Origin: Clostridia bacterium
GTDB lineage: Bacteria > Bacillota > Clostridia > Christensenellales > Aristaeellaceae
NCBI GenBank assembly: GCA_017512805.1
Contig: JAFWES010000055.1
Location: forward strand, 1-62,179
Reading direction: 5' to 3'
DNA length: 62,179 nt
The notes under the pieces are model-generated. The model saw only the letters and a list, made by a program, of their open reading frames with translations, made no database searches and was not told where the DNA came from. A program made the translations under genes and the position numbers. Positions 1 through 62,179 of this stretch are shown here, one piece after another; positions within the stretch are counted from its first letter, which is position 1; each line of letters starts with the position of its first letter.

Positions 1-11
1 CAAATTGATTA

Positions 12-40
12 TTGAAATCAATCACGAGAATGATTATAAT
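12..40 (+). promoter_or_regulatory. Promoter of the MMPL/YhgE-like operon
   Basis: TTGAAA (12-17) and TATAAT (35-40) are separated by exactly 17 bases and precede the GTG start at 104. The -35 hexamer is embedded in the inverted repeat ATTGATT-N5-AATCAAT (4-22), so a repressor bound there would occlude it. Confidence 0.75.
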
Positions 41-47
41 TCGCATC

Positions 48-79
48 GTTGAGAAAGTCAACACAATGTTTTAAAACAT
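48..79 (+). promoter_or_regulatory. Palindromic operator candidates
   Basis: Two inverted repeats lie between the -10 box and the ribosome-binding site: GTTGA-N5-TCAAC (48-62) and the uninterrupted 14-bp palindrome ATGTTTTAAAACAT (66-79). Exporter operons of this kind are often controlled by a neighbouring TetR-type repressor. No such gene lies inside the window, so the binding protein is unknown. Confidence 0.5.
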
Positions 80-103
80 GAAGCGTGTTGGGAGGTAGAG
101 AAT

Positions 104-2170
104 GTGAAAGGCTTCACCAAATGGCTGGTCAAGCATAGAATCGCGGTCATCATCCTGTGCATTGCGCTGATGATTCCCTCTGTGCTTGGCATGGCAGCTA
201 CCAAGACAAAATATGATCTTCTGTATTACCTGCCCCAGGACCTGGAGACGGTGCAGGGCCAGGAAATCCTGCTTCAGGATTTTGGCAAAGGCGCTTTTTC
301 TCTGCTGGTCACGGAGGGTATGAGCATTTCTGAACAAGCCGATATGGAAAACTCGCTGAAAGAAATCCCCCATGTAGACAGCGTGATCGGCTTTGCTTCC
401 ATCACCAAAGGGATGTTCCCCATTGAAATCATCCCCTCGGATATTCGGGAAATGTTCCAGCGGGGTGACTGTATGCTCTCCGCCGTGTTCTTTGATGAAG
501 GCTCCTCCGCAGAGGAAACCATGGAAGCCATTAACCAGGTGCGCAAGGTGGCTGGTGAAAAGTGCTTCGTCAGCGGCCTGTCCGCGGTTGTCACGGATAC
601 AAAGCAGCTGGTGGAAGAGCAGGAAGGGATTTACGTGGGTATTGCCGTGGCGCTTTGCGCTGTGGTGCTGATGATCACCATGGACAGCTTCCTGCTGCCG
701 CTGATCTTCCTGGCCTGCATCGGTGTAAGCATCCTGTGGAACATGGGAAGCAATTACTTCCTGGGCGAAATCAGCTATATCACCAAAGCCGTGGCCGCTG
801 TGCTGCAACTGGGCGTGACGCTGGACTATTCCATTTTCCTGTGGCACAGCTACAAGGAGCAGAAAGCGCTGATTGCAGACAAGGATGAGGCCATGGCGGA
901 AGCAATTCACCTGACCTTTACTTCCATCCTGGGCTCCAGCCTGACCACCATTGCAGGCTTCGTTTCCATCTGCTTCATGAGCTTTACCCTGGGCAAGGAT
1001 TTGGGCATCGTCATGAGCAAGGGCGTCGTGATGGGCGTGCTTGGTACGGTAGTGCTGCTGCCCTGTGTGATCCGCCTGCTGGACGGCGCGATCGAAAAGA
1101 CCTCTCACAAGCCGCTGCTTCCCAATGTGGGCGGCATCGGGCGCTTCGTGACCAGGCATTACAAGGTGCTGGCCGTGGTGCTGGTGATTATGATCTTCCC
1201 GGCGTTCTATGGCTACAACCATGTGCATGTGTACTATGACATGAGCAAGGTCATGCCTCCGGAGCTGAAATCCGTTATCGCCAACAAAAAGCTGGAAGAA
1301 ACCTTTGATATGGCTACCACCCACCTGCTGCTGGTCGACAGCGATGTGTCGCAGAAAGATGTCCGGGATATGACGGAAGAAATGCAGCAGGTGGATGGCG
1401 TCAAGAGCGTGATCGGTATCGATAGCTTGCTTGGCGCGGGCATCCCGGAATCCATCGTTCCAAATGATGTTTTATCCCTGGTAAAGGGAGACCGTTATCA
1501 GCTGATGCTGATTAACTCCTCCTATGTGATCTCCTCCGATGAGGTCAATGCCCAGATTGACAGCCTGAACAGCATTTTGAAAAAGTATGACAAGGGCGGC
1601 ATGCTGATCGGTGAAGCGCCTTGTACGAAGGACCTGATCGCCTGCACTGATCATGATTTCACGGTAGTCAGCCTGATTTCCATCATCGCCATTTTCGTGA
1701 TCATCCTACTGGTGCAGAAGTCCTTCTCTCTGCCGGTGCTGCTGGTAGCAATCATCGAGCTGGCCATTGCCGCCAACCTGTGCATCCCGTATTACACGGG
1801 CACAGAACTGCCCTTCGTGGGACCTATCCTGATCTCCACCATTCAGCTTGGCGCTACCGTTGACTACGCCATCCTGATGACCACCCGGTACAAGCAGAAC
1901 CGCCTGGCCGGCATGGACAAAAAGGAAGCTGTGGAAAAGGCAGTGGCTTCCTCCGCTCAAAGCATCCTGGTCAGTGGGTTCGGCTTCTTCGCTGCCACCT
2001 ATGGCGTGGGCCTGTACTCCAATGTGGACATCATCTCATCCATGTGCCGCCTGATTGCCCGTGGCGCGCTGCTGAGCGTAGCTGTGGTGCTGCTGCTCCT
2101 GCCCGCCATGCTGCTTCTGCTGGATAAAGTGATTGTCCATTCCACCTTTGATATGAAAGCCGCTCGATAA
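104..2170 (+). CDS. MMPL/RND-superfamily membrane exporter
   Basis: A 688-residue integral membrane protein with the duplicated MMPL layout. There is one helix near residues 14-32, an extracytoplasmic domain, a block of helices (about 175-330), then a second copy (helix near 350, loop 375-520, helices 522-680). The two helix blocks carry matching acidic motifs, LDYSIFL and VDYAILM, at the position of the proton-relay Asp-Tyr of MMPL proteins. The GTG start at 104 is chosen because GGGAGG lies 8 bases upstream. It sits 20 bases before the heptad-repeat protein and shares its promoter. The family moves lipids or hydrophobic compounds, driven by the proton gradient. The substrate cannot be told from sequence. 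Confidence 0.88.
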   Translation: MKGFTKWLVKHRIAVIILCIALMIPSVLGMAATKTKYDLLYYLPQDLETVQGQEILLQDFGKGAFSLLVTEGMSISEQADMENSLKEIPHVDSVIGFASITKGMFPIEIIPSDIREMFQRGDCMLSAVFFDEGSSAEETMEAINQVRKVAGEKCFVSGLSAVVTDTKQLVEEQEGIYVGIAVALCAVVLMITMDSFLLPLIFLACIGVSILWNMGSNYFLGEISYITKAVAAVLQLGVTLDYSIFLWHSYKEQKALIADKDEAMAEAIHLTFTSILGSSLTTIAGFVSICFMSFTLGKDLGIVMSKGVVMGVLGTVVLLPCVIRLLDGAIEKTSHKPLLPNVGGIGRFVTRHYKVLAVVLVIMIFPAFYGYNHVHVYYDMSKVMPPELKSVIANKKLEETFDMATTHLLLVDSDVSQKDVRDMTEEMQQVDGVKSVIGIDSLLGAGIPESIVPNDVLSLVKGDRYQLMLINSSYVISSDEVNAQIDSLNSILKKYDKGGMLIGEAPCTKDLIACTDHDFTVVSLISIIAIFVIILLVQKSFSLPVLLVAIIELAIAANLCIPYYTGTELPFVGPILISTIQLGATVDYAILMTTRYKQNRLAGMDKKEAVEKAVASSAQSILVSGFGFFAATYGVGLYSNVDIISSMCRLIARGALLSVAVVLLLLPAMLLLLDKVIVHSTFDMKAAR

Positions 2171-2190
2171 CAGGAAAGGAAGGGTCAAAT

Positions 2191-4185
2191 ATGAAAAAGA
2201 TCGTTGCGCTGCTGATGGCTGTCCTCATGGTACTGGGCTTTGTGCCCGGTTTGGCGGAGAATACGAAACGTGAACGGGTTTATGTTGTTACCGCCGCTGA
2301 TGGAACAATAAAAAGCATCACAGACAGCATTCGTCTGGAAAATGCCGATGGGCTGGACGAGATCATGGATCAAACTATCCTGACCGACATTCAGAATGTA
2401 GGTGGTAAAGAAACCTTCACCCTGGATGGGGAAACGCTGACCTGGAAGGCAAACGGCAAGGATATTGCCTACCAGGGCACGTCAGATAAGACGCCTGCTT
2501 TGCTGCCAGTAGTAACGCTGACCCTGGATAGTGCGGATGTTTCCTTTGCGGAACTGAAAGACAAGACCGGTGACGCTGTACTGACCGTAACTTATCAGCA
2601 GCAGGCGGCGATGCCCATCCTGGCTGTGACAGTGCTGCCTTTACCCGAAGAAGGAATTACTGACCTGAGACTGGAAAACGCAGCCGTTCTGTCCGAAATG
2701 GGCCGGCAGGCGCTGGTGGGCTGGGCGGTACCCGGCGCTGATGAAAAGCTGAATCTCCCCGCATCATTCACCGCTTCCTTCCATGCGGATCATGCAGACC
2801 TGAATTGGATGATGACTTTCAGCAGCGCTGACCCTGTGGATACTGTTTGCAGTGAACTGGACGAACGGATCGATCTGGACATTCACACGGAGATGGATGA
2901 GGTAAAGCTCCTGCTGAAAGCGATGCAAAACGGCGAAGCCCTGCCGGAAACCACTGGAAAAACCAAAGACATCGTGCCGAAAGTGAATGAATTGAACGAT
3001 GGGTTGACCCAGCTGAATGATGGCGCGGTTTCTCTGGCTGATGGCGCGTCTCAGCTTTCTACCGGTGCATCGGAATTGAAAGATGGCGCAGCCACGCTTG
3101 CGGATGGAGCCGTTACCCTGGCAGCAGGCGAAGCAAACGCCGAAACTGGGGCTGCGACGCTGGATGAAGGCCTGGCTGCGCTGATTGCCAGCAACGAAGC
3201 CTTGAACAATGGTGCAGAAGCCCTGTTTGCTGCTGTGCTGGATACAGCCAATCAGCAGCTGACTGCTGCGGGGCTTGATACTGCCGGGATCACACTTCCT
3301 GAATTGACCGCTGAAAACTATGCTGCCGCGCTCGATGGCGCGTTGGCACAACTGAACCCGGATGTCCTGAAGGAAGCGGTCTCCGCTCAGGTGGAAGCAG
3401 TTGTGCGTCCTCAGGTGGAGGCAAACGCTGACCAGGTGCGATCCGCTGTAGAAGCAGCAGCAGAGCAGAAGGTCCTGGAAGCCGTGCTGCAGGCAGCCGG
3501 TCAGGAATTGACTGCTGAACAGTATACCCAAGCAGTGAAGGCTGGTATGGTATCTGCGGAGCAGGCTGCGATGGTAAGCGCAGCTGTGGAGCAGCAGATG
3601 GCATCCGACGAAGTGAAAGCGCAGATCGAAGAAAATGTACTGGCGCAACTCGATCAGCTGGTGCAGCAGAACGTGGAAAGCTATCTGGCATCTGATGAAA
3701 CCGTCGCTGCCAAGCTGGCCAAGGCGCAAACCGCATACGACAGCCTGTCCGCGCTGAAAGCCCAGCTGGATCAGGTGAATACCTTCGTCACAGGATTACA
3801 GGCATATACCGCCGGCACGGCCCAAGCGGCATCGGGAGCGTCACAGCTTCATACTGGCTTGACGCAGCTGAACACAGGAGCTGCCAGCTTGTCCGCTGGC
3901 GCATCCACATTGTCCACCGGCGCTTCGACCCTATCTGATGGAGCATCTCAGCTATCTACCGGAGCTGGCGCTTTAAAAGATGGCATGCAGACCATGAAAG
4001 ATACCATTGTAGGTGCGGAAAAAGAGGCGGCCAATAAGCTGCTTCCCTACGTGGAGAACGAGTTGGCAGATGCGCTGCGGATTTTTGAAGAAACCCGTGA
4101 CAGCGTTAAGACCAGCGGGTATGACCTTCGTCCCGAAGGCATGAATGCCATCACTGTCTATATTATTCGCACAGATCTGCAATAA
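2191..4185 (+). CDS. Secreted YhgE/Pip-like protein with xxxLxxG heptad repeats
   Basis: A 664-residue protein with an N-terminal signal peptide (residues 1-22, ending in GLAEN). Two tracts of seven-residue repeats of the LxDGAxx/LSTGAxx type lie at about residues 264-312 and 545-598. They flank an Ala/Gln/Glu-rich, probably coiled-coil middle section. This heptad family typically accompanies MMPL exporters in Firmicutes, and here the gene follows the exporter by 20 bases with an AGGAAAGGA ribosome site. No C-terminal membrane segment is evident. It probably acts outside the membrane as an accessory or periplasmic-space spacer of the exporter, which is inference. Confidence 0.75.
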   Translation: MKKIVALLMAVLMVLGFVPGLAENTKRERVYVVTAADGTIKSITDSIRLENADGLDEIMDQTILTDIQNVGGKETFTLDGETLTWKANGKDIAYQGTSDKTPALLPVVTLTLDSADVSFAELKDKTGDAVLTVTYQQQAAMPILAVTVLPLPEEGITDLRLENAAVLSEMGRQALVGWAVPGADEKLNLPASFTASFHADHADLNWMMTFSSADPVDTVCSELDERIDLDIHTEMDEVKLLLKAMQNGEALPETTGKTKDIVPKVNELNDGLTQLNDGAVSLADGASQLSTGASELKDGAATLADGAVTLAAGEANAETGAATLDEGLAALIASNEALNNGAEALFAAVLDTANQQLTAAGLDTAGITLPELTAENYAAALDGALAQLNPDVLKEAVSAQVEAVVRPQVEANADQVRSAVEAAAEQKVLEAVLQAAGQELTAEQYTQAVKAGMVSAEQAAMVSAAVEQQMASDEVKAQIEENVLAQLDQLVQQNVESYLASDETVAAKLAKAQTAYDSLSALKAQLDQVNTFVTGLQAYTAGTAQAASGASQLHTGLTQLNTGAASLSAGASTLSTGASTLSDGASQLSTGAGALKDGMQTMKDTIVGAEKEAANKLLPYVENELADALRIFEETRDSVKTSGYDLRPEGMNAITVYIIRTDLQ

Positions 4186-4220
4186 AGAAGCATTAAACCT
4201 TTTAGAAAGCAATGAAAAAG

Positions 4221-4252
4221 ACGACCTTGCATCCTGTGGCAAGGCCGTTTTC
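4221..4252 (+). terminator. Intrinsic terminator of the exporter operon
   Basis: ACGACCTTGC (4221-4230) pairs with GCAAGGCCGT (4239-4248) with one mismatch and is followed by TTTTC. It lies 36 bases past the stop of the YhgE-like gene. Confidence 0.75.
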
Positions 4253-4510
4253 TTGAACAATAAGATGCACCTATTTTCAATACATTATCGGCTCACAAAA
4301 GTTAATCCGATTTTCGATACCTGATTACAGAACCAGAGCCTTCAGATATCTTCATTTGCTCAGAAAGAATAAGTAACCATTTGACGAAAAGCGTTTCCTA
4401 TTCCACTAATCTTAAAAAACTGCCCATTGTTTTGTGGGGGAGAATTTATTTATACTCGACCTGTAAATAAGAAACGCAAGTTTCCAATTCGCAACCAGGA
4501 GGGATGAAGA
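4253..4510. other. Intergenic stretch without a gene
   Basis: AT-rich compared with the flanks. No coding frame with a plausible ribosome site was found. A clear AGGAGGG precedes the ATG at 4511, so the 5' end of the flavodoxin remnant and its translation signals survive here. Confidence 0.5.
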
Positions 4511-4868
4511 ATGGCAAAGACACTGATCGCTTATTTTTCTCACGCGGGGCAGAACTATTCTCATGGCAGTATTCGGGACCTGCCGGAGGGCAATACCGAG
4601 GTGGTGGCAAAGAAGATCCATGCACTGATCAACAGTGATCTGTTTTTTATTGACACCGTCCGGAAGTATCCGGACGATCACATGAAGAAGATCGAGATCG
4701 CCAAGCGGGAATACAGCGAAAACGCACGGCCCGAACTGACGGCGCGGGTGGAGAACATCGACGAACAGCACCACCCTGGTGTGGTTCGCCTTTCCGATTT
4801 CCGAAATCGTGATTTTCCTGCTCAGCCTGTATCTCCTGCGGAACATCTACCGGCAGAATCTGGCTTGA
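4511..4868 (+). pseudogene. Flavodoxin 5' part joined out of frame to a MATE transporter 3' end
   Basis: Residues 1-84 from the ATG at 4511 (MAKTLIAYFSHAGQNY...) match the start of a flavodoxin, including the phosphate-loop-like N terminus. From about 4764 the match switches to a different frame, which reads STTLVWFAFPISEIVIFL and ends at TGA 4866-4868. That is the last helix and tail of a MATE multidrug exporter. The flavodoxin frame runs on to 4897 with unrelated residues. The joint leaves both genes non-functional. It is best explained by a deletion that removed the flavodoxin 3' end and most of a MATE gene, or by an assembly join. Confidence 0.7.
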
Positions 4869-5060
4869 CAAGGCCAGCCGAAAGACATAATATGTAACCA
4901 GCGTTGCTTATTATCAAAAAAATAGAGGAAACAGCCATGATTTTGCAAGGAAATGAAGACCTTGAGGGCTCCGCCCCCAAGCCCCTGAAAACCAGCACTT
5001 TGTGCTGTGGTTGTGTGGTGAACCTTTGATATCACCACGGTTCAGCAAACGCTGAATGAT
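4869..5060. other. Non-coding stretch between scar and par genes
   Basis: No supported gene. It contains the short GC-rich motif GGGCTCCGCCCCCAAGCCCC (4968-4987), of a kind often seen in clostridial intergenic DNA, then AT-richer sequence leading into the terminator at 5061. Confidence 0.4.
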
Positions 5061-5119
5061 AAAGAAAGGCCCCTGCGCCTGTTGGTTGGTATGTGATACC
5101 AACTTTTCAGGTGCAGGGG
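5061..5119 (-). terminator. Terminator hairpin downstream of the parR-like gene
   Basis: CCCCTGCGCCTG (5070-5081) pairs with CAGGTGCAGGGG (5108-5119), with the inner arms TTGGTAT/ATACCAA extending the stem. On the minus strand it is followed by CCTTTCTTT. Confidence 0.65.
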
Positions 5120-5210
5120 TTTGGTGCGCTTTTGGTATTAACTTGGTTTCGGGTGATGATTCATTTTCCGGCTTAAGGTAAGGTCTTCCAATTTATGCCG
5201 TTGCCTTTTC

Positions 5211-5651
5211 TCAACTTGAACTGGTATTACAAGTGGTATCATTTTTCCTTCCGTCGTGATACCACTTGTGGTGCACCCCTCTGAAGCAGTCCAGGAAGGC
5301 TTCAATGTTCGCTTCTGTTTCATCGGGCGGATCAGCCTGTGTTGGCGTCTCAGATTTCTCTGATGTCGGTTGCGCAGTGGTGATCTGGAGCCCTTGCAGG
5401 CAGTTGGTAAGCGTTTCCCGGATCGTAGACTCAATCTTTTTCAGTAACGCTGTTTCCCATTTCTGTTGCTCCTCCAGGCGATCCTGCCGGGCGAAGTGAT
5501 CGTTGATGGCGGTGATGATTGTTCGGCTGTATGAGCTGTATTCCGGCTGGTTTCTGTCGGTGCTCATCAGGTTGTTCCAGGCCTCCATATCCTGTGCATT
5601 GTTCAGGTTCAGCCGCAGGGTCGTGGTGAAGAGGTTCTCCTTCTTGTTCAT
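5211..5651 (-). CDS. ParR-like plasmid/ICE partition protein
   Basis: A 146-residue protein starting MNKKENLFTTTLRLNLNN. The N-terminal 55 residues have the strand-helix-helix pattern of the ribbon-helix-helix DNA-binding adaptors that accompany actin-like ParM proteins. The C-terminal half is polar and low in complexity. Its ATG overlaps the stop of the ParM remnant by 4 bases, the usual parM-parR order. In a full system it binds a centromere-like site and caps ParM filaments. With parM truncated it is probably a relic of an integrated plasmid-like element. The call rests on context and fold pattern rather than a diagnostic motif. Confidence 0.55.
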   Translation of the reverse strand: MNKKENLFTTTLRLNLNNAQDMEAWNNLMSTDRNQPEYSSYSRTIITAINDHFARQDRLEEQQKWETALLKKIESTIRETLTNCLQGLQITTAQPTSEKSETPTQADPPDETEANIEAFLDCFRGVHHKWYHDGRKNDTTCNTSSS

Positions 5652-5854
5652 GCTGCGCTCGCCTTCTTCAGTTTCAGATTGGCCAGGAACTCATACCCCT
5701 TGGCCGTGGCGCGGATGTCGTCATTGATCGTTACCCGATTGAGATCATATTCACCGAAGTGCCGGATCAGGCACCCGCCGCCACCTACGATGTACAGCTT
5801 CATCAGCTCCAGATTATACTCGTGTTCGCACAGCCGGCACATAATCCCGGCCAC
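5648..5854 (-). pseudogene. 3' fragment of an actin-like ParM/StbA ATPase
   Basis: Only the last 68 codons or so of a family that is usually 300-350 residues long remain. The conserved C-terminal stretch LYIVGGGGCLIRHFGEYD followed by VTINDDIRATAKGYEFLAN matches ParM-type segregation ATPases of integrative elements. Homology ends at about 5855, exactly where the element-end repeat begins (5860). The gene was therefore cut off at, or by, that junction. The reading frame is intact to its stop and overlaps parR. Confidence 0.7.
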
Positions 5855-5859
5855 AAATA

Positions 5860-6030
5860 AACACCTCCATCCTTCCGAGAAGAAGATAGAAAAAGGGCTA
5901 ACTGTCTTTTACAAAATCCGTTAGCCCTCATTTTCAGAATGATGGATTTTTGTTGCCAAATTGTTGCCACGCGGGGACCTGACTGCCCGGAAACCCTTAT
6001 TCTATGCGGGGTTTCGGATTTCAGCCTTTA
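5860..6030 (-). repeat. Element-end repeat, left copy
   Basis: About 170 bp that closely match 32444-32612 in the same orientation. It contains a 12-bp-arm hairpin GGGCTAACGGAT/GACAGTTAGCCC (5895-5928, minus-strand sense, followed by CTTTTTC). It also contains the direct repeat TTGTTGCCAAATTGTTGCCA (5948-5967). The latter resembles either integrase arm-binding repeats or the 3' end of a tyrosine-integrase gene; one minus-strand frame reads GNNLATKIHHSENEG then stop. No intact integrase is present. Confidence 0.7.
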
Positions 6031-6045
6031 TTCCCACTCGATGAT
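6028..6045 (-). other. Second guaA 3'-end core (attachment-site candidate)
   Basis: On the minus strand this reads ATCATCGAGTGGGAATAA, encoding I-I-E-W-E-stop. That is the conserved C terminus of GMP synthase, present without the rest of the gene. The authentic guaA at 32712 ends ATTGAGTGGGAATGA. The shared GAGTGGGAAT core next to matching element-end repeats is what attL/attR of an element inserting at the guaA 3' end would leave. Confidence 0.6.
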
Positions 6046-6189
6046 GAGATTGTGCTTGTAACTATATGTAGTTGCAGCATACAATCAAATATACAATATC
6101 TATACATATTACACATATTATCCATATTCTTTCGGTTTTTTGTGCCCAATTTGTGGCCCCGGAATTAATAGTGTAACAACCTTGTTTAG
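6046..6189. other. AT-rich element-end sequence with TTGTGCCCAA repeat
   Basis: No intact gene. TTGTGCCCAATTTGTGGCCC (6139-6158) resembles the pair TTGTGCCCAAAATGTGCCCA at 19824-19843. On the minus strand one frame reads GHKLGTKNRKN, like a tyrosine-integrase C terminus running into the core at 6028-6045. This looks like the end of a second, decayed integrative element. Confidence 0.45.
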
Positions 6190-6678
6190 CATCTAGGAGA
6201 GGAGTCCGACGACTGGCTCTTCGAGGATGTGGATTTTGAGAACGCGGAGCTGCTCTTCCGGTGGGAGAAGGATCTGTACGGGCGGAAGAACATTCCCCTG
6301 CATCATGTGACCTTCGACCGGGTCCGGGCGGTGAACCTGGCCCTGCCCAGCGTGATCGACGCGGCGGAGGGGGATCCCCTGGAGATCACCATCCGGAACA
6401 GCGAATTCACCCGGGCGGCGAAGGATCCCCGGTATCTGAAGCCGGAGGACGTGACCCCCGAGAAGGTGGAAAAGGCCCGGAAGCTGAACGGGATCGCCCT
6501 GCGCCGGGGCCAGTCCCTGGCCCAGATGGCGCTGCAGTGGGTCCTGCGGGACGGGGTGGTGACCTCCGCCCTGATCGGGGCCAGCAAGCCGGAGCAGATC
6601 ACGGAGAACGCGAAGGCCCTAGACGCTCCGGCCCTCACGGCGGAGGAGCTGCGGGAGATCGACGAAATTCTGGGCTGA
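6190..6678 (+). pseudogene. In-frame chimera: beta-helix glycosidase fragment plus aldo-keto reductase C terminus
   Basis: The frame is open from 6190; a GTG at 6229 is the only start. The first part (to about 6408), with IPLHHVTFDRVRAV and PLEITIRNSEF, resembles the last rungs of a parallel beta-helix carbohydrase (GH28-like, uncertain). From RAAKDPRYLKPEDVT onward it is the C-terminal 88 residues of a YghZ-type aldo-keto reductase, ending in the conserved GQSLAQMALQWVLRDG...LIGASKPEQ pattern. Neither half keeps its active site, and no ribosome site precedes the GTG. The joint is in frame, so a short fusion peptide could be made, but it is most probably a deletion scar. Confidence 0.65.
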
Positions 6679-6705
6679 GGAGCAGGGAACAACCGAACAG
6701 GATGC

Positions 6706-6747
6706 AAAGCAAAACCGGCGGCCCTTCGGGGGCGCCGGCTTTGCTTT
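6706..6747. terminator. Bidirectional terminator
   Basis: A stem made by AAAGCAAAACCGGCG and CGCCGGCTTTGCTTT closes a GC-rich loop with CTTCGG. It lies between the aldo-keto reductase remnant and the convergent NHL-repeat gene, so it can stop both. Confidence 0.7.
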
Positions 6748-6796
6748 ACCTTGGAGGAAATAAGAGAAAGGGTTTCGATGCTTTCCGGAGCGCCGG

Positions 6797-7741
6797 TCAG
6801 TCGATCTGCTCCAGGCGGGAGACCATGGGCTCCGGATCCAGATGGCCGATATACAGGTTGCCCCGGGCATCCCCGCAGATGCTGTGGCCCAGGGTGGGGA
6901 AGCCGAAGGGCGCCTCCAGGATGCCCTGGAAGGTCATGTCCTCCTCCCGGTAGATCAGGATGCCCCGGCTGTTCTGGCAGACGTGGATGAAGGTTCCGTC
7001 GCCCCAGAGATTGCTGGGACCGTAGGGGGTGTTCTCCGGCCAGACGGGATCGAAGCAGCGGAGCAGTTCCCCTTCCGCGTCGAAGACCTGCACCCGGTGG
7101 TTGTCCCGATCCGCGGTCCAGACCCGGCCCCGGGAGTCGATCCACAGGCCGTGGGGAAGGCGGAATTTTCCGGGCTCGATGCCGGGGCCGCCCACGGTGC
7201 GCAGCAGCTTTCCCTCACGGCTGAAGTGATGCAGGGAGGTGTTGCCGTAGCCGTCTGTGCACCAGACGGAGCCGTCGGGGGCTTCCATGGCGTCGGTGGG
7301 CAGATTGAAGGGGGTGCCGGCCTCCCGGATGGTAAAGAGGTTGTAGGGATAGGGCATCTCGGGCCGGAAGCCGTTGCCGCAGGGGGTGTCGGGGGTGCCC
7401 AGGCGCAGGACCACCTCGCCCTTCCGGGTCAGCTTGTAGACCAGGTGACGCCCGGAGTCGCAGACCCAGAGGCAGTCGTCGGGGGAGACGTGGAGGCCGT
7501 GCTCGTTGCCGAAGTCCAGATCCGCCCCGAGGGTTTCCATGTAGTTTCCTTCCGGATCAAAGGCCATGATGGGATGCTCATGGTTCCGGGTGAGGATATA
7601 GAGGCAGCCGTCGGCGGTGCAGGTCAGATCCGCCACGGGCATGACGGGCAGGTGATGGGGCCGGCGGATCCAGGAGGCCTGCAGGGCATACCGGCGATCC
7701 CCGTATTCCAGAACAATGCGGCTGTTCATTCCTTTTTTCAT
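6797..7741 (-). CDS. NHL-repeat beta-propeller protein in a sugar-import operon
   Basis: A 314-residue cytoplasmic protein with no signal peptide, built of repeated beta-propeller blades. The clearest NHL units are around GKFRLPHGLWIDSRGRVWTA (residues 200-219) and VCQNSRG. Its ATG at 7741 overlaps the stop of the upstream permease (ATGA), so it is translationally coupled; MNSRIV at 7729 is an alternative start. NHL/SMP-30-type propellers in sugar operons can be lactonases or ligand-binding proteins. No metal-binding set could be assigned by eye, so the role is open. It is the last gene of the SBP-permease-permease operon. Confidence 0.7.
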   Translation of the reverse strand: MKKGMNSRIVLEYGDRRYALQASWIRRPHHLPVMPVADLTCTADGCLYILTRNHEHPIMAFDPEGNYMETLGADLDFGNEHGLHVSPDDCLWVCDSGRHLVYKLTRKGEVVLRLGTPDTPCGNGFRPEMPYPYNLFTIREAGTPFNLPTDAMEAPDGSVWCTDGYGNTSLHHFSREGKLLRTVGGPGIEPGKFRLPHGLWIDSRGRVWTADRDNHRVQVFDAEGELLRCFDPVWPENTPYGPSNLWGDGTFIHVCQNSRGILIYREEDMTFQGILEAPFGFPTLGHSICGDARGNLYIGHLDPEPMVSRLEQID

Positions 7742-8610
7742 CCTTTCACGGACCCCAGGGTCACGCTGTCGAGGAACTTGTTCTGCAGGCAGAAGAAGAC
7801 GATCATCATGGGGATGACTACCAGGGTACACCCGGCGAGGATCAGATCGTAGGGGGTGCCGGAGGTGTCGCCGCCTTCCGTCAGCGTGGGCAGGATGACC
7901 ATGATGGGCTTGTAGAATACCTTGGTGATCATGATCCGGGGATAGAGGTAGTCGTTCCATTTGCTGAGGAACTGCAGAATGCCCAGGGCGCCCAGGGTGG
8001 GAACGCTGGTGGGCAGAATCATCTGGGTGTAGATCCGCCAGTGGCCCGCGCCGTCCACCCGGGCGGCCTCCAGCATCTCGTTGGGGATGGAATCCATGAA
8101 CTGCCGGCACATGAACATGGCGAAGGTGTTGGCGATGGCGGGGATGATCTGCACCTCATAGCTGTTGAGCCAGCCGATGTTGGAGAAGATGATGAACTGG
8201 GGCGTCAGCAGCAGCTCGCCGGGGACCATCATGGTCAGCAGGAACATCATGAACAGGAAGTTCTTTCCCCGGAACTCGTACTTGGAGAAGGCGAAGCCCG
8301 CCATGGAGGCCACCGTCAGCTGGAGCACCGTGGTGACGCTGCTGATGAACACCGAGTTCAGGAAGGAGTGCAGGATCATGCCGGAGTTGTAGTTCAGCAG
8401 CCGCTCATAGTTGTTCAGGGTGAATTCCTGCGGCAGACCCCAGGAGTTGACGAAGAGCTCGGTGATTGGCTTCAGGGAGCCGGACACCATGATGAACACC
8501 GGCGCGATGGCCACCAGGGAGGCGAGAATCAGGAACAGATGCATCCCGGTCCGGCTGGCGACCTTGCGGATGCGGCCGGCTTCGGATGAGGCGGTTCTTG
8601 CCGTTACCAT
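7738..8610 (-). CDS. ABC sugar-type permease, MalG/YtcP family
   Basis: A 290-residue inner-membrane permease with six predicted helices (first at residues 25-45). The EAA loop MLEAARVDGAGHWRIYTQM is followed by ILP, the contact with the ATPase. Its start overlaps the stop of the MalF-like gene (TAATG), and its end overlaps the NHL gene. It pairs with the other permease and the binding protein to import a carbohydrate or sugar acid. No ATPase is encoded nearby, so a shared MsmX-type ATPase elsewhere is presumed. Confidence 0.9.
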   Translation of the reverse strand: MVTARTASSEAGRIRKVASRTGMHLFLILASLVAIAPVFIMVSGSLKPITELFVNSWGLPQEFTLNNYERLLNYNSGMILHSFLNSVFISSVTTVLQLTVASMAGFAFSKYEFRGKNFLFMMFLLTMMVPGELLLTPQFIIFSNIGWLNSYEVQIIPAIANTFAMFMCRQFMDSIPNEMLEAARVDGAGHWRIYTQMILPTSVPTLGALGILQFLSKWNDYLYPRIMITKVFYKPIMVILPTLTEGGDTSGTPYDLILAGCTLVVIPMMIVFFCLQNKFLDSVTLGSVKG

Positions 8611-9497
8611 TATTCTCCCTCCTTAAACATGCGCATCTGCATGAGGGTCAGGGCCAGGATGAGCAGCACCAGGATCCAGCCCGCGGCGCTGGCCATGCCC
8701 AGGGCGCCGCCGTTGATGTTGGTGGTGATCATGTTCACGAAGGGGGCCACGGCCAGGGGCGCCTCCTCTTTGGACAGGATCAGGTTCGGCTCGGTATAGA
8801 GCTTGAAGGCCCCGATGGCATAGGTGATGAAGGTCAGCTTGAAGATGGGCTTCATCACGGGGATGGTGACATGGAACATGGTCTGGACGGAGGTGGCTCC
8901 GTCGATTTTGGCCGCGTCCAGCAGATCGTCGCTGATGGTGGTCAGGCCGGAGAGGAAGATGATGAAGTACCAGCCGGTGTTCCGCCAGATCAGCATGCAG
9001 ATGACCGGCAGCTTCATCAGCTTGGTGTCCCCCAGAAAGTTGATGCTGGTGCCGAGAATCTGGTTGATGGCGCCCACGTTGGTGCCGAAGATCACCTTGA
9101 ACACCAGGGAGGAAGCCACCACGGCGCAGACCTGGGGCAGGAAGAGCAGGGGCTTGTAGACCTTCTGCCACCTTGCCATGGCATGGGAACGCACCACCAC
9201 CGCCAGCAGGAAGGAGATGATCATCACGGGGATCATGGCCAGAACGAAGTATTCCAGCGTATTCAGCAGGCTGTTCCACATCGCGTTGTAGGTGAAGAGC
9301 CGCCTGTAATTATCGAATCCAACGTATTTCATGGTGCCGTAGCCCTTGTACTTCATCAGGCTGATGACCATGGAATACACCACCGGCACCAGAAAGAAGG
9401 CCAGGAAGGAAAGAAGGAAGGGAAGAATAAAGAGATAGGGGGCAATCTGCCGCTTCGGATACCGGGCGGCGCCCCGGGAAGCTTTGACTTTCGTCAT
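8610..9497 (-). CDS. ABC sugar-type permease, MalF/LplB family
   Basis: A 295-residue permease with helices at residues 20-42, 80-105, 115-140, 165-185, 215-235 and 262-285. The EAA-type loop is LLDAAKIDGATSVQTMFHV followed by TIP. It is transcribed with the binding-protein gene upstream (102-base gap) and overlaps the MalG-like permease by one base. Confidence 0.9.
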   Translation of the reverse strand: MTKVKASRGAARYPKRQIAPYLFILPFLLSFLAFFLVPVVYSMVISLMKYKGYGTMKYVGFDNYRRLFTYNAMWNSLLNTLEYFVLAMIPVMIISFLLAVVVRSHAMARWQKVYKPLLFLPQVCAVVASSLVFKVIFGTNVGAINQILGTSINFLGDTKLMKLPVICMLIWRNTGWYFIIFLSGLTTISDDLLDAAKIDGATSVQTMFHVTIPVMKPIFKLTFITYAIGAFKLYTEPNLILSKEEAPLAVAPFVNMITTNINGGALGMASAAGWILVLLILALTLMQMRMFKEGE

Positions 9498-9598
9498 CAG
9501 GTCACACCTCTCTTCTGCCGGATGCCCCGGCCGGGAAGATTAAGGAAAGAGGGGAGGGGAAAGCCCCTCCCCGCAATACCGGAGTTTTTGATTCGAGA

Positions 9599-10876
9599 TC
9601 AGTCGTAGGCGTTGCCGATCTGGTTGACCATGTCGGTTTCCGCGTTCTTCAGGGCGTCGTCCAGGGAGATGTTGCCGTTGAGGTAATCGTTCAGGTAATC
9701 CCGGATGATGACCTGCTCGGCGGAGAAGGTGGGCTCATAGGGATAGGCCCGCAGATCCTCCAGGGCGTCGAAGTACACCTTCTGGAGCTCCGGTCCGAAG
9801 TAGTCGTTCTTGGCATAGAACTCGTCGGTCTTCGCGGACACCAGCGGCGGGATCACGGCGTTGATGGAGTAGACCGCGCGGCGGAACTCCGGATCAAAGC
9901 TGTACTTCGCCAGGATGTCGGCGGCCAGGGCGGCGTGGGGCGCATCCTTGAAGACGATCCAGATGCCCATGCCGGCATCGGAGCCGCCCTGCATCTCCTC
10001 GGGCCACTCGGCGCAGGACCACAGGCCGGCCTGATCGGGGGCCCAGGTCAGAAGGTGCTGCTTCATCCAGGAGGCGATCAGCTGGCTGGAGAGCTCTCCG
10101 CTGGTGAAGGCGGCCTGCCAGTCGGCGGACCACTCCTCGATGGGGGAGAAGGCACCGGAGTCATGATATTTCTTCAGGGTTTCGAAGGCTTCCCGCAGGA
10201 CCGGGTTGTCCGCGAAGTGGAAGTCGCCATTTGCATCGGTGAAGGAGAAATCCTTGCCGCTGAGGATCATCATCAGGTCATAGGCGTTCAGGGGCGTGCC
10301 GTAGTTCTCGATCCAGGTGCCGGTGGCTTCGTGGACCTTCCGACCGGCCTCAATGTAATCATCCACAGTCTTGACGTCGGCGGGGTTCACGCCGGCCTTC
10401 TCGAACACGTCGGTCCGGTAGTACCAGACCTTGGGCTTGGCTTCCTGGGGCAGGCAGTAGATGCCGCCGTCCTCGCCGGTCATCATGTCCAGCACGGCGG
10501 GGATGATATCCGCCTTGTAGGGTTCCACGGCGGCGGACAGGTCATAGAGCAGGCCCGCGGAGGCGAACTCGGCGAACTGGGCGTAGTTCACGCGAACCAT
10601 GTCCGGCAGGGTCTCCTTGGCGCCCAGCAGCAGGCGCATCTTCTGGGCAACGCCCGCATCGCCGTCGCCTTCAATGACGACTTCGATGTCGGCTTTCTGG
10701 CCGATCTCGGGGAACCGCTCGATCAGGGCAGCGTTGATCTTTTCATAGGTTTCAACGCTGTTCCAGACGGCCATTTCCAGCTTCACCTTTTCGCCCGCGT
10801 ACAGATCTTCGGCCAGGGCGCCGAAGCAGGTGGACAGCAGGCCGAGGGCCAGGATCAGGGCAAGCAGCTTCTTCAT
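9599..10876 (-). CDS. Extracellular solute-binding protein (family 1)
   Basis: A 425-residue binding protein with a Sec signal peptide (MKKLLALILALGLL...). A signal-peptidase I site follows ALA at residue 22. The nearby LSTC is not a canonical lipobox, because Thr sits before the Cys. The mature part has the two-lobe pattern of carbohydrate-binding SBPs, with a KPKVWYYRTDVF segment typical of the family. It is the first gene of the importer operon and lies divergent from the two-component system that probably controls it. The AGGAGGTTTTCTC ribosome site supports the start. Confidence 0.88.
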   Translation of the reverse strand: MKKLLALILALGLLSTCFGALAEDLYAGEKVKLEMAVWNSVETYEKINAALIERFPEIGQKADIEVVIEGDGDAGVAQKMRLLLGAKETLPDMVRVNYAQFAEFASAGLLYDLSAAVEPYKADIIPAVLDMMTGEDGGIYCLPQEAKPKVWYYRTDVFEKAGVNPADVKTVDDYIEAGRKVHEATGTWIENYGTPLNAYDLMMILSGKDFSFTDANGDFHFADNPVLREAFETLKKYHDSGAFSPIEEWSADWQAAFTSGELSSQLIASWMKQHLLTWAPDQAGLWSCAEWPEEMQGGSDAGMGIWIVFKDAPHAALAADILAKYSFDPEFRRAVYSINAVIPPLVSAKTDEFYAKNDYFGPELQKVYFDALEDLRAYPYEPTFSAEQVIIRDYLNDYLNGNISLDDALKNAETDMVNQIGNAYD

Positions 10877-11163
10877 GAGAAAACCTCCTATTTTTTTATT
10901 TCCAATGCCGCTCCCCGCTCCGGGGCAGCGGACATGGAGAATCGGTGAAAAAGGGTCTCGGGGCGGACTCGACCTTCGGGGAAACTTCTGTTTTGAACTA
11001 ATCCCATTTTACCGGACCCTTCTCCAAAAAACAGTTCTAATTTTCAAAGATTTGTCATAAAAAACCAAGATTTTGTTCGTTTTTGACAAAAACGATGCTA
11101 TAATGCTGACCAGCAGGAAAAAGGAAGCGGGAGTACCGCCGGAGAGCTGGAAGGGGGGAGCGC
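10877..11163. promoter_or_regulatory. Divergent control region between importer and two-component operons
   Basis: No gene. On the plus strand an extended -10 element TGCTATAAT (TATAAT at 11099-11104) precedes the regulator gene by about 60 bases. TTGACA lies only 10 bases before it, too close to be its -35. The stretch 11000-11095 is markedly AT-rich. It probably also holds the minus-strand promoter of the importer and the AraC-type binding sites, which could not be defined by eye. Confidence 0.5.
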
Positions 11164-12747
11164 ATGAAGCTGCTGATCGCGGAGGACGAGCTGCTGGCCC
11201 GGGAAGGCATCAGCCAGCTGATTCCCCCGGTGTTCACCGAGGTCCGCTCCGCCGGGAACGGGCTGGACGCCCTGGAGATCGCGAAGGAAATGAAGCCGGA
11301 CGTAGCCCTGTGCGACGTGCGGATGCCGAAGATGAACGGCATCGAGCTGGCCCGCCGGCTGCGGCTGCTTTTTCCGGCCATCCATATCCTGTTCATCAGC
11401 GCCTATTCCGACAAGGAATATCTGAAGTCCGCCATCTCCATCCAGGCGGACGGATACCTGGAAAAGCCCGTCTATGAGGAGGAGCTGCTGACCCACCTGA
11501 ACCGGATTGCGGGAGAGATCCAGGCCCGGCAGCGGAAGGAAAGGCAGCAGAGCGGCCTGGCGGATCTGTTCGCCCGGCAGCAGATCCTGCACGCCCTGAT
11601 CCACCGGCGGGAGGCCGGGGAGGAGGCGCTGAAGATCAACCCGGCCCTGACGGAGGCGGTGCTCCGGGCCGGGCGATACCTGCCCGTCAGCATCCGGATG
11701 CAGTGGCCCGGGGGCGGGTCCCCTGCCCAGTACGGATTTTATTCTGAGCTGAAGCTGGCGGAGGCCCTGAGCCGGGTTTCCTCCAATTATCTGTTCTACG
11801 CCTTTTCCGAAAGCCAGATCGGCATTCTTTTCTACGGCGATCCCCTGCCCTCGGCGGCGGGCTGCGAAAAGCAGCTGCGGCCCCTGATGGAGTCCCTGCG
11901 GGCGGCTAATCCCCAGGTGCTGAACGTCTGCGCCTGTATCGGGGAGGTCTGCGGGGATCCGGCCGGGCTGTACGAGCGGTACCATGAAGCCCATGTGCAG
12001 GTGCAGTGGATGTGCTTCGTCTCCAGTGCCCCCTTTGCGGTCTCTGCCCTGTCGCGGAACGTCTCCGCCCCGGAGGACCGGTCCGCCCGGTTTGAGTCCC
12101 TGCTCCGGACCCACCAGCTGGACGCGGCCAAGCAGCTGGTGCGGGAGCAGACGGAGGAGATCCTGCGGGGCGGTGTCGGCAGCATCGAGCAGGTGCGCCG
12201 GTACTATGAGCTGCTGCTGAGCATGTGCCTGCGGGTGAACAGCGGGGAAAACCCCGGCTACAGCTACGCCCGGGCCAGCTCGGAGGTGCTTTTCACCTTC
12301 TCCAAGCTGAGCACCCTGCCGGAGATCAGCCGCTTTCTCTGCGTGCGCATCGACGAGATCGCCCCCTCCATGAACCTGGGGGAGGACGCCACCGCCCAGA
12401 TCCGGGAGGTGCAGGCCTATATCCGCCAGAACCTTTCCGATCCGGCCCTGTCGGTGCAGGCGGTGGCGGAGCAGGTGGGGCTGAGCGAGAACTATCTGGG
12501 CGCCCTGTTCAAGCGGGAGACGGGCCAGACCCTGCACAAGGTGATCGTGGACCTGCGGATGGAACGGGCCAAATATCTGCTGCTGAACCACTGCCGGGTG
12601 ACGGAGACGGCGGAGCGCTGCGGCTTCAGCTCCGCGGGCTATTTCCATTCCGTTTTCAAGAAATACACGGGCATGTCCCCCGCGGCCTTTGTGGAACAGA
12701 ACCGGACCCGGCCCCGGGGCGGGCCGGAGGGGAAAGGAGGCGGCTGA
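11164..12747 (+). CDS. YesN-type response regulator with AraC DNA-binding domain
   Basis: A 527-residue protein. An N-terminal receiver (residues 1-118, with acidic EDE near residue 8, phospho-acceptor Asp in CDVRMPKMNG near residue 52, and KP at 101) is followed by a long middle region. The C-terminal AraC double helix-turn-helix (about 415-515) includes LSENYLGALFKRETGQTL and AERCGFSSAGYFHSVFKKY. It sits 3 bases ahead of the sensor kinase gene. The divergent SBP operon and the downstream aldolases suggest that it activates carbohydrate uptake and catabolism in response to the kinase. Confidence 0.9.
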   Translation: MKLLIAEDELLAREGISQLIPPVFTEVRSAGNGLDALEIAKEMKPDVALCDVRMPKMNGIELARRLRLLFPAIHILFISAYSDKEYLKSAISIQADGYLEKPVYEEELLTHLNRIAGEIQARQRKERQQSGLADLFARQQILHALIHRREAGEEALKINPALTEAVLRAGRYLPVSIRMQWPGGGSPAQYGFYSELKLAEALSRVSSNYLFYAFSESQIGILFYGDPLPSAAGCEKQLRPLMESLRAANPQVLNVCACIGEVCGDPAGLYERYHEAHVQVQWMCFVSSAPFAVSALSRNVSAPEDRSARFESLLRTHQLDAAKQLVREQTEEILRGGVGSIEQVRRYYELLLSMCLRVNSGENPGYSYARASSEVLFTFSKLSTLPEISRFLCVRIDEIAPSMNLGEDATAQIREVQAYIRQNLSDPALSVQAVAEQVGLSENYLGALFKRETGQTLHKVIVDLRMERAKYLLLNHCRVTETAERCGFSSAGYFHSVFKKYTGMSPAAFVEQNRTRPRGGPEGKGGG

Positions 12748-12750
12748 TCC

Positions 12751-14505
12751 ATGCGGCGCTTTTTTCACGGGCGCAGCCTCCGCTTTCAGCTGACCGCCCT
12801 GTTCCTGGTCATGGTCCTGATTCCGCTGTGCATCATGTTCTTTGCCAGCCGCTGGTCCATCCAGAACCGGCTGGTGCGGCAGACGGAGGAGACCTATGCC
12901 ACGGCGCTGACCCAGGCCGGCAGCTATATTTCCGACAAGGCGGTGCTGGCGAAGAACCTGGTGAGCATGCTGTTCACCGACAGCCACGTGCAGCAGGGGT
13001 TCAACTTCTTCCTGGGGAGCGACGCCAACGAGGAGACCGCCTGGCTGGGGGATATTTCCAGCGGAAGGGTGACCTACAAGGGATCCCTGCTGGGCTCCCT
13101 GTCCCGGATCTATCTGTATCAGACGGGCGCGACCCTGGATTTCCGGTCCGACCGGTTGTACGCCTCCCTGGACGAGGCGGGCAGGAGCCGGCTGGAAGCC
13201 TGGCTGACGGACTCCGGGGACAGCTTCCTCTTCCTGACCCGCACTGGGGAGCGGGACGGCTTCAGACCCCAGTATATCTATCTGCTGGCGAAGGTGCCCA
13301 GCGCCCTGCGGCTGGGAAAAACCATCGGCCTGATGCAGGCGGAAATCCCCGCGGACAACTTCCAGCAGGTGCTGGATTCGGTGCCGGACAGCGGGCATTC
13401 CGCCGTGTATCTGACGGACGCGGCGGGGGAAAGCTTCCTCTCCGCGGGGGAGGCCCGGTTCGACCCGGAGGAGCTGACCGGCTTCATGGAAGCCCTGGCG
13501 GCGGGGAATGCCTCGGGAAAGGGGCTGGCCCGGATCCGCTTCGGCCGCACCTCCTATCTGGCGGGGGCGGAGGAGATCGCGGGCACGGACTGGCGGATTC
13601 TCCTGGCGGTGCCCACGGCGGACATCACGGAGGTCACCCGGGGCGCCGATCAGATCATGCTGCTGACGCTGCTGATTCTCTGCGCCCTGATCGTTCCCCT
13701 CATCGCCCTGATCGCCCATAACATCCTCCGGCCGATGCACCGGCTGCAGGAGGGGGTCGAGGCGGTTTCCCGGGGAGACTACAGCGTTTCGGTGCCCCGC
13801 AGCGGACAGCCGGAGCTGGACCGGGTGACGGACAGCTTCAACGCCATGCGGGAGAAGATCCAGGTGATGATGGCGGAGCAGTACCGCATGGGCCAGGATC
13901 TGAAGAGCAAGGAGCTGCAGGTGCTGCAGGAGCAGATCAACCCCCACTTTCTCTATAATACCATCGACCTTCTGCACTGGGAGGCCCGGAAGGCCGGCAA
14001 CCGGGAGATGGAGGACCTGATCCACGCCCTCAGCCAGTTCTACAAGCTGAGCCTGGGCCACGGGGAGGAGATCGTGACCCTGCGGCACGAGCTGGACCAC
14101 GTGGAAGCCTACCTGTATGTGCAGAACCTCCGGTTCATGAACCGGATTCAGCTGAAGGTGGACGTGCCGAAGGAGCTGGAGCAGGTGCGCATCGTGAAGA
14201 TGGTGCTGCAGCCCCTGGCGGAAAACAGCATCCAGCACGGGATCCGGGAAAAGCCGGAGGAGACCGGCACCATCAGGATCCGCGCGGAGCGGGAGGGGGA
14301 CCATGTGGCGGTCACCCTGTCCGACGACGGCGTGGGCATGGACGAGGAGACGATCTCCCGCATCATGTCCAGCGAGCATCCCGGCTACGGGGTGTACAAC
14401 GTGAACGACCGGCTGGTGCTGCATTACGGAAGCGGCGCGGGGCTGCAGTTCCGCAGCGTTCCCGGCCGGGGCACCAGCGTGACCTTCCGGATCCCCCTGG
14501 AATGA
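12751..14505 (+). CDS. YesM-type sensor histidine kinase
   Basis: A 584-residue membrane kinase. Helices near residues 12-32 and 290-315 enclose an extracellular sensor domain. A HAMP linker (NILRPMHRLQEGVEAVSRGD) follows, then the His_kinase domain with EQINPHFLYNTIDLLHW (phospho-accepting His), the N box LQPLAENSIQHGI and the G box DDGVGMD. This is the usual partner of the AraC-type regulator encoded immediately upstream. Confidence 0.92.
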   Translation: MRRFFHGRSLRFQLTALFLVMVLIPLCIMFFASRWSIQNRLVRQTEETYATALTQAGSYISDKAVLAKNLVSMLFTDSHVQQGFNFFLGSDANEETAWLGDISSGRVTYKGSLLGSLSRIYLYQTGATLDFRSDRLYASLDEAGRSRLEAWLTDSGDSFLFLTRTGERDGFRPQYIYLLAKVPSALRLGKTIGLMQAEIPADNFQQVLDSVPDSGHSAVYLTDAAGESFLSAGEARFDPEELTGFMEALAAGNASGKGLARIRFGRTSYLAGAEEIAGTDWRILLAVPTADITEVTRGADQIMLLTLLILCALIVPLIALIAHNILRPMHRLQEGVEAVSRGDYSVSVPRSGQPELDRVTDSFNAMREKIQVMMAEQYRMGQDLKSKELQVLQEQINPHFLYNTIDLLHWEARKAGNREMEDLIHALSQFYKLSLGHGEEIVTLRHELDHVEAYLYVQNLRFMNRIQLKVDVPKELEQVRIVKMVLQPLAENSIQHGIREKPEETGTIRIRAEREGDHVAVTLSDDGVGMDEETISRIMSSEHPGYGVYNVNDRLVLHYGSGAGLQFRSVPGRGTSVTFRIPLE

Positions 14506-14572
14506 CCTTCGAAACGGCGCTTCCGGCGCTCCGCGCCTGAACATAATATGAAAGAAAAAAGGAGATGTTTTC

Positions 14573-15349
14573 ATGAATCCGAGGCTGCAGAAGATTACCG
14601 AAAAGATGAAGAACGGGGAGCCCGTGGTGGGGGTGTTTGTGCTGCTGGCGGACTCCTCCGTCAGCGAAATCGTCGGCTACTCCGGCTGCGACTTCGTCTG
14701 GATCGATTCGGAGCACGGCATGATGGACCGCCGGGAGATCTACCACCATGTGCTGGCCGCCCAGGCGGCGGGCGCCTGCGCCTTTGTCCGGGTGCCGGGA
14801 GTGGAATACTACCAGATCAAGAACACCCTGGATATGGGGCCGGACGGCATCATCTTCCCCTTCGTGAACACGACGGACATCGCCCGGCAGGCGGTGGAGG
14901 CCTGCACCTATCCCGCCGACGGCGGCAAGCGGGGCATCGGGCCGCTGCGGGCGATCCATTACGGCGTGGATAACGAGCCCGACTATCTGAAGGTGGCCAA
15001 GGATGAGGTCTGGAAGATCTTCCAGATCGAGAGCATGACGGCGGTGGAGAACCTGGAGGAGATCGCGAAGGTGCCCGGATATCAGTCCCTGTTCATCGGG
15101 CCCGCGGACCTGGGCATGTCCATGGTGAACGTGAAGCCGGAGGACAAGCCCGCCCTGATCGCCGACGTGCAGCGCAGGGTGGCGAAGCTGGCCGCGGAGA
15201 ACGGCAAGTTCTGCGGCTCCTGCGCCGGCCCCACGAAGGAATCCTGCCATGAGCTGATGGACCGGGGCGTGCAGTGGATGACCATCGCCCAGGACGTCCG
15301 GATCATCAGCGGCATGCTGACGGAGGCAGTGAGGAACATCCATGGCTGA
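14573..15349 (+). CDS. HpcH/HpaI-family 2-keto acid aldolase
   Basis: A 258-residue TIM-barrel enzyme of the HpcH/HpaI class II aldolase family. Key segments are DFVWIDSEHGMMDR (metal and base region), PDGIIFPFVNT and SLFIGPADLGMS. The length is normal for the family. Family members cleave 2-keto-3-deoxy sugar acids such as 2-keto-3-deoxy-L-rhamnonate to pyruvate and an aldehyde. The ATG is supported by AAAAGGAGATG upstream. It overlaps the next aldolase-family gene by 8 bases, so the pair is coupled. The exact substrate is not determined by sequence. Confidence 0.85.
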   Translation: MNPRLQKITEKMKNGEPVVGVFVLLADSSVSEIVGYSGCDFVWIDSEHGMMDRREIYHHVLAAQAAGACAFVRVPGVEYYQIKNTLDMGPDGIIFPFVNTTDIARQAVEACTYPADGGKRGIGPLRAIHYGVDNEPDYLKVAKDEVWKIFQIESMTAVENLEEIAKVPGYQSLFIGPADLGMSMVNVKPEDKPALIADVQRRVAKLAAENGKFCGSCAGPTKESCHELMDRGVQWMTIAQDVRIISGMLTEAVRNIHG

Positions 15350-16247
15350 AAGATGTGAAAAAAGGCTCCACGGCATCGTGCCGGCCCTGTTCACCCCCCT
15401 GCGGGAGGACGGGTCCCTGGATGAGGAGAGCCTGGAAAAGCTGATTGAGTATCAGCTGGGCGCCGGGGTCCACGGCATCTTTGTGGCGGGCATGAGCGGC
15501 GAGGGGGCCCTGCTGGGCCCGATGCGGCTGGAGCAGCTGATCCGCCTGAGCGCCCGGATCATCCGCGGGCGGGTTCCCCTCTGCGCGGGCGTGCTGGAGG
15601 AGGGAACGGACCGGGTGATCGAGACGGCGAAAAGGGTGGAGGACGCCGGCGCCGATATGCTCAGCACCACCGTTCCCCTCTGGTCCCCGGCTCCGACCCA
15701 GGAGGAGATCTTCCGGCATTTCGAGGCGATCTGCCGGGAAACCGGCCTGCCCTGGATGGTGTACGGCAACGCCGGCGCCTTTCCGGACATTGCTCCGGAC
15801 ACCATGGCCCGGCTTTCGGACCTGGAAGGCATTCAGGCCATCAAGGACACGCGGCCGGACTTTGAGGGGTGCCTGCGGGATATCGAAGCGGTGCGGGGGA
15901 AGGAGGTTTCCCTGCTGTGCGGCGGGGAATACCTGGTTGGCCCCGGACTGCTCTACGGCGCGGATGGGAACATCTCCGGCGCCACGAACCTGTTTCCGAA
16001 GCTCTTCACGGACCTGTACCGGGACGCCCGGGCGGGAAAGGTGGAGCGGGTACGGGAGGCCGGGGAGCGGATCGCGGCGATCCACGGCATGACCCGGGTG
16101 CCCGGCGCCGGCTGGCTGGCGGTGTTCAAATATATGGGCAGCCGCATGGGGCTGATGCAGCCCTGGTGCTGCCGCCCCCACGGAACCCTGAACGCGGAGC
16201 AGCAGAGAAGGGTGGACGAGGAGCTGGAGATGCTGGGCGTCCTGTAA
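15342..16247 (+). CDS. DapA/NAL-superfamily lyase or synthase
   Basis: A 301-residue class I (Schiff-base) aldolase. Visible marks are FTPLREDGSLDEESLEKLIEY at the N terminus (here split by family-typical positions), a VYGNAG segment in place of the usual YNxP, and Lys in IQAIKDT as the Schiff-base candidate near residue 168. Given its coupling to the HpcH-type aldolase and the carbohydrate importer, a sugar-acid role is likelier than lysine synthesis. Dihydrodipicolinate synthase proper is not excluded. Confidence 0.82.
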   Translation: MAERCEKRLHGIVPALFTPLREDGSLDEESLEKLIEYQLGAGVHGIFVAGMSGEGALLGPMRLEQLIRLSARIIRGRVPLCAGVLEEGTDRVIETAKRVEDAGADMLSTTVPLWSPAPTQEEIFRHFEAICRETGLPWMVYGNAGAFPDIAPDTMARLSDLEGIQAIKDTRPDFEGCLRDIEAVRGKEVSLLCGGEYLVGPGLLYGADGNISGATNLFPKLFTDLYRDARAGKVERVREAGERIAAIHGMTRVPGAGWLAVFKYMGSRMGLMQPWCCRPHGTLNAEQQRRVDEELEMLGVL

Positions 16248-16295
16248 AAAAGCTCCGGCAGGCCTGCCGGAAGGCAGGAATGCCGGAGCTTCATT
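16248..16295 (+). terminator. Terminator of the two-component/aldolase operon
   Basis: AAGCTCCGGCA pairs with TGCCGGAGCTT. Inside the outer stem is a second hairpin (CCTGCC/GGCAGG). A T-rich CATTCTTCC follows. It starts directly after the DapA-family stop. Confidence 0.75.
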
Positions 16296-16514
16296 CTTCC
16301 TCCTTCTGTCTCCGCGGAATGGTCCTGCCCGCTGCTTCCCTTTGATCATAGCCTATTTGATCCAAAATCGCAATTCCGATTCTTGCGGTTTTTCTTCCGC
16401 CTTTGGCCCCGGAGCGCCTGGCATCCGGGACCGTTCCGTGGTATCATAGGGACGGAATCAAAAGAAATGCCCGAAATCCCCTTTCCGGCAGAACATGCAA
16501 AGGAAACAAGCAAA

Positions 16515-17082
16515 ATGCAGGCAATTCTCAGATGGATTGCGCCGAAAAGAGCCCTGCCGAAGGAAAGGCAGCTCTTTTCCAACGCGGCCCTGAAGGCCAT
16601 GATTCTGCCCCTGGTCATCGAGCAGGTTCTGCAGATGGTGGTGGGGCTGGCCGACACCATGATGGTCAGCCATGCGGGGGAGGCGGTGGTGGCGGACGCC
16701 GGGGCTGGATTATCATGCGCTGATGAAACTGACGAAAATTCTTTGCCGGGACCGGCGCGAGGATGTGGAGCAGATGTACCGGCGCATGTGCTTCAATGTG
16801 TTTGCCCACAACCGGGATGATCACAGCAAGAACTTCTCGTTCATTTATGACGCGGAAAAGGACCGGTGGTCGCTTTCGCCAGCGTATGATCTGACCTGGA
16901 GCAGCACCTATTACGGAGAACATACAACCACTGTGGACGGCAACGGGCGCAACCCCGGGCTTCAGGAGCTTCTGAAGGTTGGAAAGCGCGCGGGGCTCCC
17001 GGCGCAGCGCTGCAGGGAGATTGCAGCACAAATTCAGGAGGAAGCGATTCCGCTGGAAGAAAAATATCGGAGAAACCGATAA
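16515..17082 (+). pseudogene. MATE transporter 5' part fused to a HipA-type 3' part
   Basis: From ATG 16515 the frame encodes about 57 residues of a MATE exporter start (MQAILRWIAPKRALPKERQL ... VVGLADTMMVSHAGEA). Near 16690-16705 the coding switches frame to a HipA-family kinase C terminus: LDYHALMKLTKI, then NVFAHNRDDHSKNFSF, SLSPAYDLTWS and a stop at 17080-17082. The HipA ATP-binding and P-loop part is missing, and the MATE protein lacks its other eleven or so helices. This is a second deletion-type joint. The catalytic-loop HNRDDHSKN stretch of HipA survives but would not be translated from the MATE start. Confidence 0.75.
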
Positions 17083-17270
17083 TGCGGACCGCCTTCCGGC
17101 GGAGTCCCTGTTTCCAGCCGGAAGCACAGGAGAAGGCCGAACGGACGACGTGAATTCAGGACTTGACCCCGGTGAATCTTTCCTGGATAACAGGCATACA
17201 TGATGACTGCGAAAAACCATGGGGCTTCCGGGTCAGGAAGCCCGGACTGATTACAAAGGAGGAATAAGCC

Positions 17271-17339
17271 ATGCCGTTTATCGATTCGAGAATCACCGTG
17301 AAGGTCAGCGACTGGGGCTGGAACGGAAGCAATTTCTGA
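17271..17339 (+). pseudogene. Internally deleted MIF-like tautomerase (22 codons left)
   Basis: The gene starts with a strong AAAGGAGG site and MPFIDSRITVKVS, the N terminus of MIF-related phenylpyruvate tautomerases including catalytic Pro2. It then jumps directly to DWGWNGSNF and a stop, the conserved C terminus of the same family. About 90 residues of a roughly 115-residue protein are missing, apparently in frame. It lies 14 bases before the S9 peptidase start and supplies its leader. Confidence 0.65.
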
Positions 17340-17353
17340 CAGGAGCAATGAGC

Positions 17354-19342
17354 ATGAAGAAGATGAAGCTGGATACCTTTATGGACTTCCGGATGATTTC
17401 CTCCCTGACCCTGTCGCCGGACGGGAGCAGGCTGGCCTATGTGCTGACGGGGATTGACCGGGAAAAGAAGGAATATGTCAGCCGGCTGCGGCTGCGGACC
17501 GGGGATGAGGATCGGGCCATGGTCAGCGACGGAAAGATCGGGGAATTTTTCTTTGAGGATGCGGACCACATCCTGTTTGCCACGGAAAGACGGGATGAGA
17601 AGAAAAAGGAAAAGGACGAGGAGGAGAAGGGCGCGTCCACGGTGCTGTACCGGCTTCCCCTCACGGGCGGAGAGGCGGAAAAGGCCTATGAGCTTCCGCT
17701 GGACGCGGACAGCTTCAGGCTGCTGCCCGACGGGAATATCCTGATGACCGGAGAAATCACCACGGAGAATCCCGATCTGTATCTGCTGGAGGGCGAAAAG
17801 AAGAAAAAGGCCCTGGAGAAGATCGGGGAGGAAAAGGACTACGAGGTACTGACCGAGTCCCCCTTCGTCTACAACGGCCGCGGCCTGATTCAGGGAAAGC
17901 GCAGCGCGCTGTTTCTCTATCGGCCGAAGGAGAACAGGCTGCGCCGCCTGACCGGGAAATATACAGATGTGGGCAGCTTCCGGGTTCGCGGGAAGGACGT
18001 CTATTTCAGCGGCGTGAATTTCCGCCACCGCTGTCCCAACCGGGACGACCTGTACCACCTGGACCTGGAAACCGGGAAAACGGAGAAGCTGCCCGTGCCC
18101 CGGCTGATCATCTATGCCATCGAGTTCATCGGGGACACGCTGGTGGTGATCGGCGCGGACGGGAAGCGGTTCGGGGACAATGAAAACCCCTGCTTCCATA
18201 CCTATGATCCCCGGACCCGGGAATTCAGGCTGCTCTGCGAAGCGGATGAGAGCCTGGGCTACGGCATGCTGACCGACGTGGAATACGGCGCTTCCCGCTT
18301 CACCAAGGCGGAGGGTGATTATCTGTATTTCCCGGCCCTGGACCGGGACGGCTGCAAGATCAAGCGCATCGGTCTGGACGGCGCGATTGAAACCATCGCC
18401 GCGGGGGAGGGCCTGATCAGCGACTATGACGTGCACGGAGACCGCGTCTTCTTCGCGGGCATGCTAAACATGAAGCTTCCCGAGCTCTACCGGGCGGAGG
18501 CGGAGGGCAACCGCTGCCTGACCTCCTGGAACGCGGAGGCGCTGCAGGACGTCTTTGTGGCGCAGCCCAACCCCATCACGGCGGAGCTGGACGGGGAGGA
18601 GATCGACGGCTGGGTGCTGCTGCCGGAGGACTACGATCCGCAGAAAAAATACCCCGCCGTGCTGGATATTCACGGCGGACCCAAGTGCGCCTACGGCCCG
18701 GTGTTCTTCCATGAGATGCAGGCCTGGGTCTCGAAGGGATACATCGTGTTCTTCTGCAATCCCCACGGCTCCGACGGCCGGGGAAACGCCTTCTCCTATC
18801 TGGACCTGCAGTGGGGCAGCATCGACTACCGCCAGATCATGGCCTTCACGGACAAGGTGCTGGAGACCTATCCCGCCATCGACACGAAGCGGATGTGCTG
18901 CACCGGCGGCTCCTACGGCGGATATATGAGCAACTGGATCCTGGGACATACGGACCGCTTCTGCTGCATCGCCACCCAGCGCAGCATCTCCAACTGGGTC
19001 TCCATGTACGGCATCAGCGATATCCCGCCGATCTCCAATTTCGAGGTCTGCAGCGCCGATCCCTATTCCGAAAAGGGCTTCGCGGAAATGTGGGATGTGT
19101 CGCCGCTGAAATATGTCCAAAACGCAAAAACCCCCACGCTGATCATTCACAGCGAGGAGGATCACCGGTGCCCCATCGCGGAGGGCTATCAGCTGTATAC
19201 CGCGCTGGTTTACCTGCAGGTCCCGGCCCGGATGGTGGTGTTCCACGGCGAAAACCATGAGCTTTCCCGCACCGGCAAACCGGCGCACCGGCTGCGCCGC
19301 CTGGAGGAAATCACCGGCTGGTTTGACAAGTATACCAAGTAA
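17354..19342 (+). CDS. S9-family prolyl oligopeptidase/acylaminoacyl-peptidase
   Basis: A 662-residue cytoplasmic serine peptidase. An N-terminal beta-propeller (residues 1-390) contains a charged KKKEKDEEEK insert near residue 80. The C-terminal alpha/beta-hydrolase has the nucleophile in GGSYGGYMSN (Ser near 518), a catalytic Asp in the HSEEDHRCP region and His in GENHELSR. ILDIHGGP-like LDIHGGPK marks the oxyanion strand. The ATG at 17354 is preferred over 17348 because AGGAG is spaced 8 bases from it. It removes short or acylated peptides in family members. It is intact, unlike its neighbours. Confidence 0.9.
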   Translation: MKKMKLDTFMDFRMISSLTLSPDGSRLAYVLTGIDREKKEYVSRLRLRTGDEDRAMVSDGKIGEFFFEDADHILFATERRDEKKKEKDEEEKGASTVLYRLPLTGGEAEKAYELPLDADSFRLLPDGNILMTGEITTENPDLYLLEGEKKKKALEKIGEEKDYEVLTESPFVYNGRGLIQGKRSALFLYRPKENRLRRLTGKYTDVGSFRVRGKDVYFSGVNFRHRCPNRDDLYHLDLETGKTEKLPVPRLIIYAIEFIGDTLVVIGADGKRFGDNENPCFHTYDPRTREFRLLCEADESLGYGMLTDVEYGASRFTKAEGDYLYFPALDRDGCKIKRIGLDGAIETIAAGEGLISDYDVHGDRVFFAGMLNMKLPELYRAEAEGNRCLTSWNAEALQDVFVAQPNPITAELDGEEIDGWVLLPEDYDPQKKYPAVLDIHGGPKCAYGPVFFHEMQAWVSKGYIVFFCNPHGSDGRGNAFSYLDLQWGSIDYRQIMAFTDKVLETYPAIDTKRMCCTGGSYGGYMSNWILGHTDRFCCIATQRSISNWVSMYGISDIPPISNFEVCSADPYSEKGFAEMWDVSPLKYVQNAKTPTLIIHSEEDHRCPIAEGYQLYTALVYLQVPARMVVFHGENHELSRTGKPAHRLRRLEEITGWFDKYTK

Positions 19343-19349
19343 AAAACGC

Positions 19350-19399
19350 GCCGGTCTTCTCCGTTCCGCAGCTCGCGGGCAGAGAAGGCCGGCTTTTTT
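19350..19399 (+). terminator. Terminator after the S9 peptidase
   Basis: GCCGGTCTTCTC (19350-19361) pairs with GAGAAGGCCGGC (19382-19393), followed by six T residues. Confidence 0.88.
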
Positions 19400-19423
19400 C
19401 TTCACAGCTTCCTTATCGTCTTC

Positions 19424-19797
19424 TCAGACCAGGATCGCCCAGATCCCCTTTGCGGTCCGGAGCTCAGGATCCGTGAAGTGGGTTCCGGGATTCAGCTCCC
19501 AGGTCACACCGAGGCCCAGCTCCCTGTAATGGGAGACGAGCTGTTCCGTGTTGTCCTGCACCGACCGGAGTAGGGGATTCCTGGTTGCGGCTTCCCTGTC
19601 GCCGAGGGAAAGATAGATCTTCTCCGGACGTTTCGGGAACGCATGAGTCAGGGCGTATTCCCTGAAATCCGGAAACCACAGGGATCCGGACATGCTGGCC
19701 GCCCGGTCAAAGGCGTCGCACCGGTACAGGGCATACAGGGCGAAGAGCCCCGCCAGGGAATAGCCTGCAATCCCGACAAAGCGCGCATTTTCTACAT
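19424..19797 (-). pseudogene. 3' fragment of an alpha/beta-hydrolase esterase
   Basis: About 120 codons of a serine esterase (enterochelin-esterase-like) remain. They start just before the nucleophile elbow VGIAGYSLAGLFALYAL and run through LSLGDREA to the His region ELNPGTHF. The N-terminal half is missing. Upstream (minus strand) the frame enters the TTGTGCCCAA element-end repeat near 19798, so the gene was truncated by that junction. Catalytic Ser, Asp and His candidates are all retained, but the oxyanion half is lost. Confidence 0.7.
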
Positions 19798-19896
19798 TTA
19801 CAGAGGAGCGAGGAATGAGATTTTGTGCCCAAAATGTGCCCAAAGAAAGCTAGAAACCTTTTCACTCTGACATATCTTTCTGATCACTGCTTTCAT
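19798..19896 (-). pseudogene. Truncated first codons of another array gene, running into an element end
   Basis: A good GGAGG site and ATG (19896) begin a 32-codon frame, MKAVIRKICQSEKVSSF..., that ends at TAA 19798-19800. Its 3' half overlaps the direct repeat TTGTGCCCAAAATGTGCCCA (19824-19843), and another minus frame there reads FGHILGTKSHSS, integrase-tail-like. The gene probably once continued leftward as the next member of the accessory array. Its identity is unknown. Confidence 0.4.
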
Positions 19897-19918
19897 GTCA
19901 GAAACCTCCTGATCGATT

Positions 19919-20917
19919 TTATGATCTCTGTCCGATCCCCGCGTAGGGAATCCCATGGATCAGGCATTCCGCCGCGTCCTCTATGTCTTCCCGGTCCGGC
20001 GCTTCGCCTTCCCGGGCACAGCATTCCAGCTCATCCACGATGTTTTCGATCAGTACCATGTCGATGAACAGCGGCAGCTTTTCCACCATTTCTTCCAGAA
20101 GATCTGTTTCGGATTTATATCCCTGCAATTGAAGATCAAAGCACTGCCGCATCAGTGCAAAGCGTTTGCCCGGTTCGGTTTTATGCCGCGTCCAGCCTTC
20201 GTTGTGAAGCCAGAGATTGGCCAGGTCGAACATATACCAGCAGTTCATGCAGTTGTCAAAATCGAACACCGTGATCGCGCCGGTCTCCATGTCGATATGG
20301 TAGTTGCCGTCGCTGAAATCAAAGTGAATCAGGCCGTAGCAGCCATTGTCCTGCGGAAGCGCACGGAACGACTCCAGACGCTTGGCGACAGCTGTTTTCA
20401 GTTCGCCGTATTCGTCCGGGATCAGGCGGTCCAGGTATTCCATGTTGTACTTATCAAAGTAGTCCGGGCGGCGATGGACAGGCGCATACGCCTTGGACAG
20501 CCTGTGGATCGCGCCCAGGGCCTTGCCGGTGTTGTAGAAGTATTCACTCAGCGGCGCGCCTTCCCGGTAACGGTAGCCGTTGTCCGCAAGCAGCATGCCT
20601 TTGGCATAAGCAAACAGGCTGACATAGACCGCTTTGCCATCCACTTCCATGCGCTCCACCAGCCTGCCGTGAACCGATGGGATCACATCTGCCACAGGCG
20701 CGCCGTTTTCAGCCAGGAAGCGGACAAACTCCGTTTCGGCAAGATAATCGTTTTCGTCCCGGTCCCCGAGGGCGGAGATGCGAAGAACATATTGCTTTTC
20801 TCCGTTCCTGCTTACGGTCACGATCCGGTTCCGTCCGCCTTCATGGCCGGATACCGGGGCGAAGGCGCAGCCTTCAAGGGCATAAAGCTGCTTCGCTTTT
20901 TCAAGAATACGATTCAA
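19919..20917 (-). CDS. APH/homoserine-kinase-II-like phosphotransferase
   Basis: A 332-residue kinase-fold protein. Its catalytic loop LIHFDFSDGNYHID contains the HxDxxxxN pattern, and the metal-binding DFDN follows at about residue 235. The start is TTG at 20917, with GGGAGG 7 bases upstream and directly abutting the stop of the deaminase gene. The family includes aminoglycoside kinases and metabolic small-molecule kinases. The substrate here is unknown, and calling it a resistance gene would go beyond the evidence. It is the last intact gene of the minus-strand array. Confidence 0.8.
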   Translation of the reverse strand: MNRILEKAKQLYALEGCAFAPVSGHEGGRNRIVTVSRNGEKQYVLRISALGDRDENDYLAETEFVRFLAENGAPVADVIPSVHGRLVERMEVDGKAVYVSLFAYAKGMLLADNGYRYREGAPLSEYFYNTGKALGAIHRLSKAYAPVHRRPDYFDKYNMEYLDRLIPDEYGELKTAVAKRLESFRALPQDNGCYGLIHFDFSDGNYHIDMETGAITVFDFDNCMNCWYMFDLANLWLHNEGWTRHKTEPGKRFALMRQCFDLQLQGYKSETDLLEEMVEKLPLFIDMVLIENIVDELECCAREGEAPDREDIEDAAECLIHGIPYAGIGQRS

Positions 20918-21457
20918 TCACACACCTCCCGCGTGATCTTTTCCCTGCTTCTTTTTCACTTCGTCCATTTCCGCGATGAGCTCCGCAAGTGGATGGTATT
21001 CGCCGCCCCACCATTCAAACACGTGCATCCCTTCCGCTTCGAGCACGGATTCCGTGAGCGTCATTTGGATGCCCAATTGTTTCAGCAGCCCTTCGCGATC
21101 CACCACCTGATAATCAAATGGCAGCAGCTTGCAGAACTCTTTGTAGGACACGCCGCACACGATCTGATGCACCCCAAGTGACGCGATGGCCGCCAGGCAC
21201 CGTTCGCAGGGTGCGCAGCTGGTATAAACGACCGCGTGTTCCAGGATTTCATCAGAATACTTGTTGGCGCATTTGTGCACCAGATTGAATTCCGCGTGCC
21301 CGAAGATTCTGTGAACATAGTCTGCCGTGTTTTCCGCTTCCTCCAGGATTTCTCCGTGATGCACAAGCACCGCGCCAAAGGTATCATGGCCTTTTTTCCC
21401 GGAGCTGATTGCCAGCTCATAGCAGCGTTTCATATACTTCACATGATTGTCATCCAC
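20918..21457 (-). CDS. Cytidine/deoxycytidylate-deaminase-family protein
   Basis: A 179-residue nucleoside-deaminase fold. The zinc site is visible as GHAEFNLVHK (His and catalytic Glu) and TSCAPCERC (two Cys). The start is taken as GTG 21457 because AGGAGGG lies 8 bases upstream; a longer frame upstream is only shadow coding of the overlapping gene. It overlaps the end of the CHAP-GNAT gene by 8 bases. The family deaminates cytosine, guanine or related bases. The long C terminus (about 60 residues past the core) is unassigned. Confidence 0.82.
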   Translation of the reverse strand: MDDNHVKYMKRCYELAISSGKKGHDTFGAVLVHHGEILEEAENTADYVHRIFGHAEFNLVHKCANKYSDEILEHAVVYTSCAPCERCLAAIASLGVHQIVCGVSYKEFCKLLPFDYQVVDREGLLKQLGIQMTLTESVLEAEGMHVFEWWGGEYHPLAELIAEMDEVKKKQGKDHAGGV

Positions 21458-22493
21458 AGGTATTTCCCTCCTGATAGGATTCGGTATTTGCGCAGAACCG
21501 GAACAGCGGATCGCCGTTATCTTCCGCCCCATACTGCACCATGCCGCCTTTTTCCATGGCCCGGGCGGAGGCAATGTTCTCTTTGGCACAGCCGCCGTGC
21601 ACGCCGGGAAGGGCATAGTCCTCCGTCGCGATCCTCAGCAATTCCTTCACGCACAGCGTGCCGTAACCTTTGCCGCGGTATGGTTCATCCAGCAGAATGA
21701 AGATTTCAGGCTCCGCAGGGTTACGGCTGCCGTCCAGGCCGCACCAGCCCATGATCGTCCCGGGACTGTCCTTGCCGCACACAGCAAGGCAGAGGTGACC
21801 AATGCGACCCTTCGCATTCCTTGCATAATTCCCGCCCATATGGGCGATAGCTTCCCGCGCCTCCGCGTCAGAAAGCGGATGATGATCAGCGGGCCACGTC
21901 CGGGCGACTTCCGATATATCGTCCTCTGTGACGAAATGAAGAATCAGGTTTTCCGTTTGATAATCCATCATCATCCTCCGATATTCGTATCCATCCGGGA
22001 TTCTGATATAACCTCTGATATGCTCATCTTTTGGGCGCTCGATGATCCCTGATCTGTTGGCAATATTTCCTTCCGCGACAACGATCGTATCTCCCCGGTT
22101 TTCAAGGACAATACCGATATGATCATGTTCCTTATTTTCAAAAACCCGGTCATACAGAACGATGTCACCGGCATCCGGAACAAAGCCTTCACCGCCTTTA
22201 TGATACGTGATCCGGGGATCACCCGCAGCCAATTCTTCCCAGGCGATACAGCCTGCCAGATGGCAGGTTTTGCATGCTTCCGGCCTGATGGGGATCCCAA
22301 ATCCCGCTTCCCGGCAGCAATAATAGACAAATCCCGCGCACCATAACCCGTCGGCTTCCTTTAGCGTCCATTGTGGGAAAAACCGAATGACCGGCTCAAG
22401 ATTCGATTCTTTCCCCTCAATATACCCATGAAAAGGGATTTGAGCCGCTTCTTCGGCCACCTTTGCCAGGTTTTTTCTTGTTGCCTTTTCCAT
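21450..22493 (-). CDS. CHAP amidase domain fused to a GNAT acetyltransferase
   Basis: A 347-residue two-domain protein. Residues 30-160 are a CHAP-like fold, with the nucleophile Cys in LWCAGFVYYCCREAGFG and His in EHDHIGIVLE. Residues 175-347 are a GNAT with the acetyl-CoA motif EPYRGKGYGTLC and the SARAMEKGGM helix. The ATG at 22493 has GGAGG 10 bases upstream. No signal peptide precedes the CHAP part, so it is presumably cytoplasmic, unlike the usual secreted peptidoglycan CHAP enzymes. The fusion is read directly from one uninterrupted frame. The joined function is unknown. Confidence 0.75.
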   Translation of the reverse strand: MEKATRKNLAKVAEEAAQIPFHGYIEGKESNLEPVIRFFPQWTLKEADGLWCAGFVYYCCREAGFGIPIRPEACKTCHLAGCIAWEELAAGDPRITYHKGGEGFVPDAGDIVLYDRVFENKEHDHIGIVLENRGDTIVVAEGNIANRSGIIERPKDEHIRGYIRIPDGYEYRRMMMDYQTENLILHFVTEDDISEVARTWPADHHPLSDAEAREAIAHMGGNYARNAKGRIGHLCLAVCGKDSPGTIMGWCGLDGSRNPAEPEIFILLDEPYRGKGYGTLCVKELLRIATEDYALPGVHGGCAKENIASARAMEKGGMVQYGAEDNGDPLFRFCANTESYQEGNTCG

Positions 22494-22514
22494 GACATAT
22501 CTGCCTCCGAGCAT

Positions 22515-23177
22515 TCAATCTTTATTCGCAAGAACCGTATAAGTGCTTTCGCCCCACTGTTTCATGATCCGGACATCCCGGAAGCCTGCCTGGCGCAGGA
22601 TATCCATTTCATGTTCGACTGTCAGCGGCGTATCATAGTGATAGAAGACATCGTCTGGAAGTCCCTGTTCTCTTTTCAGCTCCGCAAGGTTCTGAAAGTA
22701 TTCCTTTTCTATTGCTTGCGATTCCGCAAAGTAATCCGTCAGCACAAAGACGCCTTTTTCCGCCAAGGCCGAATGCAGCTTCCCGTACAGCGACGTTTTT
22801 CTTTCCGCCGGAAAATGGTGCAGCGATTCCACGGATACGGCGGCATCATACTGCCCGCTTCCAAGCGGCGCGTCAAAATAGGAGGCATGGATCAGCGTCA
22901 AGCCTTTGTCCGGGAATTTGGCTTTCAGCACATTCAGCATGGCTTCGGACAGATCGATCCCCGTGACGGCCGCGCCGGGGTTCAGCACAAAGTATTCCTC
23001 CAGCTCAAGACCGGTGCCGCAGCCGAGATCCAGCACCCTGCTTCCGCCCGCCAAAGGCAGCAGGGAAGCGGTATAGGCATAGAAGCCGGAAGCGCCCTCT
23101 ATATCACGCTTCATGTGCTCATCATAGCCATCGATCCGGGCGGCAAAGAAATCGTCCATTTTTTCAAGCTTCATCAT
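22515..23177 (-). CDS. Class I SAM-dependent methyltransferase
   Basis: A 220-residue Rossmann methyltransferase. Motif I is VLDLGCGTGLELEEYF, the acidic post-I residue is in VTGIDLSEAML, and motif IV surroundings are YDAAVSVESLHHF. The ATG at 23177 is chosen for its GGAG at 7-8 bases. The substrate is unknown. It is part of the co-directional array. Confidence 0.85.
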   Translation of the reverse strand: MMKLEKMDDFFAARIDGYDEHMKRDIEGASGFYAYTASLLPLAGGSRVLDLGCGTGLELEEYFVLNPGAAVTGIDLSEAMLNVLKAKFPDKGLTLIHASYFDAPLGSGQYDAAVSVESLHHFPAERKTSLYGKLHSALAEKGVFVLTDYFAESQAIEKEYFQNLAELKREQGLPDDVFYHYDTPLTVEHEMDILRQAGFRDVRIMKQWGESTYTVLANKD

Positions 23178-23200
23178 TTTCGTTCTCCATGCGGTTCCTA

Positions 23201-23878
23201 TCACAGGGTGTTTCCGATTGTCTTCAGCGTTTCATCGGTAAATATGGTGGTTCCGCCTTTGTCGATCCAATGGATCTTGCCAAGCTTCCAAACAGCGTTG
23301 GCTTTGATAAAGATTGCGCTTTCATCCTCCATGGCGACGATCGGATGAGTCCTGGACAATTCTTTCAATATCGGGATAAACCACGCGTCCTCGGCATAGT
23401 GCCCCTTCATGACAATGTCCGTCAGGCCGATCCCTTCGCTCAGCGCCTTCGTTTCCCAGACGTCGGCCGCATACCGCCCCATGTTCATGGACCCCGCGCT
23501 GACGCCCAGGATCACGGCGCGGCTGGCCCGAAGCTCCGCGACAAGCCCCAGGTCGCGGATCAGCGACATCTGCTTTGTCACATCTCCGCCCATCAGAAAA
23601 ATGCAGTCCGCCTCCCGCGCCAGCCGTACCGCATCCGCCGCGCTCGTACGCCGGTCAATCACACGATGATCGGCGAACGCCATGCCGCGTTCCGCAAACA
23701 TCCCGTGCATCCCGTCGCTGTCATCGTCGTTCCGGGCGTAATCCTCCGGCCACGCGCTGATAAAGACCAGGCTTTCCCGCCGGGGCAGGTACGCCCTAAG
23801 CGCCTGCGCGACGGCATCGGGAAAATGATGCGTCGGAAAGCCGCTGAACAGGCCCAGTAAGCTCGCGTTCATATTCAT
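23201..23878 (-). CDS. Peptidase S51 (dipeptidase E)-like protein
   Basis: A 225-residue protein of the class I glutamine-amidotransferase-like S51 clan. The nucleophile elbow is ILGVSAGSMNMG and the preceding FLMGGDVTKQ is typical of the family. The start ATG at 23878 overlaps the stop of the P-loop gene (ATGA), indicating coupling. Family members cleave Asp-Xaa dipeptides or cyanophycin fragments. The specific substrate is open. Confidence 0.82.
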   Translation of the reverse strand: MNMNASLLGLFSGFPTHHFPDAVAQALRAYLPRRESLVFISAWPEDYARNDDDSDGMHGMFAERGMAFADHRVIDRRTSAADAVRLAREADCIFLMGGDVTKQMSLIRDLGLVAELRASRAVILGVSAGSMNMGRYAADVWETKALSEGIGLTDIVMKGHYAEDAWFIPILKELSRTHPIVAMEDESAIFIKANAVWKLGKIHWIDKGGTTIFTDETLKTIGNTL

Positions 23879-24981
23879 TCTCCGTTCTGTTTCGTTTCTC
23901 TTGTATAGACCGTTCCCGTTTCCGACCATTGGGGAATGATCTGCTGCCCGCAAAGCTTCACGGAACCATTTTCTTCAAAGCACAGGATCTCCGGCAGGCC
24001 CTCTATAAAGAATTCCGTCGGCGATTTGGGAGAGAGCCTGCGTTTTGCTCCTTCCGGGTCTGTCAGAATACCGTCTTTGATGGAGAAAGAAGCGCCTATC
24101 GCGGCATTCACATACGTTCCGTCCTTTGCCTTGCAGGAAGGCGCATTCTGATGCGCAATCCCCAGGAAGCGGAGCATATCCGCCTCGTAAACATCCCATG
24201 CCTGCGCAGTAATCTCGATTTGGAGCTTATCGCATTCCGATTCATCGTAAAGCCTGGCGGCGCAGTCCGCATAGTCCTTCAGGAAATCGAAAAATGCTGT
24301 CACATCCTGCTGTTTGTTCCGATAGTAAGGCCGCTCTTTGTCCCGCTCCCAGGTTGATTCCAGGTTTTTCATGCCCCGCTGCTTTTCCATAAACGCGATG
24401 GAATCACCCGTCTTTTCCCGGTACAGATAAATCAAGGCGGGGCGTAAGGGACGCAGCATATTCATGATGCTGCGTACAAATATAGCCAGCCTCCGGTAAT
24501 CCGCCCCGTTCAGCAGAAAGGTAAAAATCTGATACTGGAAAATGCCGCTGTCCAGGATGTAAATCGTATCGTTTCGCAGGGCCGCATTCACGAAGGCTTC
24601 CCATTTTTCAAGCGCTGCCGGTTCATAGCGTTCCAATGGGAAATCCATCGCATCGTATTGCTTAAGTTCCTGATACCACGCCGCGTTTTCCTGGCCGGGC
24701 ATCCTTCTCGCCGCGGTCAGATAATCGATCCCCACGGTGGCTGCCCTGACCTCCGCGATGCTGCCCAGCATGCCGGCAGCTTCCGGATATTTTTCAGTAA
24801 AAAGGCGGTACTCCTCTTTTGTCAAACAGGACTCGGAAAAGAACAGCGTGGGATGCGGCTGCGAGACTTCATGCAGCCAGCGGACATCCCGTCCATTCCG
24901 GACCAGCTGTTCAAACAGCCTGTATGAATTGGTGGTCTTTCCCGTTCCGGGAAGGCCTTCCAGCAGAATGATTCTGTTCAT
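23875..24981 (-). CDS. P-loop NTPase of unknown function
   Basis: A 368-residue protein with a Walker A motif at the very N terminus, LLEGLPGTGKTTNS, as in small-molecule and nucleotide kinases. A lid-like segment rich in Arg/Lys follows at about residues 190-220 (YLYREKTGDSIAF). The C-terminal 100 residues look like a separate beta-rich domain. I do not recognise a named family. It sits between the prenyltransferase-like and S51 genes and overlaps the latter. Confidence 0.6.
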   Translation of the reverse strand: MNRIILLEGLPGTGKTTNSYRLFEQLVRNGRDVRWLHEVSQPHPTLFFSESCLTKEEYRLFTEKYPEAAGMLGSIAEVRAATVGIDYLTAARRMPGQENAAWYQELKQYDAMDFPLERYEPAALEKWEAFVNAALRNDTIYILDSGIFQYQIFTFLLNGADYRRLAIFVRSIMNMLRPLRPALIYLYREKTGDSIAFMEKQRGMKNLESTWERDKERPYYRNKQQDVTAFFDFLKDYADCAARLYDESECDKLQIEITAQAWDVYEADMLRFLGIAHQNAPSCKAKDGTYVNAAIGASFSIKDGILTDPEGAKRRLSPKSPTEFFIEGLPEILCFEENGSVKLCGQQIIPQWSETGTVYTRETKQNGE

Positions 24982-24991
24982 TCATCATTCC

Positions 24992-25864
24992 TTATTCTCT
25001 TGCCATATAGGCGTACAGCGTGACCCACTTGTTTTCTTCTCCGATGTTCCCGGCCTTGAAGGCGGGCACTGATTTGGACGCTGTCAGCACATACCTGCCG
25101 TTTTCCAGCCTGTGCTGATCCAGCACCTTGTACCCGGCCCGCATGGCTTCCGACTCCGGCGCGCAGCCGAGCACACGCAGGGCATAAAGGATCTGATGCG
25201 CGCCGATCTTGATGGGATCGGGGGGATAGAACGTGCCCAGCATCACGTCCACCATGGGCGTTTTCATGTCGTCCGTCCGGTAGAAAATGTTGCGTTTGGT
25301 GAAATAATGCTTTAGTGCCTCTTCGCATGCCGCCCTGTATTCCCGCAGATGCAGCTCGGCGACAAGCAGCAGATATTCCACCGTCAGCCTCGCGCAGCTC
25401 TTATGGGGCTTCCTGGGGTCATTGATCTTTTTGTTGGTGCTGATGCACCCAAAGCCGCCGTCCTCCTTGACCAGACGGAGCACGGCGTCGATTTCGTTTT
25501 TCACGATCTCTTCCCGGCCGTATCCCAGTTTCACCAGGTTCCGGAGCAGAAGCGGCTCCCCGCACAACATTTTGAAGCCGGTGCTTTCGATGAGCGCAAA
25601 TACCTCGCTGTCGATGTCCCCTCCGATATCGGCCTGGGTCAGACCCCATTCCGCAAAGCCCAGGATGGCGTCATACTTTGCCCAGGGCTTGTCCGTCCTG
25701 AGCTTTTTCAGCCCGCGCTCGTATATTTTGCTTTGCAGCAGGCGCTTTTTGCATTCAACAACGCGCTCATCGTCGTCCGGCAGCTTTTCGTATTCCTTCA
25801 GCGTCCGAAGCCGCGTTTCCGGGTTTTCTTCCTCCAGCAGCCATGTCAAAATCGAAGGGTCCAT
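24992..25864 (-). CDS. Alpha-toroid (prenyltransferase-like repeat) protein
   Basis: A 290-residue all-helical protein. Repeated segments such as VLRLVKEDGGFGCIS and YKVLDQHRLENGRYVLTA are like the QW/prenyltransferase-type repeats of alpha-alpha toroid proteins. No catalytic DxDD or zinc set is evident, so enzymatic activity is doubtful. It starts with GGAGAACAAGC before ATG 25864. Unknown function. Confidence 0.5.
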   Translation of the reverse strand: MDPSILTWLLEEENPETRLRTLKEYEKLPDDDERVVECKKRLLQSKIYERGLKKLRTDKPWAKYDAILGFAEWGLTQADIGGDIDSEVFALIESTGFKMLCGEPLLLRNLVKLGYGREEIVKNEIDAVLRLVKEDGGFGCISTNKKINDPRKPHKSCARLTVEYLLLVAELHLREYRAACEEALKHYFTKRNIFYRTDDMKTPMVDVMLGTFYPPDPIKIGAHQILYALRVLGCAPESEAMRAGYKVLDQHRLENGRYVLTASKSVPAFKAGNIGEENKWVTLYAYMARE

Positions 25865-25885
25865 GCTTGTTCTCCTCCATTCAAC

Positions 25886-26653
25886 TTACGCGTCGATGCT
25901 GTCTTTATACACGATTCTCCGGTCATTCGGCTGGTAAGGATGCGCTTTGCTGACCTGTCCGAGCCATTCATAATCTATATCATCCGCTGTGTTTCCTTTA
26001 GCCAGGTCCTCCAGCGCCGACAGCAGGGTATCGAACAGCTCAATTCCCGCAGGCTGCCGGCAATGACCGTGCAGGATGATATCAAACGAATCACGCAGCG
26101 GCAGCAGGCGTTTCATACTCTCAATCTGGGCGGCAACGGAAAGCGATTCCGGCAGCTGCAGCCACAGATGCTCCAGAATGCCGTCCCCGGAGAACAGAAT
26201 CCTGTCCTGTCGGTCCAGCAGCACGATTTCTCCCGGCGTATGTCCGGGCAGATACAGCACCTCAAGTTCTACTCCGCCCAGGTCAATAACGCGGCCATCC
26301 TCGATGTGCTCAAACGGCGGATAGCTGACATGAAGCTGCTCAAGCCCCTCGCGCAACTCCGGCCAATCCATGCATTCCTTCGCAAGCGGCAAATCAGCAA
26401 GGTTCATAAACGCCTTCTCGAAGGCCCAGTTGCCGCCAATGTGATCCCCGTGTCCGTGGGTGTTGACACAAATCAGGGGAAGGCTCGTCAGCGCTTCCGC
26501 CGTTTCCCGGATGTTGCACAGGCCAATGGATGTATCAATGATAAGCGCGCGCTCCCTGCCGGCGACCACATAGCAGGTGGCTTCGTGGTTATCGTCCAAT
26601 AACCAGATATGATCGTTGATGGGTAGGATCTCAGGTTTTCTCAGTTCCAGCAT
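25886..26653 (-). CDS. Metallo-beta-lactamase-fold hydrolase
   Basis: A 255-residue MBL-fold protein. The zinc motif THGHGDHIGG is near residue 75, the second His region is YLPGHTPGE, the Asp is in LFSGDGIL and the last His is in ILHGHCRQ. The ATG at 26653 follows GGAGGAAAACGAA. It resembles glyoxalase II/general hydrolases. Nothing marks it as a beta-lactamase. Confidence 0.88.
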   Translation of the reverse strand: MLELRKPEILPINDHIWLLDDNHEATCYVVAGRERALIIDTSIGLCNIRETAEALTSLPLICVNTHGHGDHIGGNWAFEKAFMNLADLPLAKECMDWPELREGLEQLHVSYPPFEHIEDGRVIDLGGVELEVLYLPGHTPGEIVLLDRQDRILFSGDGILEHLWLQLPESLSVAAQIESMKRLLPLRDSFDIILHGHCRQPAGIELFDTLLSALEDLAKGNTADDIDYEWLGQVSKAHPYQPNDRRIVYKDSIDA

Positions 26654-26673
26654 TTCGTTTTCCTCCCGATCGT

Positions 26674-27477
26674 CTATCCTTCCGCCTTCCGCCCATGAAG
26701 GATCATGGAAAGCGGAAAACCGCTGTGGTCCAGCGCGCCGAAGCCGCCGCTGATATCGTGATCGAATTCCTGAAGGCCGGTCACGACGATCCCGTTTAAG
26801 CACATGCCGGAAACGATTTCCGACAGCGGATGGGTATAGTCGGTAAAGGTTTTTGACTGATACCTTTTCTGCGTTATGTAATACATGCCTTCATTGCCTG
26901 TCCATTCATGCTCAAAGTAGGAATAATGGCATGCTGTTCTGTGATTCGGGTCGAACAGTTCTTCGCCCTCCGTGGCAAGCATGTTCGTGCAGGGGTGCTG
27001 CTCGTTGATCACGATAATTGCCCCCGGCTTCATGCATTTTGAGACGACCGCGAAAAAGCGGTCCAGATCGCTGAACCAGCAGAGCGCGCCGATGGTGATG
27101 ATGACCAGATCAAACTGTTCCCTGTAGCGATCATCGATGTCATAGACATTCACCGCTTCAAACGCACAGGGCAAATTCAATTCCTTCGCCTTTTCATTGG
27201 CAAACGCCACCTGGTTTTCGGCGATGTCAAAGCCGATTCCCTTCTTTGCCCTGCCGCTTTTGACCAGAGAAAGCAGCTCCCGCCCGTTGTTGCAGCAGAA
27301 CTGGCCAATCACCGTGCCTTCCGTATGGAGCTTTTTCAGCGCGCTTATCGTTTCCTCGTTGAAGAACGGATAATCTTCCGTAAGCACGCGCGCTGTGATA
27401 TCGGCGCCCCAGGAAGTGTCCCTGTTTTCAAACGCTTCTTCCCATGCGGCTTTATTTCCTTCGATATACTTTTCCAT
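26674..27477 (-). CDS. Class I SAM-dependent methyltransferase
   Basis: A 267-residue protein starting MEKYIEGNKAAWEEAF with a GGAGACACC ribosome site. Motif I is the atypical VIGQFCCNNGRELLSL, followed by KGIGFDIAENQVAFA (SAM ribose contact) and FDLVIITIGALCWF. The CCNNGRE variant defines a distinct bacterial methyltransferase group. The substrate is unknown. Confidence 0.82.
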   Translation of the reverse strand: MEKYIEGNKAAWEEAFENRDTSWGADITARVLTEDYPFFNEETISALKKLHTEGTVIGQFCCNNGRELLSLVKSGRAKKGIGFDIAENQVAFANEKAKELNLPCAFEAVNVYDIDDRYREQFDLVIITIGALCWFSDLDRFFAVVSKCMKPGAIIVINEQHPCTNMLATEGEELFDPNHRTACHYSYFEHEWTGNEGMYYITQKRYQSKTFTDYTHPLSEIVSGMCLNGIVVTGLQEFDHDISGGFGALDHSGFPLSMILHGRKAEG

Positions 27478-27487
27478 GGTGTCTCCC

Positions 27488-28486
27488 TTATTGCAGTTGA
27501 ATTCTGTAATACAGATCGTCCCCGGAAAATGCCGTCTCTCCCTGGTTCTTTTTCCGGTCATACATAACAAATCCTACGCTCTCGTAGTTCCTCGGGGCAA
27601 TCAGATTGCTGTTCGTCCGCACACGGATTTCTTTCAGTCCATCATATTCCCTGATACGCTTGAGGGCTTCCGCGAGCTGCGCCTTGCCGAATCCATTTCC
27701 TTTGTAAGCCGTTCTGATGGCATTGTGCCCGATCTCCACATACTCCGGCTGATTCCTGGGATCCCAGCTGATGAAGCCGATGGGCTCCCCGCGGAAGCAG
27801 GTGACGAAGCAGTACTTCTCCGCAATCTCCGGGTGATCGAAGAAGAAGTCGTCCGTTTCTCTCCAGTTCCCGTCCCAGCACTGCGCGCAGCGCTCGTCAA
27901 AGGAATATGCATCCTTCAAAATGTCGTGCATAATGCCCCGGTCAAAGTCCGTAAGGTTCCGGAAGGTCAGCACCGCATGAATCCATTCTTCCCTTGTGAT
28001 GGCAAAGGCATAGGAGATCGTGTTCTTCGGGTCGGGATACTCCTTTACCTTCTTCATGCCGTTGGCCAGGGCGGTGCGCCAGGAGCCCTCGTTGGTATAT
28101 TTCATGTAGGAATATAGCACATTGTACTTGGTGTTCGTAAACGCCCAGTCCCGGACGGCCCGGGCCGCTTCCTTGGCAAAGCCCCGCCGCCAGTATTTCT
28201 TGTGGATGTGATACCCGATCTCTGGCAGCGTTTCCCCGTCGATATTCTGCAACGTCAGTCCGCAGTCCCCAATGAATTCCCCGGTCTCCTTCAGCACCAC
28301 CGCCCACAGGCCAAAGCCGTACTGCGCGTAGTTTTCCAGGTTCCATTCGATCCAGCGCCGGGTGCGTTCTTCGTCAAAGGGCACGGGATAGTGCGCCATC
28401 GTTTCCGGGTCGGATACGATTTCAAAGAGCGCGTCAAAATCGTCGCGGGTGTATTCACGCAGGAGCAGGCGTTCGGTTTCGATCAT
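27488..28486 (-). CDS. Tandem GNAT acetyltransferase (RimJ-like plus GNAT)
   Basis: A 332-residue protein made of two GNAT domains in one frame. Residues 1-165 are RimJ/RimL-like (ETERLLLREYTRDDFDALF, KKYWRRGFAKEAARAV). Residues 175-332 are a second GNAT (AIRTAYKGNGFGKAQLAEAL, NYESVGFVMYDR). The ATG 28486 has GGAGG 8 bases upstream. Natural doubles exist, but each half is close to full length, so fusion of two once separate cassettes is equally possible. Confidence 0.8.
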   Translation of the reverse strand: MIETERLLLREYTRDDFDALFEIVSDPETMAHYPVPFDEERTRRWIEWNLENYAQYGFGLWAVVLKETGEFIGDCGLTLQNIDGETLPEIGYHIHKKYWRRGFAKEAARAVRDWAFTNTKYNVLYSYMKYTNEGSWRTALANGMKKVKEYPDPKNTISYAFAITREEWIHAVLTFRNLTDFDRGIMHDILKDAYSFDERCAQCWDGNWRETDDFFFDHPEIAEKYCFVTCFRGEPIGFISWDPRNQPEYVEIGHNAIRTAYKGNGFGKAQLAEALKRIREYDGLKEIRVRTNSNLIAPRNYESVGFVMYDRKKNQGETAFSGDDLYYRIQLQ

Positions 28487-28500
28487 CCCCGCAGCCTCCT

Positions 28501-29013
28501 TCATTCTGTCAGTCCCGTGATAAACGCCGCGATCATCTCGGCGGTTTCCTCTGGTGTCTGGCTTTCGGTGTCGATAAACAGCTGATACTTGCCCCTGTTT
28601 TTGCCGATCCACTGATTGTATTCGATTTGGGGACGGATGGCTTCGTCCGTGGTGAAGCCTCGCTCCTTGGGCCGGGCCCGCAGGCGCCGGTCGATGATTT
28701 CATTCCTGGCCCACAGTGCAATAGTAAAGGTGGCGATCAATTCCTCCGGCACAGCGGCTTTCGTGATGTAATCGTGGGGTGCCATGCAGGTGACAAAGAT
28801 CAGGTTTCTTCCATGGGCGATTCTGAACGCTTCTTTCAATGTATCCGCGCCGTACTGTCCTTCCCGTTCGGTGCCGGCATAGTCCCACCAGTTGAGCCCC
28901 GTCTCATCCGAATCGACGCAGGCATAACGATTCGGGTCCAGCCGGACAGCCAGTTCGTCCTTCATGGTGGATTTACCAGACCCGCAGGTGCCGGTGATGA
29001 TAAAAAGCTTCAT
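28501..29013 (-). CDS. Small P-loop nucleotide/nucleoside-kinase-like ATPase
   Basis: A 170-residue kinase-fold protein. Walker A is IITGTCGSGKSTMKDEL. An LNWWDYAG segment follows in the substrate region, then Arg-rich IDRRLRARPKERGF resembling a lid. The ATG 29013 is chosen because GGGAG lies about 11 bases upstream. It belongs to the AAA_33/small-molecule kinase group. The substrate is unknown. Confidence 0.72.
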   Translation of the reverse strand: MKLFIITGTCGSGKSTMKDELAVRLDPNRYACVDSDETGLNWWDYAGTEREGQYGADTLKEAFRIAHGRNLIFVTCMAPHDYITKAAVPEELIATFTIALWARNEIIDRRLRARPKERGFTTDEAIRPQIEYNQWIGKNRGKYQLFIDTESQTPEETAEMIAAFITGLTE

Positions 29014-29061
29014 ACCCTTGGCATCTCCCAACTACATTTCTGATCGTTTTTTCAAAAGGAT

Positions 29062-29979
29062 TTATTCTTCCCGCTTCCAGAAGGTCCAATGGATGCCCTT
29101 TCCGTACCCGAGCTTTTCGTAAAAGGGATCACCTCCGCCGGTCATATGGGTGGCGCCCAGGGCCTTCATTCGGTGATAGTGCCTGGAGAGGGCGGCGGCT
29201 GCCAATCCCTTCCTTCGATGATCCGGATGGGTGCACAGGGGCTCCATATAAGCCAATTTGTTTTCCAGAACCCACCACATGCCGGAGAAGCACACATACT
29301 CCCCGTTTTCGTCCGCAATGATCACGTCATATTCATGGGTGGCATGAGGCGCAGGCGCGGTCATGGGGCCGATGACGCCCTTATAGGATTTGGCGGGCGT
29401 CCAATCGTTGGAGCAGTCTTCCCGATCCCAGTCCTCGAAGGGCCCTTTTTCCCCGTGGCCGAAGCCGTACCAGAGGAGCTTCGCCAGCTTGAAGCCGTCT
29501 GCATCCTCCGGGTCTACGAAGTGATAGCCCTCTGGCAACGGATGATTGAGTTCGTTCCGGAAGTCAAAATGTCGGTCCTCGTGTTCTTCCGTTTTGACGA
29601 ACCCGCGCTTCGCCGCCGCCTCCATCAAAAACTCCTGGCCGTTAAAGAGCACGAGCCTCTGCTTACCTTCAAAATTCGGCATGGCAGAAACGGCATAGTC
29701 CACCAGCTCGTCCGCCAGGAATTCATATCCCTTGCGGACGCTGAAGAAGATATCCGTCACAGGCGCTTCGTAAAACACGAAGGCCACCACCCTGTCCCCA
29801 TCCAGCCAGAACCGATCCAGGAAACTGTAGGACTGATCCATCCAGGAGGATTGCAGGGCGTACTCAAAGAAGGGAGCCGCCACGCCGCTGCCCGTCTCCC
29901 GGTCATAAATGTCCGTCAGGAAATCCCAGACCAGGTTGATGTCCGTCAATATCTGAAACTGCTTTGTCGTGATCTTCAT
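29062..29979 (-). CDS. GNAT-family N-acetyltransferase
   Basis: A 305-residue protein. The C-terminal half is a clear GNAT, with the acetyl-CoA loop HPDHRRKGLAAAALSRH and the terminal FYEKLGYGKG. The N-terminal 150 residues are a family-specific domain without a recognised motif. Likely small-molecule or protein N-acetylation. The next gene of the array follows after 48 bases. Confidence 0.82.
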   Translation of the reverse strand: MKITTKQFQILTDINLVWDFLTDIYDRETGSGVAAPFFEYALQSSWMDQSYSFLDRFWLDGDRVVAFVFYEAPVTDIFFSVRKGYEFLADELVDYAVSAMPNFEGKQRLVLFNGQEFLMEAAAKRGFVKTEEHEDRHFDFRNELNHPLPEGYHFVDPEDADGFKLAKLLWYGFGHGEKGPFEDWDREDCSNDWTPAKSYKGVIGPMTAPAPHATHEYDVIIADENGEYVCFSGMWWVLENKLAYMEPLCTHPDHRRKGLAAAALSRHYHRMKALGATHMTGGGDPFYEKLGYGKGIHWTFWKREE

Positions 29980-30024
29980 AATGCCACCGCGCTTTCGTTC
30001 ACTGATTCTTTCTATAATCCGGGT

Positions 30025-30594
30025 TTATGTTCTTATCTTTGTATAATCTTCTCTAAGCATGCCGTACATGTTATAGTCACAATAGACCGAAACCATTTTG
30101 CCTTGTCGGATTGTCCCCTCTTTTATGAAACCACAGCGCTCAAGGACCTTGTTTGAAGCAATATTCCTGACATCAGCGCGCCCATTCAGCCGCTCTATTT
30201 CTGTATTTTCAAATATGAACCGTACCACTTCCTTCAATGCTTCTGTAGCAATTCCCATATTCCAATATTCAGGATGAATGCGATACCCAATATCACCCAT
30301 CCTTAAATTCTGTATATCAAATACTGCAATCATTCCAATCACAGTATTTGTTTCTTTCAGGACAATCCCCCAGTCAAAATCCAGTGAAGGCTTCCTTTTT
30401 ACCCAGGGACGGGCGTCAACAAATAACAACTCCGGATTTTTCTCCCCTTTGCTGGCCTTTCGTCCCCAATAGGTATAAATTTCATCTCTCCCCAGCCATT
30501 CTTTCAGATCCGACACATCAGCTTCGTTAAGCGTTCTGATAATCAGCCGATCAGTTTCAAGGACAGGTTTATCTATCTCGTAATCTTTTAACAT
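30025..30594 (-). CDS. RimJ/RimL-type GNAT acetyltransferase
   Basis: A 189-residue GNAT. TDRLIIRTLNEADVSDL opens the fold, IGYRIHPEYWNMGIATEAL is the acetyl-CoA loop and NKVLERCGFIKEG closes it. Lower in GC than its neighbours, which suggests separate acquisition. An AGGAACC site precedes ATG 30594. Confidence 0.85.
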   Translation of the reverse strand: MLKDYEIDKPVLETDRLIIRTLNEADVSDLKEWLGRDEIYTYWGRKASKGEKNPELLFVDARPWVKRKPSLDFDWGIVLKETNTVIGMIAVFDIQNLRMGDIGYRIHPEYWNMGIATEALKEVVRFIFENTEIERLNGRADVRNIASNKVLERCGFIKEGTIRQGKMVSVYCDYNMYGMLREDYTKIRT

Positions 30595-30703
30595 GGTTCC
30601 TCCATCATATCATTGTAGGGTGTATGTATTGTGTTCTGCGAATATCGAGCCTGATACAGCTTTGTAAGCCATCCACTCAATACAGTCTTAAGGCCACCGC
30701 TTC

Positions 30704-30958
30704 TCATTGATCGATATCCCTGCTTCCAACAGCAGGGATCAGGCCTTCCTTTTCCAGCAGGGCCAGGACGCTGGCCAGATCCTTCTCTCTGACTTTCAGT
30801 CCCCACATCCAAGTCTTGTCGGGCTGGTGATACATGCTTTGAAAGAACATATCGTCAGAGGGCATCCGCATGGGAATTCGCATCTCCTTTAGGAATTCCC
30901 TGACTCTGTAGGTCGTTTCGGTGTTCCATTTGTATCCAATGTCGATCCATCTGCTCAT
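30704..30958 (-). CDS. Small uncharacterised protein (84 aa)
   Basis: Starts MSRWIDIGYKWN behind GGAGGAAGACAGCC. It is aromatic-rich and compact, and ends EGLIPAVGSRDIDQ. No recognised motif. The good ribosome site and in-array position support it as a real gene. Confidence 0.6.
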   Translation of the reverse strand: MSRWIDIGYKWNTETTYRVREFLKEMRIPMRMPSDDMFFQSMYHQPDKTWMWGLKVREKDLASVLALLEKEGLIPAVGSRDIDQ

Positions 30959-31052
30959 GGCTGTCTTCCTCCGGTTCAATCAACCTTCGTCCGGTAGCAT
31001 GAAGCATCGGGGCTATTCCGCCGGACGAATGATCTATGCCCGGCTCTGCGTC

Positions 31053-31247
31053 TCAGAATGATTCTGATGCGTCTAGCACTTCTGTGATTTCAAGTTTTCC
31101 TTTTTTGAATGTGATTACGCACGCATATCTGCATTTCGGGCAGAACAGCGGAAAGCGGATCAACTCCGTATCCTCCCGGACCAGCGTACGCGTCTTCCTG
31201 CCGCAGCGGGGACAGAGCAGGAATTTCGTTGTTGGCCGGTTATTCAT
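31053..31247 (-). CDS. Cysteine-rich KTR-type zinc-ribbon protein
   Basis: A 64-residue protein with two CxxC knuckles: CPRCGRKTRT and FCPKCRY. The KTR signature is the one found in small zinc-ribbon proteins carried by conjugative transposons. The ATG at 31247 overlaps the end of the XRE gene by 8 bases. Probably nucleic-acid or protein binding. Its presence supports a mobile-element origin of the array. Confidence 0.75.
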   Translation of the reverse strand: MNNRPTTKFLLCPRCGRKTRTLVREDTELIRFPLFCPKCRYACVITFKKGKLEITEVLDASESF

Positions 31248-32313
31248 CTTTGCCGCACACCTCCGCCCAGAGCTTCCGTAGTTCCGGGTCTTTGTCACGC
31301 AGGGCATACATAACCGCGTCCATGGCAGTTTCTCCCAGCAAATCATGCGCGTTGGTCGTCTCTGACTCGCGCACATATTTCACCTGATTTGCCGCATAGT
31401 TTGGCGCGGCGTCAAAGGCAACGGCCAGGCGCTTTGCTGTCCTGAGCGATTCTTCCGCTCCTTTCCGGTCGCCGGACTTGTACTGAAAGACTGCCAGGAA
31501 GACATGGAAAATCGTGATCATTTTGACGATAAAGTCCGGCTCATTCGTCTTTTTCAGTCCTTCCAGGGTAGGAATGATCCAGCGCATCATGTCCATGCCT
31601 GATGCGTTGTCATTCTTCGCATCAAACAGCATGGCATAGCCGATCCCAAGCTGCATCAGCCGGCTGATCTCCCGCAGAAGCCCATCCTCCAGATAATCAT
31701 TTGCTTCCTCCGGATCCCCGCCGTGGGATAGCAGCATGATCCCGATCCTGTCATTAAAGATCGCGCCGGGATTATATGCTTTCAACAGCTCCAGCGCCTT
31801 GTCTGTTTCACCCAGCATCTCGTGCATTTCCGCGATCATGCCGCAGATCCAGGATTCACTGATCCTGGAATCCGTGCACTGGGACACCAACAAACGCGCA
31901 CTGTCCAGCAGTTCAATGGCCCGCCGAAGCCAGGGCTCCTTTCTTGTCCCCGCCCCAAAGGTATAATACAGGTTCGCGGCGGCAAAAACCGCATCGAATG
32001 AATGCGGATACTTCATGATTGCCTTTTCCGCCTCCGAGAGCGCATCATAGTCCCGCCTTCGGCTTGCCTCCTGCAGCCGCTCCACGGTGGCGTTCAGCTG
32101 GTTGTCCTTCATTCTGTACCCCAGCAGCGCGTCCACGGAAACGTCGAAGAAATCCGCCATCTCCATGATCAGCCGCAGTTCGGGCAGGGAGGATCTGGAT
32201 TCCCACTTATACACCGCGCCGACGGATACCCCCAGTACCTCCGCCAGCTGCTCCTGGGTCAGACCCCGCTGTTTCCGGTATGCCCGGATGTTTTCCGCAA
32301 TTCTGGTTTCCAT
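31240..32313 (-). CDS. XRE-family regulator with TPR-like C-terminal domain
   Basis: A 357-residue protein. Residues 5-60 are a Cro/C1 helix-turn-helix (LTQEQLAEVLGVSVGAVYKW). The rest is helical, TPR-like and of the peptide-sensing RRNPP-type architecture (for example SEAEKAIMKYPHSFDAVFAA and SWICGMIAEMHEMLGE). It is the promoter-proximal gene of the 12-kb minus-strand array, next to the guaA-side element end. It probably autoregulates from the palindrome at 32376-32395 and may control the array, which is inference. Confidence 0.82.
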   Translation of the reverse strand: METRIAENIRAYRKQRGLTQEQLAEVLGVSVGAVYKWESRSSLPELRLIMEMADFFDVSVDALLGYRMKDNQLNATVERLQEASRRRDYDALSEAEKAIMKYPHSFDAVFAAANLYYTFGAGTRKEPWLRRAIELLDSARLLVSQCTDSRISESWICGMIAEMHEMLGETDKALELLKAYNPGAIFNDRIGIMLLSHGGDPEEANDYLEDGLLREISRLMQLGIGYAMLFDAKNDNASGMDMMRWIIPTLEGLKKTNEPDFIVKMITIFHVFLAVFQYKSGDRKGAEESLRTAKRLAVAFDAAPNYAANQVKYVRESETTNAHDLLGETAMDAVMYALRDKDPELRKLWAEVCGKDE

Positions 32314-32342
32314 CTCCCTGCCTCCTCCATATGGATAGAAAC

Positions 32343-32395
32343 ATTATACGGCAGATATGCAGTGTAATAAAGATACCGTCATTATAATTATACGG
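32343..32395 (-). promoter_or_regulatory. XRE promoter/operator region
   Basis: The near-perfect palindrome CCGTCATTATAATTATACGG (32376-32395) shares its ATTATACGG half with a second site at 32343-32351. The inner site contains the minus-strand CCGTATAAT, a good -10 box 24 bases before the GGAGGAGG ribosome site. Two half-site spacing fits autoregulation by the XRE protein. Confidence 0.5.
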
Positions 32396-32662
32396 GATAT
32401 TTTTCTACCTTTAGTACGGGTGTAAATTGTGATAGATAAATGACACCTCCATCGTTCTGAAAAGCATAGAAATAGGGCTAACTGATCTACACAAAATCAG
32501 TTAGCCCTCATTTTCAGAATGATGGATTTTTGTTGCCAAATTGTTGCCACGCGGGACCTTGAACGCCCGGAAACCCTTATTTTACGCGAGCTTCAGGATT
32601 TCAGCCTTTACGATCCGCAACCTCAATAGTCGCGACTCCACACCGTGGAGCTCGCTCCTTTT
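32396..32662 (-). repeat. Element-end repeat, right copy, next to guaA
   Basis: Positions 32444-32612 match the left copy at 5860-6030. They include the hairpin GGGCTAACTGAT/ATCAGTTAGCCC (32477-32509) and TTGTTGCCAAATTGTTGCCA (32530-32549). Between the end of the match and guaA lie about 100 bases absent from the left copy, containing CTCCACGGTGTGGAG. No intact gene. Confidence 0.7.
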
Positions 32663-32717
32663 CGGTTGAGAATGACATCGACGAAACTCCCGCCACTGGC
32701 GGTCGTCGATGTCATTC
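32663..32717 (-). terminator. Perfect hairpin overlapping the guaA stop codon
   Basis: GAATGACATCGACGA (32670-32684) and TCGTCGATGTCATTC (32703-32717) are perfect complements. Inside lies a second small stem, CCGCC/GGCGG. On the guaA strand the stem begins within the last two codons and stop. No clear T tract follows (CTCAACCG), so it may be a terminator, an mRNA 3'-end stabiliser or an inserted palindromic repeat. Confidence 0.65.
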
Positions 32718-34256
32718 CCACTCAATGGAGGCCGGCGGTTTGGTGGTTACGTCCAGGACAACGCGGCTGACATGGGGCACTTCATTGACGATGCGGGCCG
32801 AGATGCGGGCGATCAGGTCATAGGGAAGGCGGGCCCAATCGGCGGTCATGAAGTCATCCGTGGTGACGGCTCGGAGGGCCACCGCGTAATCATAGGTACG
32901 CTCATCGCCTATGACGCCGACACTGCGGAGATTTGTCAGGACGGTAAAGTACTGGTTGACATGGCGGTCCAGCCCCGCAGCGGCGATTTCTTCCCGGAGA
33001 ACAGCGTCACTTTCCCGGACGATTTCCGCCTTCTCCGGCGTGACCTCTCCGATGATCCGGATAGCCAGACCGGGGCCGGGGAAGGGCTGACGCCAAACCA
33101 GCTCCCGGGGCAGCCCCAGGGTTTCGCCCAGGGCCCGAACCTCGTCCTTGAAAAGCATGCGCAGCGGTTCGATGAGCTCGGTGAAGCCGAGCTCCTTCGG
33201 CAGCCCGCCGACATTGTGATGGCTTTTGATGACGGCGGCGTTGGTTCCCTGGCCGCTTTCGATCACATCGGGATAGATGGTTCCCTGGGCGAAGGAATCC
33301 ATTTTGCCCAGAGAACGGGCTTCCTCCTTGAACACTTCGATAAAATCCCGACCGATGATATGGCGCTTTTCTTCGGGGTCAGTGACGCCCTTCAGGTCGG
33401 CAAAAAACCGAGCGGCGGCATCGGCGCGAATAAAGCGGACCGGGAACAGGTTGCTGAACACATGGCAGACCTGATCGCTTTCCCCTTTGCGGAGCAGGCC
33501 GTGATCCACAAAGACGCAGGTAAGCCGCTTGCCGATGGCCCGATAGATCAGGGCGGCGGCTACAGAGGAATCCACGCCGCCGGAAAGAGCCAGCAGCACG
33601 GTGCCGGTCTCTCCGACGGTATCCCGGATCTGCCGGATGGCATTTTCGGCAAAGGCGCTCATGGTCCAGTCCCCGGAGCATCCGCAGAACCGGAACAGGA
33701 AGTTCCGGATCAGCATGCTGCCTTCCTCGGTGTGGGTGACTTCGGGATGAAACTGTACGCAGCATATTTTCCGTTCTTCGCAGATCATGGCGGCGATGGG
33801 ACAGTTGTCCGTTTCCGCGATCACACGGAAACCCTCCGGACAGGCGCTGACCTGCCAGGTGTGGCTCATCCAGCAGCTGGAAGCGCTTTTCATTCCACCC
33901 AGGAGTCCCTGCCGCTCTTTCATGCGGACCGTGACCCGGCCGTATTCCCGCTGCACCGCTTTTTCTACCCGGCCGCCCAGCAGCAGGGCGGTCAGCTGCA
34001 TGCCATAACAGATGCCGAGCACCGGAATGCCCGCGTCATAAAGGGCGGGATCGATTCGGGGGGCGCCTTCGTCATGGACGCTGGAGGGACCGCCGGACAG
34101 GATAATGCCTTTGGGCCTGAGGGAAAGAATATCGGACAGGGGTGTGTTCCATGGAATCACTTCCGAATAAACATGGCATTCGCGAACCCGGCGGGCAATG
34201 AGCTGGGTGTACTGACCGCCGAAATCAAGAATGAGCACCTTTTCCAGCTGAGCCAT
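32712..34256 (-). CDS. guaA: GMP synthase (glutamine-hydrolysing)
   Basis: A 514-residue cytoplasmic enzyme converting XMP, ATP and glutamine to GMP. The N-terminal class I amidotransferase has Cys in GICYGMQ and His/Glu in FHPEVTHTE. The PP-loop ATPase is [11 protein letters not shown] near residue 215, and the C-terminal dimerisation domain ends PPASIEWE. The length is normal. ATG 34256 follows GGAGGAGGTTTTTCC. It has its own promoter 30 bases upstream. Its 3' end is a known insertion hotspot for integrative elements, and here it abuts element-end sequence. Confidence 0.97.
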
Positions 34257-34285
34257 CGGAAAAACCTCCTCCAAAGAATGAGAAA

Positions 34286-34314
34286 GTTATACACCCAAAT
34301 TCGCCCCCTGACAA
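34286..34314 (-). promoter_or_regulatory. guaA promoter
   Basis: On the minus strand TTGTCA (34314-34309) and TATAAC (34291-34286) are 17 bases apart, in the short gap after asnB. No leader hairpin follows, unlike the dapL, amt and glnA promoters. A PurR-box-like element was not recognised. Confidence 0.65.
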
Positions 34315-34323
34315 GAAAAATCA

Positions 34324-35904
34324 TTATTCCCCGCTGGCGCCGTAGTTGGAGAGGACACGGGCGGAAGGATCGTCCACATTGCAGCCTGGCCAGGATGGAT
34401 TCGGCATCCAGAAACCCGGAATCATGTGGGCCTGTCCCGGATAATACTGCTCGAACAGTTCCCGGTACAGGAGGCTTTCCTTCGTGAAAGGCCGGCCATA
34501 ATCATACCGCGCCGCTTTTTCAGCGAAGGCCTCATCAGAATAGCAACTTTCCGCATAGGCTTTCAGATCATTGACCATGCTGTGGCCGACGGCGTCTGAG
34601 AAGGCGGCCTTCTGTCGCCAAAGAATCTCCTCCGGCAGGATGTGATCTTCCGCGAAGGCTTTGCGGATCAGATACTTGCCCATGTTGTGCCGGTTCATTT
34701 TCAGCTCCGGATCGATGCTCATGGCATAGCGGACGAACTTCAGATCGCCGAAAGGAACCCGGGCTTCCAGGGAGTTAACGGAGATGCAGCGATCCGCCCG
34801 GAGCACGTCATAAACATGCAGCTCCCGGATGCGCTTTTCCGCTTCCTCCTGGAACGCGGCGGCGGAAGGAGCGAAGTCGGTATACTTGTAGCCGAAAAGC
34901 TCGTCGGAGATTTCACCGGTCAGCAGCACCCGGATGTCCGTATGTTCATGGATCCATTTGCAAACCAGATACATGCCAATGGAAGCGCGGATAGTGGTGA
35001 TATCCCAGGTGCCCAGCAGCTCCACCACGGTGGGAAGGGCCTTCAGGACGTCCTTCTCGCTGATGATGACCTCCGTATGGTCGCTGCCGATATAATCGGC
35101 CACCATGCGGGCATATTTCAGATCGATTGCGTCCACATCCATTCCGATGGCAAAGGTTCGGATCGGGTGATTCAGCATCTTCTGCGCGATGGCGCAGACC
35201 AGGGAGGAATCCAGCCCGCCGGACAGGAGAAAGCCCAGCGGCGCGTCCGCGTCCAGCCGCTTTTTCACGCCGTCCATCAGCAGCCGGCGCAGCTTCGGAC
35301 AGACCTCCTCCTCCGTTTTCATGGTGAAATAGCCCACATAAGCCGGGTCCGCGTATTGGATAAACTGACCATCCACCCAGTAATGTCCCGGCGGGAAGGG
35401 GCTAATCGTGTCGCACATCCCCAGCAGGTTCTTCGGTTCGCTGGCGAAAGCCATCCCGCCGCCCCGGACCTCTCCGTAATACAGGGGACGGATGCCGATG
35501 GGATCCCGGGCGGCGATCAGCTTTCGCTGCCGGCCGTCCCAGAGAACCAGGGCGAATTCCGCGTCCAGGGTCTTGAACATCTCCACGCCATATTCCCGAT
35601 AGAGCGGCAGCAGGATTTCGCAGTCGCATTCGCTCCGGATGGGATAGGTTTCCATCAGCCTGGCCCGCAAAGGCCGGAAGCCGTACAGCTCGCCGTTGCA
35701 GACCACATAATCATCCTCCAGCCGGAAAGGCTGCATCCCTTCTTCCTGCAGGCCCATGATGGCCAGCCTGTGGAAGGCGAGGAGTCCCCCGGGGATATCC
35801 ACCATCCTGCTCATATCCGGACCGCGGGATTGGGTCCGGTCGAAACAGGTTTTTATCAGATCCCGGGGAAACCGGGCGCCGGTCATTCCAAGAATTGAGC
35901 ACAT
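34324..35904 (-). CDS. asnB: Asparagine synthase (glutamine-hydrolysing)
   Basis: A 526-residue class II amidotransferase. Cys2 in MCSILGMTG is the glutaminase nucleophile, RGPDMSRMV and NGELYGF belong to the glutaminase pocket, and the PP-loop is LSGGLDSSLVCAI near residue 235. The ATG 35904 is required to expose Cys2 and has GGAGGATG upstream. It converts aspartate and glutamine to asparagine. It follows dapL by 120 bases and may be cotranscribed. A GGACGGGCAGG/CCTGTCCGCC hairpin lies in the gap. Confidence 0.95.
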   Translation of the reverse strand: MCSILGMTGARFPRDLIKTCFDRTQSRGPDMSRMVDIPGGLLAFHRLAIMGLQEEGMQPFRLEDDYVVCNGELYGFRPLRARLMETYPIRSECDCEILLPLYREYGVEMFKTLDAEFALVLWDGRQRKLIAARDPIGIRPLYYGEVRGGGMAFASEPKNLLGMCDTISPFPPGHYWVDGQFIQYADPAYVGYFTMKTEEEVCPKLRRLLMDGVKKRLDADAPLGFLLSGGLDSSLVCAIAQKMLNHPIRTFAIGMDVDAIDLKYARMVADYIGSDHTEVIISEKDVLKALPTVVELLGTWDITTIRASIGMYLVCKWIHEHTDIRVLLTGEISDELFGYKYTDFAPSAAAFQEEAEKRIRELHVYDVLRADRCISVNSLEARVPFGDLKFVRYAMSIDPELKMNRHNMGKYLIRKAFAEDHILPEEILWRQKAAFSDAVGHSMVNDLKAYAESCYSDEAFAEKAARYDYGRPFTKESLLYRELFEQYYPGQAHMIPGFWMPNPSWPGCNVDDPSARVLSNYGASGE

Positions 35905-36024
35905 TATATCATCCTCCGGTATCTGTCCTGAAGCGCCGGAAAGGCGGACAGGAAACCTGCCCGTCCGTCCTCGGAACATGCGGCTTCGGCGGTCCTCCCC
36001 GGTTCAGCGCTTCCTTCGTGATCA

Positions 36025-37215
36025 TCAGGTGGTTTTCCCCCAAAGCTTCAATAGCCGTCCGGCGGCTTCGCGGGTATCGGCGGGATCGCCGAAAGTGGAT
36101 AAGCGGAAGTACCCCTCGCCGCAGGCCCCGAAGCCGGCGCCGGGGGTTCCGACGACCTGGATTTCATTCAGCAGCAGGTCGAAGCATTCCCAGCTTCCCA
36201 TCCCGTCAGGGCATTTCATCCAGATATACGGCGCGTTTTTTCCGCCCCAGTAGCGGATGCCGGCCTGATCCAGCGCCCGCATGAGCACCCGGGCATTTTC
36301 CTTATAAACCCGGATGTTTTCATATATCTGGCGCTGGCCTTCTTCCGTGAAGACAGCGGCGCCGCCCCGCTGCAGGATATAGGAAACACCGTTGGTTTTT
36401 GTGGTCCGGTTTCGAATCCACATCTCCCGGAGATTCATGCCCTGGCGAACCAGTTTCCGGGGCATAACCGTATATCCCAACCGAGTGCCGGTAAACCCCG
36501 CTGTTTTCGAAAGGGAACAGATTTCGATGGCGCAGGACTCCGCTCCGGGGATTTCAAAAATGCTGCGGGGAAGATCCTCCGACACAAACGCTTCATAAGC
36601 CGCGTCGAAGAGAATGACCGCACCCCGGTCGTTGGCCCAGTCCACCCAGGCCTGCAAATGTCCGCAGGTGCAGACCGCGCCGGTCGGGTTGTTCGGCGAG
36701 CAGAGGTAAATCAGATCTGCCTGCAGCCGGTCATCCGGCAGGGGCAGGAAATCATTCTCCGGGCCGGCGGTGAGATATACCATTTTCCGGCCGGCCATGA
36801 TATTCGCGTCCACATAGGCGGGATAGGCCGGCTCCATAATCAGCGCGGTAGAAGAGACATCAAAGAGGTCCAGCAAGTCCCCCAGCTCGTCACTGGCTCC
36901 GCTGGAGACAAACACTTCATCCGCCGTGACCGGCAGATCCCGATCCTGGTAGAAGCGGGCAATCGCTTCCCGAAGAAAAGGGGCGCCGCATTCCGGCATA
37001 TATCCGTGGAAATGGTCCCGGCTCGCCTGATCGTCGACGGCCTGATGCAGCGCGCGGATGACAGCATCGCAGAGCGGAAGAGAGACGTCGCCGATACCCA
37101 TCCGGTACAGATGCGCACCGGGATGATGATTCCGGTATGCCTCGATTTTCTGGTTGATTCCGAAAAAGAGATAGGAATCTTTCAGGTTCTGATATCCGAC
37201 CCGGGGCTGCAGCAT
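36025..37215 (-). CDS. dapL: LL-diaminopimelate aminotransferase
   Basis: A 396-residue fold-type I PLP enzyme that transaminates tetrahydrodipicolinate with glutamate to LL-diaminopimelate, a one-step route to lysine and peptidoglycan. DapL-type features are the start LKDSYLFFGINQKI, YRMGIGDVSLPL, the SPNNPTGA loop and the PLP Lys in SLSKTAGFTGTRLGY. ATG 37215 has GGAGGAAGGAAAACG. It is glutamate-dependent and shares the antitermination-type leader of amt and glnA, tying it to nitrogen status. Confidence 0.93.
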   Translation of the reverse strand: MLQPRVGYQNLKDSYLFFGINQKIEAYRNHHPGAHLYRMGIGDVSLPLCDAVIRALHQAVDDQASRDHFHGYMPECGAPFLREAIARFYQDRDLPVTADEVFVSSGASDELGDLLDLFDVSSTALIMEPAYPAYVDANIMAGRKMVYLTAGPENDFLPLPDDRLQADLIYLCSPNNPTGAVCTCGHLQAWVDWANDRGAVILFDAAYEAFVSEDLPRSIFEIPGAESCAIEICSLSKTAGFTGTRLGYTVMPRKLVRQGMNLREMWIRNRTTKTNGVSYILQRGGAAVFTEEGQRQIYENIRVYKENARVLMRALDQAGIRYWGGKNAPYIWMKCPDGMGSWECFDLLLNEIQVVGTPGAGFGACGEGYFRLSTFGDPADTREAAGRLLKLWGKTT

Positions 37216-37243
37216 CGTTTTCCTTCCTCCATTCGCAGAATAT

Positions 37244-37285
37244 AAAAAAGACAGGGGCGCCTTTCCTCAAGGACGCCCTTGTCCT
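37244..37285 (-). promoter_or_regulatory. dapL leader: ANTAR-type hexaloop hairpin overlapping a terminator
   Basis: Minus-strand AGGAC-AAGGGC-GTCCT (37285-37270) forms a 5-bp stem with a hexaloop that has A at position 1 and G at 4. Its 5' side and loop also pair, as GACAAGGGCG, with the downstream GGCGCCCCTGTC (complement of 37250-37261) to form a terminator followed by six T residues (37249-37244). The two folds are mutually exclusive. Confidence 0.75.
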
Positions 37286-37294
37286 GATGCGGGC

Positions 37295-37323
37295 ATCATA
37301 GCACGGGCGGTTTTTGCTGTCAA
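37295..37323 (-). promoter_or_regulatory. dapL promoter
   Basis: On the minus strand TTGACA (37323-37318), a 17-base spacer and TATGAT (37300-37295). Divergent from the amt promoter. Confidence 0.85.
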
Positions 37324-37412
37324 ACAAAAAACAGCAGGAAAACAATTATGAGACCCAGCGATGATACGGAGCCGTTCCGGAATTTTGATTTGTTTTTTGC
37401 CTGTACTGGCCC

Positions 37413-37441
37413 TTGACAGGCGAAGGGCATCTGCATATAAT
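37413..37441 (+). promoter_or_regulatory. amt-PII promoter
   Basis: Perfect consensus: TTGACA (37413-37418), a 17-base spacer, TATAAT (37436-37441). Confidence 0.9.
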
Positions 37442-37456
37442 CCGCACATCCCGATG

Positions 37457-37494
37457 AGGCGCAAGGGTGTGCTTAAACACCCGGCGCCTTTTTT
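37457..37494 (+). promoter_or_regulatory. amt leader: ANTAR-type hexaloop hairpin overlapping a terminator
   Basis: AGGCGC (37457-37462), hexaloop AAGGGT (37463-37468) and GTGCTT (37469-37474) form the small hairpin. The competing terminator pairs GGCGC (37458-37462) with GCGCC (37484-37488) and GGGTGT (37465-37470) with ACACCC (37477-37482), followed by six T residues (37489-37494). Confidence 0.78.
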
Positions 37495-37530
37495 CATTGT
37501 CGGGAAATACAGGGAAATGGAGTGATTTTC

Positions 37531-39231
37531 ATGACATTCTCAGCCGTCAACACCATCTGGGTCCTTCTCGGAGCCGCACTGGTTTTCTTCATGCAGGCCG
37601 GCTTCGCCATGTGTGAAGCGGGCTTTACCCGCGCAAAGAATACCGGGAATATCCTGATGAAAAACCTGATGGACTTCTGCATCGGTACCCCGCTTTACTG
37701 GCTGTTTGGATATGGCATTATGTTCGGCGCCGGCACCGCGCTTTTTGGATGGATTGATCCTTTCATCATGAAGGACTACGGTCATATCCTTCCGGCCGGG
37801 GTTCCTCTTTGGGCCTATGCCATTTTCCAGACGGTTTTCTGTGCCACCAGCGCCACCATTGTTTCCGGCGCCATGGCTGAGCGAACGAAGTTCTCCGCCT
37901 ATTGCATCTATTCCGCGGCAATATCGCTGTTTATTTATCCGATATCCGGCCATTGGATCTGGGGCGGCGGATGGCTGGCGGATCTGGGCTTCCACGATTT
38001 TGCGGGATCGACCTGCGTTCATATGGTCGGAGGCGTCTGTGCCCTGATCGGCGCAAAGATGCTGGGCCCGCGCATCGGGAAATACGGGAAGGACGGAAAA
38101 CCCAGGGTGATTCTGGGCCATAACCTGTCCATCGCAGCGCTGGGTGTGTTCATTCTCTGGTTCTGCTGGTTCGGCTTTAACGGCGCGAGCACCGTGGGCA
38201 TGGACAGCGATGCGCTGATCGCTTCCGCTTCTCTGGTGTTCTTCAATACCAACCTGGCTGCGGCGGTGGCCACCCTGATCACAATGATCTTTACATGGCT
38301 TCGGTACGGAAAACCGGACGTGTCCATGACCTTCAATGCCGCGCTTGCCGGGCTGGTGGGCATTACGGCCGGATGCGACGCGGTCAATCCCTTCGGCGCG
38401 GCGGTCATTGGACTGTGCTGCGGGCTTGCGGTTGTGTTATCCGTTGAATTCTTCGACAAGGTGGCGAAAATTGACGATCCGGTCGGCGCGATTTCCGTTC
38501 ACGGGGTGTGCGGTGCGCTGGGCACGCTGATGACGGGTCTGTTTGCTACGGGCATCTCCACGATGAAGGGCGTTTTTTACGGCGGAGGCTTCAAATTCCT
38601 GGGTATACAGCTTCTGGGAGTATGCTCGGTGATCGCCTGGACGGCAGTCATTATCACCATCGTGTTTCTGATGATCAGGGCGACCATCGGGCTCCGGGCC
38701 AGCGCGGAGGACGAGATGATGGGGCTGGATCGCTCGGAGCACGGCCTGCATACCGCTTACTCCGGCTTTACCATCATGGCCGACACTGCGATGCAGGAAC
38801 CTGAGCCCGCAGCTGTCCAGACAGTGGAATATAAAGCGCCTGTCCGCACGGAAAAAGAAAAGGCTCCGGGCGCGCCGGTCTATACAAACGTGCGGATCAT
38901 ATGCCGTCCGGGCAGCCTGGAAGCGCTGGAAAAAGCCATGAACAGGATCGGGATCACCGGCATGACGGTCACAAACGTGATGGGTTACGGCACACAGAAA
39001 GGAAAACCGGAATATTATCGCGGGACCCCGGTGGAGGTGACGCTCCTGCCGAAGGTCCAGGTGGATATCGTCGTCAGCAAGGTTCCTGTGAGCCAGGTCA
39101 TCGAAACCGCCCGCGGGGTTTTGTTTACCGGGCATATCGGCGATGGCAAGATCTTTGTGCAGGATGTCGAAAATGTAGTCCGCGTGCGGACGGGTGAAGA
39201 GGGCTACGACGCCCTCCAGTCAGAGGAATAA
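37531..39231 (+). CDS. amt: Ammonium transporter with C-terminal PII domain
   Basis: A 566-residue fusion. Residues 1-400 are an Amt/Rh channel of about eleven helices, with FAMCEAGFTRAKN in the first helix and conserved His motifs HMVGGVCALIGA and SVHGVCGALGTL. A Pro/Glu-rich linker (410-450) leads to a complete PII signal protein (450-566). It has GYGTQKGKPEYYRG, TGHIGDGKIFV (B-loop) and VRVRTGEEG (C-loop). At the place of the uridylylated T-loop Tyr of enterobacterial PII there is Val (RGTPVEV), so that modification is impossible. The ATG 37531 has GGAG at 8 bases. The PII domain probably gates ammonium uptake by ATP/ADP/2-oxoglutarate. Confidence 0.94.
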   Translation: MTFSAVNTIWVLLGAALVFFMQAGFAMCEAGFTRAKNTGNILMKNLMDFCIGTPLYWLFGYGIMFGAGTALFGWIDPFIMKDYGHILPAGVPLWAYAIFQTVFCATSATIVSGAMAERTKFSAYCIYSAAISLFIYPISGHWIWGGGWLADLGFHDFAGSTCVHMVGGVCALIGAKMLGPRIGKYGKDGKPRVILGHNLSIAALGVFILWFCWFGFNGASTVGMDSDALIASASLVFFNTNLAAAVATLITMIFTWLRYGKPDVSMTFNAALAGLVGITAGCDAVNPFGAAVIGLCCGLAVVLSVEFFDKVAKIDDPVGAISVHGVCGALGTLMTGLFATGISTMKGVFYGGGFKFLGIQLLGVCSVIAWTAVIITIVFLMIRATIGLRASAEDEMMGLDRSEHGLHTAYSGFTIMADTAMQEPEPAAVQTVEYKAPVRTEKEKAPGAPVYTNVRIICRPGSLEALEKAMNRIGITGMTVTNVMGYGTQKGKPEYYRGTPVEVTLLPKVQVDIVVSKVPVSQVIETARGVLFTGHIGDGKIFVQDVENVVRVRTGEEGYDALQSEE

Positions 39232-39322
39232 GCAGCCGCCGCGGGGAAGATCCGGAGCCATGATTATTCAGCGAACCGCATTGGAAAAACATCGGGAAAA
39301 CATTTTTTCCGCCGGAATCCTA

Positions 39323-39351
39323 TTGACAGCGGATTTGCCGCGTGCTATGAT
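39323..39351 (+). promoter_or_regulatory. glnA promoter
   Basis: TTGACA (39323-39328), a 17-base spacer and TATGAT (39346-39351). Same layout as the dapL promoter. Confidence 0.88.
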
Positions 39352-39363
39352 CCACGCCAACAA

Positions 39364-39404
39364 GGCAAGGGAGCCATTGGAAAATGGCTCCGCTTGCTTT
39401 TTTT
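39364..39404 (+). promoter_or_regulatory. glnA leader: ANTAR-type hexaloop hairpin overlapping a terminator
   Basis: GGC-AAGGGA-GCC (39364-39375) gives the same A1/G4 hexaloop. The terminator pairs GCAAG with CTTGC and GGAGCCATT with AATGGCTCC (39365-39397, one bulged G), then seven T residues (39398-39404). glnA starts 22 bases later. Confidence 0.8.
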
Positions 39405-39426
39405 GATTATGTGAGGAGGGTTCGTC

Positions 39427-40758
39427 ATGAGCAAAAACACGAAGGAAGACCTGATCCGCCAGGTTCGCGAAGGTGATGTGGAATTTATCCGCATGCAGTT
39501 CACAGACATTTTCGGTCAGCTGAAAAACGTGGCGATTACGGCCAGCCAGATTGAAAAGGCGCTGAACAACGAAATCATGATCGATGGAAGCTCCATCGAG
39601 GGTTTTGTCCGGATCAATGAGAGCGACCAGTATCTACGGCCGGATCTGGATACCTATACCATCCTGCCCTGGCGGCCGCAGCATGGGAAGGTGGCCCGCC
39701 TCATCTGTGACGTCTACAATCCCGACGGGACGCCGTTTGCCGGCGATCCCCGCGGCGTGCTGAAACGGACGCTGGCGCGGGCCGCGGAGATGGGATATTC
39801 CTTCAATGTCGGCCCGGAAATGGAGTTCTTCCTCTTTCAGACGGATGAACAGGGACGCCCCACGACGTCCACGGGGGATGAAGCCGGTTACTTTGATCTG
39901 GGCCCGCTGGATCATGGGGAGAGCACCCGCCGCGAGGTCTGCATGGCCCTGGAACAGATGGGATTTGAAATCGAAGCCAGCCACCACGAGGTTGCCGCCG
40001 GACAGCACGAAATCGATTTCCGGTATGCGGACGCGCTGACAGCCGCGGACAATATCATGACCTTCAAGCTGGCGGTCAAGAGCCTGGCACAGAAGAACGG
40101 CCTGCATGCCACCTTCATGCCCAAGCCGGTTTTCGGCATCAATGGCAGCGGCATGCATACCAACATGAGCCTGTTCAAGGACGGGAAGAACGTGTTTGCC
40201 GATCCTTCCGACCGACGGGGCCTGAGCGGGGAGGCCTACAGCTTTATTGCGGGCATTCTGGCCCATATCCGCGGCATGGCGGCGATTACCAATCCCCTGG
40301 TCAACAGCTATAAGCGCCTTGTGCCCGGATACGAAGCGCCCTGCTATTTGGCCTGGAGCGCCAGCAACCGCAGCGCCCTGATCCGGATCCCCGCGGCCCG
40401 CGGCATGGGGACCCGCGTGGAGCTGCGCTGCCCGGATCCGAGCTGCAACCCCTACCTGAACATGGCGGTATGCCTGGCGGCCGGCCTGGACGGCATCGAG
40501 AAGGGCATGACGCCGCCGGAGGAAATCACCGAGAATATCTTTGCCATGGACAGCGCCACCCGGGAGGCGAAGGGGATCAAATCCCTGCCCGGGACGCTGG
40601 CGGAAGCCGTTGAATGCCTGAAGGCGGATCCTGTCATCTGCGCAGCGCTGGGCGAACATGTGCTGAGCCAGTATGTGGAAGGAAAACAGAAGGAGTGGGA
40701 CGCCTACCGCACGCACGTAAGCCAGTGGGAGATTAACCGGTACATTGTGATGTATTGA
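39427..40758 (+). CDS. glnA: Glutamine synthetase type I
   Basis: A 443-residue GSI-alpha-sized enzyme forming glutamine from glutamate, ammonia and ATP. Marks: MDFxD-like [23 protein letters not shown], the metal site EMEFFLF, ATP loop [12 protein letters not shown] and glutamate-binding [18 protein letters not shown] 39427 follows GGAGGGTTCGTC. First gene of a plus-strand run nitR-gltB-gltD-carA-carB-pyrG. Expression is predicted to need antitermination at its leader. Confidence 0.97.
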
Positions 40759-40815
40759 TACGCGAACGCAGAATCACCCGAACATCGAAACTGACAAGAA
40801 GCGGAGGTGAGGACT

Positions 40816-41355
40816 GTGGCTAGAATTGTGATTGCGGGAAGCTCGGAGCAGAGCCGGGCGCAGCTGGCCCGGCTGCTGTCCTCCTCCGGGTATCCGGTAT
40901 ACCGCCTCTGTGCCAGCGCGGGAGAGCTGCGCCGCGTTCTGAACGAATGCGATGATGGGATTCTGATCCTGGGCGGACAGGTTCCGGAATGCAGCGCGGA
41001 TGAGTTGTACTGGGATTATGGCGAACATGTCCGAATCCTGCTGATCGCGAGACCGCCTGTGCTGGAGAGCTGCGAGGAAGATGGTATTTTTCATCTTGCG
41101 CTGCCTACTTCCCAGCAGGCGGTGCTCGGCGCGGTGGAAATGCTTTCCCAGCTGCACCGGATGAACCTGCCGAAACGGACCGGGAACGACAGGCAGACCA
41201 TCGAGGAAGCGAAACGCCTTCTGATGCGGCGCAGCGGGCTCACGGAACCCCAGGCCCACCGGCAGATTCAGCAGTACGCCATGAATCACGGCATGAAGAT
41301 GGCTGATTGCGCATCTCAAATCCTCGAGCGGGCGGAGAAGGAAAGAAATGCGTAA
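40816..41355 (+). CDS. nitR: ANTAR-domain antitermination regulator downstream of glnA
   Basis: A 179-residue protein. The C-terminal ANTAR RNA-binding domain (about 118-172) is clear: IEEAKRLLMRRSGLTEPQAH and HGMKMADCASQIL. The N-terminal part has a receiver-like fold, but the usual phospho-acceptor site reads ILILGGQVP, lacking Asp, so it is a pseudo-receiver controlled by other means. GTG 40816 is chosen for GGAGG at 8 bases; 40807 is an alternative. In clostridia this gene (NitR) follows glnA and is proposed to act as a nitrogen-dependent antiterminator. Its likely targets are the three AAGGGN hexaloop leaders upstream. Confidence 0.88.
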   Translation: MARIVIAGSSEQSRAQLARLLSSSGYPVYRLCASAGELRRVLNECDDGILILGGQVPECSADELYWDYGEHVRILLIARPPVLESCEEDGIFHLALPTSQQAVLGAVEMLSQLHRMNLPKRTGNDRQTIEEAKRLLMRRSGLTEPQAHRQIQQYAMNHGMKMADCASQILERAEKERNA

Positions 41356-41392
41356 CTGTTCAGCCCTGCAAGCGGAGCAGCTGAATCGTTAC
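41352..41392 (+). repeat. Palindromic dispersed repeat, short copy
   Basis: GTAACTGTTCAG at the left and CTGAATCGTTAC at the right are inverted repeats with one mismatch, enclosing CTGC/GCAG. The left arm supplies the nitR stop codon (TAA 41353-41355). The same arms occur at 61929-62013. Confidence 0.7.
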
Positions 41393-41428
41393 GGATGATC
41401 AGAAAGAAAGAAACCGGAGGAGAACGCC

Positions 41429-44400
41429 ATGCAGGACCGGCAGTACCCCCTGTATCACGAAGAACTGGAGCATGAAAGCTGCGGCGTCGGTGCGATCATT
41501 GACCTGAGCGGAAAAGCGACCCATCGGACGGTGGACCAGGCGCTCTGTATTGTGGAGCGCCTGGCTCACAGGGCGGGCAGCGACGCCCCCGGCACGACGG
41601 GCGACGGCGTCGGCATCATGACCCATATTCCCCACACCCTTTTTTCCGCCTGGGCCCAGGAAGAAGGAATCATTCTTGGGAAACCGGGTGAATACGGCGT
41701 GGGGATGTTCTTTTTACCGGAGGATGAGGTGGGGGCGGGCAGCGCCCGCCGAATCTTTGACCAGCTGACGTCCTCGGAGGGGCTGCAGACGCTGGGATGG
41801 CGCATTGTACCGTGCCATCCGGCGCAGCTGGGGGCGGGGGCGCGCCGCAGCATGCCCCGGATCTGGCAGTGCTTCCTGAAAAAGCCGGAGGGAATGTCCG
41901 CCGGGCTGGATTTTGACAGGAAGCTGTACGTGCTGCGCCGGGTCTTCGAAAAACAGGACACGGACGCCTATATATGTTCTCTGTCCAGCCGCACCATTGT
42001 CTACAAAGGGATGATGCTGGTCAGTCAGCTGCGTTCCTTCTATGACGATCTGCAGGACGTCCGGTATGTAAGCCCGATGGCGATGGTTCATTCCCGGTTT
42101 TCCACCAATACTTTCCCCTCCTGGAGCAAGGCGCATCCGCAGCGGATGCTGCTGCATAACGGGGAGATCAATACCATCCGGGGCAATCACGACCGTATGA
42201 AAGCCCGGGAGGAGACCATGCGCTCCGGGGTCATGGGGCCGGAGATGCGGCGCGTGCTCCCGGTGGTAAGCGAGGGCGGCAGCGACAGCCAGATGCTGGA
42301 CAATACGATGGAGTTCCTCGTCATGAACGGCTTCCCGCTGTCGCTGGCCGGGATGGTTCTGATCCCGGAGCCCTGGCAGGGATCGGAAAAAGCCACCCCC
42401 TGGCGGGATCTTTACAGGTACTATGCCACCATGATGGAGCCCTGGGACGGGCCTGCAGCCATCCTGTATTCGGATGGGGAGAGGGTCTGCGCATCCCTGG
42501 ACCGGAACGGCCTCCGCCCGCTGAGATGCGCGCTAACGGACGACCGCAGGCTGATCCTTTCCTCGGAGGCGGGGGTACTGTACGAAGAAAACGCGCATAT
42601 CATCCGCCGGTGGAAACTGAAGGGGGGCGACGTACTGGAGGCGAACCTGCAAAGCGGGGAGCTCCTGGAAAGCGAGACCCTGAAATCGGCCTACGCCCTC
42701 CGTCACCCTTATGCGGAATGGATGCGTCATTTGATTACCCTCCATGACCTGCCCAATGGGAACATGACGGAGCGAACCGGGGAGGAGACCGGGAGACGGA
42801 CCCAGCTGTGCAAGGCATTCCATTACACCTGGGAGGACCTGCACGATATCCTGATTCCCATGGCTGAAAACGGCGCGGAGCCCATTGGTTCCATGGGCGC
42901 GGACATTCCGCTGGCGGCGCTGAGCAAAACCCATCCATCGCTGTTCGATTATTTCAGACAGCGCTTTGCCCAGGTGACCAATCCGCCCATCGACGCCCTG
43001 CGGGAGAAGATCAAGACGGACGCCACCATCTACATCGGTGACGACGGCAACCTGCTTTCGGAGGGGCCGGACAACTGTACGGTGCTGGAAATCCCGTCCC
43101 CGGTCCTGACGGAGGAGGAGCTGGGCCGAATCCGGGAAATCCGGCACCCCGCATTCGCCGTGCGGACTGTTTCCCTGCTGTACAGCGCCGATTCCACGCT
43201 GCGGGAGGCATTGAACGCGCTTTTTGAGCAATGTGACCGGGCCAGCAGGGATCGGATCAATATCCTGATCCTGTCAGACAGAGGCGTCCGGGAAGACACG
43301 CTGTCCATTCCGTCCCTGCTGGCTGTATCCGCCCTGGAACAGCACCTGATCCGGATGAAACGGCGCACGGCTGTATCCGTCATTCTGGAAAGCGGAGAAC
43401 CCCGCGATGTGCATCAGATGGCGCTGCTGGTGGCCTTTGGGGCCCGGGCGGTCAATCCATATCTGTCCCATGACTGTATCCGGGCCCTGAGCGCAGAGGG
43501 ACGGATTCAAAAGAACGCAGAAGACGCGGTTCGGAACTATGACCAGGCGCTGAAGGACGGGATTCTGAAAATCGCGTCCAAGATGGGCGTATCCACCCTG
43601 CAGGCCTATCAGAGCGCCCAGCTTTTCGAAACTGTCGGGTTGGACAGGCCGCTGGTGGAGAAATACTTTACGAACACGCCCGGCGCCCTGGGCGGCACCG
43701 ATCTGAACCGGATCGAAGCGGATCTGCGGTTTCACCACGGGAAAGCCTTCGCCAGGTCAGGATCAGAAGGCCTCCCCAGCATCGGCCTGCACCGGCTGCG
43801 GACGGGGGAAGGCGCTGAGGAGCATCTGTACTCTCCTGAGACCATTCATCTGCTTCAGCAGGCGGTGTGGACTGACAGCCGGGCGCTGTTCGACCGGTAC
43901 GCGGCCCGGATCGAGCACGAAGGTCCGCGGACCATCCGTTCCATGCTGACATTCGATTTTGACGCCTGCCGGGCGGTACCGCTGGAGGAAGTGGAGCCGG
44001 CGGGCGAAATTGTGAAGCGATTCCGCACCGGGGCCATGAGCTACGGCTCTATTTCCCGGGAAGCGCATGAATGCATGGCCCGGGCCATGAACCGTCTGGG
44101 CGGAAAATCCAACAGCGGCGAAGGGGGAGAGCTGCCGGAGCGGTTCGGGACGGAACTCAATTCCGCCATCAAGCAGGTGGCCTCCGGCCGGTTCGGCGTC
44201 ACCAGAGAGTATCTGCTGTCCGCCAGGGAAATCCAAATCAAGATGGCGCAAGGCGCGAAACCGGGAGAGGGCGGGCATCTGCCAGGGGCCAAAGTGACGG
44301 AAGACATCGCCAAAACCCGATGCTCCACGCCGGGCATTTCGCTCATTTCCCCGCCCCCGCATCATGATATCTACTCCATCGAGGATCTGGCGGAGCTGAT

Positions 44401-45751
44401 CTATGACCTGCAGTGCGCCAACGAGGAAGCAAAAATCACCGTGAAGCTGGTATCCACCAGCGGTGTGGGCACGATCGCCAGCGGCGTGGCCAAAGCCGGA
44501 GCGGGCGGAATCCTGATCTCCGGCGGAGAAGGCGGCACCGGGGCCGCTCCCATAAGCAGCGTGCATCACGCGGGGATGCCCTGGGAAATCGGGCTGGCGG
44601 AAGCCCATCAGGTGCTCTGCCGCAACCGGCTGAGGGAGAAGGTCACGCTGGAGACGGACGGCAAACTGATGACCGGACACGAGGTGGCGGTCGCGATGCT
44701 GCTGGGCGCGGAAGAGTTCGGCTTTGCCACCGCGCCGCTGATCACCATGGGATGCCGGATGATGCGGGTATGCCATATGGGCACCTGCCCCTTCGGGATC
44801 GCCACGCAGAATCCGGAGCTCCGGAAACGTTTTATGGGGAAACCGGAATACGTGGAGCGCTTCATGCTCTTTATTGCGGAGCAGCTCCGGGAGATCATGG
44901 CGGGGCTGGGAGCCCGGACGGTGAACGAGCTGGTGGGCCGGAGCGACCTGCTGCGGATCCGGCCGGAAGCGGAGGTGGACCTGAGCGACCTGATCACCTT
45001 TGCCCGGAACACCCATTATCAGAAGGAATCGAAGCATGATTTCCATCTGGCGGAACGGATGGACGCCCGGCTGTTCCAGAATCATGTGCATCTGACAACC
45101 ACCGACAGGGCATTCGGCACGATGCTGAAAGGGGAAAGGCGGATTCAGGCCCAGGGCTGCGGCGGGCAGAGCTTCGGCGCATTCCTGCCGGAGAAGCAGG
45201 CCATTACGCTGTACGGGGTGGCGAATGATTATCTGGGAAAAGGCCTTTCCGGCGGCACGCTGGTGGTCTGTCCACCAGCGGACAGCCTCTGGCGGCGGGA
45301 GGATACCCTGATCGGCAATGTGGCCCTCTACGGCGCGACAGGGGGATACGCCTTCGTGGCAGGCCGGGCCGGAGAACGCTTTGCGGTGCGTAATTCCGGG
45401 GCCTGGGCCGTGGTGGAAGGCGTGGGAGACCACGGGTGCGAGTATATGACCGGCGGACGGGTGGCTGTGCTGGGCAAGGTGGGAGACAACTTCGCGGCGG
45501 GCATGAGCGGCGGAATCGCCTGGGTGCTGGATGAGGACGGCATGCTGGAGTCCGCGCTGAATCCCGGCCATGTGAAGGCCTGCATCGTGCCTGAGGGCCA
45601 GGCGGAGGAGCTTGTGCAACTGCTGCGGATGCATGAAAAGGCCACCGGATCCCCCAGAGCGGCTGAAATTCTCCGGGATTTTGACGCCTGGCTGCCCCTG
45701 TTCAAAATGGTCATTTCCGATGAATACCTGAAGATCCTGAAAGGAGCATGA
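41429..45751 (+). CDS. gltB: Glutamate synthase large subunit
   Basis: A 1440-residue enzyme. The N-terminal class II glutaminase has its nucleophile Cys in ESCGVGAIID near residue 18, so a short propeptide must be removed. A central domain and the FMN barrel (SGGEGGTGAAP) follow, then the 3Fe-4S cysteines in CRMMRVCHMGTCPFG and the C-terminal beta-helix GXGXG domain. It makes glutamate from glutamine and 2-oxoglutarate with GltD. ATG 41429 follows GGAGGAGAACGCC. Ends 4 bases before gltD. Confidence 0.97.
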   Translation: MQDRQYPLYHEELEHESCGVGAIIDLSGKATHRTVDQALCIVERLAHRAGSDAPGTTGDGVGIMTHIPHTLFSAWAQEEGIILGKPGEYGVGMFFLPEDEVGAGSARRIFDQLTSSEGLQTLGWRIVPCHPAQLGAGARRSMPRIWQCFLKKPEGMSAGLDFDRKLYVLRRVFEKQDTDAYICSLSSRTIVYKGMMLVSQLRSFYDDLQDVRYVSPMAMVHSRFSTNTFPSWSKAHPQRMLLHNGEINTIRGNHDRMKAREETMRSGVMGPEMRRVLPVVSEGGSDSQMLDNTMEFLVMNGFPLSLAGMVLIPEPWQGSEKATPWRDLYRYYATMMEPWDGPAAILYSDGERVCASLDRNGLRPLRCALTDDRRLILSSEAGVLYEENAHIIRRWKLKGGDVLEANLQSGELLESETLKSAYALRHPYAEWMRHLITLHDLPNGNMTERTGEETGRRTQLCKAFHYTWEDLHDILIPMAENGAEPIGSMGADIPLAALSKTHPSLFDYFRQRFAQVTNPPIDALREKIKTDATIYIGDDGNLLSEGPDNCTVLEIPSPVLTEEELGRIREIRHPAFAVRTVSLLYSADSTLREALNALFEQCDRASRDRINILILSDRGVREDTLSIPSLLAVSALEQHLIRMKRRTAVSVILESGEPRDVHQMALLVAFGARAVNPYLSHDCIRALSAEGRIQKNAEDAVRNYDQALKDGILKIASKMGVSTLQAYQSAQLFETVGLDRPLVEKYFTNTPGALGGTDLNRIEADLRFHHGKAFARSGSEGLPSIGLHRLRTGEGAEEHLYSPETIHLLQQAVWTDSRALFDRYAARIEHEGPRTIRSMLTFDFDACRAVPLEEVEPAGEIVKRFRTGAMSYGSISREAHECMARAMNRLGGKSNSGEGGELPERFGTELNSAIKQVASGRFGVTREYLLSAREIQIKMAQGAKPGEGGHLPGAKVTEDIAKTRCSTPGISLISPPPHHDIYSIEDLAELIYDLQCANEEAKITVKLVSTSGVGTIASGVAKAGAGGILISGGEGGTGAAPISSVHHAGMPWEIGLAEAHQVLCRNRLREKVTLETDGKLMTGHEVAVAMLLGAEEFGFATAPLITMGCRMMRVCHMGTCPFGIATQNPELRKRFMGKPEYVERFMLFIAEQLREIMAGLGARTVNELVGRSDLLRIRPEAEVDLSDLITFARNTHYQKESKHDFHLAERMDARLFQNHVHLTTTDRAFGTMLKGERRIQAQGCGGQSFGAFLPEKQAITLYGVANDYLGKGLSGGTLVVCPPADSLWRREDTLIGNVALYGATGGYAFVAGRAGERFAVRNSGAWAVVEGVGDHGCEYMTGGRVAVLGKVGDNFAAGMSGGIAWVLDEDGMLESALNPGHVKACIVPEGQAEELVQLLRMHEKATGSPRAAEILRDFDAWLPLFKMVISDEYLKILKGA

Positions 45752-45755
45752 GGGG

Positions 45756-47159
45756 ATGGGTAAAGGAACCGGATTCATGGAATATGCGCGGATGGAAAAC
45801 CCCTGGCGGGGGACGGAAGAAAGGCTGTCCGACTATGTGGGGCTTCATTTGGCACAGCCGGAGGAAACCCGCCGCTGCCAGGCGTCCCGGTGCATGAACT
45901 GCGGCGTCCCCTTCTGTCAGTCCGATTATGGATGCCCCCTGCACAATCTGATCCCGGAATGGAACGATCTTCTGTGTCAGGGCCAGGAAAGCGCCGCGCT
46001 GGAAAGGCTGCTGGAGACCGCGCCCTTTCCGGAGTTTACCGGCCGGGTGTGTCCCGCCCTGTGCGAAAAGGCGTGCAATCTGGCGGATGAGGGGGTGACA
46101 AACCGGGACAACGAGCTCTACCTGATCGAAACCGGATTCGCAAAAGGATGGATTCAGCCGCGCCTTCCGGAGATCAGGACAGGCAAATCTGTCGCGGTGG
46201 TCGGCAGCGGCCCCTCCGGGCTCGCCTGCGCGGACCTTCTGAACCGGCAGGGCCATTCGGTCACGGTTTTCGAAAAAGCCGACCGGGCCGGAGGCCTGCT
46301 GATGTACGGCATTCCCAACATGAAGCTTCCGAAGGAGATCGTGGCGCGCCGCATCCTGCTGATGGAAGCGGAAGGGATCTGCTTTCAGCTGAATACGGAA
46401 GCGGATCCCGGGGCGCTGCAGTCCTATGACGCCATCGTTCTGTGCGGCGGGGCAAGGAAGCCCCGTCCGCTGAGCATCCCGCGCACGGATGCGGCCGGCG
46501 TTCATTTCGCCACGGACTACCTGACCGCGGCCACCCGCGGACTGCTGGACGGAACGGATTCCGCTCTTTCCGCCCGGGGGAAGCATGTGGTCGTCGTAGG
46601 CGGCGGAGACACGGGAAACGATTGCGTGGGAACGGCGCTGCGACAGGGCTGCGCATCCGTGACGCAGCTGGAAATGATGCCCTGTCCGCCGGAGAAACGC
46701 CTCCCCGGCAACCCCTGGCCCGAATGGCCCCGCGTTCTTCGCACGGACTACGGGCAGGTGGAAGCGATGATGATGCAGGGAGCCGATCCGCGGGTGTATG
46801 AAACAACGGTACAGGAAATCACGGTCAACGAGGAAAACGCGGTCAAAGGCGTCGCCACGGTCCGCCTGACCCGAAATCAGGAAGGAAAACCCGCGCCCTT
46901 GCCGGGATCGGAGCAAGCGCTGCCCTGTGACATGCTGCTGATCGCCGCGGGGTTTGTGGGATGCGAGGAAGGAACCCTGTCCCGCTTTGCCCTGACAGCG
47001 GATGAAAGGGGGCGGCTCAGGGGAGCGGATGGAACCCATTCCCTGGGAGGAAAGCTGTTTTCCGCCGGGGACATGCGCAACGGCCAGTCCCTGGTTGTGC
47101 GGGCGCTGGCGGACGGATGGGCAGCCGCCCGGGAGGTTGACGCCTTCCTTCAGCAGTAG
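45756..47159 (+). CDS. gltD: Glutamate synthase small subunit (FAD/Fe-S NADPH oxidoreductase)
   Basis: A 467-residue electron-input subunit. N-terminal Fe-S cysteines lie in CQASRCMNCGVPFCQ and CPALCEKACNL. An FAD GxGxxG follows in VAVVGSGPSGLACA (near 147), then the NADPH motif VVVVGGGDTGNDCVG. It passes electrons from NAD(P)H to GltB. ATG 45756 has AAGGAG 9 bases upstream. Confidence 0.95.
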   Translation: MGKGTGFMEYARMENPWRGTEERLSDYVGLHLAQPEETRRCQASRCMNCGVPFCQSDYGCPLHNLIPEWNDLLCQGQESAALERLLETAPFPEFTGRVCPALCEKACNLADEGVTNRDNELYLIETGFAKGWIQPRLPEIRTGKSVAVVGSGPSGLACADLLNRQGHSVTVFEKADRAGGLLMYGIPNMKLPKEIVARRILLMEAEGICFQLNTEADPGALQSYDAIVLCGGARKPRPLSIPRTDAAGVHFATDYLTAATRGLLDGTDSALSARGKHVVVVGGGDTGNDCVGTALRQGCASVTQLEMMPCPPEKRLPGNPWPEWPRVLRTDYGQVEAMMMQGADPRVYETTVQEITVNEENAVKGVATVRLTRNQEGKPAPLPGSEQALPCDMLLIAAGFVGCEEGTLSRFALTADERGRLRGADGTHSLGGKLFSAGDMRNGQSLVVRALADGWAAAREVDAFLQQ

Positions 47160-47160
47160 A

Positions 47161-47216
47161 AACTGTTCCGTCCAGCAAGCGGAGGGGTTGAATAGCTGCC
47201 AGCGCTGAGACAGAAC
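47161..47216 (+). repeat. Degenerate copy of the dispersed palindromic repeat
   Basis: AACTGTTCCGTCCAGCAAGC (47161-47180) followed by GGAGGGGTTGAATAGCTGCC (47181-47200) aligns imperfectly with the copy at 41352-41392. It fills most of the gltD-carA gap. Confidence 0.45.
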
Positions 47217-47247
47217 GGAAAAACCACCAGGAAGGAGGGGAAGAACG

Positions 47248-48351
47248 TTGGCCTGGCTGCTTCTTGAAAACGGAATGTGCTTTGAGGGGACCCGGATCGG
47301 CGCCCCCGTGAGCCGGATGGGGGAGCTGGTCTTTACCACCGGAATGACGGGATATATGGAAACGCTGACGGATCCCAGCTTTTTCGGCCAGATTGTCACC
47401 CATTCATTTCCCCTGATCGGAAATTACGGGACCATTCCGGAGGATGCGGAGGGGGAAAGCGCCCTTTTCGGATACGTGGTGCGGGAGATGTGCGACAACC
47501 CGTCCAATTTCCGGAGCTCCGGCACCCTGAATGAATATCTGAAAGAGCGGGGCATTCCGGGGCTGTGCGGCGTGGATACCCGGGAGATTGTCCGCGTGAC
47601 CCGGGAGGAGGGCGTGATGAACGCGATGATCTGCGATACGGTTCCCGAGGATCTTTCCGCACTCCGGTCCTTCCGCGTCCGGAATGCCGTTCCTTCCGTC
47701 ACCTGCCCGCGGAAGACGGTCTATCCTGCGGCGGGAAAGGAGCGTTTCCGGGTGGCGCTGATGGATTACGGCGCCAAGCGAAACCTGATCCGCTCTCTGC
47801 AGAAGCGGGGCTGCAGCGTCACCGCGTGGCCGGCGTCGACCGACGCCCAAAGCGTGCTGGCGGAAAACCCGGACGGCATTTTGCTTTCCAACGGGCCGGG
47901 GGATCCCCGGGAAAACGAAGCATGCGTCGCGCAAATCCGGAATCTGCTCGGAAAAAAGCCGATGATGGGCGTCTGCCTGGGGCACCAGATGACGGCGCTG
48001 GCCATGGGCGGAGAGACGGTGAAGCTCAAATACGGGCACCGGGGCGGTAATCAGCCGGTCAGAGACCTGAAGAGCGGACGCACATGGATCACCAGCCAGA
48101 ATCATGGCTATGCCGTAGTGGCGGAAAGCCTGCTGGACGCGGGAGAAGTCACCTTCGTGAATGCAAATGACGGCAGCTGCGAGGGAATGGATTATCACGG
48201 ATGGAACTGTTTTACGGTTCAGTTCCATCCGGAAGCCTGCCCGGGGCCGCAGGATACCGGCTTCCTTTTCGACCGGTTTATTCATATGATGGAGGGGCGG
48301 GAGCCGACCGTCGCCCCTGTGGGGCGTTCGCCGAAGGCGAAAGGAAGGTGA
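47248..48351 (+). CDS. carA: Carbamoyl-phosphate synthase small subunit
   Basis: A 367-residue glutaminase subunit. N-terminal FEGTRIGAP...MTGYMETLTDPSF is family-typical, the nucleophile Cys is in GVCLGHQ near 242, and the His is in FHPEACPGPQDT. It starts with TTG at 47248 behind GGAGGGGAAGAACG. The last dozen residues (APVGRSPKAKGR) are encoded by a GC-rich hairpin and look like a repeat-derived tail beyond the usual end. It feeds ammonia to CarB for arginine and pyrimidines. Confidence 0.95.
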   Translation: MAWLLLENGMCFEGTRIGAPVSRMGELVFTTGMTGYMETLTDPSFFGQIVTHSFPLIGNYGTIPEDAEGESALFGYVVREMCDNPSNFRSSGTLNEYLKERGIPGLCGVDTREIVRVTREEGVMNAMICDTVPEDLSALRSFRVRNAVPSVTCPRKTVYPAAGKERFRVALMDYGAKRNLIRSLQKRGCSVTAWPASTDAQSVLAENPDGILLSNGPGDPRENEACVAQIRNLLGKKPMMGVCLGHQMTALAMGGETVKLKYGHRGGNQPVRDLKSGRTWITSQNHGYAVVAESLLDAGEVTFVNANDGSCEGMDYHGWNCFTVQFHPEACPGPQDTGFLFDRFIHMMEGREPTVAPVGRSPKAKGR

Positions 48352-48495
48352 CCGCCTCAACCGAAACAAGCGCAGCCGCCGCCCCAGGGTTCGGAGCGCC
48401 CGGAAAACGGTCCAGTGGACCGTTTTCAGCGGAGAACGGGCGGCAGCCCCGTGCAGCGGAGCGACTGAATCGTTACCTGATGGAAGGAGAACAGG
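48352..48495 (+). repeat. carA-carB gap: palindromes and repeat arm
   Basis: No gene. It holds the palindrome GAAAACGGTCCA-G-TGGACCGTTTTC (48403-48427) and, at 48453-48476, the arm GCAGCGGAGCGACTGAATCG of the dispersed repeat ending in TTAC. carB's AAGGAGAACAGG site follows. Confidence 0.65.
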
Positions 48496-51400
48496 ATGCC
48501 AAAGGACAGATCGATCCGGAAAGCGCTGGTGATCGGCTCCGGGCCCATCGTGATCGGCCAGGCGGCGGAATTTGACTATGCGGGAGCCCAGGCCTGCCGG
48601 GTGCTGAAGGCGGAGGGCGTGAATGTGGTGCTGGTGAATTCCAATCCGGCGACCATCATGACGGACCAGCACCTGGCGGACGAGATTTATCTGGAGCCGC
48701 TGGGTGCCGCGACCCTTCGCCGGATCATCGAGAAGGAACGGCCGGACGGCCTGCTGGCCGGGCTGGGCGGGCAGACCGCGCTGACGCTGGCGATGCTGCT
48801 GAGCAGGGACGGGACCCTGGAGGAATTCGGTGTCCGCCTGCTGGGATCGCCGATGGAAGCCATCGAAAAGGCCGAAGACCGTCAGCTTTTCCGGGACACC
48901 ATGGAGCGGATCGGCCAGCCCTGTGTGCCTTCAGAAACCGCGGAGGACATCAAGACCGCGCTGTCGGCCGCGCAGCGGATCGGGTACCCGGTGATCGTCC
49001 GTCCGGCGTATACGCTGGGCGGCAGCGGCGGGGGAATCGCCGGAAATGAGGCGGAAATGCGCGAAATGGCCCGGGCGGGTCTGGACGCCTCCCCGATCCG
49101 TCAGATTCTGGTGGAAAAATGTATTGCCGGATGGAAGGAAATCGAGTTTGAGACCATGCGGGACGCGGCGGGAAACGCCATCGCGGTCTGTTCCATGGAA
49201 AACGTGGATCCCGTCGGGATTCATACCGGGGACAGCGTGGTCGTCGCGCCGGCGCTGACCCTTTCCGACCGGGAAGTTCAGATGCTGCGGACCGCCTCCC
49301 TGCGGATGATTGAAGCGCTGGGGATCATCGGGGGGTGCAATTGCCAGTTTGCGCTCAATCCGGATTCCTTTGAATACGCGGTGATCGAAGTCAACCCTCG
49401 GGTTTCCCGTTCTTCCGCGCTGGCCAGCAAGGCCACCGGATATCCCATCGCCAAAATATCCACCCGCATTGCGCTGGGCTATACGCTGGATGAACTGACA
49501 AACGACATCACCGGCAAAACCTGCGCCTGCTTTGAGCCCGCGCTGGATTACGTGGTGGTGAAGGTGCCCAAATGGCCCTTCGACAAATTTCAGGGCACCT
49601 CCCGCCGCCTGGGCACACAGATGAAGGCCACCGGCGAGGTCATGGCCATCGGGCAGCGGTTTGAGGAAGCGCTGATGAAGGCCATCCGTGGGGCGGAGAT
49701 CGGTCTGGACAGCCTGGACGCGCCGGCGCTGTCCGGCGCGAGCGTGCGGGAGCGGCTGGCCGCACAGGACGATCATCGGCTGTTCACCATTTTTGAAGCG
49801 ATCCGGAACGGCCTCTCCGTAGATGAAATCCATGCCATAACGCGGATCGACCATTTCTTCCTGGACAAGCTGAAGGGCATGGCCGATCTGGAGCGGGAAG
49901 TCCAGATCCGGGGGCTCACGGCAAAGCGGTATGCCCGGATGAAACGGATGGGTTATCCGGATACGGCCATTTCCCGCCTTTCCGGGGAGCGCAGACTTCC
50001 CGGATGGCGGTACAGCTATAAGATGGTGGATACCTGCGGCGCTGAATTCGCGGCGCAGACGCCCTATTTCTATTCCTGCACGGATGGCGCGTGTGAATCC
50101 AGAGCCCTCCGGAGAAGCGGCCGGCCGGTGGTGATGGTGCTGGGCAGCGGACCCATCCGCATCGGGCAGGGGATTGAATTTGACTACAGCTCCGTTCACT
50201 GTGTGTGGACGCTGCGGGAGATGGGATTTGATACGGTCATCGTCAACAATAATCCCGAAACGGTATCGACCGACTATGATACCGCGGATCGGCTGTATTT
50301 TGAGCCCCTGACCCCGGAGGATGTAATGGGCATTATCGAAGCGGAAAAGCCTATCGGGGTGGTGGTGGCCTTCGGAGGCCAAACCGCCATCCGGCTGGCC
50401 CGTTATCTGGACGGGCATGGAATTCCGATCCTCGGCACCAGCGCCGAGTCCATTGATATCGCGGAAGACCGGGAGCGGTTTGACAGGCTGCTGGAACGCT
50501 TCGGGATCCGACGGCCCCGCGGGTGGGCGGTCCGGAGCATGGAGGAAGCGGTGCAGGCGGCGGAAAGGCTGGGCTATCCCGTCCTGCTGCGGCCTTCCTA
50601 TGTCATCGGGGGGCAGAACATGTCCATTTCCCGATCCCGGGAGCAGACGGTCGCCTATATGGAGCGCATTCTGGCCGGAGGGATTGAAAATCCGGTGCTG
50701 GTGGATCAGTACCTGCCCGGGATTGAGCTGGAAGTGGATGTGATCTCCGACGGGAAGGACGTCCTGATTCCCGGCATTATGGAGCATATTGAACGGGCGG
50801 GCGTTCACTCAGGGGACTCCATTGCGGTCTATCCGCCCTATAACCTGACGGATCGGTTTACGCGCGTCATCTGCGAGAGCAGCGAAAAGCTGGCCCTGGC
50901 GCTGGGAACACGTGGCCTGGTCAATATCCAGTATCTGATCTATCACGATAAACTGTATGTAATCGAGGTGAATCCGCGGGCCAGCCGTACGGTGCCCTAT
51001 ATCAGCAAGGTGACCGGCGTGCCCATGGCTGACATCGCCTCCCACGTCATGCTGGGCGCAAAGCTGGCGGATCTCGGATACGGGACGGGGCTGGTCCGGA
51101 CCCCGCCGTATGTGGCGATCAAGGTTCCCGTCTTTTCCTTTGAGAAGCTGAGCGACGCCAACAGCATTCTCGGGCCGGAGATGAAGTCCACCGGTGAGGT
51201 GCTGGGGATCGGGAAAACGATACCCGAAGCGCTCTTCAAGGGCCTGACGGCAGCGGGGCTGGCCGTGCCGGCCATACCCAAAGGCTCCGGGGTTCTCCTC
51301 AGCGTGGAGGAGAGCGACGAGGGGGAAATCCCGTCCCTGGCCGTGCGCTTTCATGATCTCGGCCTGCGGCTTTATGCCACCGCGGGTACGGCTTCGGTTA

Positions 51401-51681
51401 TCGAAGAGAGGGGCGTCCCCGTGGTTTCCGTTCCCAATGCCACGGAAAGCGATGAGATTTCACGCCTGATGGAGGATGGCACGATTCACTGCATCATCTA
51501 TACCGGGGCGGTTAGGGACGCGACGGTCGGGGACTACATCGCCCTGCATCGCCGGGCCATGCAGCTGGGGATTCCGTGCCTGACGTCCCTGGATACGGCC
51601 GGCGCCCTGGCGGACATGATGCGGAGCCGCTTCAACGCGGAGAATACGGAACTGGTGGATCTGAATCATATGCGCGCTTAA
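48496..51681 (+). CDS. carB: Carbamoyl-phosphate synthase large subunit
   Basis: A 1061-residue protein with the internal duplication of CarB. The first ATP-grasp half starts [20 protein letters not shown]. The second, starting [20 protein letters not shown] near residue 545, binds carbamate. NCQFALNP and NIQYLIYH mark the metal sites, and a C-terminal MGS-like allosteric domain follows residue 930. It makes carbamoyl phosphate from ammonia, bicarbonate and two ATP. Confidence 0.97.
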
Positions 51682-51757
51682 GGGCGCCAGCCCCGTGCGG
51701 GAGAGGAGTCTCGAAGAGGGGAATACCTCAGAAAGCGGAGCGGCTGAATCGTTGCGG
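51682..51757 (+). repeat. Right-hand part of the dispersed repeat in the carB-pyrG gap
   Basis: GAATACCTCAGAAAGCGGAG (51721-51740) followed by CGGCTGAATCGTT (51741-51753) matches the right half of the full copy at 61929-62013. The left half is diverged. Confidence 0.6.
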
Positions 51758-51766
51758 AGGAAGAAC

Positions 51767-53428
51767 ATGAAAGACAGGACAAAATACATCTTTGTGACGG
51801 GCGGCGTGGTGTCCGGCCTGGGCAAGGGGATCACCGCGGCGTCCCTGGGACGGCTGCTGAAGGCCCGGGGCCTGAAGGTGGCGGCCCAGAAACTGGATCC
51901 CTATATCAACTCGGATCCGGGCACCATGAGCCCCTATCAGCATGGGGAGGTCTATGTCACGGAGGACGGGGCGGAGACGGATCTGGATCTGGGGCATTAT
52001 GAACGCTTTATTGACGAGGATCTGAACCGGTATTCCAACCTGACCACGGGTAAGGTCTATGCCAACGTGATCCAGAAGGAGCGCCAGGGGGGATATCTCG
52101 GTTCCACGGTGCAGACCATCCCGCATATTACCGATGAAATCAAGCATTTTATATATCGGGTCGGCGAGAAGACCGACGCGGACGTGGTGATCACCGAGAT
52201 CGGCGGCACCATCGGCGATATTGAGAGCCAGCCCTTCATCGAAGCGATCCGGCAGGTCGGCCTGGAAGCCGGACGGGAAAATGTCCTGTATATCCATGTG
52301 ACGCTGGTGCCTTACCTGAAGGCCAGCGGCGAACACAAATCCAAACCCACCCAGCACAGCGTCAAGGAGCTGCAGGGCATGGGCGTCAGTCCGAATATCA
52401 TCGTGCTGCGGGCGGATGAGAAGATCACCGACAGGAGCATCTTTTCCAAGATCGCCCATTTTTGCAACGTGAAGGACGACTGCGTGATTGAAAACACCAC
52501 CCTTCCGAACCTGTATGCCGCCCCGCTGATGCTGGAGAAGGCAGGCCTGGCGGCGGTGGTTTGCCGGGAGCTTGGGCTGAAAAGCCCGGCGCCGGACCTG
52601 AAGGACTGGGAAACCCTGGTGGAGCGGGCCGCCCACCAGACGCGGCAGGTCCGGATCGGCCTGGTGGGCAAATATGTACAGCTGCATGACGCCTATCTGT
52701 CCGTGGCGGAAGCGCTGCGCCACGCGGGCTATGCTCAGGATGTGAAGGTGGAGATTGAATGGATCGATTCCGAACAGCTGACGGAGGAAAACGCGGCGGA
52801 AGCGCTGGGGTCGGTGCAGGGGATCATCATTCCCGGCGGCTTCGGCGGCCGGGGCATCGAGGGCATGATCCTGGCAGTGAAGGTCGCCCGGGAACATCAT
52901 CTGCCCTGCTTCGGGATCTGTCTGGGCATGCAGGTGGCCGTCATTGAATTCGCGCGGAACGCGGCCGGTCTGGCCGGGGCAAATTCCAGGGAGTTTGACG
53001 AAGACGCTCCGCATAAGGTGATCGATTTTATGCCGGGACAGAACGATGAAATCGACAAGGGCGGCACCCTCCGGCTGGGCCGGTATCCGTGCGTGCTGCG
53101 GGAGGGTACCGTGATCGCCGGGTGCTATGGCATGACGAAGATCAGCGAACGCCACAGACACCGCTACGAGTTTGCCAATGCATACCGCGAAGAGCTGCAG
53201 CGCGCTGGCCTATGCCTGTCCGGCCTCTCGCCGGACGGCCTGCTTGTGGAAACCGTGGAGCTTCCGGGGGAGGACTTCTTCGTCGGCGTCCAGTTCCATC
53301 CGGAATTCAAAAGCCGCCCCAACAAGCCCCATCCCCTGTTCCTGGGATTCATCGCCGCGGCGCTCCGCTTCGGCGGGCAAGGCCCCTCCGCCCCGCGCAG
53401 CGCCTTCGCTGCCCGCTCCCCTCAATAA
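51767..53428 (+). CDS. pyrG: CTP synthase
   Basis: A 553-residue enzyme forming CTP from UTP, ATP and glutamine. The synthase half starts [17 protein letters not shown], and [12 protein letters not shown] is conserved. The amidotransferase half has its Cys in FGICLGMQ near 383 and FHPEFKSRP near the end. ATG 51767 follows GGAGGAAGAAC. About 18 residues after the normal C terminus ([15 protein letters not shown]) derive from a GC-rich inverted repeat. It overlaps the convergent TtcA-like gene by 7 bases. Confidence 0.96.
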
Positions 53429-54264
53429 TCATCCAGAAAGCTGTGTTCCTCCCCCCGGCGCTTGTATCCCAGCACCGTATCCAGGTTGACGCAGCGGACG
53501 GAATTGAACAGATGGGCCTCTATATCCGGGTTGGTTTCGTGAAGCGTTCGGATCAGCTCCTTGGTTTCCTTCCGCTTGGAAGAGACGGCGGTATCCGGAT
53601 GAGCGACTGCCTCCGTAAAATGGCAGGCGCACTGCAGAAAGCGCAGGTGATGATAATCCCGCCAGGCCAGGATCTCGGATTCCCGGATCAGGGTCATGGG
53701 CCGGATCAACTCCATCCCGGGGAAATTCTTGCTGCGAACTTTGGGCATCATGGTCTGGAACTGGCCGCTCCACATCAGGCCCATGAGGATGGTCTCGATC
53801 ACGTCATCATAGTGATGCCCCAGGGCGATTTTATTGCAGCCTCGGAGCTGGGCCTGCTTATACAGGTGTCCCCGGCGCATTCTGGCGCAAAGGTAGCAGG
53901 GGGACTTGGGGATCTCCTCCACCACGGAAAAGATGTCGGATGCAAAGAACTCCACCGGAATGTTCAGATACGCGGCGTTGCGCTCGATGAGCCTCCGGTT
54001 CTCCGGCGCGTAGCCGGGATCCATCACCAGGAACACCAGCTCAAAGGGAAATTTCCGATGCCGCTGGAGCTCCTGAAACAGCCGGGCCATAAGCATGGAA
54101 TCCTTGCCGCCGGAAATGCAAACGGCCACCCGGTCCCCCGGCTGAAGCAGGTCGTAGGTCCGGATGGCTTTGGTAAAAGGGGTCATAAGGTTTTCCCGAA
54201 AACGACGCACCCGCTGGATCGACTGATCCGGCGGGATTTGCGTCTGTCTGTTATGTTCGTCCAT
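53422..54264 (-). CDS. TtcA/TtuA-family PP-loop tRNA thiolation-like ATPase
   Basis: A 280-residue protein. The PP-loop [13 protein letters not shown] is at about residue 48. [11 protein letters not shown] Cys pair and the motif [14 protein letters not shown] are typical of TtcA relatives, which activate tRNA bases for sulfur transfer. A third Cys lies in FLQCACHF. Specific identity with TtcA itself is not certain, because several clostridial paralogues share this pattern. Confidence 0.82.
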
Positions 54265-54359
54265 CGATTGCCTCTTCTTCTTCAGGTTCAGCTGATTGTT
54301 GAAGCATTTGATTCCGATGTTCCTGTTTCTCCGGAACCGGTCAGGCGGTGGTTCCCGGC

Positions 54360-54926
54360 TTACGCCCGCTTCCGGTTCAGAATCTCGCCCCAGACGAAGC
54401 CCTGAACGATATCGTTCCCGGTGGTTCCCAGGCGGAACGCCGGCTCCGCTTCGCCGCCATCCGCGGCCCCGGCCAGCGCCGTCGACCGGACGGGTTCCAT
54501 GTCGTCATGGCAGGGATCCGTCCCCTCCGGCATGTCCTCACTCAGGCTGCCGGAGGGCACCAGGTCTGGTTCGTCATGGCAGGGATCGTACCCCTCCCCA
54601 TGCTCCACCCTCAGACTGCCGGAGGGCATCCCATCCGGATCCGGCGAACCGGGCACAGAACTCGCGCCCAGCTGCTCCGGGGACATCCCGTTCTGAAAGA
54701 CCCGGAAGGATTCCTCCGCGCTTTTCACCGGAACCGGATCCCGCTCCGGCAGCCAGGGATTTTTCTTTGTTTTCGAGGCGCCCGCCCCGCTCCGGGGGGC
54801 GGGCGTCTTCCGATCAGGGGCAGGGCCGGATTTCCCGGCCTGTTTCTTCTTCGCCGCCTTGATCGTGGAACGGATAATGCTGCCCCAGATGATGAGGATA
54901 AAAAGGGCAGGAAATAGTTCCTCCAT
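54360..54926 (-). CDS. Small membrane-anchored protein with disordered tail
   Basis: 188 residues: one N-terminal helix (ELFPALFILIIWGSII), a Lys-rich stretch, then a Pro/Ser/Gly/Asp-rich tail. The tail has an approximate repeat, PSGSL...GYDPCHDE and PSGSL...GTDPCHDD. ATG 54926 has GAGGTG upstream. It is adjacent to floA and nfeD and perhaps linked to membrane microdomains. No known family recognised. Confidence 0.6.
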   Translation of the reverse strand: MEELFPALFILIIWGSIIRSTIKAAKKKQAGKSGPAPDRKTPAPRSGAGASKTKKNPWLPERDPVPVKSAEESFRVFQNGMSPEQLGASSVPGSPDPDGMPSGSLRVEHGEGYDPCHDEPDLVPSGSLSEDMPEGTDPCHDDMEPVRSTALAGAADGGEAEPAFRLGTTGNDIVQGFVWGEILNRKRA

Positions 54927-54959
54927 GAATCCGGTCACCTCCTCCGGCACAGGTTTTTC

Positions 54960-55955
54960 TTACTTTCCACCCTGGGCAGTCTGGGTCTGGGGCGTGCTGG
55001 CCTTGGCGATGGACTCCCGCATCTCCGTATCGGCGATGGTATTTTTCATGTTGTAATAATCCAGGACGCCCATTTTTCCGTCCCGCAGCGCGGAAGCCAT
55101 TGCCTTGGGCACTTCGGCCTCGGCTTCCACCACCTTGGCCCGCATCTCCTGGACGGAGGCCTTCATTTCCTGCTCCCGGGCCACGGCCATGGCGCGGCGT
55201 TCCTCCGCCTTGGCCTGTGCGATGCGGCGATCCGCCTCCGCCTGGTCCATCTGCAGCTGGGCGCCTACGTTGCGGCCCACATCCACATCAGCGATATCAA
55301 TGGAGAGGATTTCATAGGCCGTGCCAGCGTCCAGACCCTTGCTCAGCACCGTGCGGCTGATCAGGTCGGGATTCTCCAGCACTTCCTTATGGGTTTCCGA
55401 GGAGCCCACGGTGGTCACGATGCCCTCGCCGACCCGGGCGATAACGGTTTCTTCCCCGGCGCCGCCCACCAGGCGCTCAATATTGGTCCGGACGGTCACC
55501 CGGGCCTTGGCCCGCAGCTCGATGCCGTCTTTCGCGATAGCGGCCACCACCGGCGTCTCGATCACCTTGGGGGTGACGCTCATCTGCACCGCCTGGAACA
55601 CGTCCCGGCCCGCCAGGTCGATGGCGCAGGCCTTTTCAAAGGCCATTTCGATGTTGGCCCGCTGGGCGGCGATCAGGGCGTTAATGACCCGGTCCACATT
55701 GCCGCCCGCCAGGAAGTGGGTTTCCAGCTGGCTGATGGTCAGATCCAGCCCGGCCTTCCGAGCTTTGATCAGGGGATATACCAAGCGCTGGGGCTGGATC
55801 CGCCGGATCCGCATCCCCACCAGGGTTCCGATGGAGATATGCACCCCGCTGGCCAGGGAGGAAATCCACAGCCCCATGGGCACGAAGTGCAGGAAGATGG
55901 CCAGGACAATCAGGGCCACCACGATGATAATCGGGAGCATAATGGTTTCAGGCAT
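54960..55955 (-). CDS. floA: Flotillin-like protein FloA (SPFH)
   Basis: A 331-residue membrane-microdomain scaffold. An N-terminal hairpin helix ([20 protein letters not shown]) precedes the SPFH domain ([17 protein letters not shown]...). The Ala/Glu-rich coiled coil ([20 protein letters not shown] onward) and conserved [11 protein letters not shown] follow. The length matches the family. It follows nfeD in the usual nfeD-floA order. Confidence 0.95.
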
Positions 55956-56028
55956 AGTCAGAACCTCCTTATTCTACGGTCGTTCAAAAACGCATTCTTG
56001 ATTCCGCCGACGGGGTGATCCGCCCGGG

Positions 56029-56532
56029 TCATGTTTCCGGATCGATCCGGCACACCGTCAGGTGATCGCCCGCCGCTCCGGTGACCTGAACCCGTACTCC
56101 TTTTTCCAGGAACTCACCGCCGCTGGCGGCGTTATACCGCCGGCCTTCCAGCAGGATCTGTCCGCCGGGACGAAGGGGCGTCGCGGTCACGGCTTCCCGC
56201 CCGGTCAGGGCGCGCAGGGCGTCCAGCCGTTGTTCCTCCTCCGGATGCTGGGTATCCCGCAGCACCAGATCGCTCTTGCTGAGCCGGCCCTTCATGGCGC
56301 TGCGGTAAGAGAAATAAACCGTCAGCCCGATCAGGGCCATCACCAGCAGGGTAAACCATACCGCGGCTTCCAGGCCGAAGGCCTGCCAGACGCAGTTCAC
56401 CGCCAGCAGCTCCAGGACGATGCCCAGAATGCCCGCGATGCCGAACCCCGGCATGAAGGCCTCCGCCAGCAGGAGGCCGAAGCCTCCCAGGAAAAAGAGA
56501 ATCAACGGCAGATTCGTACTTAACGCGTTCAC
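56029..56532 (-). CDS. NfeD-family membrane protein
   Basis: A 167-residue protein with three to four helices (LPLILFFLGGFGLLLAEAF...) and a C-terminal OB-fold (LTGREAVTATPLRPGGQILL, VRVQVTGAAGDHLTV). This short NfeD form partners FloA. GTG 56532 follows GGAGGTTTTTCCC. Confidence 0.9.
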   Translation of the reverse strand: MNALSTNLPLILFFLGGFGLLLAEAFMPGFGIAGILGIVLELLAVNCVWQAFGLEAAVWFTLLVMALIGLTVYFSYRSAMKGRLSKSDLVLRDTQHPEEEQRLDALRALTGREAVTATPLRPGGQILLEGRRYNAASGGEFLEKGVRVQVTGAAGDHLTVCRIDPET

Positions 56533-56635
56533 GGGAAAAACCTCCTTTCCGTTTCGCTTTTTGGTCATTATATCAGGGAATCCTCCGGGTGTACAGAGAC
56601 GCATTTCGCAAAATAGCGCGGGTTATTTTTCGAAT

Positions 56636-58015
56636 CTAAAACAAAACACTCATGGCCTGCAGCACGGTATCCACCCCGATGAGCTTCACGCCCTCCGGGG
56701 GATTCTTGATCCTCCGGGCGTTCTCCTTTGGAACAACGAGGGTGGTAAAGCCCAGCCGGGCGCACTCCGCCACCCGCCGCTCGCATTGGGGCACGGTCCG
56801 TACCTCTCCCGCCAGGCCCACTTCCCCCATCACCGCCACCTCGGCCCCCACCGCCTGATCCTTCAGGCTGGACACCACCGCGACGCACAGGGCCAGATCC
56901 GCCGCGGGCTCGCTCAGCTCCAGCCCCCCGGCCACGTTGATATAGACATCCTGATTATAGCTTTTCTGATTCGCCCGCTTTTCCAGGACCGCCAGCAGCA
57001 TGGCGATCCGTCCGGCATCGGCCCCATTCACCGTCCGCCGGGGGGAGTTCAGATAGCTCATGCTGGTCAGGGCCTGCACATCGCACAGCAGGGGGCGGCT
57101 TCCCTCCAGCCCGCAGAACACGGCGCTGCCGCTTGCCCCCTTGGCCCGATGGCTCAGCAGCTCCTCGCTGGGGTTCAGCACCGGCTGCATTCCCTTGCCG
57201 GTCATGCGGAAGACCCCCAGCTCATTGACGGAACCGAACCGGTTCTTCACCGCCCGCAGCAGCCGGTAATCCTGCTGCCTGTCCCCTTCGAAGTAAAGCA
57301 CCACGTCCACCATATGCTCCAGCATCCGGGGGCCTGCGATGGCCCCTTCCTTGGTGACATGGCCCACAACGAACATCGCCGTTCCCGATTCCTTGCACAG
57401 GCGCATCAGCAGGCTGGTGCTTTCCCGGATCTGGGACACGGATCCGGGGGCGGATGCCATCTCCGGCCGGTACATGGTCTGAATGGAGTCCACCACCGCT
57501 ACCTCCGGCTGCAGCTCACGCAGACGGGTTTCCACCGCGTCCAGGGCGTTTTCCGCCAGCACGTATAGCCCAGGAGGATCGATCTCCAGCCGCCGGGCCC
57601 GAAGCTTGATCTGCCGGGCGCTTTCCTCCCCGGAGATGTAGAGCACCCTTTTTCCCTCCGCCGCCAGGTTGGCGCAGACCTGCAGCAGGAGGGTGCTCTT
57701 GCCGATACCCGGGTCCCCGCCGATGAGCATGAGACCCCCCTCCACGATGCCGCCCCCCAGCACCCGGTCCAGCTCGGAGATGCCCGTAGGATTCCGCAGG
57801 GACGTATCCTCCGGAATATCCTTCAGCAGCAGCGGCGCCGCGCCCGTCCCCGGCCGCTGGTTCGCCGCCAGCTTTGGCGCGGCGCTTTTCTCCGGCGCAG
57901 CGGGGATACTCTCCTCCAGCGCGTTCCACGCTCCGCACCCGGGGCACCGCCCCACCCACCGGGGGCTTTCGTAGCCGCAGGCGGTACAGGCATATACGGA
58001 TCTGACCTTTGCCAT
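56636..58015 (-). CDS. radA: DNA repair protein RadA/Sms
   Basis: A 459-residue branched-DNA helicase of recombination and repair. The N-terminal zinc finger is CTACGYESPRWVGRCPGCG, Walker A is GGDPGIGKSTLLLQ, and the RadA-specific KNRFGSVNELGVF is followed by a Lon-like C-terminal domain (residues 290-459). ATG 58015 follows GGAGGAGGG. A LexA-type box lies 50 bases upstream. Confidence 0.96.
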   Translation of the reverse strand: MAKVRSVYACTACGYESPRWVGRCPGCGAWNALEESIPAAPEKSAAPKLAANQRPGTGAAPLLLKDIPEDTSLRNPTGISELDRVLGGGIVEGGLMLIGGDPGIGKSTLLLQVCANLAAEGKRVLYISGEESARQIKLRARRLEIDPPGLYVLAENALDAVETRLRELQPEVAVVDSIQTMYRPEMASAPGSVSQIRESTSLLMRLCKESGTAMFVVGHVTKEGAIAGPRMLEHMVDVVLYFEGDRQQDYRLLRAVKNRFGSVNELGVFRMTGKGMQPVLNPSEELLSHRAKGASGSAVFCGLEGSRPLLCDVQALTSMSYLNSPRRTVNGADAGRIAMLLAVLEKRANQKSYNQDVYINVAGGLELSEPAADLALCVAVVSSLKDQAVGAEVAVMGEVGLAGEVRTVPQCERRVAECARLGFTTLVVPKENARRIKNPPEGVKLIGVDTVLQAMSVLF

Positions 58016-58065
58016 GATCCCTCCTCCTCGCTAAAACATGTTACGTTTCTGGCTTTCTCCTCTGT

Positions 58066-58077
58066 GAACGTCCGTTC
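58066..58077 (-). promoter_or_regulatory. LexA/SOS-box candidate upstream of radA
   Basis: GAACGTCCGTTC has the GAAC-N4-GTTC core of Gram-positive LexA operators. It lies between the radA start and its presumed promoter. Confidence 0.5.
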
Positions 58078-58164
58078 ATATCTGTCATTTTATGCCGGAT
58101 GACGATTTTGCAGCCACGCCCCCATAGACGCCGTAGAAAAAACAGGGCTCCCCTCTCAAACCTG

Positions 58165-58971
58165 TTATTTCCCCACCGGCCGAAGCTGATAGGGATCCGT
58201 TTTTGTGCCGCTGCCTCCGGCGATTTCCACCTTCGAGGGATCCAGATGGATCGCGGGGCGGGCTCCTTCGTTCACGGTAATGCAGGCAATATGTCCGATG
58301 CTTCCGTCCTGTTTGACACAGCGCGTATGATTCTTCTGTTTCTTCGCCGTGTCCTTCAGCCAATAGCAGGTATGCATCCCCATGGCCACCCGGTACACAA
58401 ATACATCCGTCACCCGAATGGCGTACTCCGTTGCCCAGGCTTTGCGGGCGGTGTTTCTGGTATTCTTTCCCAGCCCCCAGGCCCGGTTATTCAGCTCGTC
58501 AGTGGTCAGAAGCGTCACCAGCGTACCGTCCTCATGGACGCGGAGGGCGCCCTGCTCCTCCGGCGAAAAAGCATCCGCCAGGAACTCGGTATTCAGATAC
58601 TTCCCCAGCTGTGTCTCCGGGAAAAACCCCTTTATCTCTACATATTCCTTCATGCTGGGATGCATGGCCATGGCGAAAAGCACATATTCGCTCAGCAAAA
58701 ACACCTGCTCCTCATCCCCGGTCAGCACCCGCCAGAGAACGGGAGTGGAATCCACTTCCGGCGGGTTGTCCAGCAGCTTGTGCCGGCTCCAGGTCCAGGC
58801 CATCTCCTGGGGATCCCCGCCATCGATCCACTGGGGATAATTCCCAAAGGTGACATAGGTATATCCCGTGTCTGCGCTGTATCCCGGCAGAGATACCTCC
58901 CCCAGGGCCGGTATCGCCGCCATCAGCAGGATGAGGGCCAGAATTCCCGCAAGACCTCTCTTTTTTATCAT
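58165..58971 (-). CDS. Secreted DUF6273-like protein
   Basis: A 268-residue protein with a signal peptide (MIKKRGLAGILALILLMAAIPALG). The mature part reads YTYVTFGNYPQW, PVLWRVLTGDEEQVFLLSEY and ends in NEGARPAIHLDPSKV...GSGTKTDPYQL. This is the pattern of the surface/secreted clostridial DUF6273 family, whose function is not established. Confidence 0.7.
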   Translation of the reverse strand: MIKKRGLAGILALILLMAAIPALGEVSLPGYSADTGYTYVTFGNYPQWIDGGDPQEMAWTWSRHKLLDNPPEVDSTPVLWRVLTGDEEQVFLLSEYVLFAMAMHPSMKEYVEIKGFFPETQLGKYLNTEFLADAFSPEEQGALRVHEDGTLVTLLTTDELNNRAWGLGKNTRNTARKAWATEYAIRVTDVFVYRVAMGMHTCYWLKDTAKKQKNHTRCVKQDGSIGHIACITVNEGARPAIHLDPSKVEIAGGSGTKTDPYQLRPVGK

Positions 58972-59088
58972 CTGTATTCACCCCCGCCGCATATTCGTCG
59001 CACGCCCATCATAGAACCCGACCCCTTTTCTGTCAAGATACGGAGTATTCTCTGCGGCTTGGTTTTTATGCCAAACCGCAACTTTTTC

Positions 59089-59117
59089 TTGCCTTATCCG
59101 GGCTTTTCTCGTATACT
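59089..59117 (+). promoter_or_regulatory. fbp promoter
   Basis: TTGCCT (59089-59094), a 17-base spacer and TATACT (59112-59117), 35 bases before the start. Just upstream lies the inverted repeat GGTTT-N6-AAACC (59061-59076), a possible operator. Confidence 0.6.
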
Positions 59118-59152
59118 TTTCTCCATGAATGAAACGTAAAAGGAGAATCTCC

Positions 59153-61087
59153 ATGCCTGAACAAAGTTCCCAGGACGCCCTTTCCCCGGAAAAGCGGAAA
59201 TACCTCCAGCTGCTTTCGGAGCAGTTTTCCTCCCCGGAAAACCTGATTACAGAGATCACCCGGCTCAGCGCCCAGCTGAACCTGCCCCGTGGGACAGAGC
59301 ATTTCATGAGCGATATTCATGGGGAATTCGAGGCCTTTACCCATATCATGAACAACTGCTCCGGCGTCATCCGGGAGAAGGTCAATGTCTGGCTGGGGGA
59401 TCGGCTCACCCGCCGGGAGGCGGACGCCCTCTGCACCCTGATCTACTATCCGGAGACGATCCTTCGGCACCGCAGGGAGGAGGGGAGTCTGACTCCGGAA
59501 TGGATCCGCCTGCAGTCGGAAAACATGGTGTACCTGGCCCGGATGCTCTCCTCCAAATATACCCGCAAAACGGTGCGCTCCCGGATGCCCGCGGAGTGGG
59601 CCTTCCTGCTGGATGAGCTGATGCACTATCAGAACGACGAGGGGGAAGCGGTCGCGGAGCAGAACGAGAACCGCCGCCGGTATCACGAGACCATCCTCAA
59701 TTCCCTGATCGAAAGCGGGGGCGGGGACGGGTTCATGACCGCCCTGGCCCAGCTGATCAAAAACCTTGCGGTGGACCGGCTCCACGTGGTGGGGGATATC
59801 TACGACCGCGGGCCCCGGGCGGACAGCGTCATGGACATCCTGATGGCGCATCATGACGTGGACATCGAATGGGGGAACCATGACATTCTGTGGATGGGCG
59901 CCGCCGCGGGCAGCGAGGTCTGTATCGCCGGGGCCGTCCGCAACTGTCTGGCTTATCATAACACGGATATCCTGGAGCGGGGATATGGCATCCCGCTGCG
60001 CCTGCTGTCGGACTACGCCGGCCGGGTGTATCCGGGTATGCCCCTGGACCGGGCTATGCTGCATACGGTGACCCTGCTGATGTTCAAACTGGAAGGGCAA
60101 GTCATCCTGCGGAATCCCGATTTCGGGATGGAGGACCGGCTGCTGCTGCACCGGATTGACCGGGAGAAAAACGAAATAACCCTGGAGGGGCGGACCTGGA
60201 AGGTAAAGCCCCTGCCCCTGCAGACGGTGAATCCGGAGGACGCCTACGCCCTGACAGAGGAGGAAGCGGCCCTGATGAACCGCCTCCGCCACACCTTTAC
60301 CCACAGCGGGCGCCTGCAGGAGCATGCCCGCTTCCTGTACCGCAGCGGCAGCATGTACCGATCCTGTAACGGGAATCTGCTGTACCACGGCTGCGTCCCC
60401 CTGGACGAAAACGGTTCCTTCCTGCAAAAGAAACTGGGGGAAAAGATCCTGGAAGGCAGGGGACTGATGGATTACGCGGACGGGATGGCCCGGCGGGCCT
60501 TTTTCAGCCGGAACCGGGAAGCCCTGGATTTCATGTGGTATCTGTGGGGAGGCGCCGATTCCCCGGTCTGCGGCCGTCAGCTGAAAACCTTCGCCCGCTA
60601 CTTCATTCCGGACGAGGACGCCTGGCAGGAGCCCCGGAACGCCTACTACGTTCATTACAATCACGAAGAAACCTGCCGTCGGATCCTGGAAGCCTTCGGG
60701 CTGACAGGGGAGGGGTGCCGGATCATCAACGGGCATACGCCCATCCGCGTCACCCACGGCGAAAGCCCCCTGAAGGCCGGGGGCCGGCTGATCGTGATCG
60801 ACGGAGGCTTCTGCCGGGCATACCAGAAGACCACCGGGATCGCCGGCTATACCCTTATCGCCAACAGTCACTGCATGCGGCTCATGTCCCATCAGCCTTT
60901 TACCAGCCTGAAGGATGCCTGGGAAACCGGGCGGGATATCCACTCCCAGTCCTTCCAGTTTGCCGCCTATCCCGCCCAGATGTACGTCCGCGATACGGAC
61001 AGCGGCCAGCAGCTGTCAGAGCGGGTATCCGATCTGAAGGCGCTGCTGGCCGCCATCGGCAGGGGTGAAATCAGCCTGGAGCAGTAA
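59153..61087 (+). CDS. fbp: Fructose-1,6-bisphosphatase class III
   Basis: A 644-residue gluconeogenic phosphatase of the Firmicute-specific class III, a calcineurin-like metallophosphatase. Metal motifs: MSDIHGEF near residue 50, VVGDIYDRGPRAD near 215 and EWGNHDILW near 243, with later His in INGHTPIRV. ATG 59153 is chosen for AAAGGAGAATCTCC. Normal length (about 640-670). Confidence 0.96.
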   Translation: MPEQSSQDALSPEKRKYLQLLSEQFSSPENLITEITRLSAQLNLPRGTEHFMSDIHGEFEAFTHIMNNCSGVIREKVNVWLGDRLTRREADALCTLIYYPETILRHRREEGSLTPEWIRLQSENMVYLARMLSSKYTRKTVRSRMPAEWAFLLDELMHYQNDEGEAVAEQNENRRRYHETILNSLIESGGGDGFMTALAQLIKNLAVDRLHVVGDIYDRGPRADSVMDILMAHHDVDIEWGNHDILWMGAAAGSEVCIAGAVRNCLAYHNTDILERGYGIPLRLLSDYAGRVYPGMPLDRAMLHTVTLLMFKLEGQVILRNPDFGMEDRLLLHRIDREKNEITLEGRTWKVKPLPLQTVNPEDAYALTEEEAALMNRLRHTFTHSGRLQEHARFLYRSGSMYRSCNGNLLYHGCVPLDENGSFLQKKLGEKILEGRGLMDYADGMARRAFFSRNREALDFMWYLWGGADSPVCGRQLKTFARYFIPDEDAWQEPRNAYYVHYNHEETCRRILEAFGLTGEGCRIINGHTPIRVTHGESPLKAGGRLIVIDGGFCRAYQKTTGIAGYTLIANSHCMRLMSHQPFTSLKDAWETGRDIHSQSFQFAAYPAQMYVRDTDSGQQLSERVSDLKALLAAIGRGEISLEQ

Positions 61088-61105
61088 GGCGCGGTTCCGC
61101 CGTGT

Positions 61106-61834
61106 TTACGTTCCGGTTCTCATCAGCTTCATGACCCGGGGGGCCACGAAGGGCGCCAACACCAGGCAGATCAGGGCATCCGGGCCCAGATAGGTGAAAT
61201 TATACACCAGGCTGGCCCAGGGCGCGGTGTCCCAGAGCACGATACCGGACAGGGTGGCAAAGCAAAGCCGGCCCAGAATGGCGATGATCATGGCCGCATA
61301 CAGTCCCCATTTCTTCCCTTTCCAGACATCGGCCAGCCCCGCCAGCCCCAGCGCCGCGAAGGCCAGCAGATAATCCAGCGCAAACATCAGGAGGGAGAAG
61401 GTCTCTCCTCCCTGGAAGAACTGCAGTACACCGTAAGCCAGACCCGTCAGCAGGCCGGGCCCAAGGCCGTATGCCGCGGCGAAAAGCATCAGGGGCAGCA
61501 TGCTGGCCGGGGTAATGGAGCCGCCGCTGGGCATCCGGTACAGCCTGGCGCAGGACAGCACGAAGGACAGGGCCATGCTCAGGGCTCCAAAGGACACCAT
61601 CCGGGCGTTCCATTTTTTCCCGGATTTGCTGACCGCCAGCAGGATGGCCCCCAGGGCCACCAGCACCAGTACCGCAATCCAGACGATGGACGGCGTTTCA
61701 ACGAACTTTTTCGTAAACTGATACCACCAGCCCGACGGCGCGGCCGCCGCCGTTTCCGCGACGGTTTCCTCGGCTTCTTCCACCGCCTCCGCCGCTTCCT
61801 CCGCCAACATGCCGGATAAGAACAGATCCAACAT
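61106..61834 (-). CDS. thiT: ThiT-like thiamine transporter S component
   Basis: A 242-residue membrane protein. The C-terminal 165 residues match the six-helix ECF S component for thiamine (GLGPGLLTGLAYGVLQFF, LDYLLAFAALGLAGL, LSGIVLWDTAPW). An unusual N-terminal 75 residues add an acidic, Glu/Ala-rich stretch and one extra helix (TPSIVWIAVLVLVALGAILL). ATG 61834 follows GAAGGAGGAAAA. EcfA/EcfT are presumed to be encoded elsewhere. Confidence 0.85.
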   Translation of the reverse strand: MLDLFLSGMLAEEAAEAVEEAEETVAETAAAAPSGWWYQFTKKFVETPSIVWIAVLVLVALGAILLAVSKSGKKWNARMVSFGALSMALSFVLSCARLYRMPSGGSITPASMLPLMLFAAAYGLGPGLLTGLAYGVLQFFQGGETFSLLMFALDYLLAFAALGLAGLADVWKGKKWGLYAAMIIAILGRLCFATLSGIVLWDTAPWASLVYNFTYLGPDALICLVLAPFVAPRVMKLMRTGT

Positions 61835-61850
61835 TTTTCCTCCTTCTGCG

Positions 61851-61878
61851 CATAAAAAAACCCGCGATTGCTCGCGGG
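61851..61878 (-). terminator. Intrinsic terminator just upstream of thiT
   Basis: On the minus strand CCCGCGA-GCAA-TCGCGGG is followed by seven T residues. It ends only about 7 bases before the thiT ribosome site. It either ends an upstream transcript or attenuates thiT. Confidence 0.8.
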
Positions 61879-62089
61879 GAAACGCACCGTCGGCCTCAAA
61901 AGCCGAAGATCGATTCGCTTCCCTACGGGTAACTATTCAGTCCCGCAAGCAGAACACGAGAGACGTCCCCTGGAACGGAATACCTCAGAGAGCGAAGCGA
62001 CTGAACAGTTACAAAACCTATACAAACTGGAAATTATCGTTACTGTTCACGGGGTGGGCGGACCTCAAAAAAGTGAATGACCATTTCTG
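61879..62089. repeat. Full copy of the dispersed palindromic repeat and flanks upstream of thiT
   Basis: No gene. The repeat spans 61929-62013: GTAACTATTCAGTC at the left and GACTGAACAGTTAC at the right are inverted repeats around a 57-base interior containing GGAATACCTCAGAGAGCGAA. Beside it, CGGCCTCAAAAGCCG (61891-61905) forms a small hairpin. No thiamine-pyrophosphate riboswitch motif (CTGAGA or its partners) was found. Confidence 0.65.
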
Positions 62090-62119
62090 CAGGTGCTTCT
62101 GTAAGCGAGGCACCTGTTT
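62090..62119 (+). terminator. Hairpin near the window end
   Basis: CAGGTGC (62090-62096) pairs with GCACCTG (62110-62116), followed by TTTC. It may terminate a gene outside the window. The remaining bases to 62179 are AT-rich, and no gene is visible. Confidence 0.4.
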
Positions 62120-62179
62120 CATTTAGTTATAACATAGTTAATAAAATTGTAACTATTTTCTCTTTACTTTTTGCCATGA

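Follow-up and report, generated by a model that had tools for sequence, protein, structure and literature searches.

Leaders with a single ANTAR-type hexaloop precede glutamine metabolism genes in Clostridia

Could an ANTAR protein control transcription termination through a single RNA hairpin? This question is raised by a 62,179-nucleotide stretch of DNA from a Clostridia bacterium (contig JAFWES010000055.1; the whole stretch is called the window hereafter), in which dapL, a fused amt-PII gene and glnA are each preceded by a compact leader. A first-pass annotation had proposed that these leaders form an ANTAR antitermination regulon and that each has room for only one hexaloop hairpin, in departure from the dual-hexaloop rule, which suggested a one-hairpin or a dimer-in-trans variant.

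Three compact leaders and an ANTAR gene

The genes concerned are dapL (36025..37215, minus strand), encoding LL-diaminopimelate aminotransferase (TIGR03542), and, on the plus strand, amt (37531..39231), encoding an ammonium transporter with a fused C-terminal P-II domain, and glnA (39427..40758), encoding a type I glutamine synthetase. The TTGACA-N17-TATRAT promoters claimed for them are all in place: TTGACA-N17-TATGAT, with a TG before the -10 element, for dapL (37295..37323, minus strand) and glnA (39323..39351, plus strand), and TTGACA-N17-TATAAT for amt (37413..37441, plus strand). With their shared 17-nt spacer, they are the best three of five promoter-like sites between 36900 and 41500. 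Predicted antiterminator hairpins follow closely, with hexaloops AAGGGC, AAGGGT and AAGGGA, each closed by a C-G pair, at 14, 21 and 15 nt from the -10 element of dapL, amt and glnA, respectively, in agreement with the proposed 14-21 nt. These hairpins read AGGAC-AAGGGC-GTCCT (dapL; 37270..37285, minus strand), AGGCGC-AAGGGT-GTGCTT (amt; 37457..37474, plus strand) and GGC-AAGGGA-GCC (glnA; 39364..39375, plus strand). The last is weak in the window copy and was missed by a scan for stems of at least 4 bp because its stem has only three contiguous pairs (GGC/GCC); the usual stem in relatives consists of 3 bp, a mismatch and 2 bp.

The proposed overlap of each stem with an intrinsic terminator was likewise borne out. 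Terminators followed by a U-tract are found at 37244..37285 for dapL (minus strand; stem 37285-37248, with the hexaloop in the 5' arm; -22.4 kcal/mol, z -4.0), at 37456..37494 for amt (plus strand; -24.0 kcal/mol, z -4.5) and at 39362..39404 for glnA (plus strand; -26.2 kcal/mol, z -6.0), and none of 200 shuffles reached an equally low energy for any of the three. By computation, hairpin and terminator are mutually exclusive, with the loop and stem of the former lying within the 5' arm of the latter. The combination is rare in the 3.07-Mb genome: the pattern TTGAC-N17..19-TAnnAT-N8..26-AAGGG has 24 matches (one for a reversed-pattern control), and among the 20 inspected by eye only three have both an AAGGGN hexaloop closed by C-G and a terminator with a U-tract, namely the dapL, amt and glnA leaders. 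One weaker candidate among these 20, L040, has the loop AAAGGG. No Rfam family reached its gathering threshold anywhere in the window, and a known RNA family for the leaders was discarded, the Rfam matches around them being at chance level.

The gene right after glnA (40816..41355, plus strand), where the ANTAR gene had been placed, encodes a NitR-like regulator with a receiver-like domain and a C-terminal ANTAR domain, which scores 61.4 bits against a curated cut-off of 27.3 (PF03861). It is the only ANTAR gene found in this genome, which is 88% complete, and it is followed on the same strand by gltB (41429..45751), encoding the glutamate synthase large subunit and probably co-transcribed. 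In 48 of 48 fetched loci with both genes, some of which are from the same genome, the ANTAR gene lies after glnA, within 250 nt and on the same strand. We take this direct succession to be what defines a NitR-type regulator, and in Clostridium saccharobutylicum the NitR gene presumably also adjoins glnA. The best Foldseek matches of the window protein are EutV and Rv1626, which together with the predicted model points to a receiver-like fold. In the alignment, Gly53 stands opposite the "IMD" aspartate of Rv1626, and none of 21 aligned sequences has Asp in that column; by this alignment, the window protein lacks the phosphorylatable receiver domain of an EutV-type response regulator. EutV contact residues were located in an alignment whose numbering is shifted by 2, as deduced from the residue letters: R142 and M172 are kept (R126 and M156 in the window protein), and Y164, K143 and K147 are changed to H148, Q127 and E131.

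Conservation, covariation and co-occurrence with ANTAR genes

The covariance search of relatives suggested by the first-pass annotation found the leader genus-, order- and class-wide. There are 73 distinct copies in the genus, before glnA, amt, dapL or asnB. At E<=0.01, covariance models matched in 53 of 296 order genomes, where some matches are due to chance, and in 32 of 291 class genomes. The matches mostly precede genes making or using glutamine or ammonia, and domain searches identified coherent target genes. The notion of a regulon of three leaders was therefore right in kind and understated in extent, the leader being a class-wide module found mostly on glutamine-making or glutamine-using genes. 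Loops in the order and class include AAAGGC, AATGGC and AACGGA. Some weak matches of models R1 and R2 are false: L155 looks coding, and L161 and L162 have no clear hexaloop. Four other matches (L143, L208, L229 and L233) precede genes with no evident tie to nitrogen.

The amt leaders, with their GGCGC stem, are a distinct subtype. Model R1 was built without them and they served as a hold-out, which R1 scored weakly (e.g., E 0.005 in genome G015); the window's own amt leader was absent from the best three of five R1 matches in its genome. It was missed by R2 as well, and the amt rows are misaligned in the order-wide alignment.

As the original proposal would lead one to expect, the hairpin covaries. 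Among 64 distinct genus 24-mers, pair 2 varies between G-U, G-C and A-U and pair 3 between G-C and C-G, while pairs 4 and 5 do no better than shuffled sequences (17 vs. 19.7 and 51 vs. 50.0). In the order-wide alignment, 83.5% of cells are paired, the covariation score is 0.339 (0.197 when shuffled, at most 0.132 when slid), and 27 cells have both sides changed (9.8 when shuffled). None of 500 shuffles matched these three measures, out of five in all; for the other two, 198 and 17 of the 500 scored as high. The loop is constrained too. The closing C-G pair (C-1/G+1), A2 and G4 are invariant in the 64 24-mers and A1 is found in 61. The leader-finding script itself required G4 and a purine (A or G) in first place, which qualifies these counts, but no candidate in its printed failure rows was seen to fail for lack of either. 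The C-G closure, found in 64 of 64 24-mers and in 46 of 46 order-wide rows, was not a condition of that genus script, though it was one in several later scans, the P1 scan below included. Across 72 distinct terminators, loop position 2 is always A, though unpaired in 24, and position 4 always G, even in the 15 that lack C as its partner. Energetically, the antiterminator falls far short of the terminator (mean -5.3 vs. -22.1 kcal/mol), and in only 44 of 73 leaders does the 24-mer have it as its minimum-energy fold.

Leaders keep company with ANTAR genes. Of the 28 order genomes whose leader reaches E<=1e-3, 27 have an ANTAR gene, against 44% of all; without the genus of the window this is 21 of 22 (p=1e-7, ignoring phylogeny). 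In the class, an ANTAR gene is present in 30 of the 32 genomes with a leader, against 50% of all (p=2.6e-8, again ignoring phylogeny). Leader and ANTAR gene are no more than 10 kb apart in 14 of 22 genomes of the order and in 14 of 31 of the class. No ANTAR match was found in two class genomes with leaders (G372 and G376, 96-97% complete), nor in four from the genus whose leader matched at E<=1e-3 (G005, G024, G027 and G034, 57-78% complete). This genomic association leads us to predict that the leaders are bound by ANTAR proteins.

Two other explanations have to be weighed against these data. One holds that the leaders are constitutive attenuators, i.e. unregulated terminators with a conserved 5' arm, and for each of the three leaders in the window the terminator is indeed the fold of lowest energy. 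We rejected an unregulated conserved terminator because the loop bases hold constant even where the terminator pairs them with varying bases or with none; since, in addition, the alternative hairpin covaries and leader presence is tied to ANTAR genes, we give this explanation almost no credence. The other is that a different factor, an RNA-binding protein or a small molecule, regulates the terminators, with the ANTAR gene a bystander in the glnA cluster. ANTAR binding being predicted, the antiterminator weak and the two class genomes above apparently devoid of an ANTAR gene, this has something to recommend it, yet it seems improbable in view of the Rfam result, the co-occurrence and closeness of leaders and ANTAR genes, and the loop: A1 and G4 of the hexaloop are needed by EutV (PMC3369931), and C-G closure, A1 and G4 were the specificity of NasR in SELEX (PMC7496416), according to the available parts of these papers.

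Search for a second hairpin

If these were ordinary dual-hexaloop targets, a second hexaloop hairpin (P1) should lie a short linker upstream of the first, or some partner elsewhere. Between the -10 element and the stem, a second C-G-closed hexaloop with A1 and G4 was found in none of 73 genus leaders and in 0 of 19 and 1 of 25 order and class leaders; the single candidate, L227, is a script artefact in which the terminator loop was taken as the main hexaloop. That artefact excepted, no P1 followed by P2 was seen in the 117 leaders, in keeping with the claim of room for one hairpin only. Nor did any of the 117 have such a hexaloop within 60 nt before the -35 element, where about 2-3 were expected by chance (background 104/4600). 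Of the 48 order and class loci scanned, L157, L206, L209 and L225 received no call and are outside these counts; L141, L155, L161, L162 and L207 were left out of the scan. The median distance from the -10 element to the stem is only 9-12 nt, about 6 of which precede the start.

A P1 might still have gone unrecognised, through a start further upstream, an unusual P1 loop or a downstream partner hexaloop. Start sites are predicted, and a few leaders have as much as 18-21 nt between -10 and stem. When the C-G requirement was dropped in a looser scan, L207 and L213 showed upstream partners, which in both cases lie over the promoter. A second hexaloop 12-90 nt downstream was found in 6 of 73 genus and in 2 of 19 and 3 of 25 order and class leaders; L148, L154, L224, L227 and L232 are tandem modules. 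In three of nine amt leaders (L099, L107 and L108), a second A1/G4 hexaloop directly follows the U-tract, has no terminator of its own and looks real. Three further downstream candidates were discarded, those of L072 and L078 overlapping the ribosome-binding site and that of the window amt leader resting on chance pairing of the U-tract.

Positive controls were mixed, so the sensitivity of the search for P1 is only roughly known. No dual hexaloop was found in the 400 nt upstream of EutP matches at 29 loci, nor in four whole EutP loci. A looser scan (stem of at least 3) of wider regions gave candidates in all four eut-bearing genomes examined: by eye, L265 and L268, from class genomes, are real (two hexaloops, then a terminator), whereas L266 and L267 look like chance. 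With stems of at least 4, the same rule gave 18 dual candidates over all loci scanned, mostly chance by eye. As scans of eut regions did detect the dual hexaloops of L265 and L268, and given the short distances and the empty result in 117 leaders, an overlooked P1 is quite unlikely.

The dimer-in-trans variant of the first-pass annotation would have an ANTAR dimer bridge the hexaloops of two nascent transcripts, from divergent dapL and amt/glnA genes or successive polymerases. The dapL and amt leaders are divergent in the window, as glnA is from dapL or asnB in relatives, which brings two leaders close together, and one EutV dimer holds hexaloops of different RNAs in crystals (PMC8934654). Against this, many order and class leaders stand single at their locus, and trans binding by EutV is judged unlikely on transcription kinetics in the accessible text of the same study. 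Where EutV forms an unbroken coiled coil, the model of the window protein shows a low-confidence linker, although a monomer model cannot settle dimerisation. We consider bridging in trans a slim prospect: the single-hexaloop ANTAR-type attenuator was supported and its trans form was not.

A probable one-hairpin attenuator and its relation to known systems

Our best reading is that ANTAR-controlled, start-proximal antitermination by one hairpin probably governs glutamine metabolism genes in response to nitrogen. Its basis is the leader anatomy, mutual exclusion on paper, covariation, the loop constraint, class-wide spread, co-occurrence with ANTAR genes and the absence of P1 in the scanned leaders; we infer the start site, binding by the window ANTAR protein, direction of effect, nitrogen signal and positive autoregulation. 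With the start placed 6-7 nt after the -10 element, as is usual, each leader would be a minimal transcription attenuator: RNA polymerase would begin a few nt ahead of a short hairpin whose hexaloop has the ANTAR features A1, G4 and a C-G closing pair. Unless something intervenes, the downstream terminator would absorb hexaloop and stem, and transcription would end somewhere near +40 to +47. Under a shortage of nitrogen or glutamine, the NitR-like protein from the same operon would bind the single hexaloop and keep it closed, and the terminator could not form. This would allow expression of glutamine synthetase, of ammonium uptake, of glutamate synthase and of the enzymes that use glutamine, with the upstream recruitment hairpin (P1) not used. 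We lean, with less assurance, towards the wider view that glutamine-making and glutamine-using genes across the class Clostridia are under such attenuators, set close to the start, that their readers are NitR-like proteins whose receiver domain cannot be phosphorylated, and that P1 is dispensable, the protein catching the lone hexaloop within the first ~30 nt of RNA while the terminator is still to be made. If true, this would 1) contradict the rule that antitermination requires two hexaloops, 2) reveal a general nitrogen control for many uncultured gut Clostridia, in a form unsought by dual-hairpin searches, and 3) offer a very compact protein-controlled terminator for engineering.

Among known systems, SacY/BglG-type RAT antiterminators also use one protein-stabilised hairpin overlapping a terminator; they are described as a different protein system and are set apart by that description. 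NitR of C. saccharobutylicum, known here through a review, is described as an ANTAR antiterminator inducing GS/GOGAT genes on nitrogen limitation (PMC6316151), a clostridial regulator of the same kind of genes. The nitrogen regulons predicted by Ramesh 2012 (PMC3369931) share targets with our leaders, PII, ammonium transporters and glutamine/glutamate synthases among them; the search model, in the portions available, was a dual hairpin with a terminator screen, and one-hairpin leaders were therefore not what it sought. In the open-access literature, as far as its texts were available, we found no prior description of one-hexaloop antitermination leaders; the original NitR paper (Stutz 2007) was outside this scope.

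The NasR/nasF leader shares the loop specificity (terminal C:G, A1, G4), but it is a two-hairpin target and NasR has a NIT sensor domain. The EutV/EutW leaders of the E. faecalis eut operon (Ramesh 2012, PMC3369931; Walshe 2022, PMC8934654) resemble ours in their A1/G4 hexaloop, conserved closing pairs, terminator overlap and receiver-ANTAR regulator. They differ in that EutV needs two hairpins, the eutP loop residues being A29 and A53 counted from the start, whereas the window leaders have one, with a loop whose first base falls between about +9 and +16 if the start is as predicted; the window regulator also departs from EutV in its receiver-like domain without phospho-Asp and in the low-confidence linker of its model. 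Deletion of P1 is reported to abolish EutV-dependent induction (PMC3369931) and NasR to bind a single hairpin ~12 times more weakly than two (PMC7496416), so a known ANTAR protein would not be expected to manage with one hairpin. In its available text, Walshe 2022 (PMC8934654) reduced the smallest ANTAR binding site to one hexaloop, maintained that antitermination needs both and called for bioinformatic work on single hexaloops. The leaders described here are a natural, class-wide set with a single hexaloop inside the terminator and no hairpin before it, and the requirement for P1 is therefore directly testable.

Three leaders in the nitrogen cluster and their relatives in the genus

The window carries nitrogen genes on both strands, with guaA, asnB and dapL on the minus strand and amt-PII, glnA, the ANTAR gene and gltB on the plus strand. 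As the first-pass annotation had proposed, dapL, amt and glnA are each preceded by TTGACA-N17-TATRAT, followed 14, 21 and 15 nt from the -10 by a hexaloop (AAGGGC, AAGGGT and AAGGGA, respectively). All three loops have a C-G closing pair. At its energy minimum each leader folds as an intrinsic terminator absorbing the hexaloop and its stem, with energies of -22.4, -24.0 and -26.2 kcal/mol (z -4.0 to -6.0). In the hexaloop stem of glnA, no more than three pairs are contiguous. When we searched the 3.07-Mb genome for a promoter plus AAGGG, the pattern occurred at 24 places, against one in a reversed control; among the 20 of these inspected by eye, only dapL, amt and glnA combine a C-G-closed AAGGGN hexaloop with a U-tract terminator. 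In a weak possible fourth leader of this genome (locus L040, G000:C23:3766-3816, minus strand), a promoter precedes GGG[AAAGGG]CCC and a repeat that resembles a terminator and has a T-run. A PF03861 search found one ANTAR gene in the genome, which is 88% complete.

A homologue of the ANTAR protein is present in 42 of 61 genus genomes, including the window's own. Its gene lies at most 250 nt 3' of glnA in 48/48 loci with both genes (some from the same genome), and gltB lies within 300 nt of the ANTAR gene in 45 of these. In the genomes of the exceptions (L055, L065 and L104, from G031 and G018), gltB is found elsewhere with its own hexaloop leader (L167 and L180). Between leader and gltB copy in L180 lies a second, partial ANTAR fragment (G018:C27:14987-15109; 41 residues, 59% identity). 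Twenty loci from the named collection belong to Clostridia or Clostridiales bacterium, the gut source, where stated, being goat, sheep or yak.

Regions upstream of glnA, amt, dapL and asnB genes (at least 60% identity) were scanned with a script whose conditions were a stem of three pairs and a loop that begins with A or G and has G as its fourth base. This yielded 73 distinct leaders (36 glnA, 17 dapL, 11 asnB and 9 amt), three glnA leaders with weak U-tracts entering through a looser rule. The leader is absent from one of 50 glnA loci, L080, a member of another family. The 11 asnB genes with a leader head the divergent operon; an intervening dapL carries the leader instead. A short possible reading frame separates leader and asnB in L074, L075 and L078, and in L072 (dapL) and L078 (asnB) a 4-bp-stem hexaloop, AAAGGA, 3' of the terminator overlaps the likely ribosome-binding site, perhaps by chance. 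In L055 (3247-3496, plus strand), a T-box leader apparently replaces the hexaloop leader before asnB, and L054, L090-L092, L094 and L096 look alike by eye. The Rfam T-box match in L055 (77.9 bits, E 3e-17) is below the gathering score of 93, and a gathering-level Rfam search of L055, L090 and L094 gave no match. Judging from these sequences, the control device of asnB seems to have been swapped in several genus members, hexaloop leader versus T-box.

Conservation, covariation and spread of the leader

C-G closure, A2 and G4 are shared by all 64 distinct genus 24-mers and A1 is present in 61, while position 6 is free. Pair 2 is G-U in 33, G-C in 23 and A-U in 8; pair 3 is G-C in 53, C-G in 9, and G-U and A-C in one each. 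Pair 4 is mostly mismatched (paired in 17), whereas 51 of the 24-mers have pair 5 and 50 have pair 6. Pairing exceeds shuffled expectation at pairs 3 (63 versus 47.7) and 6 (50 versus 37.8) but not at pairs 4 and 5. Across 72 distinct terminators L2 is always A, yet unpaired in 24, and L4 is always G, with its partner U in 5 and missing in 10. Because both positions are fixed where their partners vary or are missing, their constancy is beyond what terminator pairing alone explains.

The covariance search of relatives that the first-pass annotation had suggested matched the leader across genus, order and class. Model R1, built from 49 leaders excluding those of amt, matched 41/45 genus genomes (E≤0.1) and 53/296 order genomes (E≤0.01, the weaker matches partly chance). 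On inspection, order loci share the design, often as AAAGGC[AAAGGC]GTCTTT a few nt 3' of the -10. In the order-wide alignment (46 rows), the hexaloop helix is 83.5% paired, with a covariation score of 0.339 versus 0.197 when shuffled (0/500 shuffles as high); slid helices reach no more than 0.132. Weaker measures gave 4 double-change pairs versus 3.3 (198/500 as high) and 13 pair types versus 10.5 (17/500). Model R2, trained exclusively on sequences inside the order, matched 32/291 class genomes, including 31 that do not belong to the order, and the majority of 29 class loci inspected are clear leaders.

Fourteen downstream proteins, selected to span the kinds seen, were identified by domain search as GSIII, purC, asnA, gdhA, amt, purF, asnB, pyrG, glmS, gltB, guaA, purA and amidotransferases; other downstream genes in order and class loci were named by eye. 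Most leader-bearing genes serve the production or consumption of glutamine or ammonia, in which purC, purA and dapL are not directly involved. Four matches (L143, L208, L229 and L233) precede genes with no recognisable tie to nitrogen.

Co-occurrence of leader and ANTAR gene

ANTAR genes occur in 131/296 order genomes but in 27 of the 28 with a leader at E≤1e-3 (Fisher 9e-10), and in 21/22 leader genomes once our own genus is removed (1e-7); at E≤0.01 the count is 42/53. For the class, the figures are 145/291 overall and 30/32 with a leader (2.6e-8), all three probabilities ignoring phylogeny. The two class exceptions, G372 and G376, have real-looking leaders (L213 and L207). Within the genus (37 genomes), the leader (E≤1e-3) is found in 29/29 genomes with an ANTAR gene and 4/8 without. 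The distance between leader and ANTAR gene is at most 10 kb in 14/22 order and 14/31 class genomes. Three genomes of the genus (G022, G028 and G032; 64%, 66% and 54% complete) have neither, through possible joint loss or assembly gaps.

A single hairpin and its presumed partner

The ANTAR protein consists of a receiver-like domain, with no Asp at the phosphorylation position, and an ANTAR domain. An AlphaFold2 monomer (21 sequences; mean pLDDT 88.7) reproduces the two folds, with residues 118-122 between them as a low-confidence linker. Foldseek matched this model best to EutV with RNA, EutV and Rv1626. The EutV RNA contacts R142 and M172 are retained as R126 and M156, whereas Y164, K143 and K147 are replaced by H148, Q127 and E131.

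The one-hairpin claim was examined in a set of 117 leaders, of which 73 come from the genus, 19 from the order and 25 from the class. The median distance from the -10 is 15 nt to the loop in all three samples and 12, 9 and 10 nt, respectively, to the stem foot. No second C-G-closed A1/G4 hexaloop was found between -10 and stem, one script artefact aside, and the 60 nt 5' of the -35 contained none either (background 104/4600 60-nt windows). Tandem hexaloop-terminator modules behind one promoter, each with its own terminator, occur in order and class loci L148, L154, L224, L227 and L232 (near position 1500). Three of nine genus amt leaders (L099:15661-15810, L107:16321-16470 and L108:13599-13745) have a second hexaloop, GTAC[AAGGGC/T]GTAC, right after the U-tract without a second terminator. 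The first loop of L107 and L108 begins with G, not A.

The leaders are best read as sites of ANTAR-dependent antitermination that would act on one hexaloop close to the transcription start. Because the ANTAR gene lies 3' of glnA on the same strand, it would belong to its own regulon. By analogy with NitR of C. saccharobutylicum, as a review describes it (PMC6316151), induction would come on nitrogen limitation. Known systems weigh against a one-hairpin target. According to PMC3369931, the eutP loops contain A29 and A53 (numbered from the start), EutV requires the upstream hairpin P1, and P1 deletion abolishes induction; NasR, according to PMC7496416, binds one hairpin at ~12 uM and two at ~1 uM. 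For antitermination on one hexaloop, either the ANTAR proteins of these leaders would bind a single hexaloop more tightly, or the 5' hairpin would form so early that recruitment is not needed. A contrast comes from wider eut regions in four class genomes that carry ANTAR, where two dual hexaloops were judged real, at about 6082 of L265 (minus strand, before an iron-type alcohol dehydrogenase-like gene by eye) and about 12042 of L268 (plus strand, before a eutA-like gene by eye). Both are of the classical dual-hexaloop ANTAR type and come from the same class as the nitrogen leaders with one hairpin.
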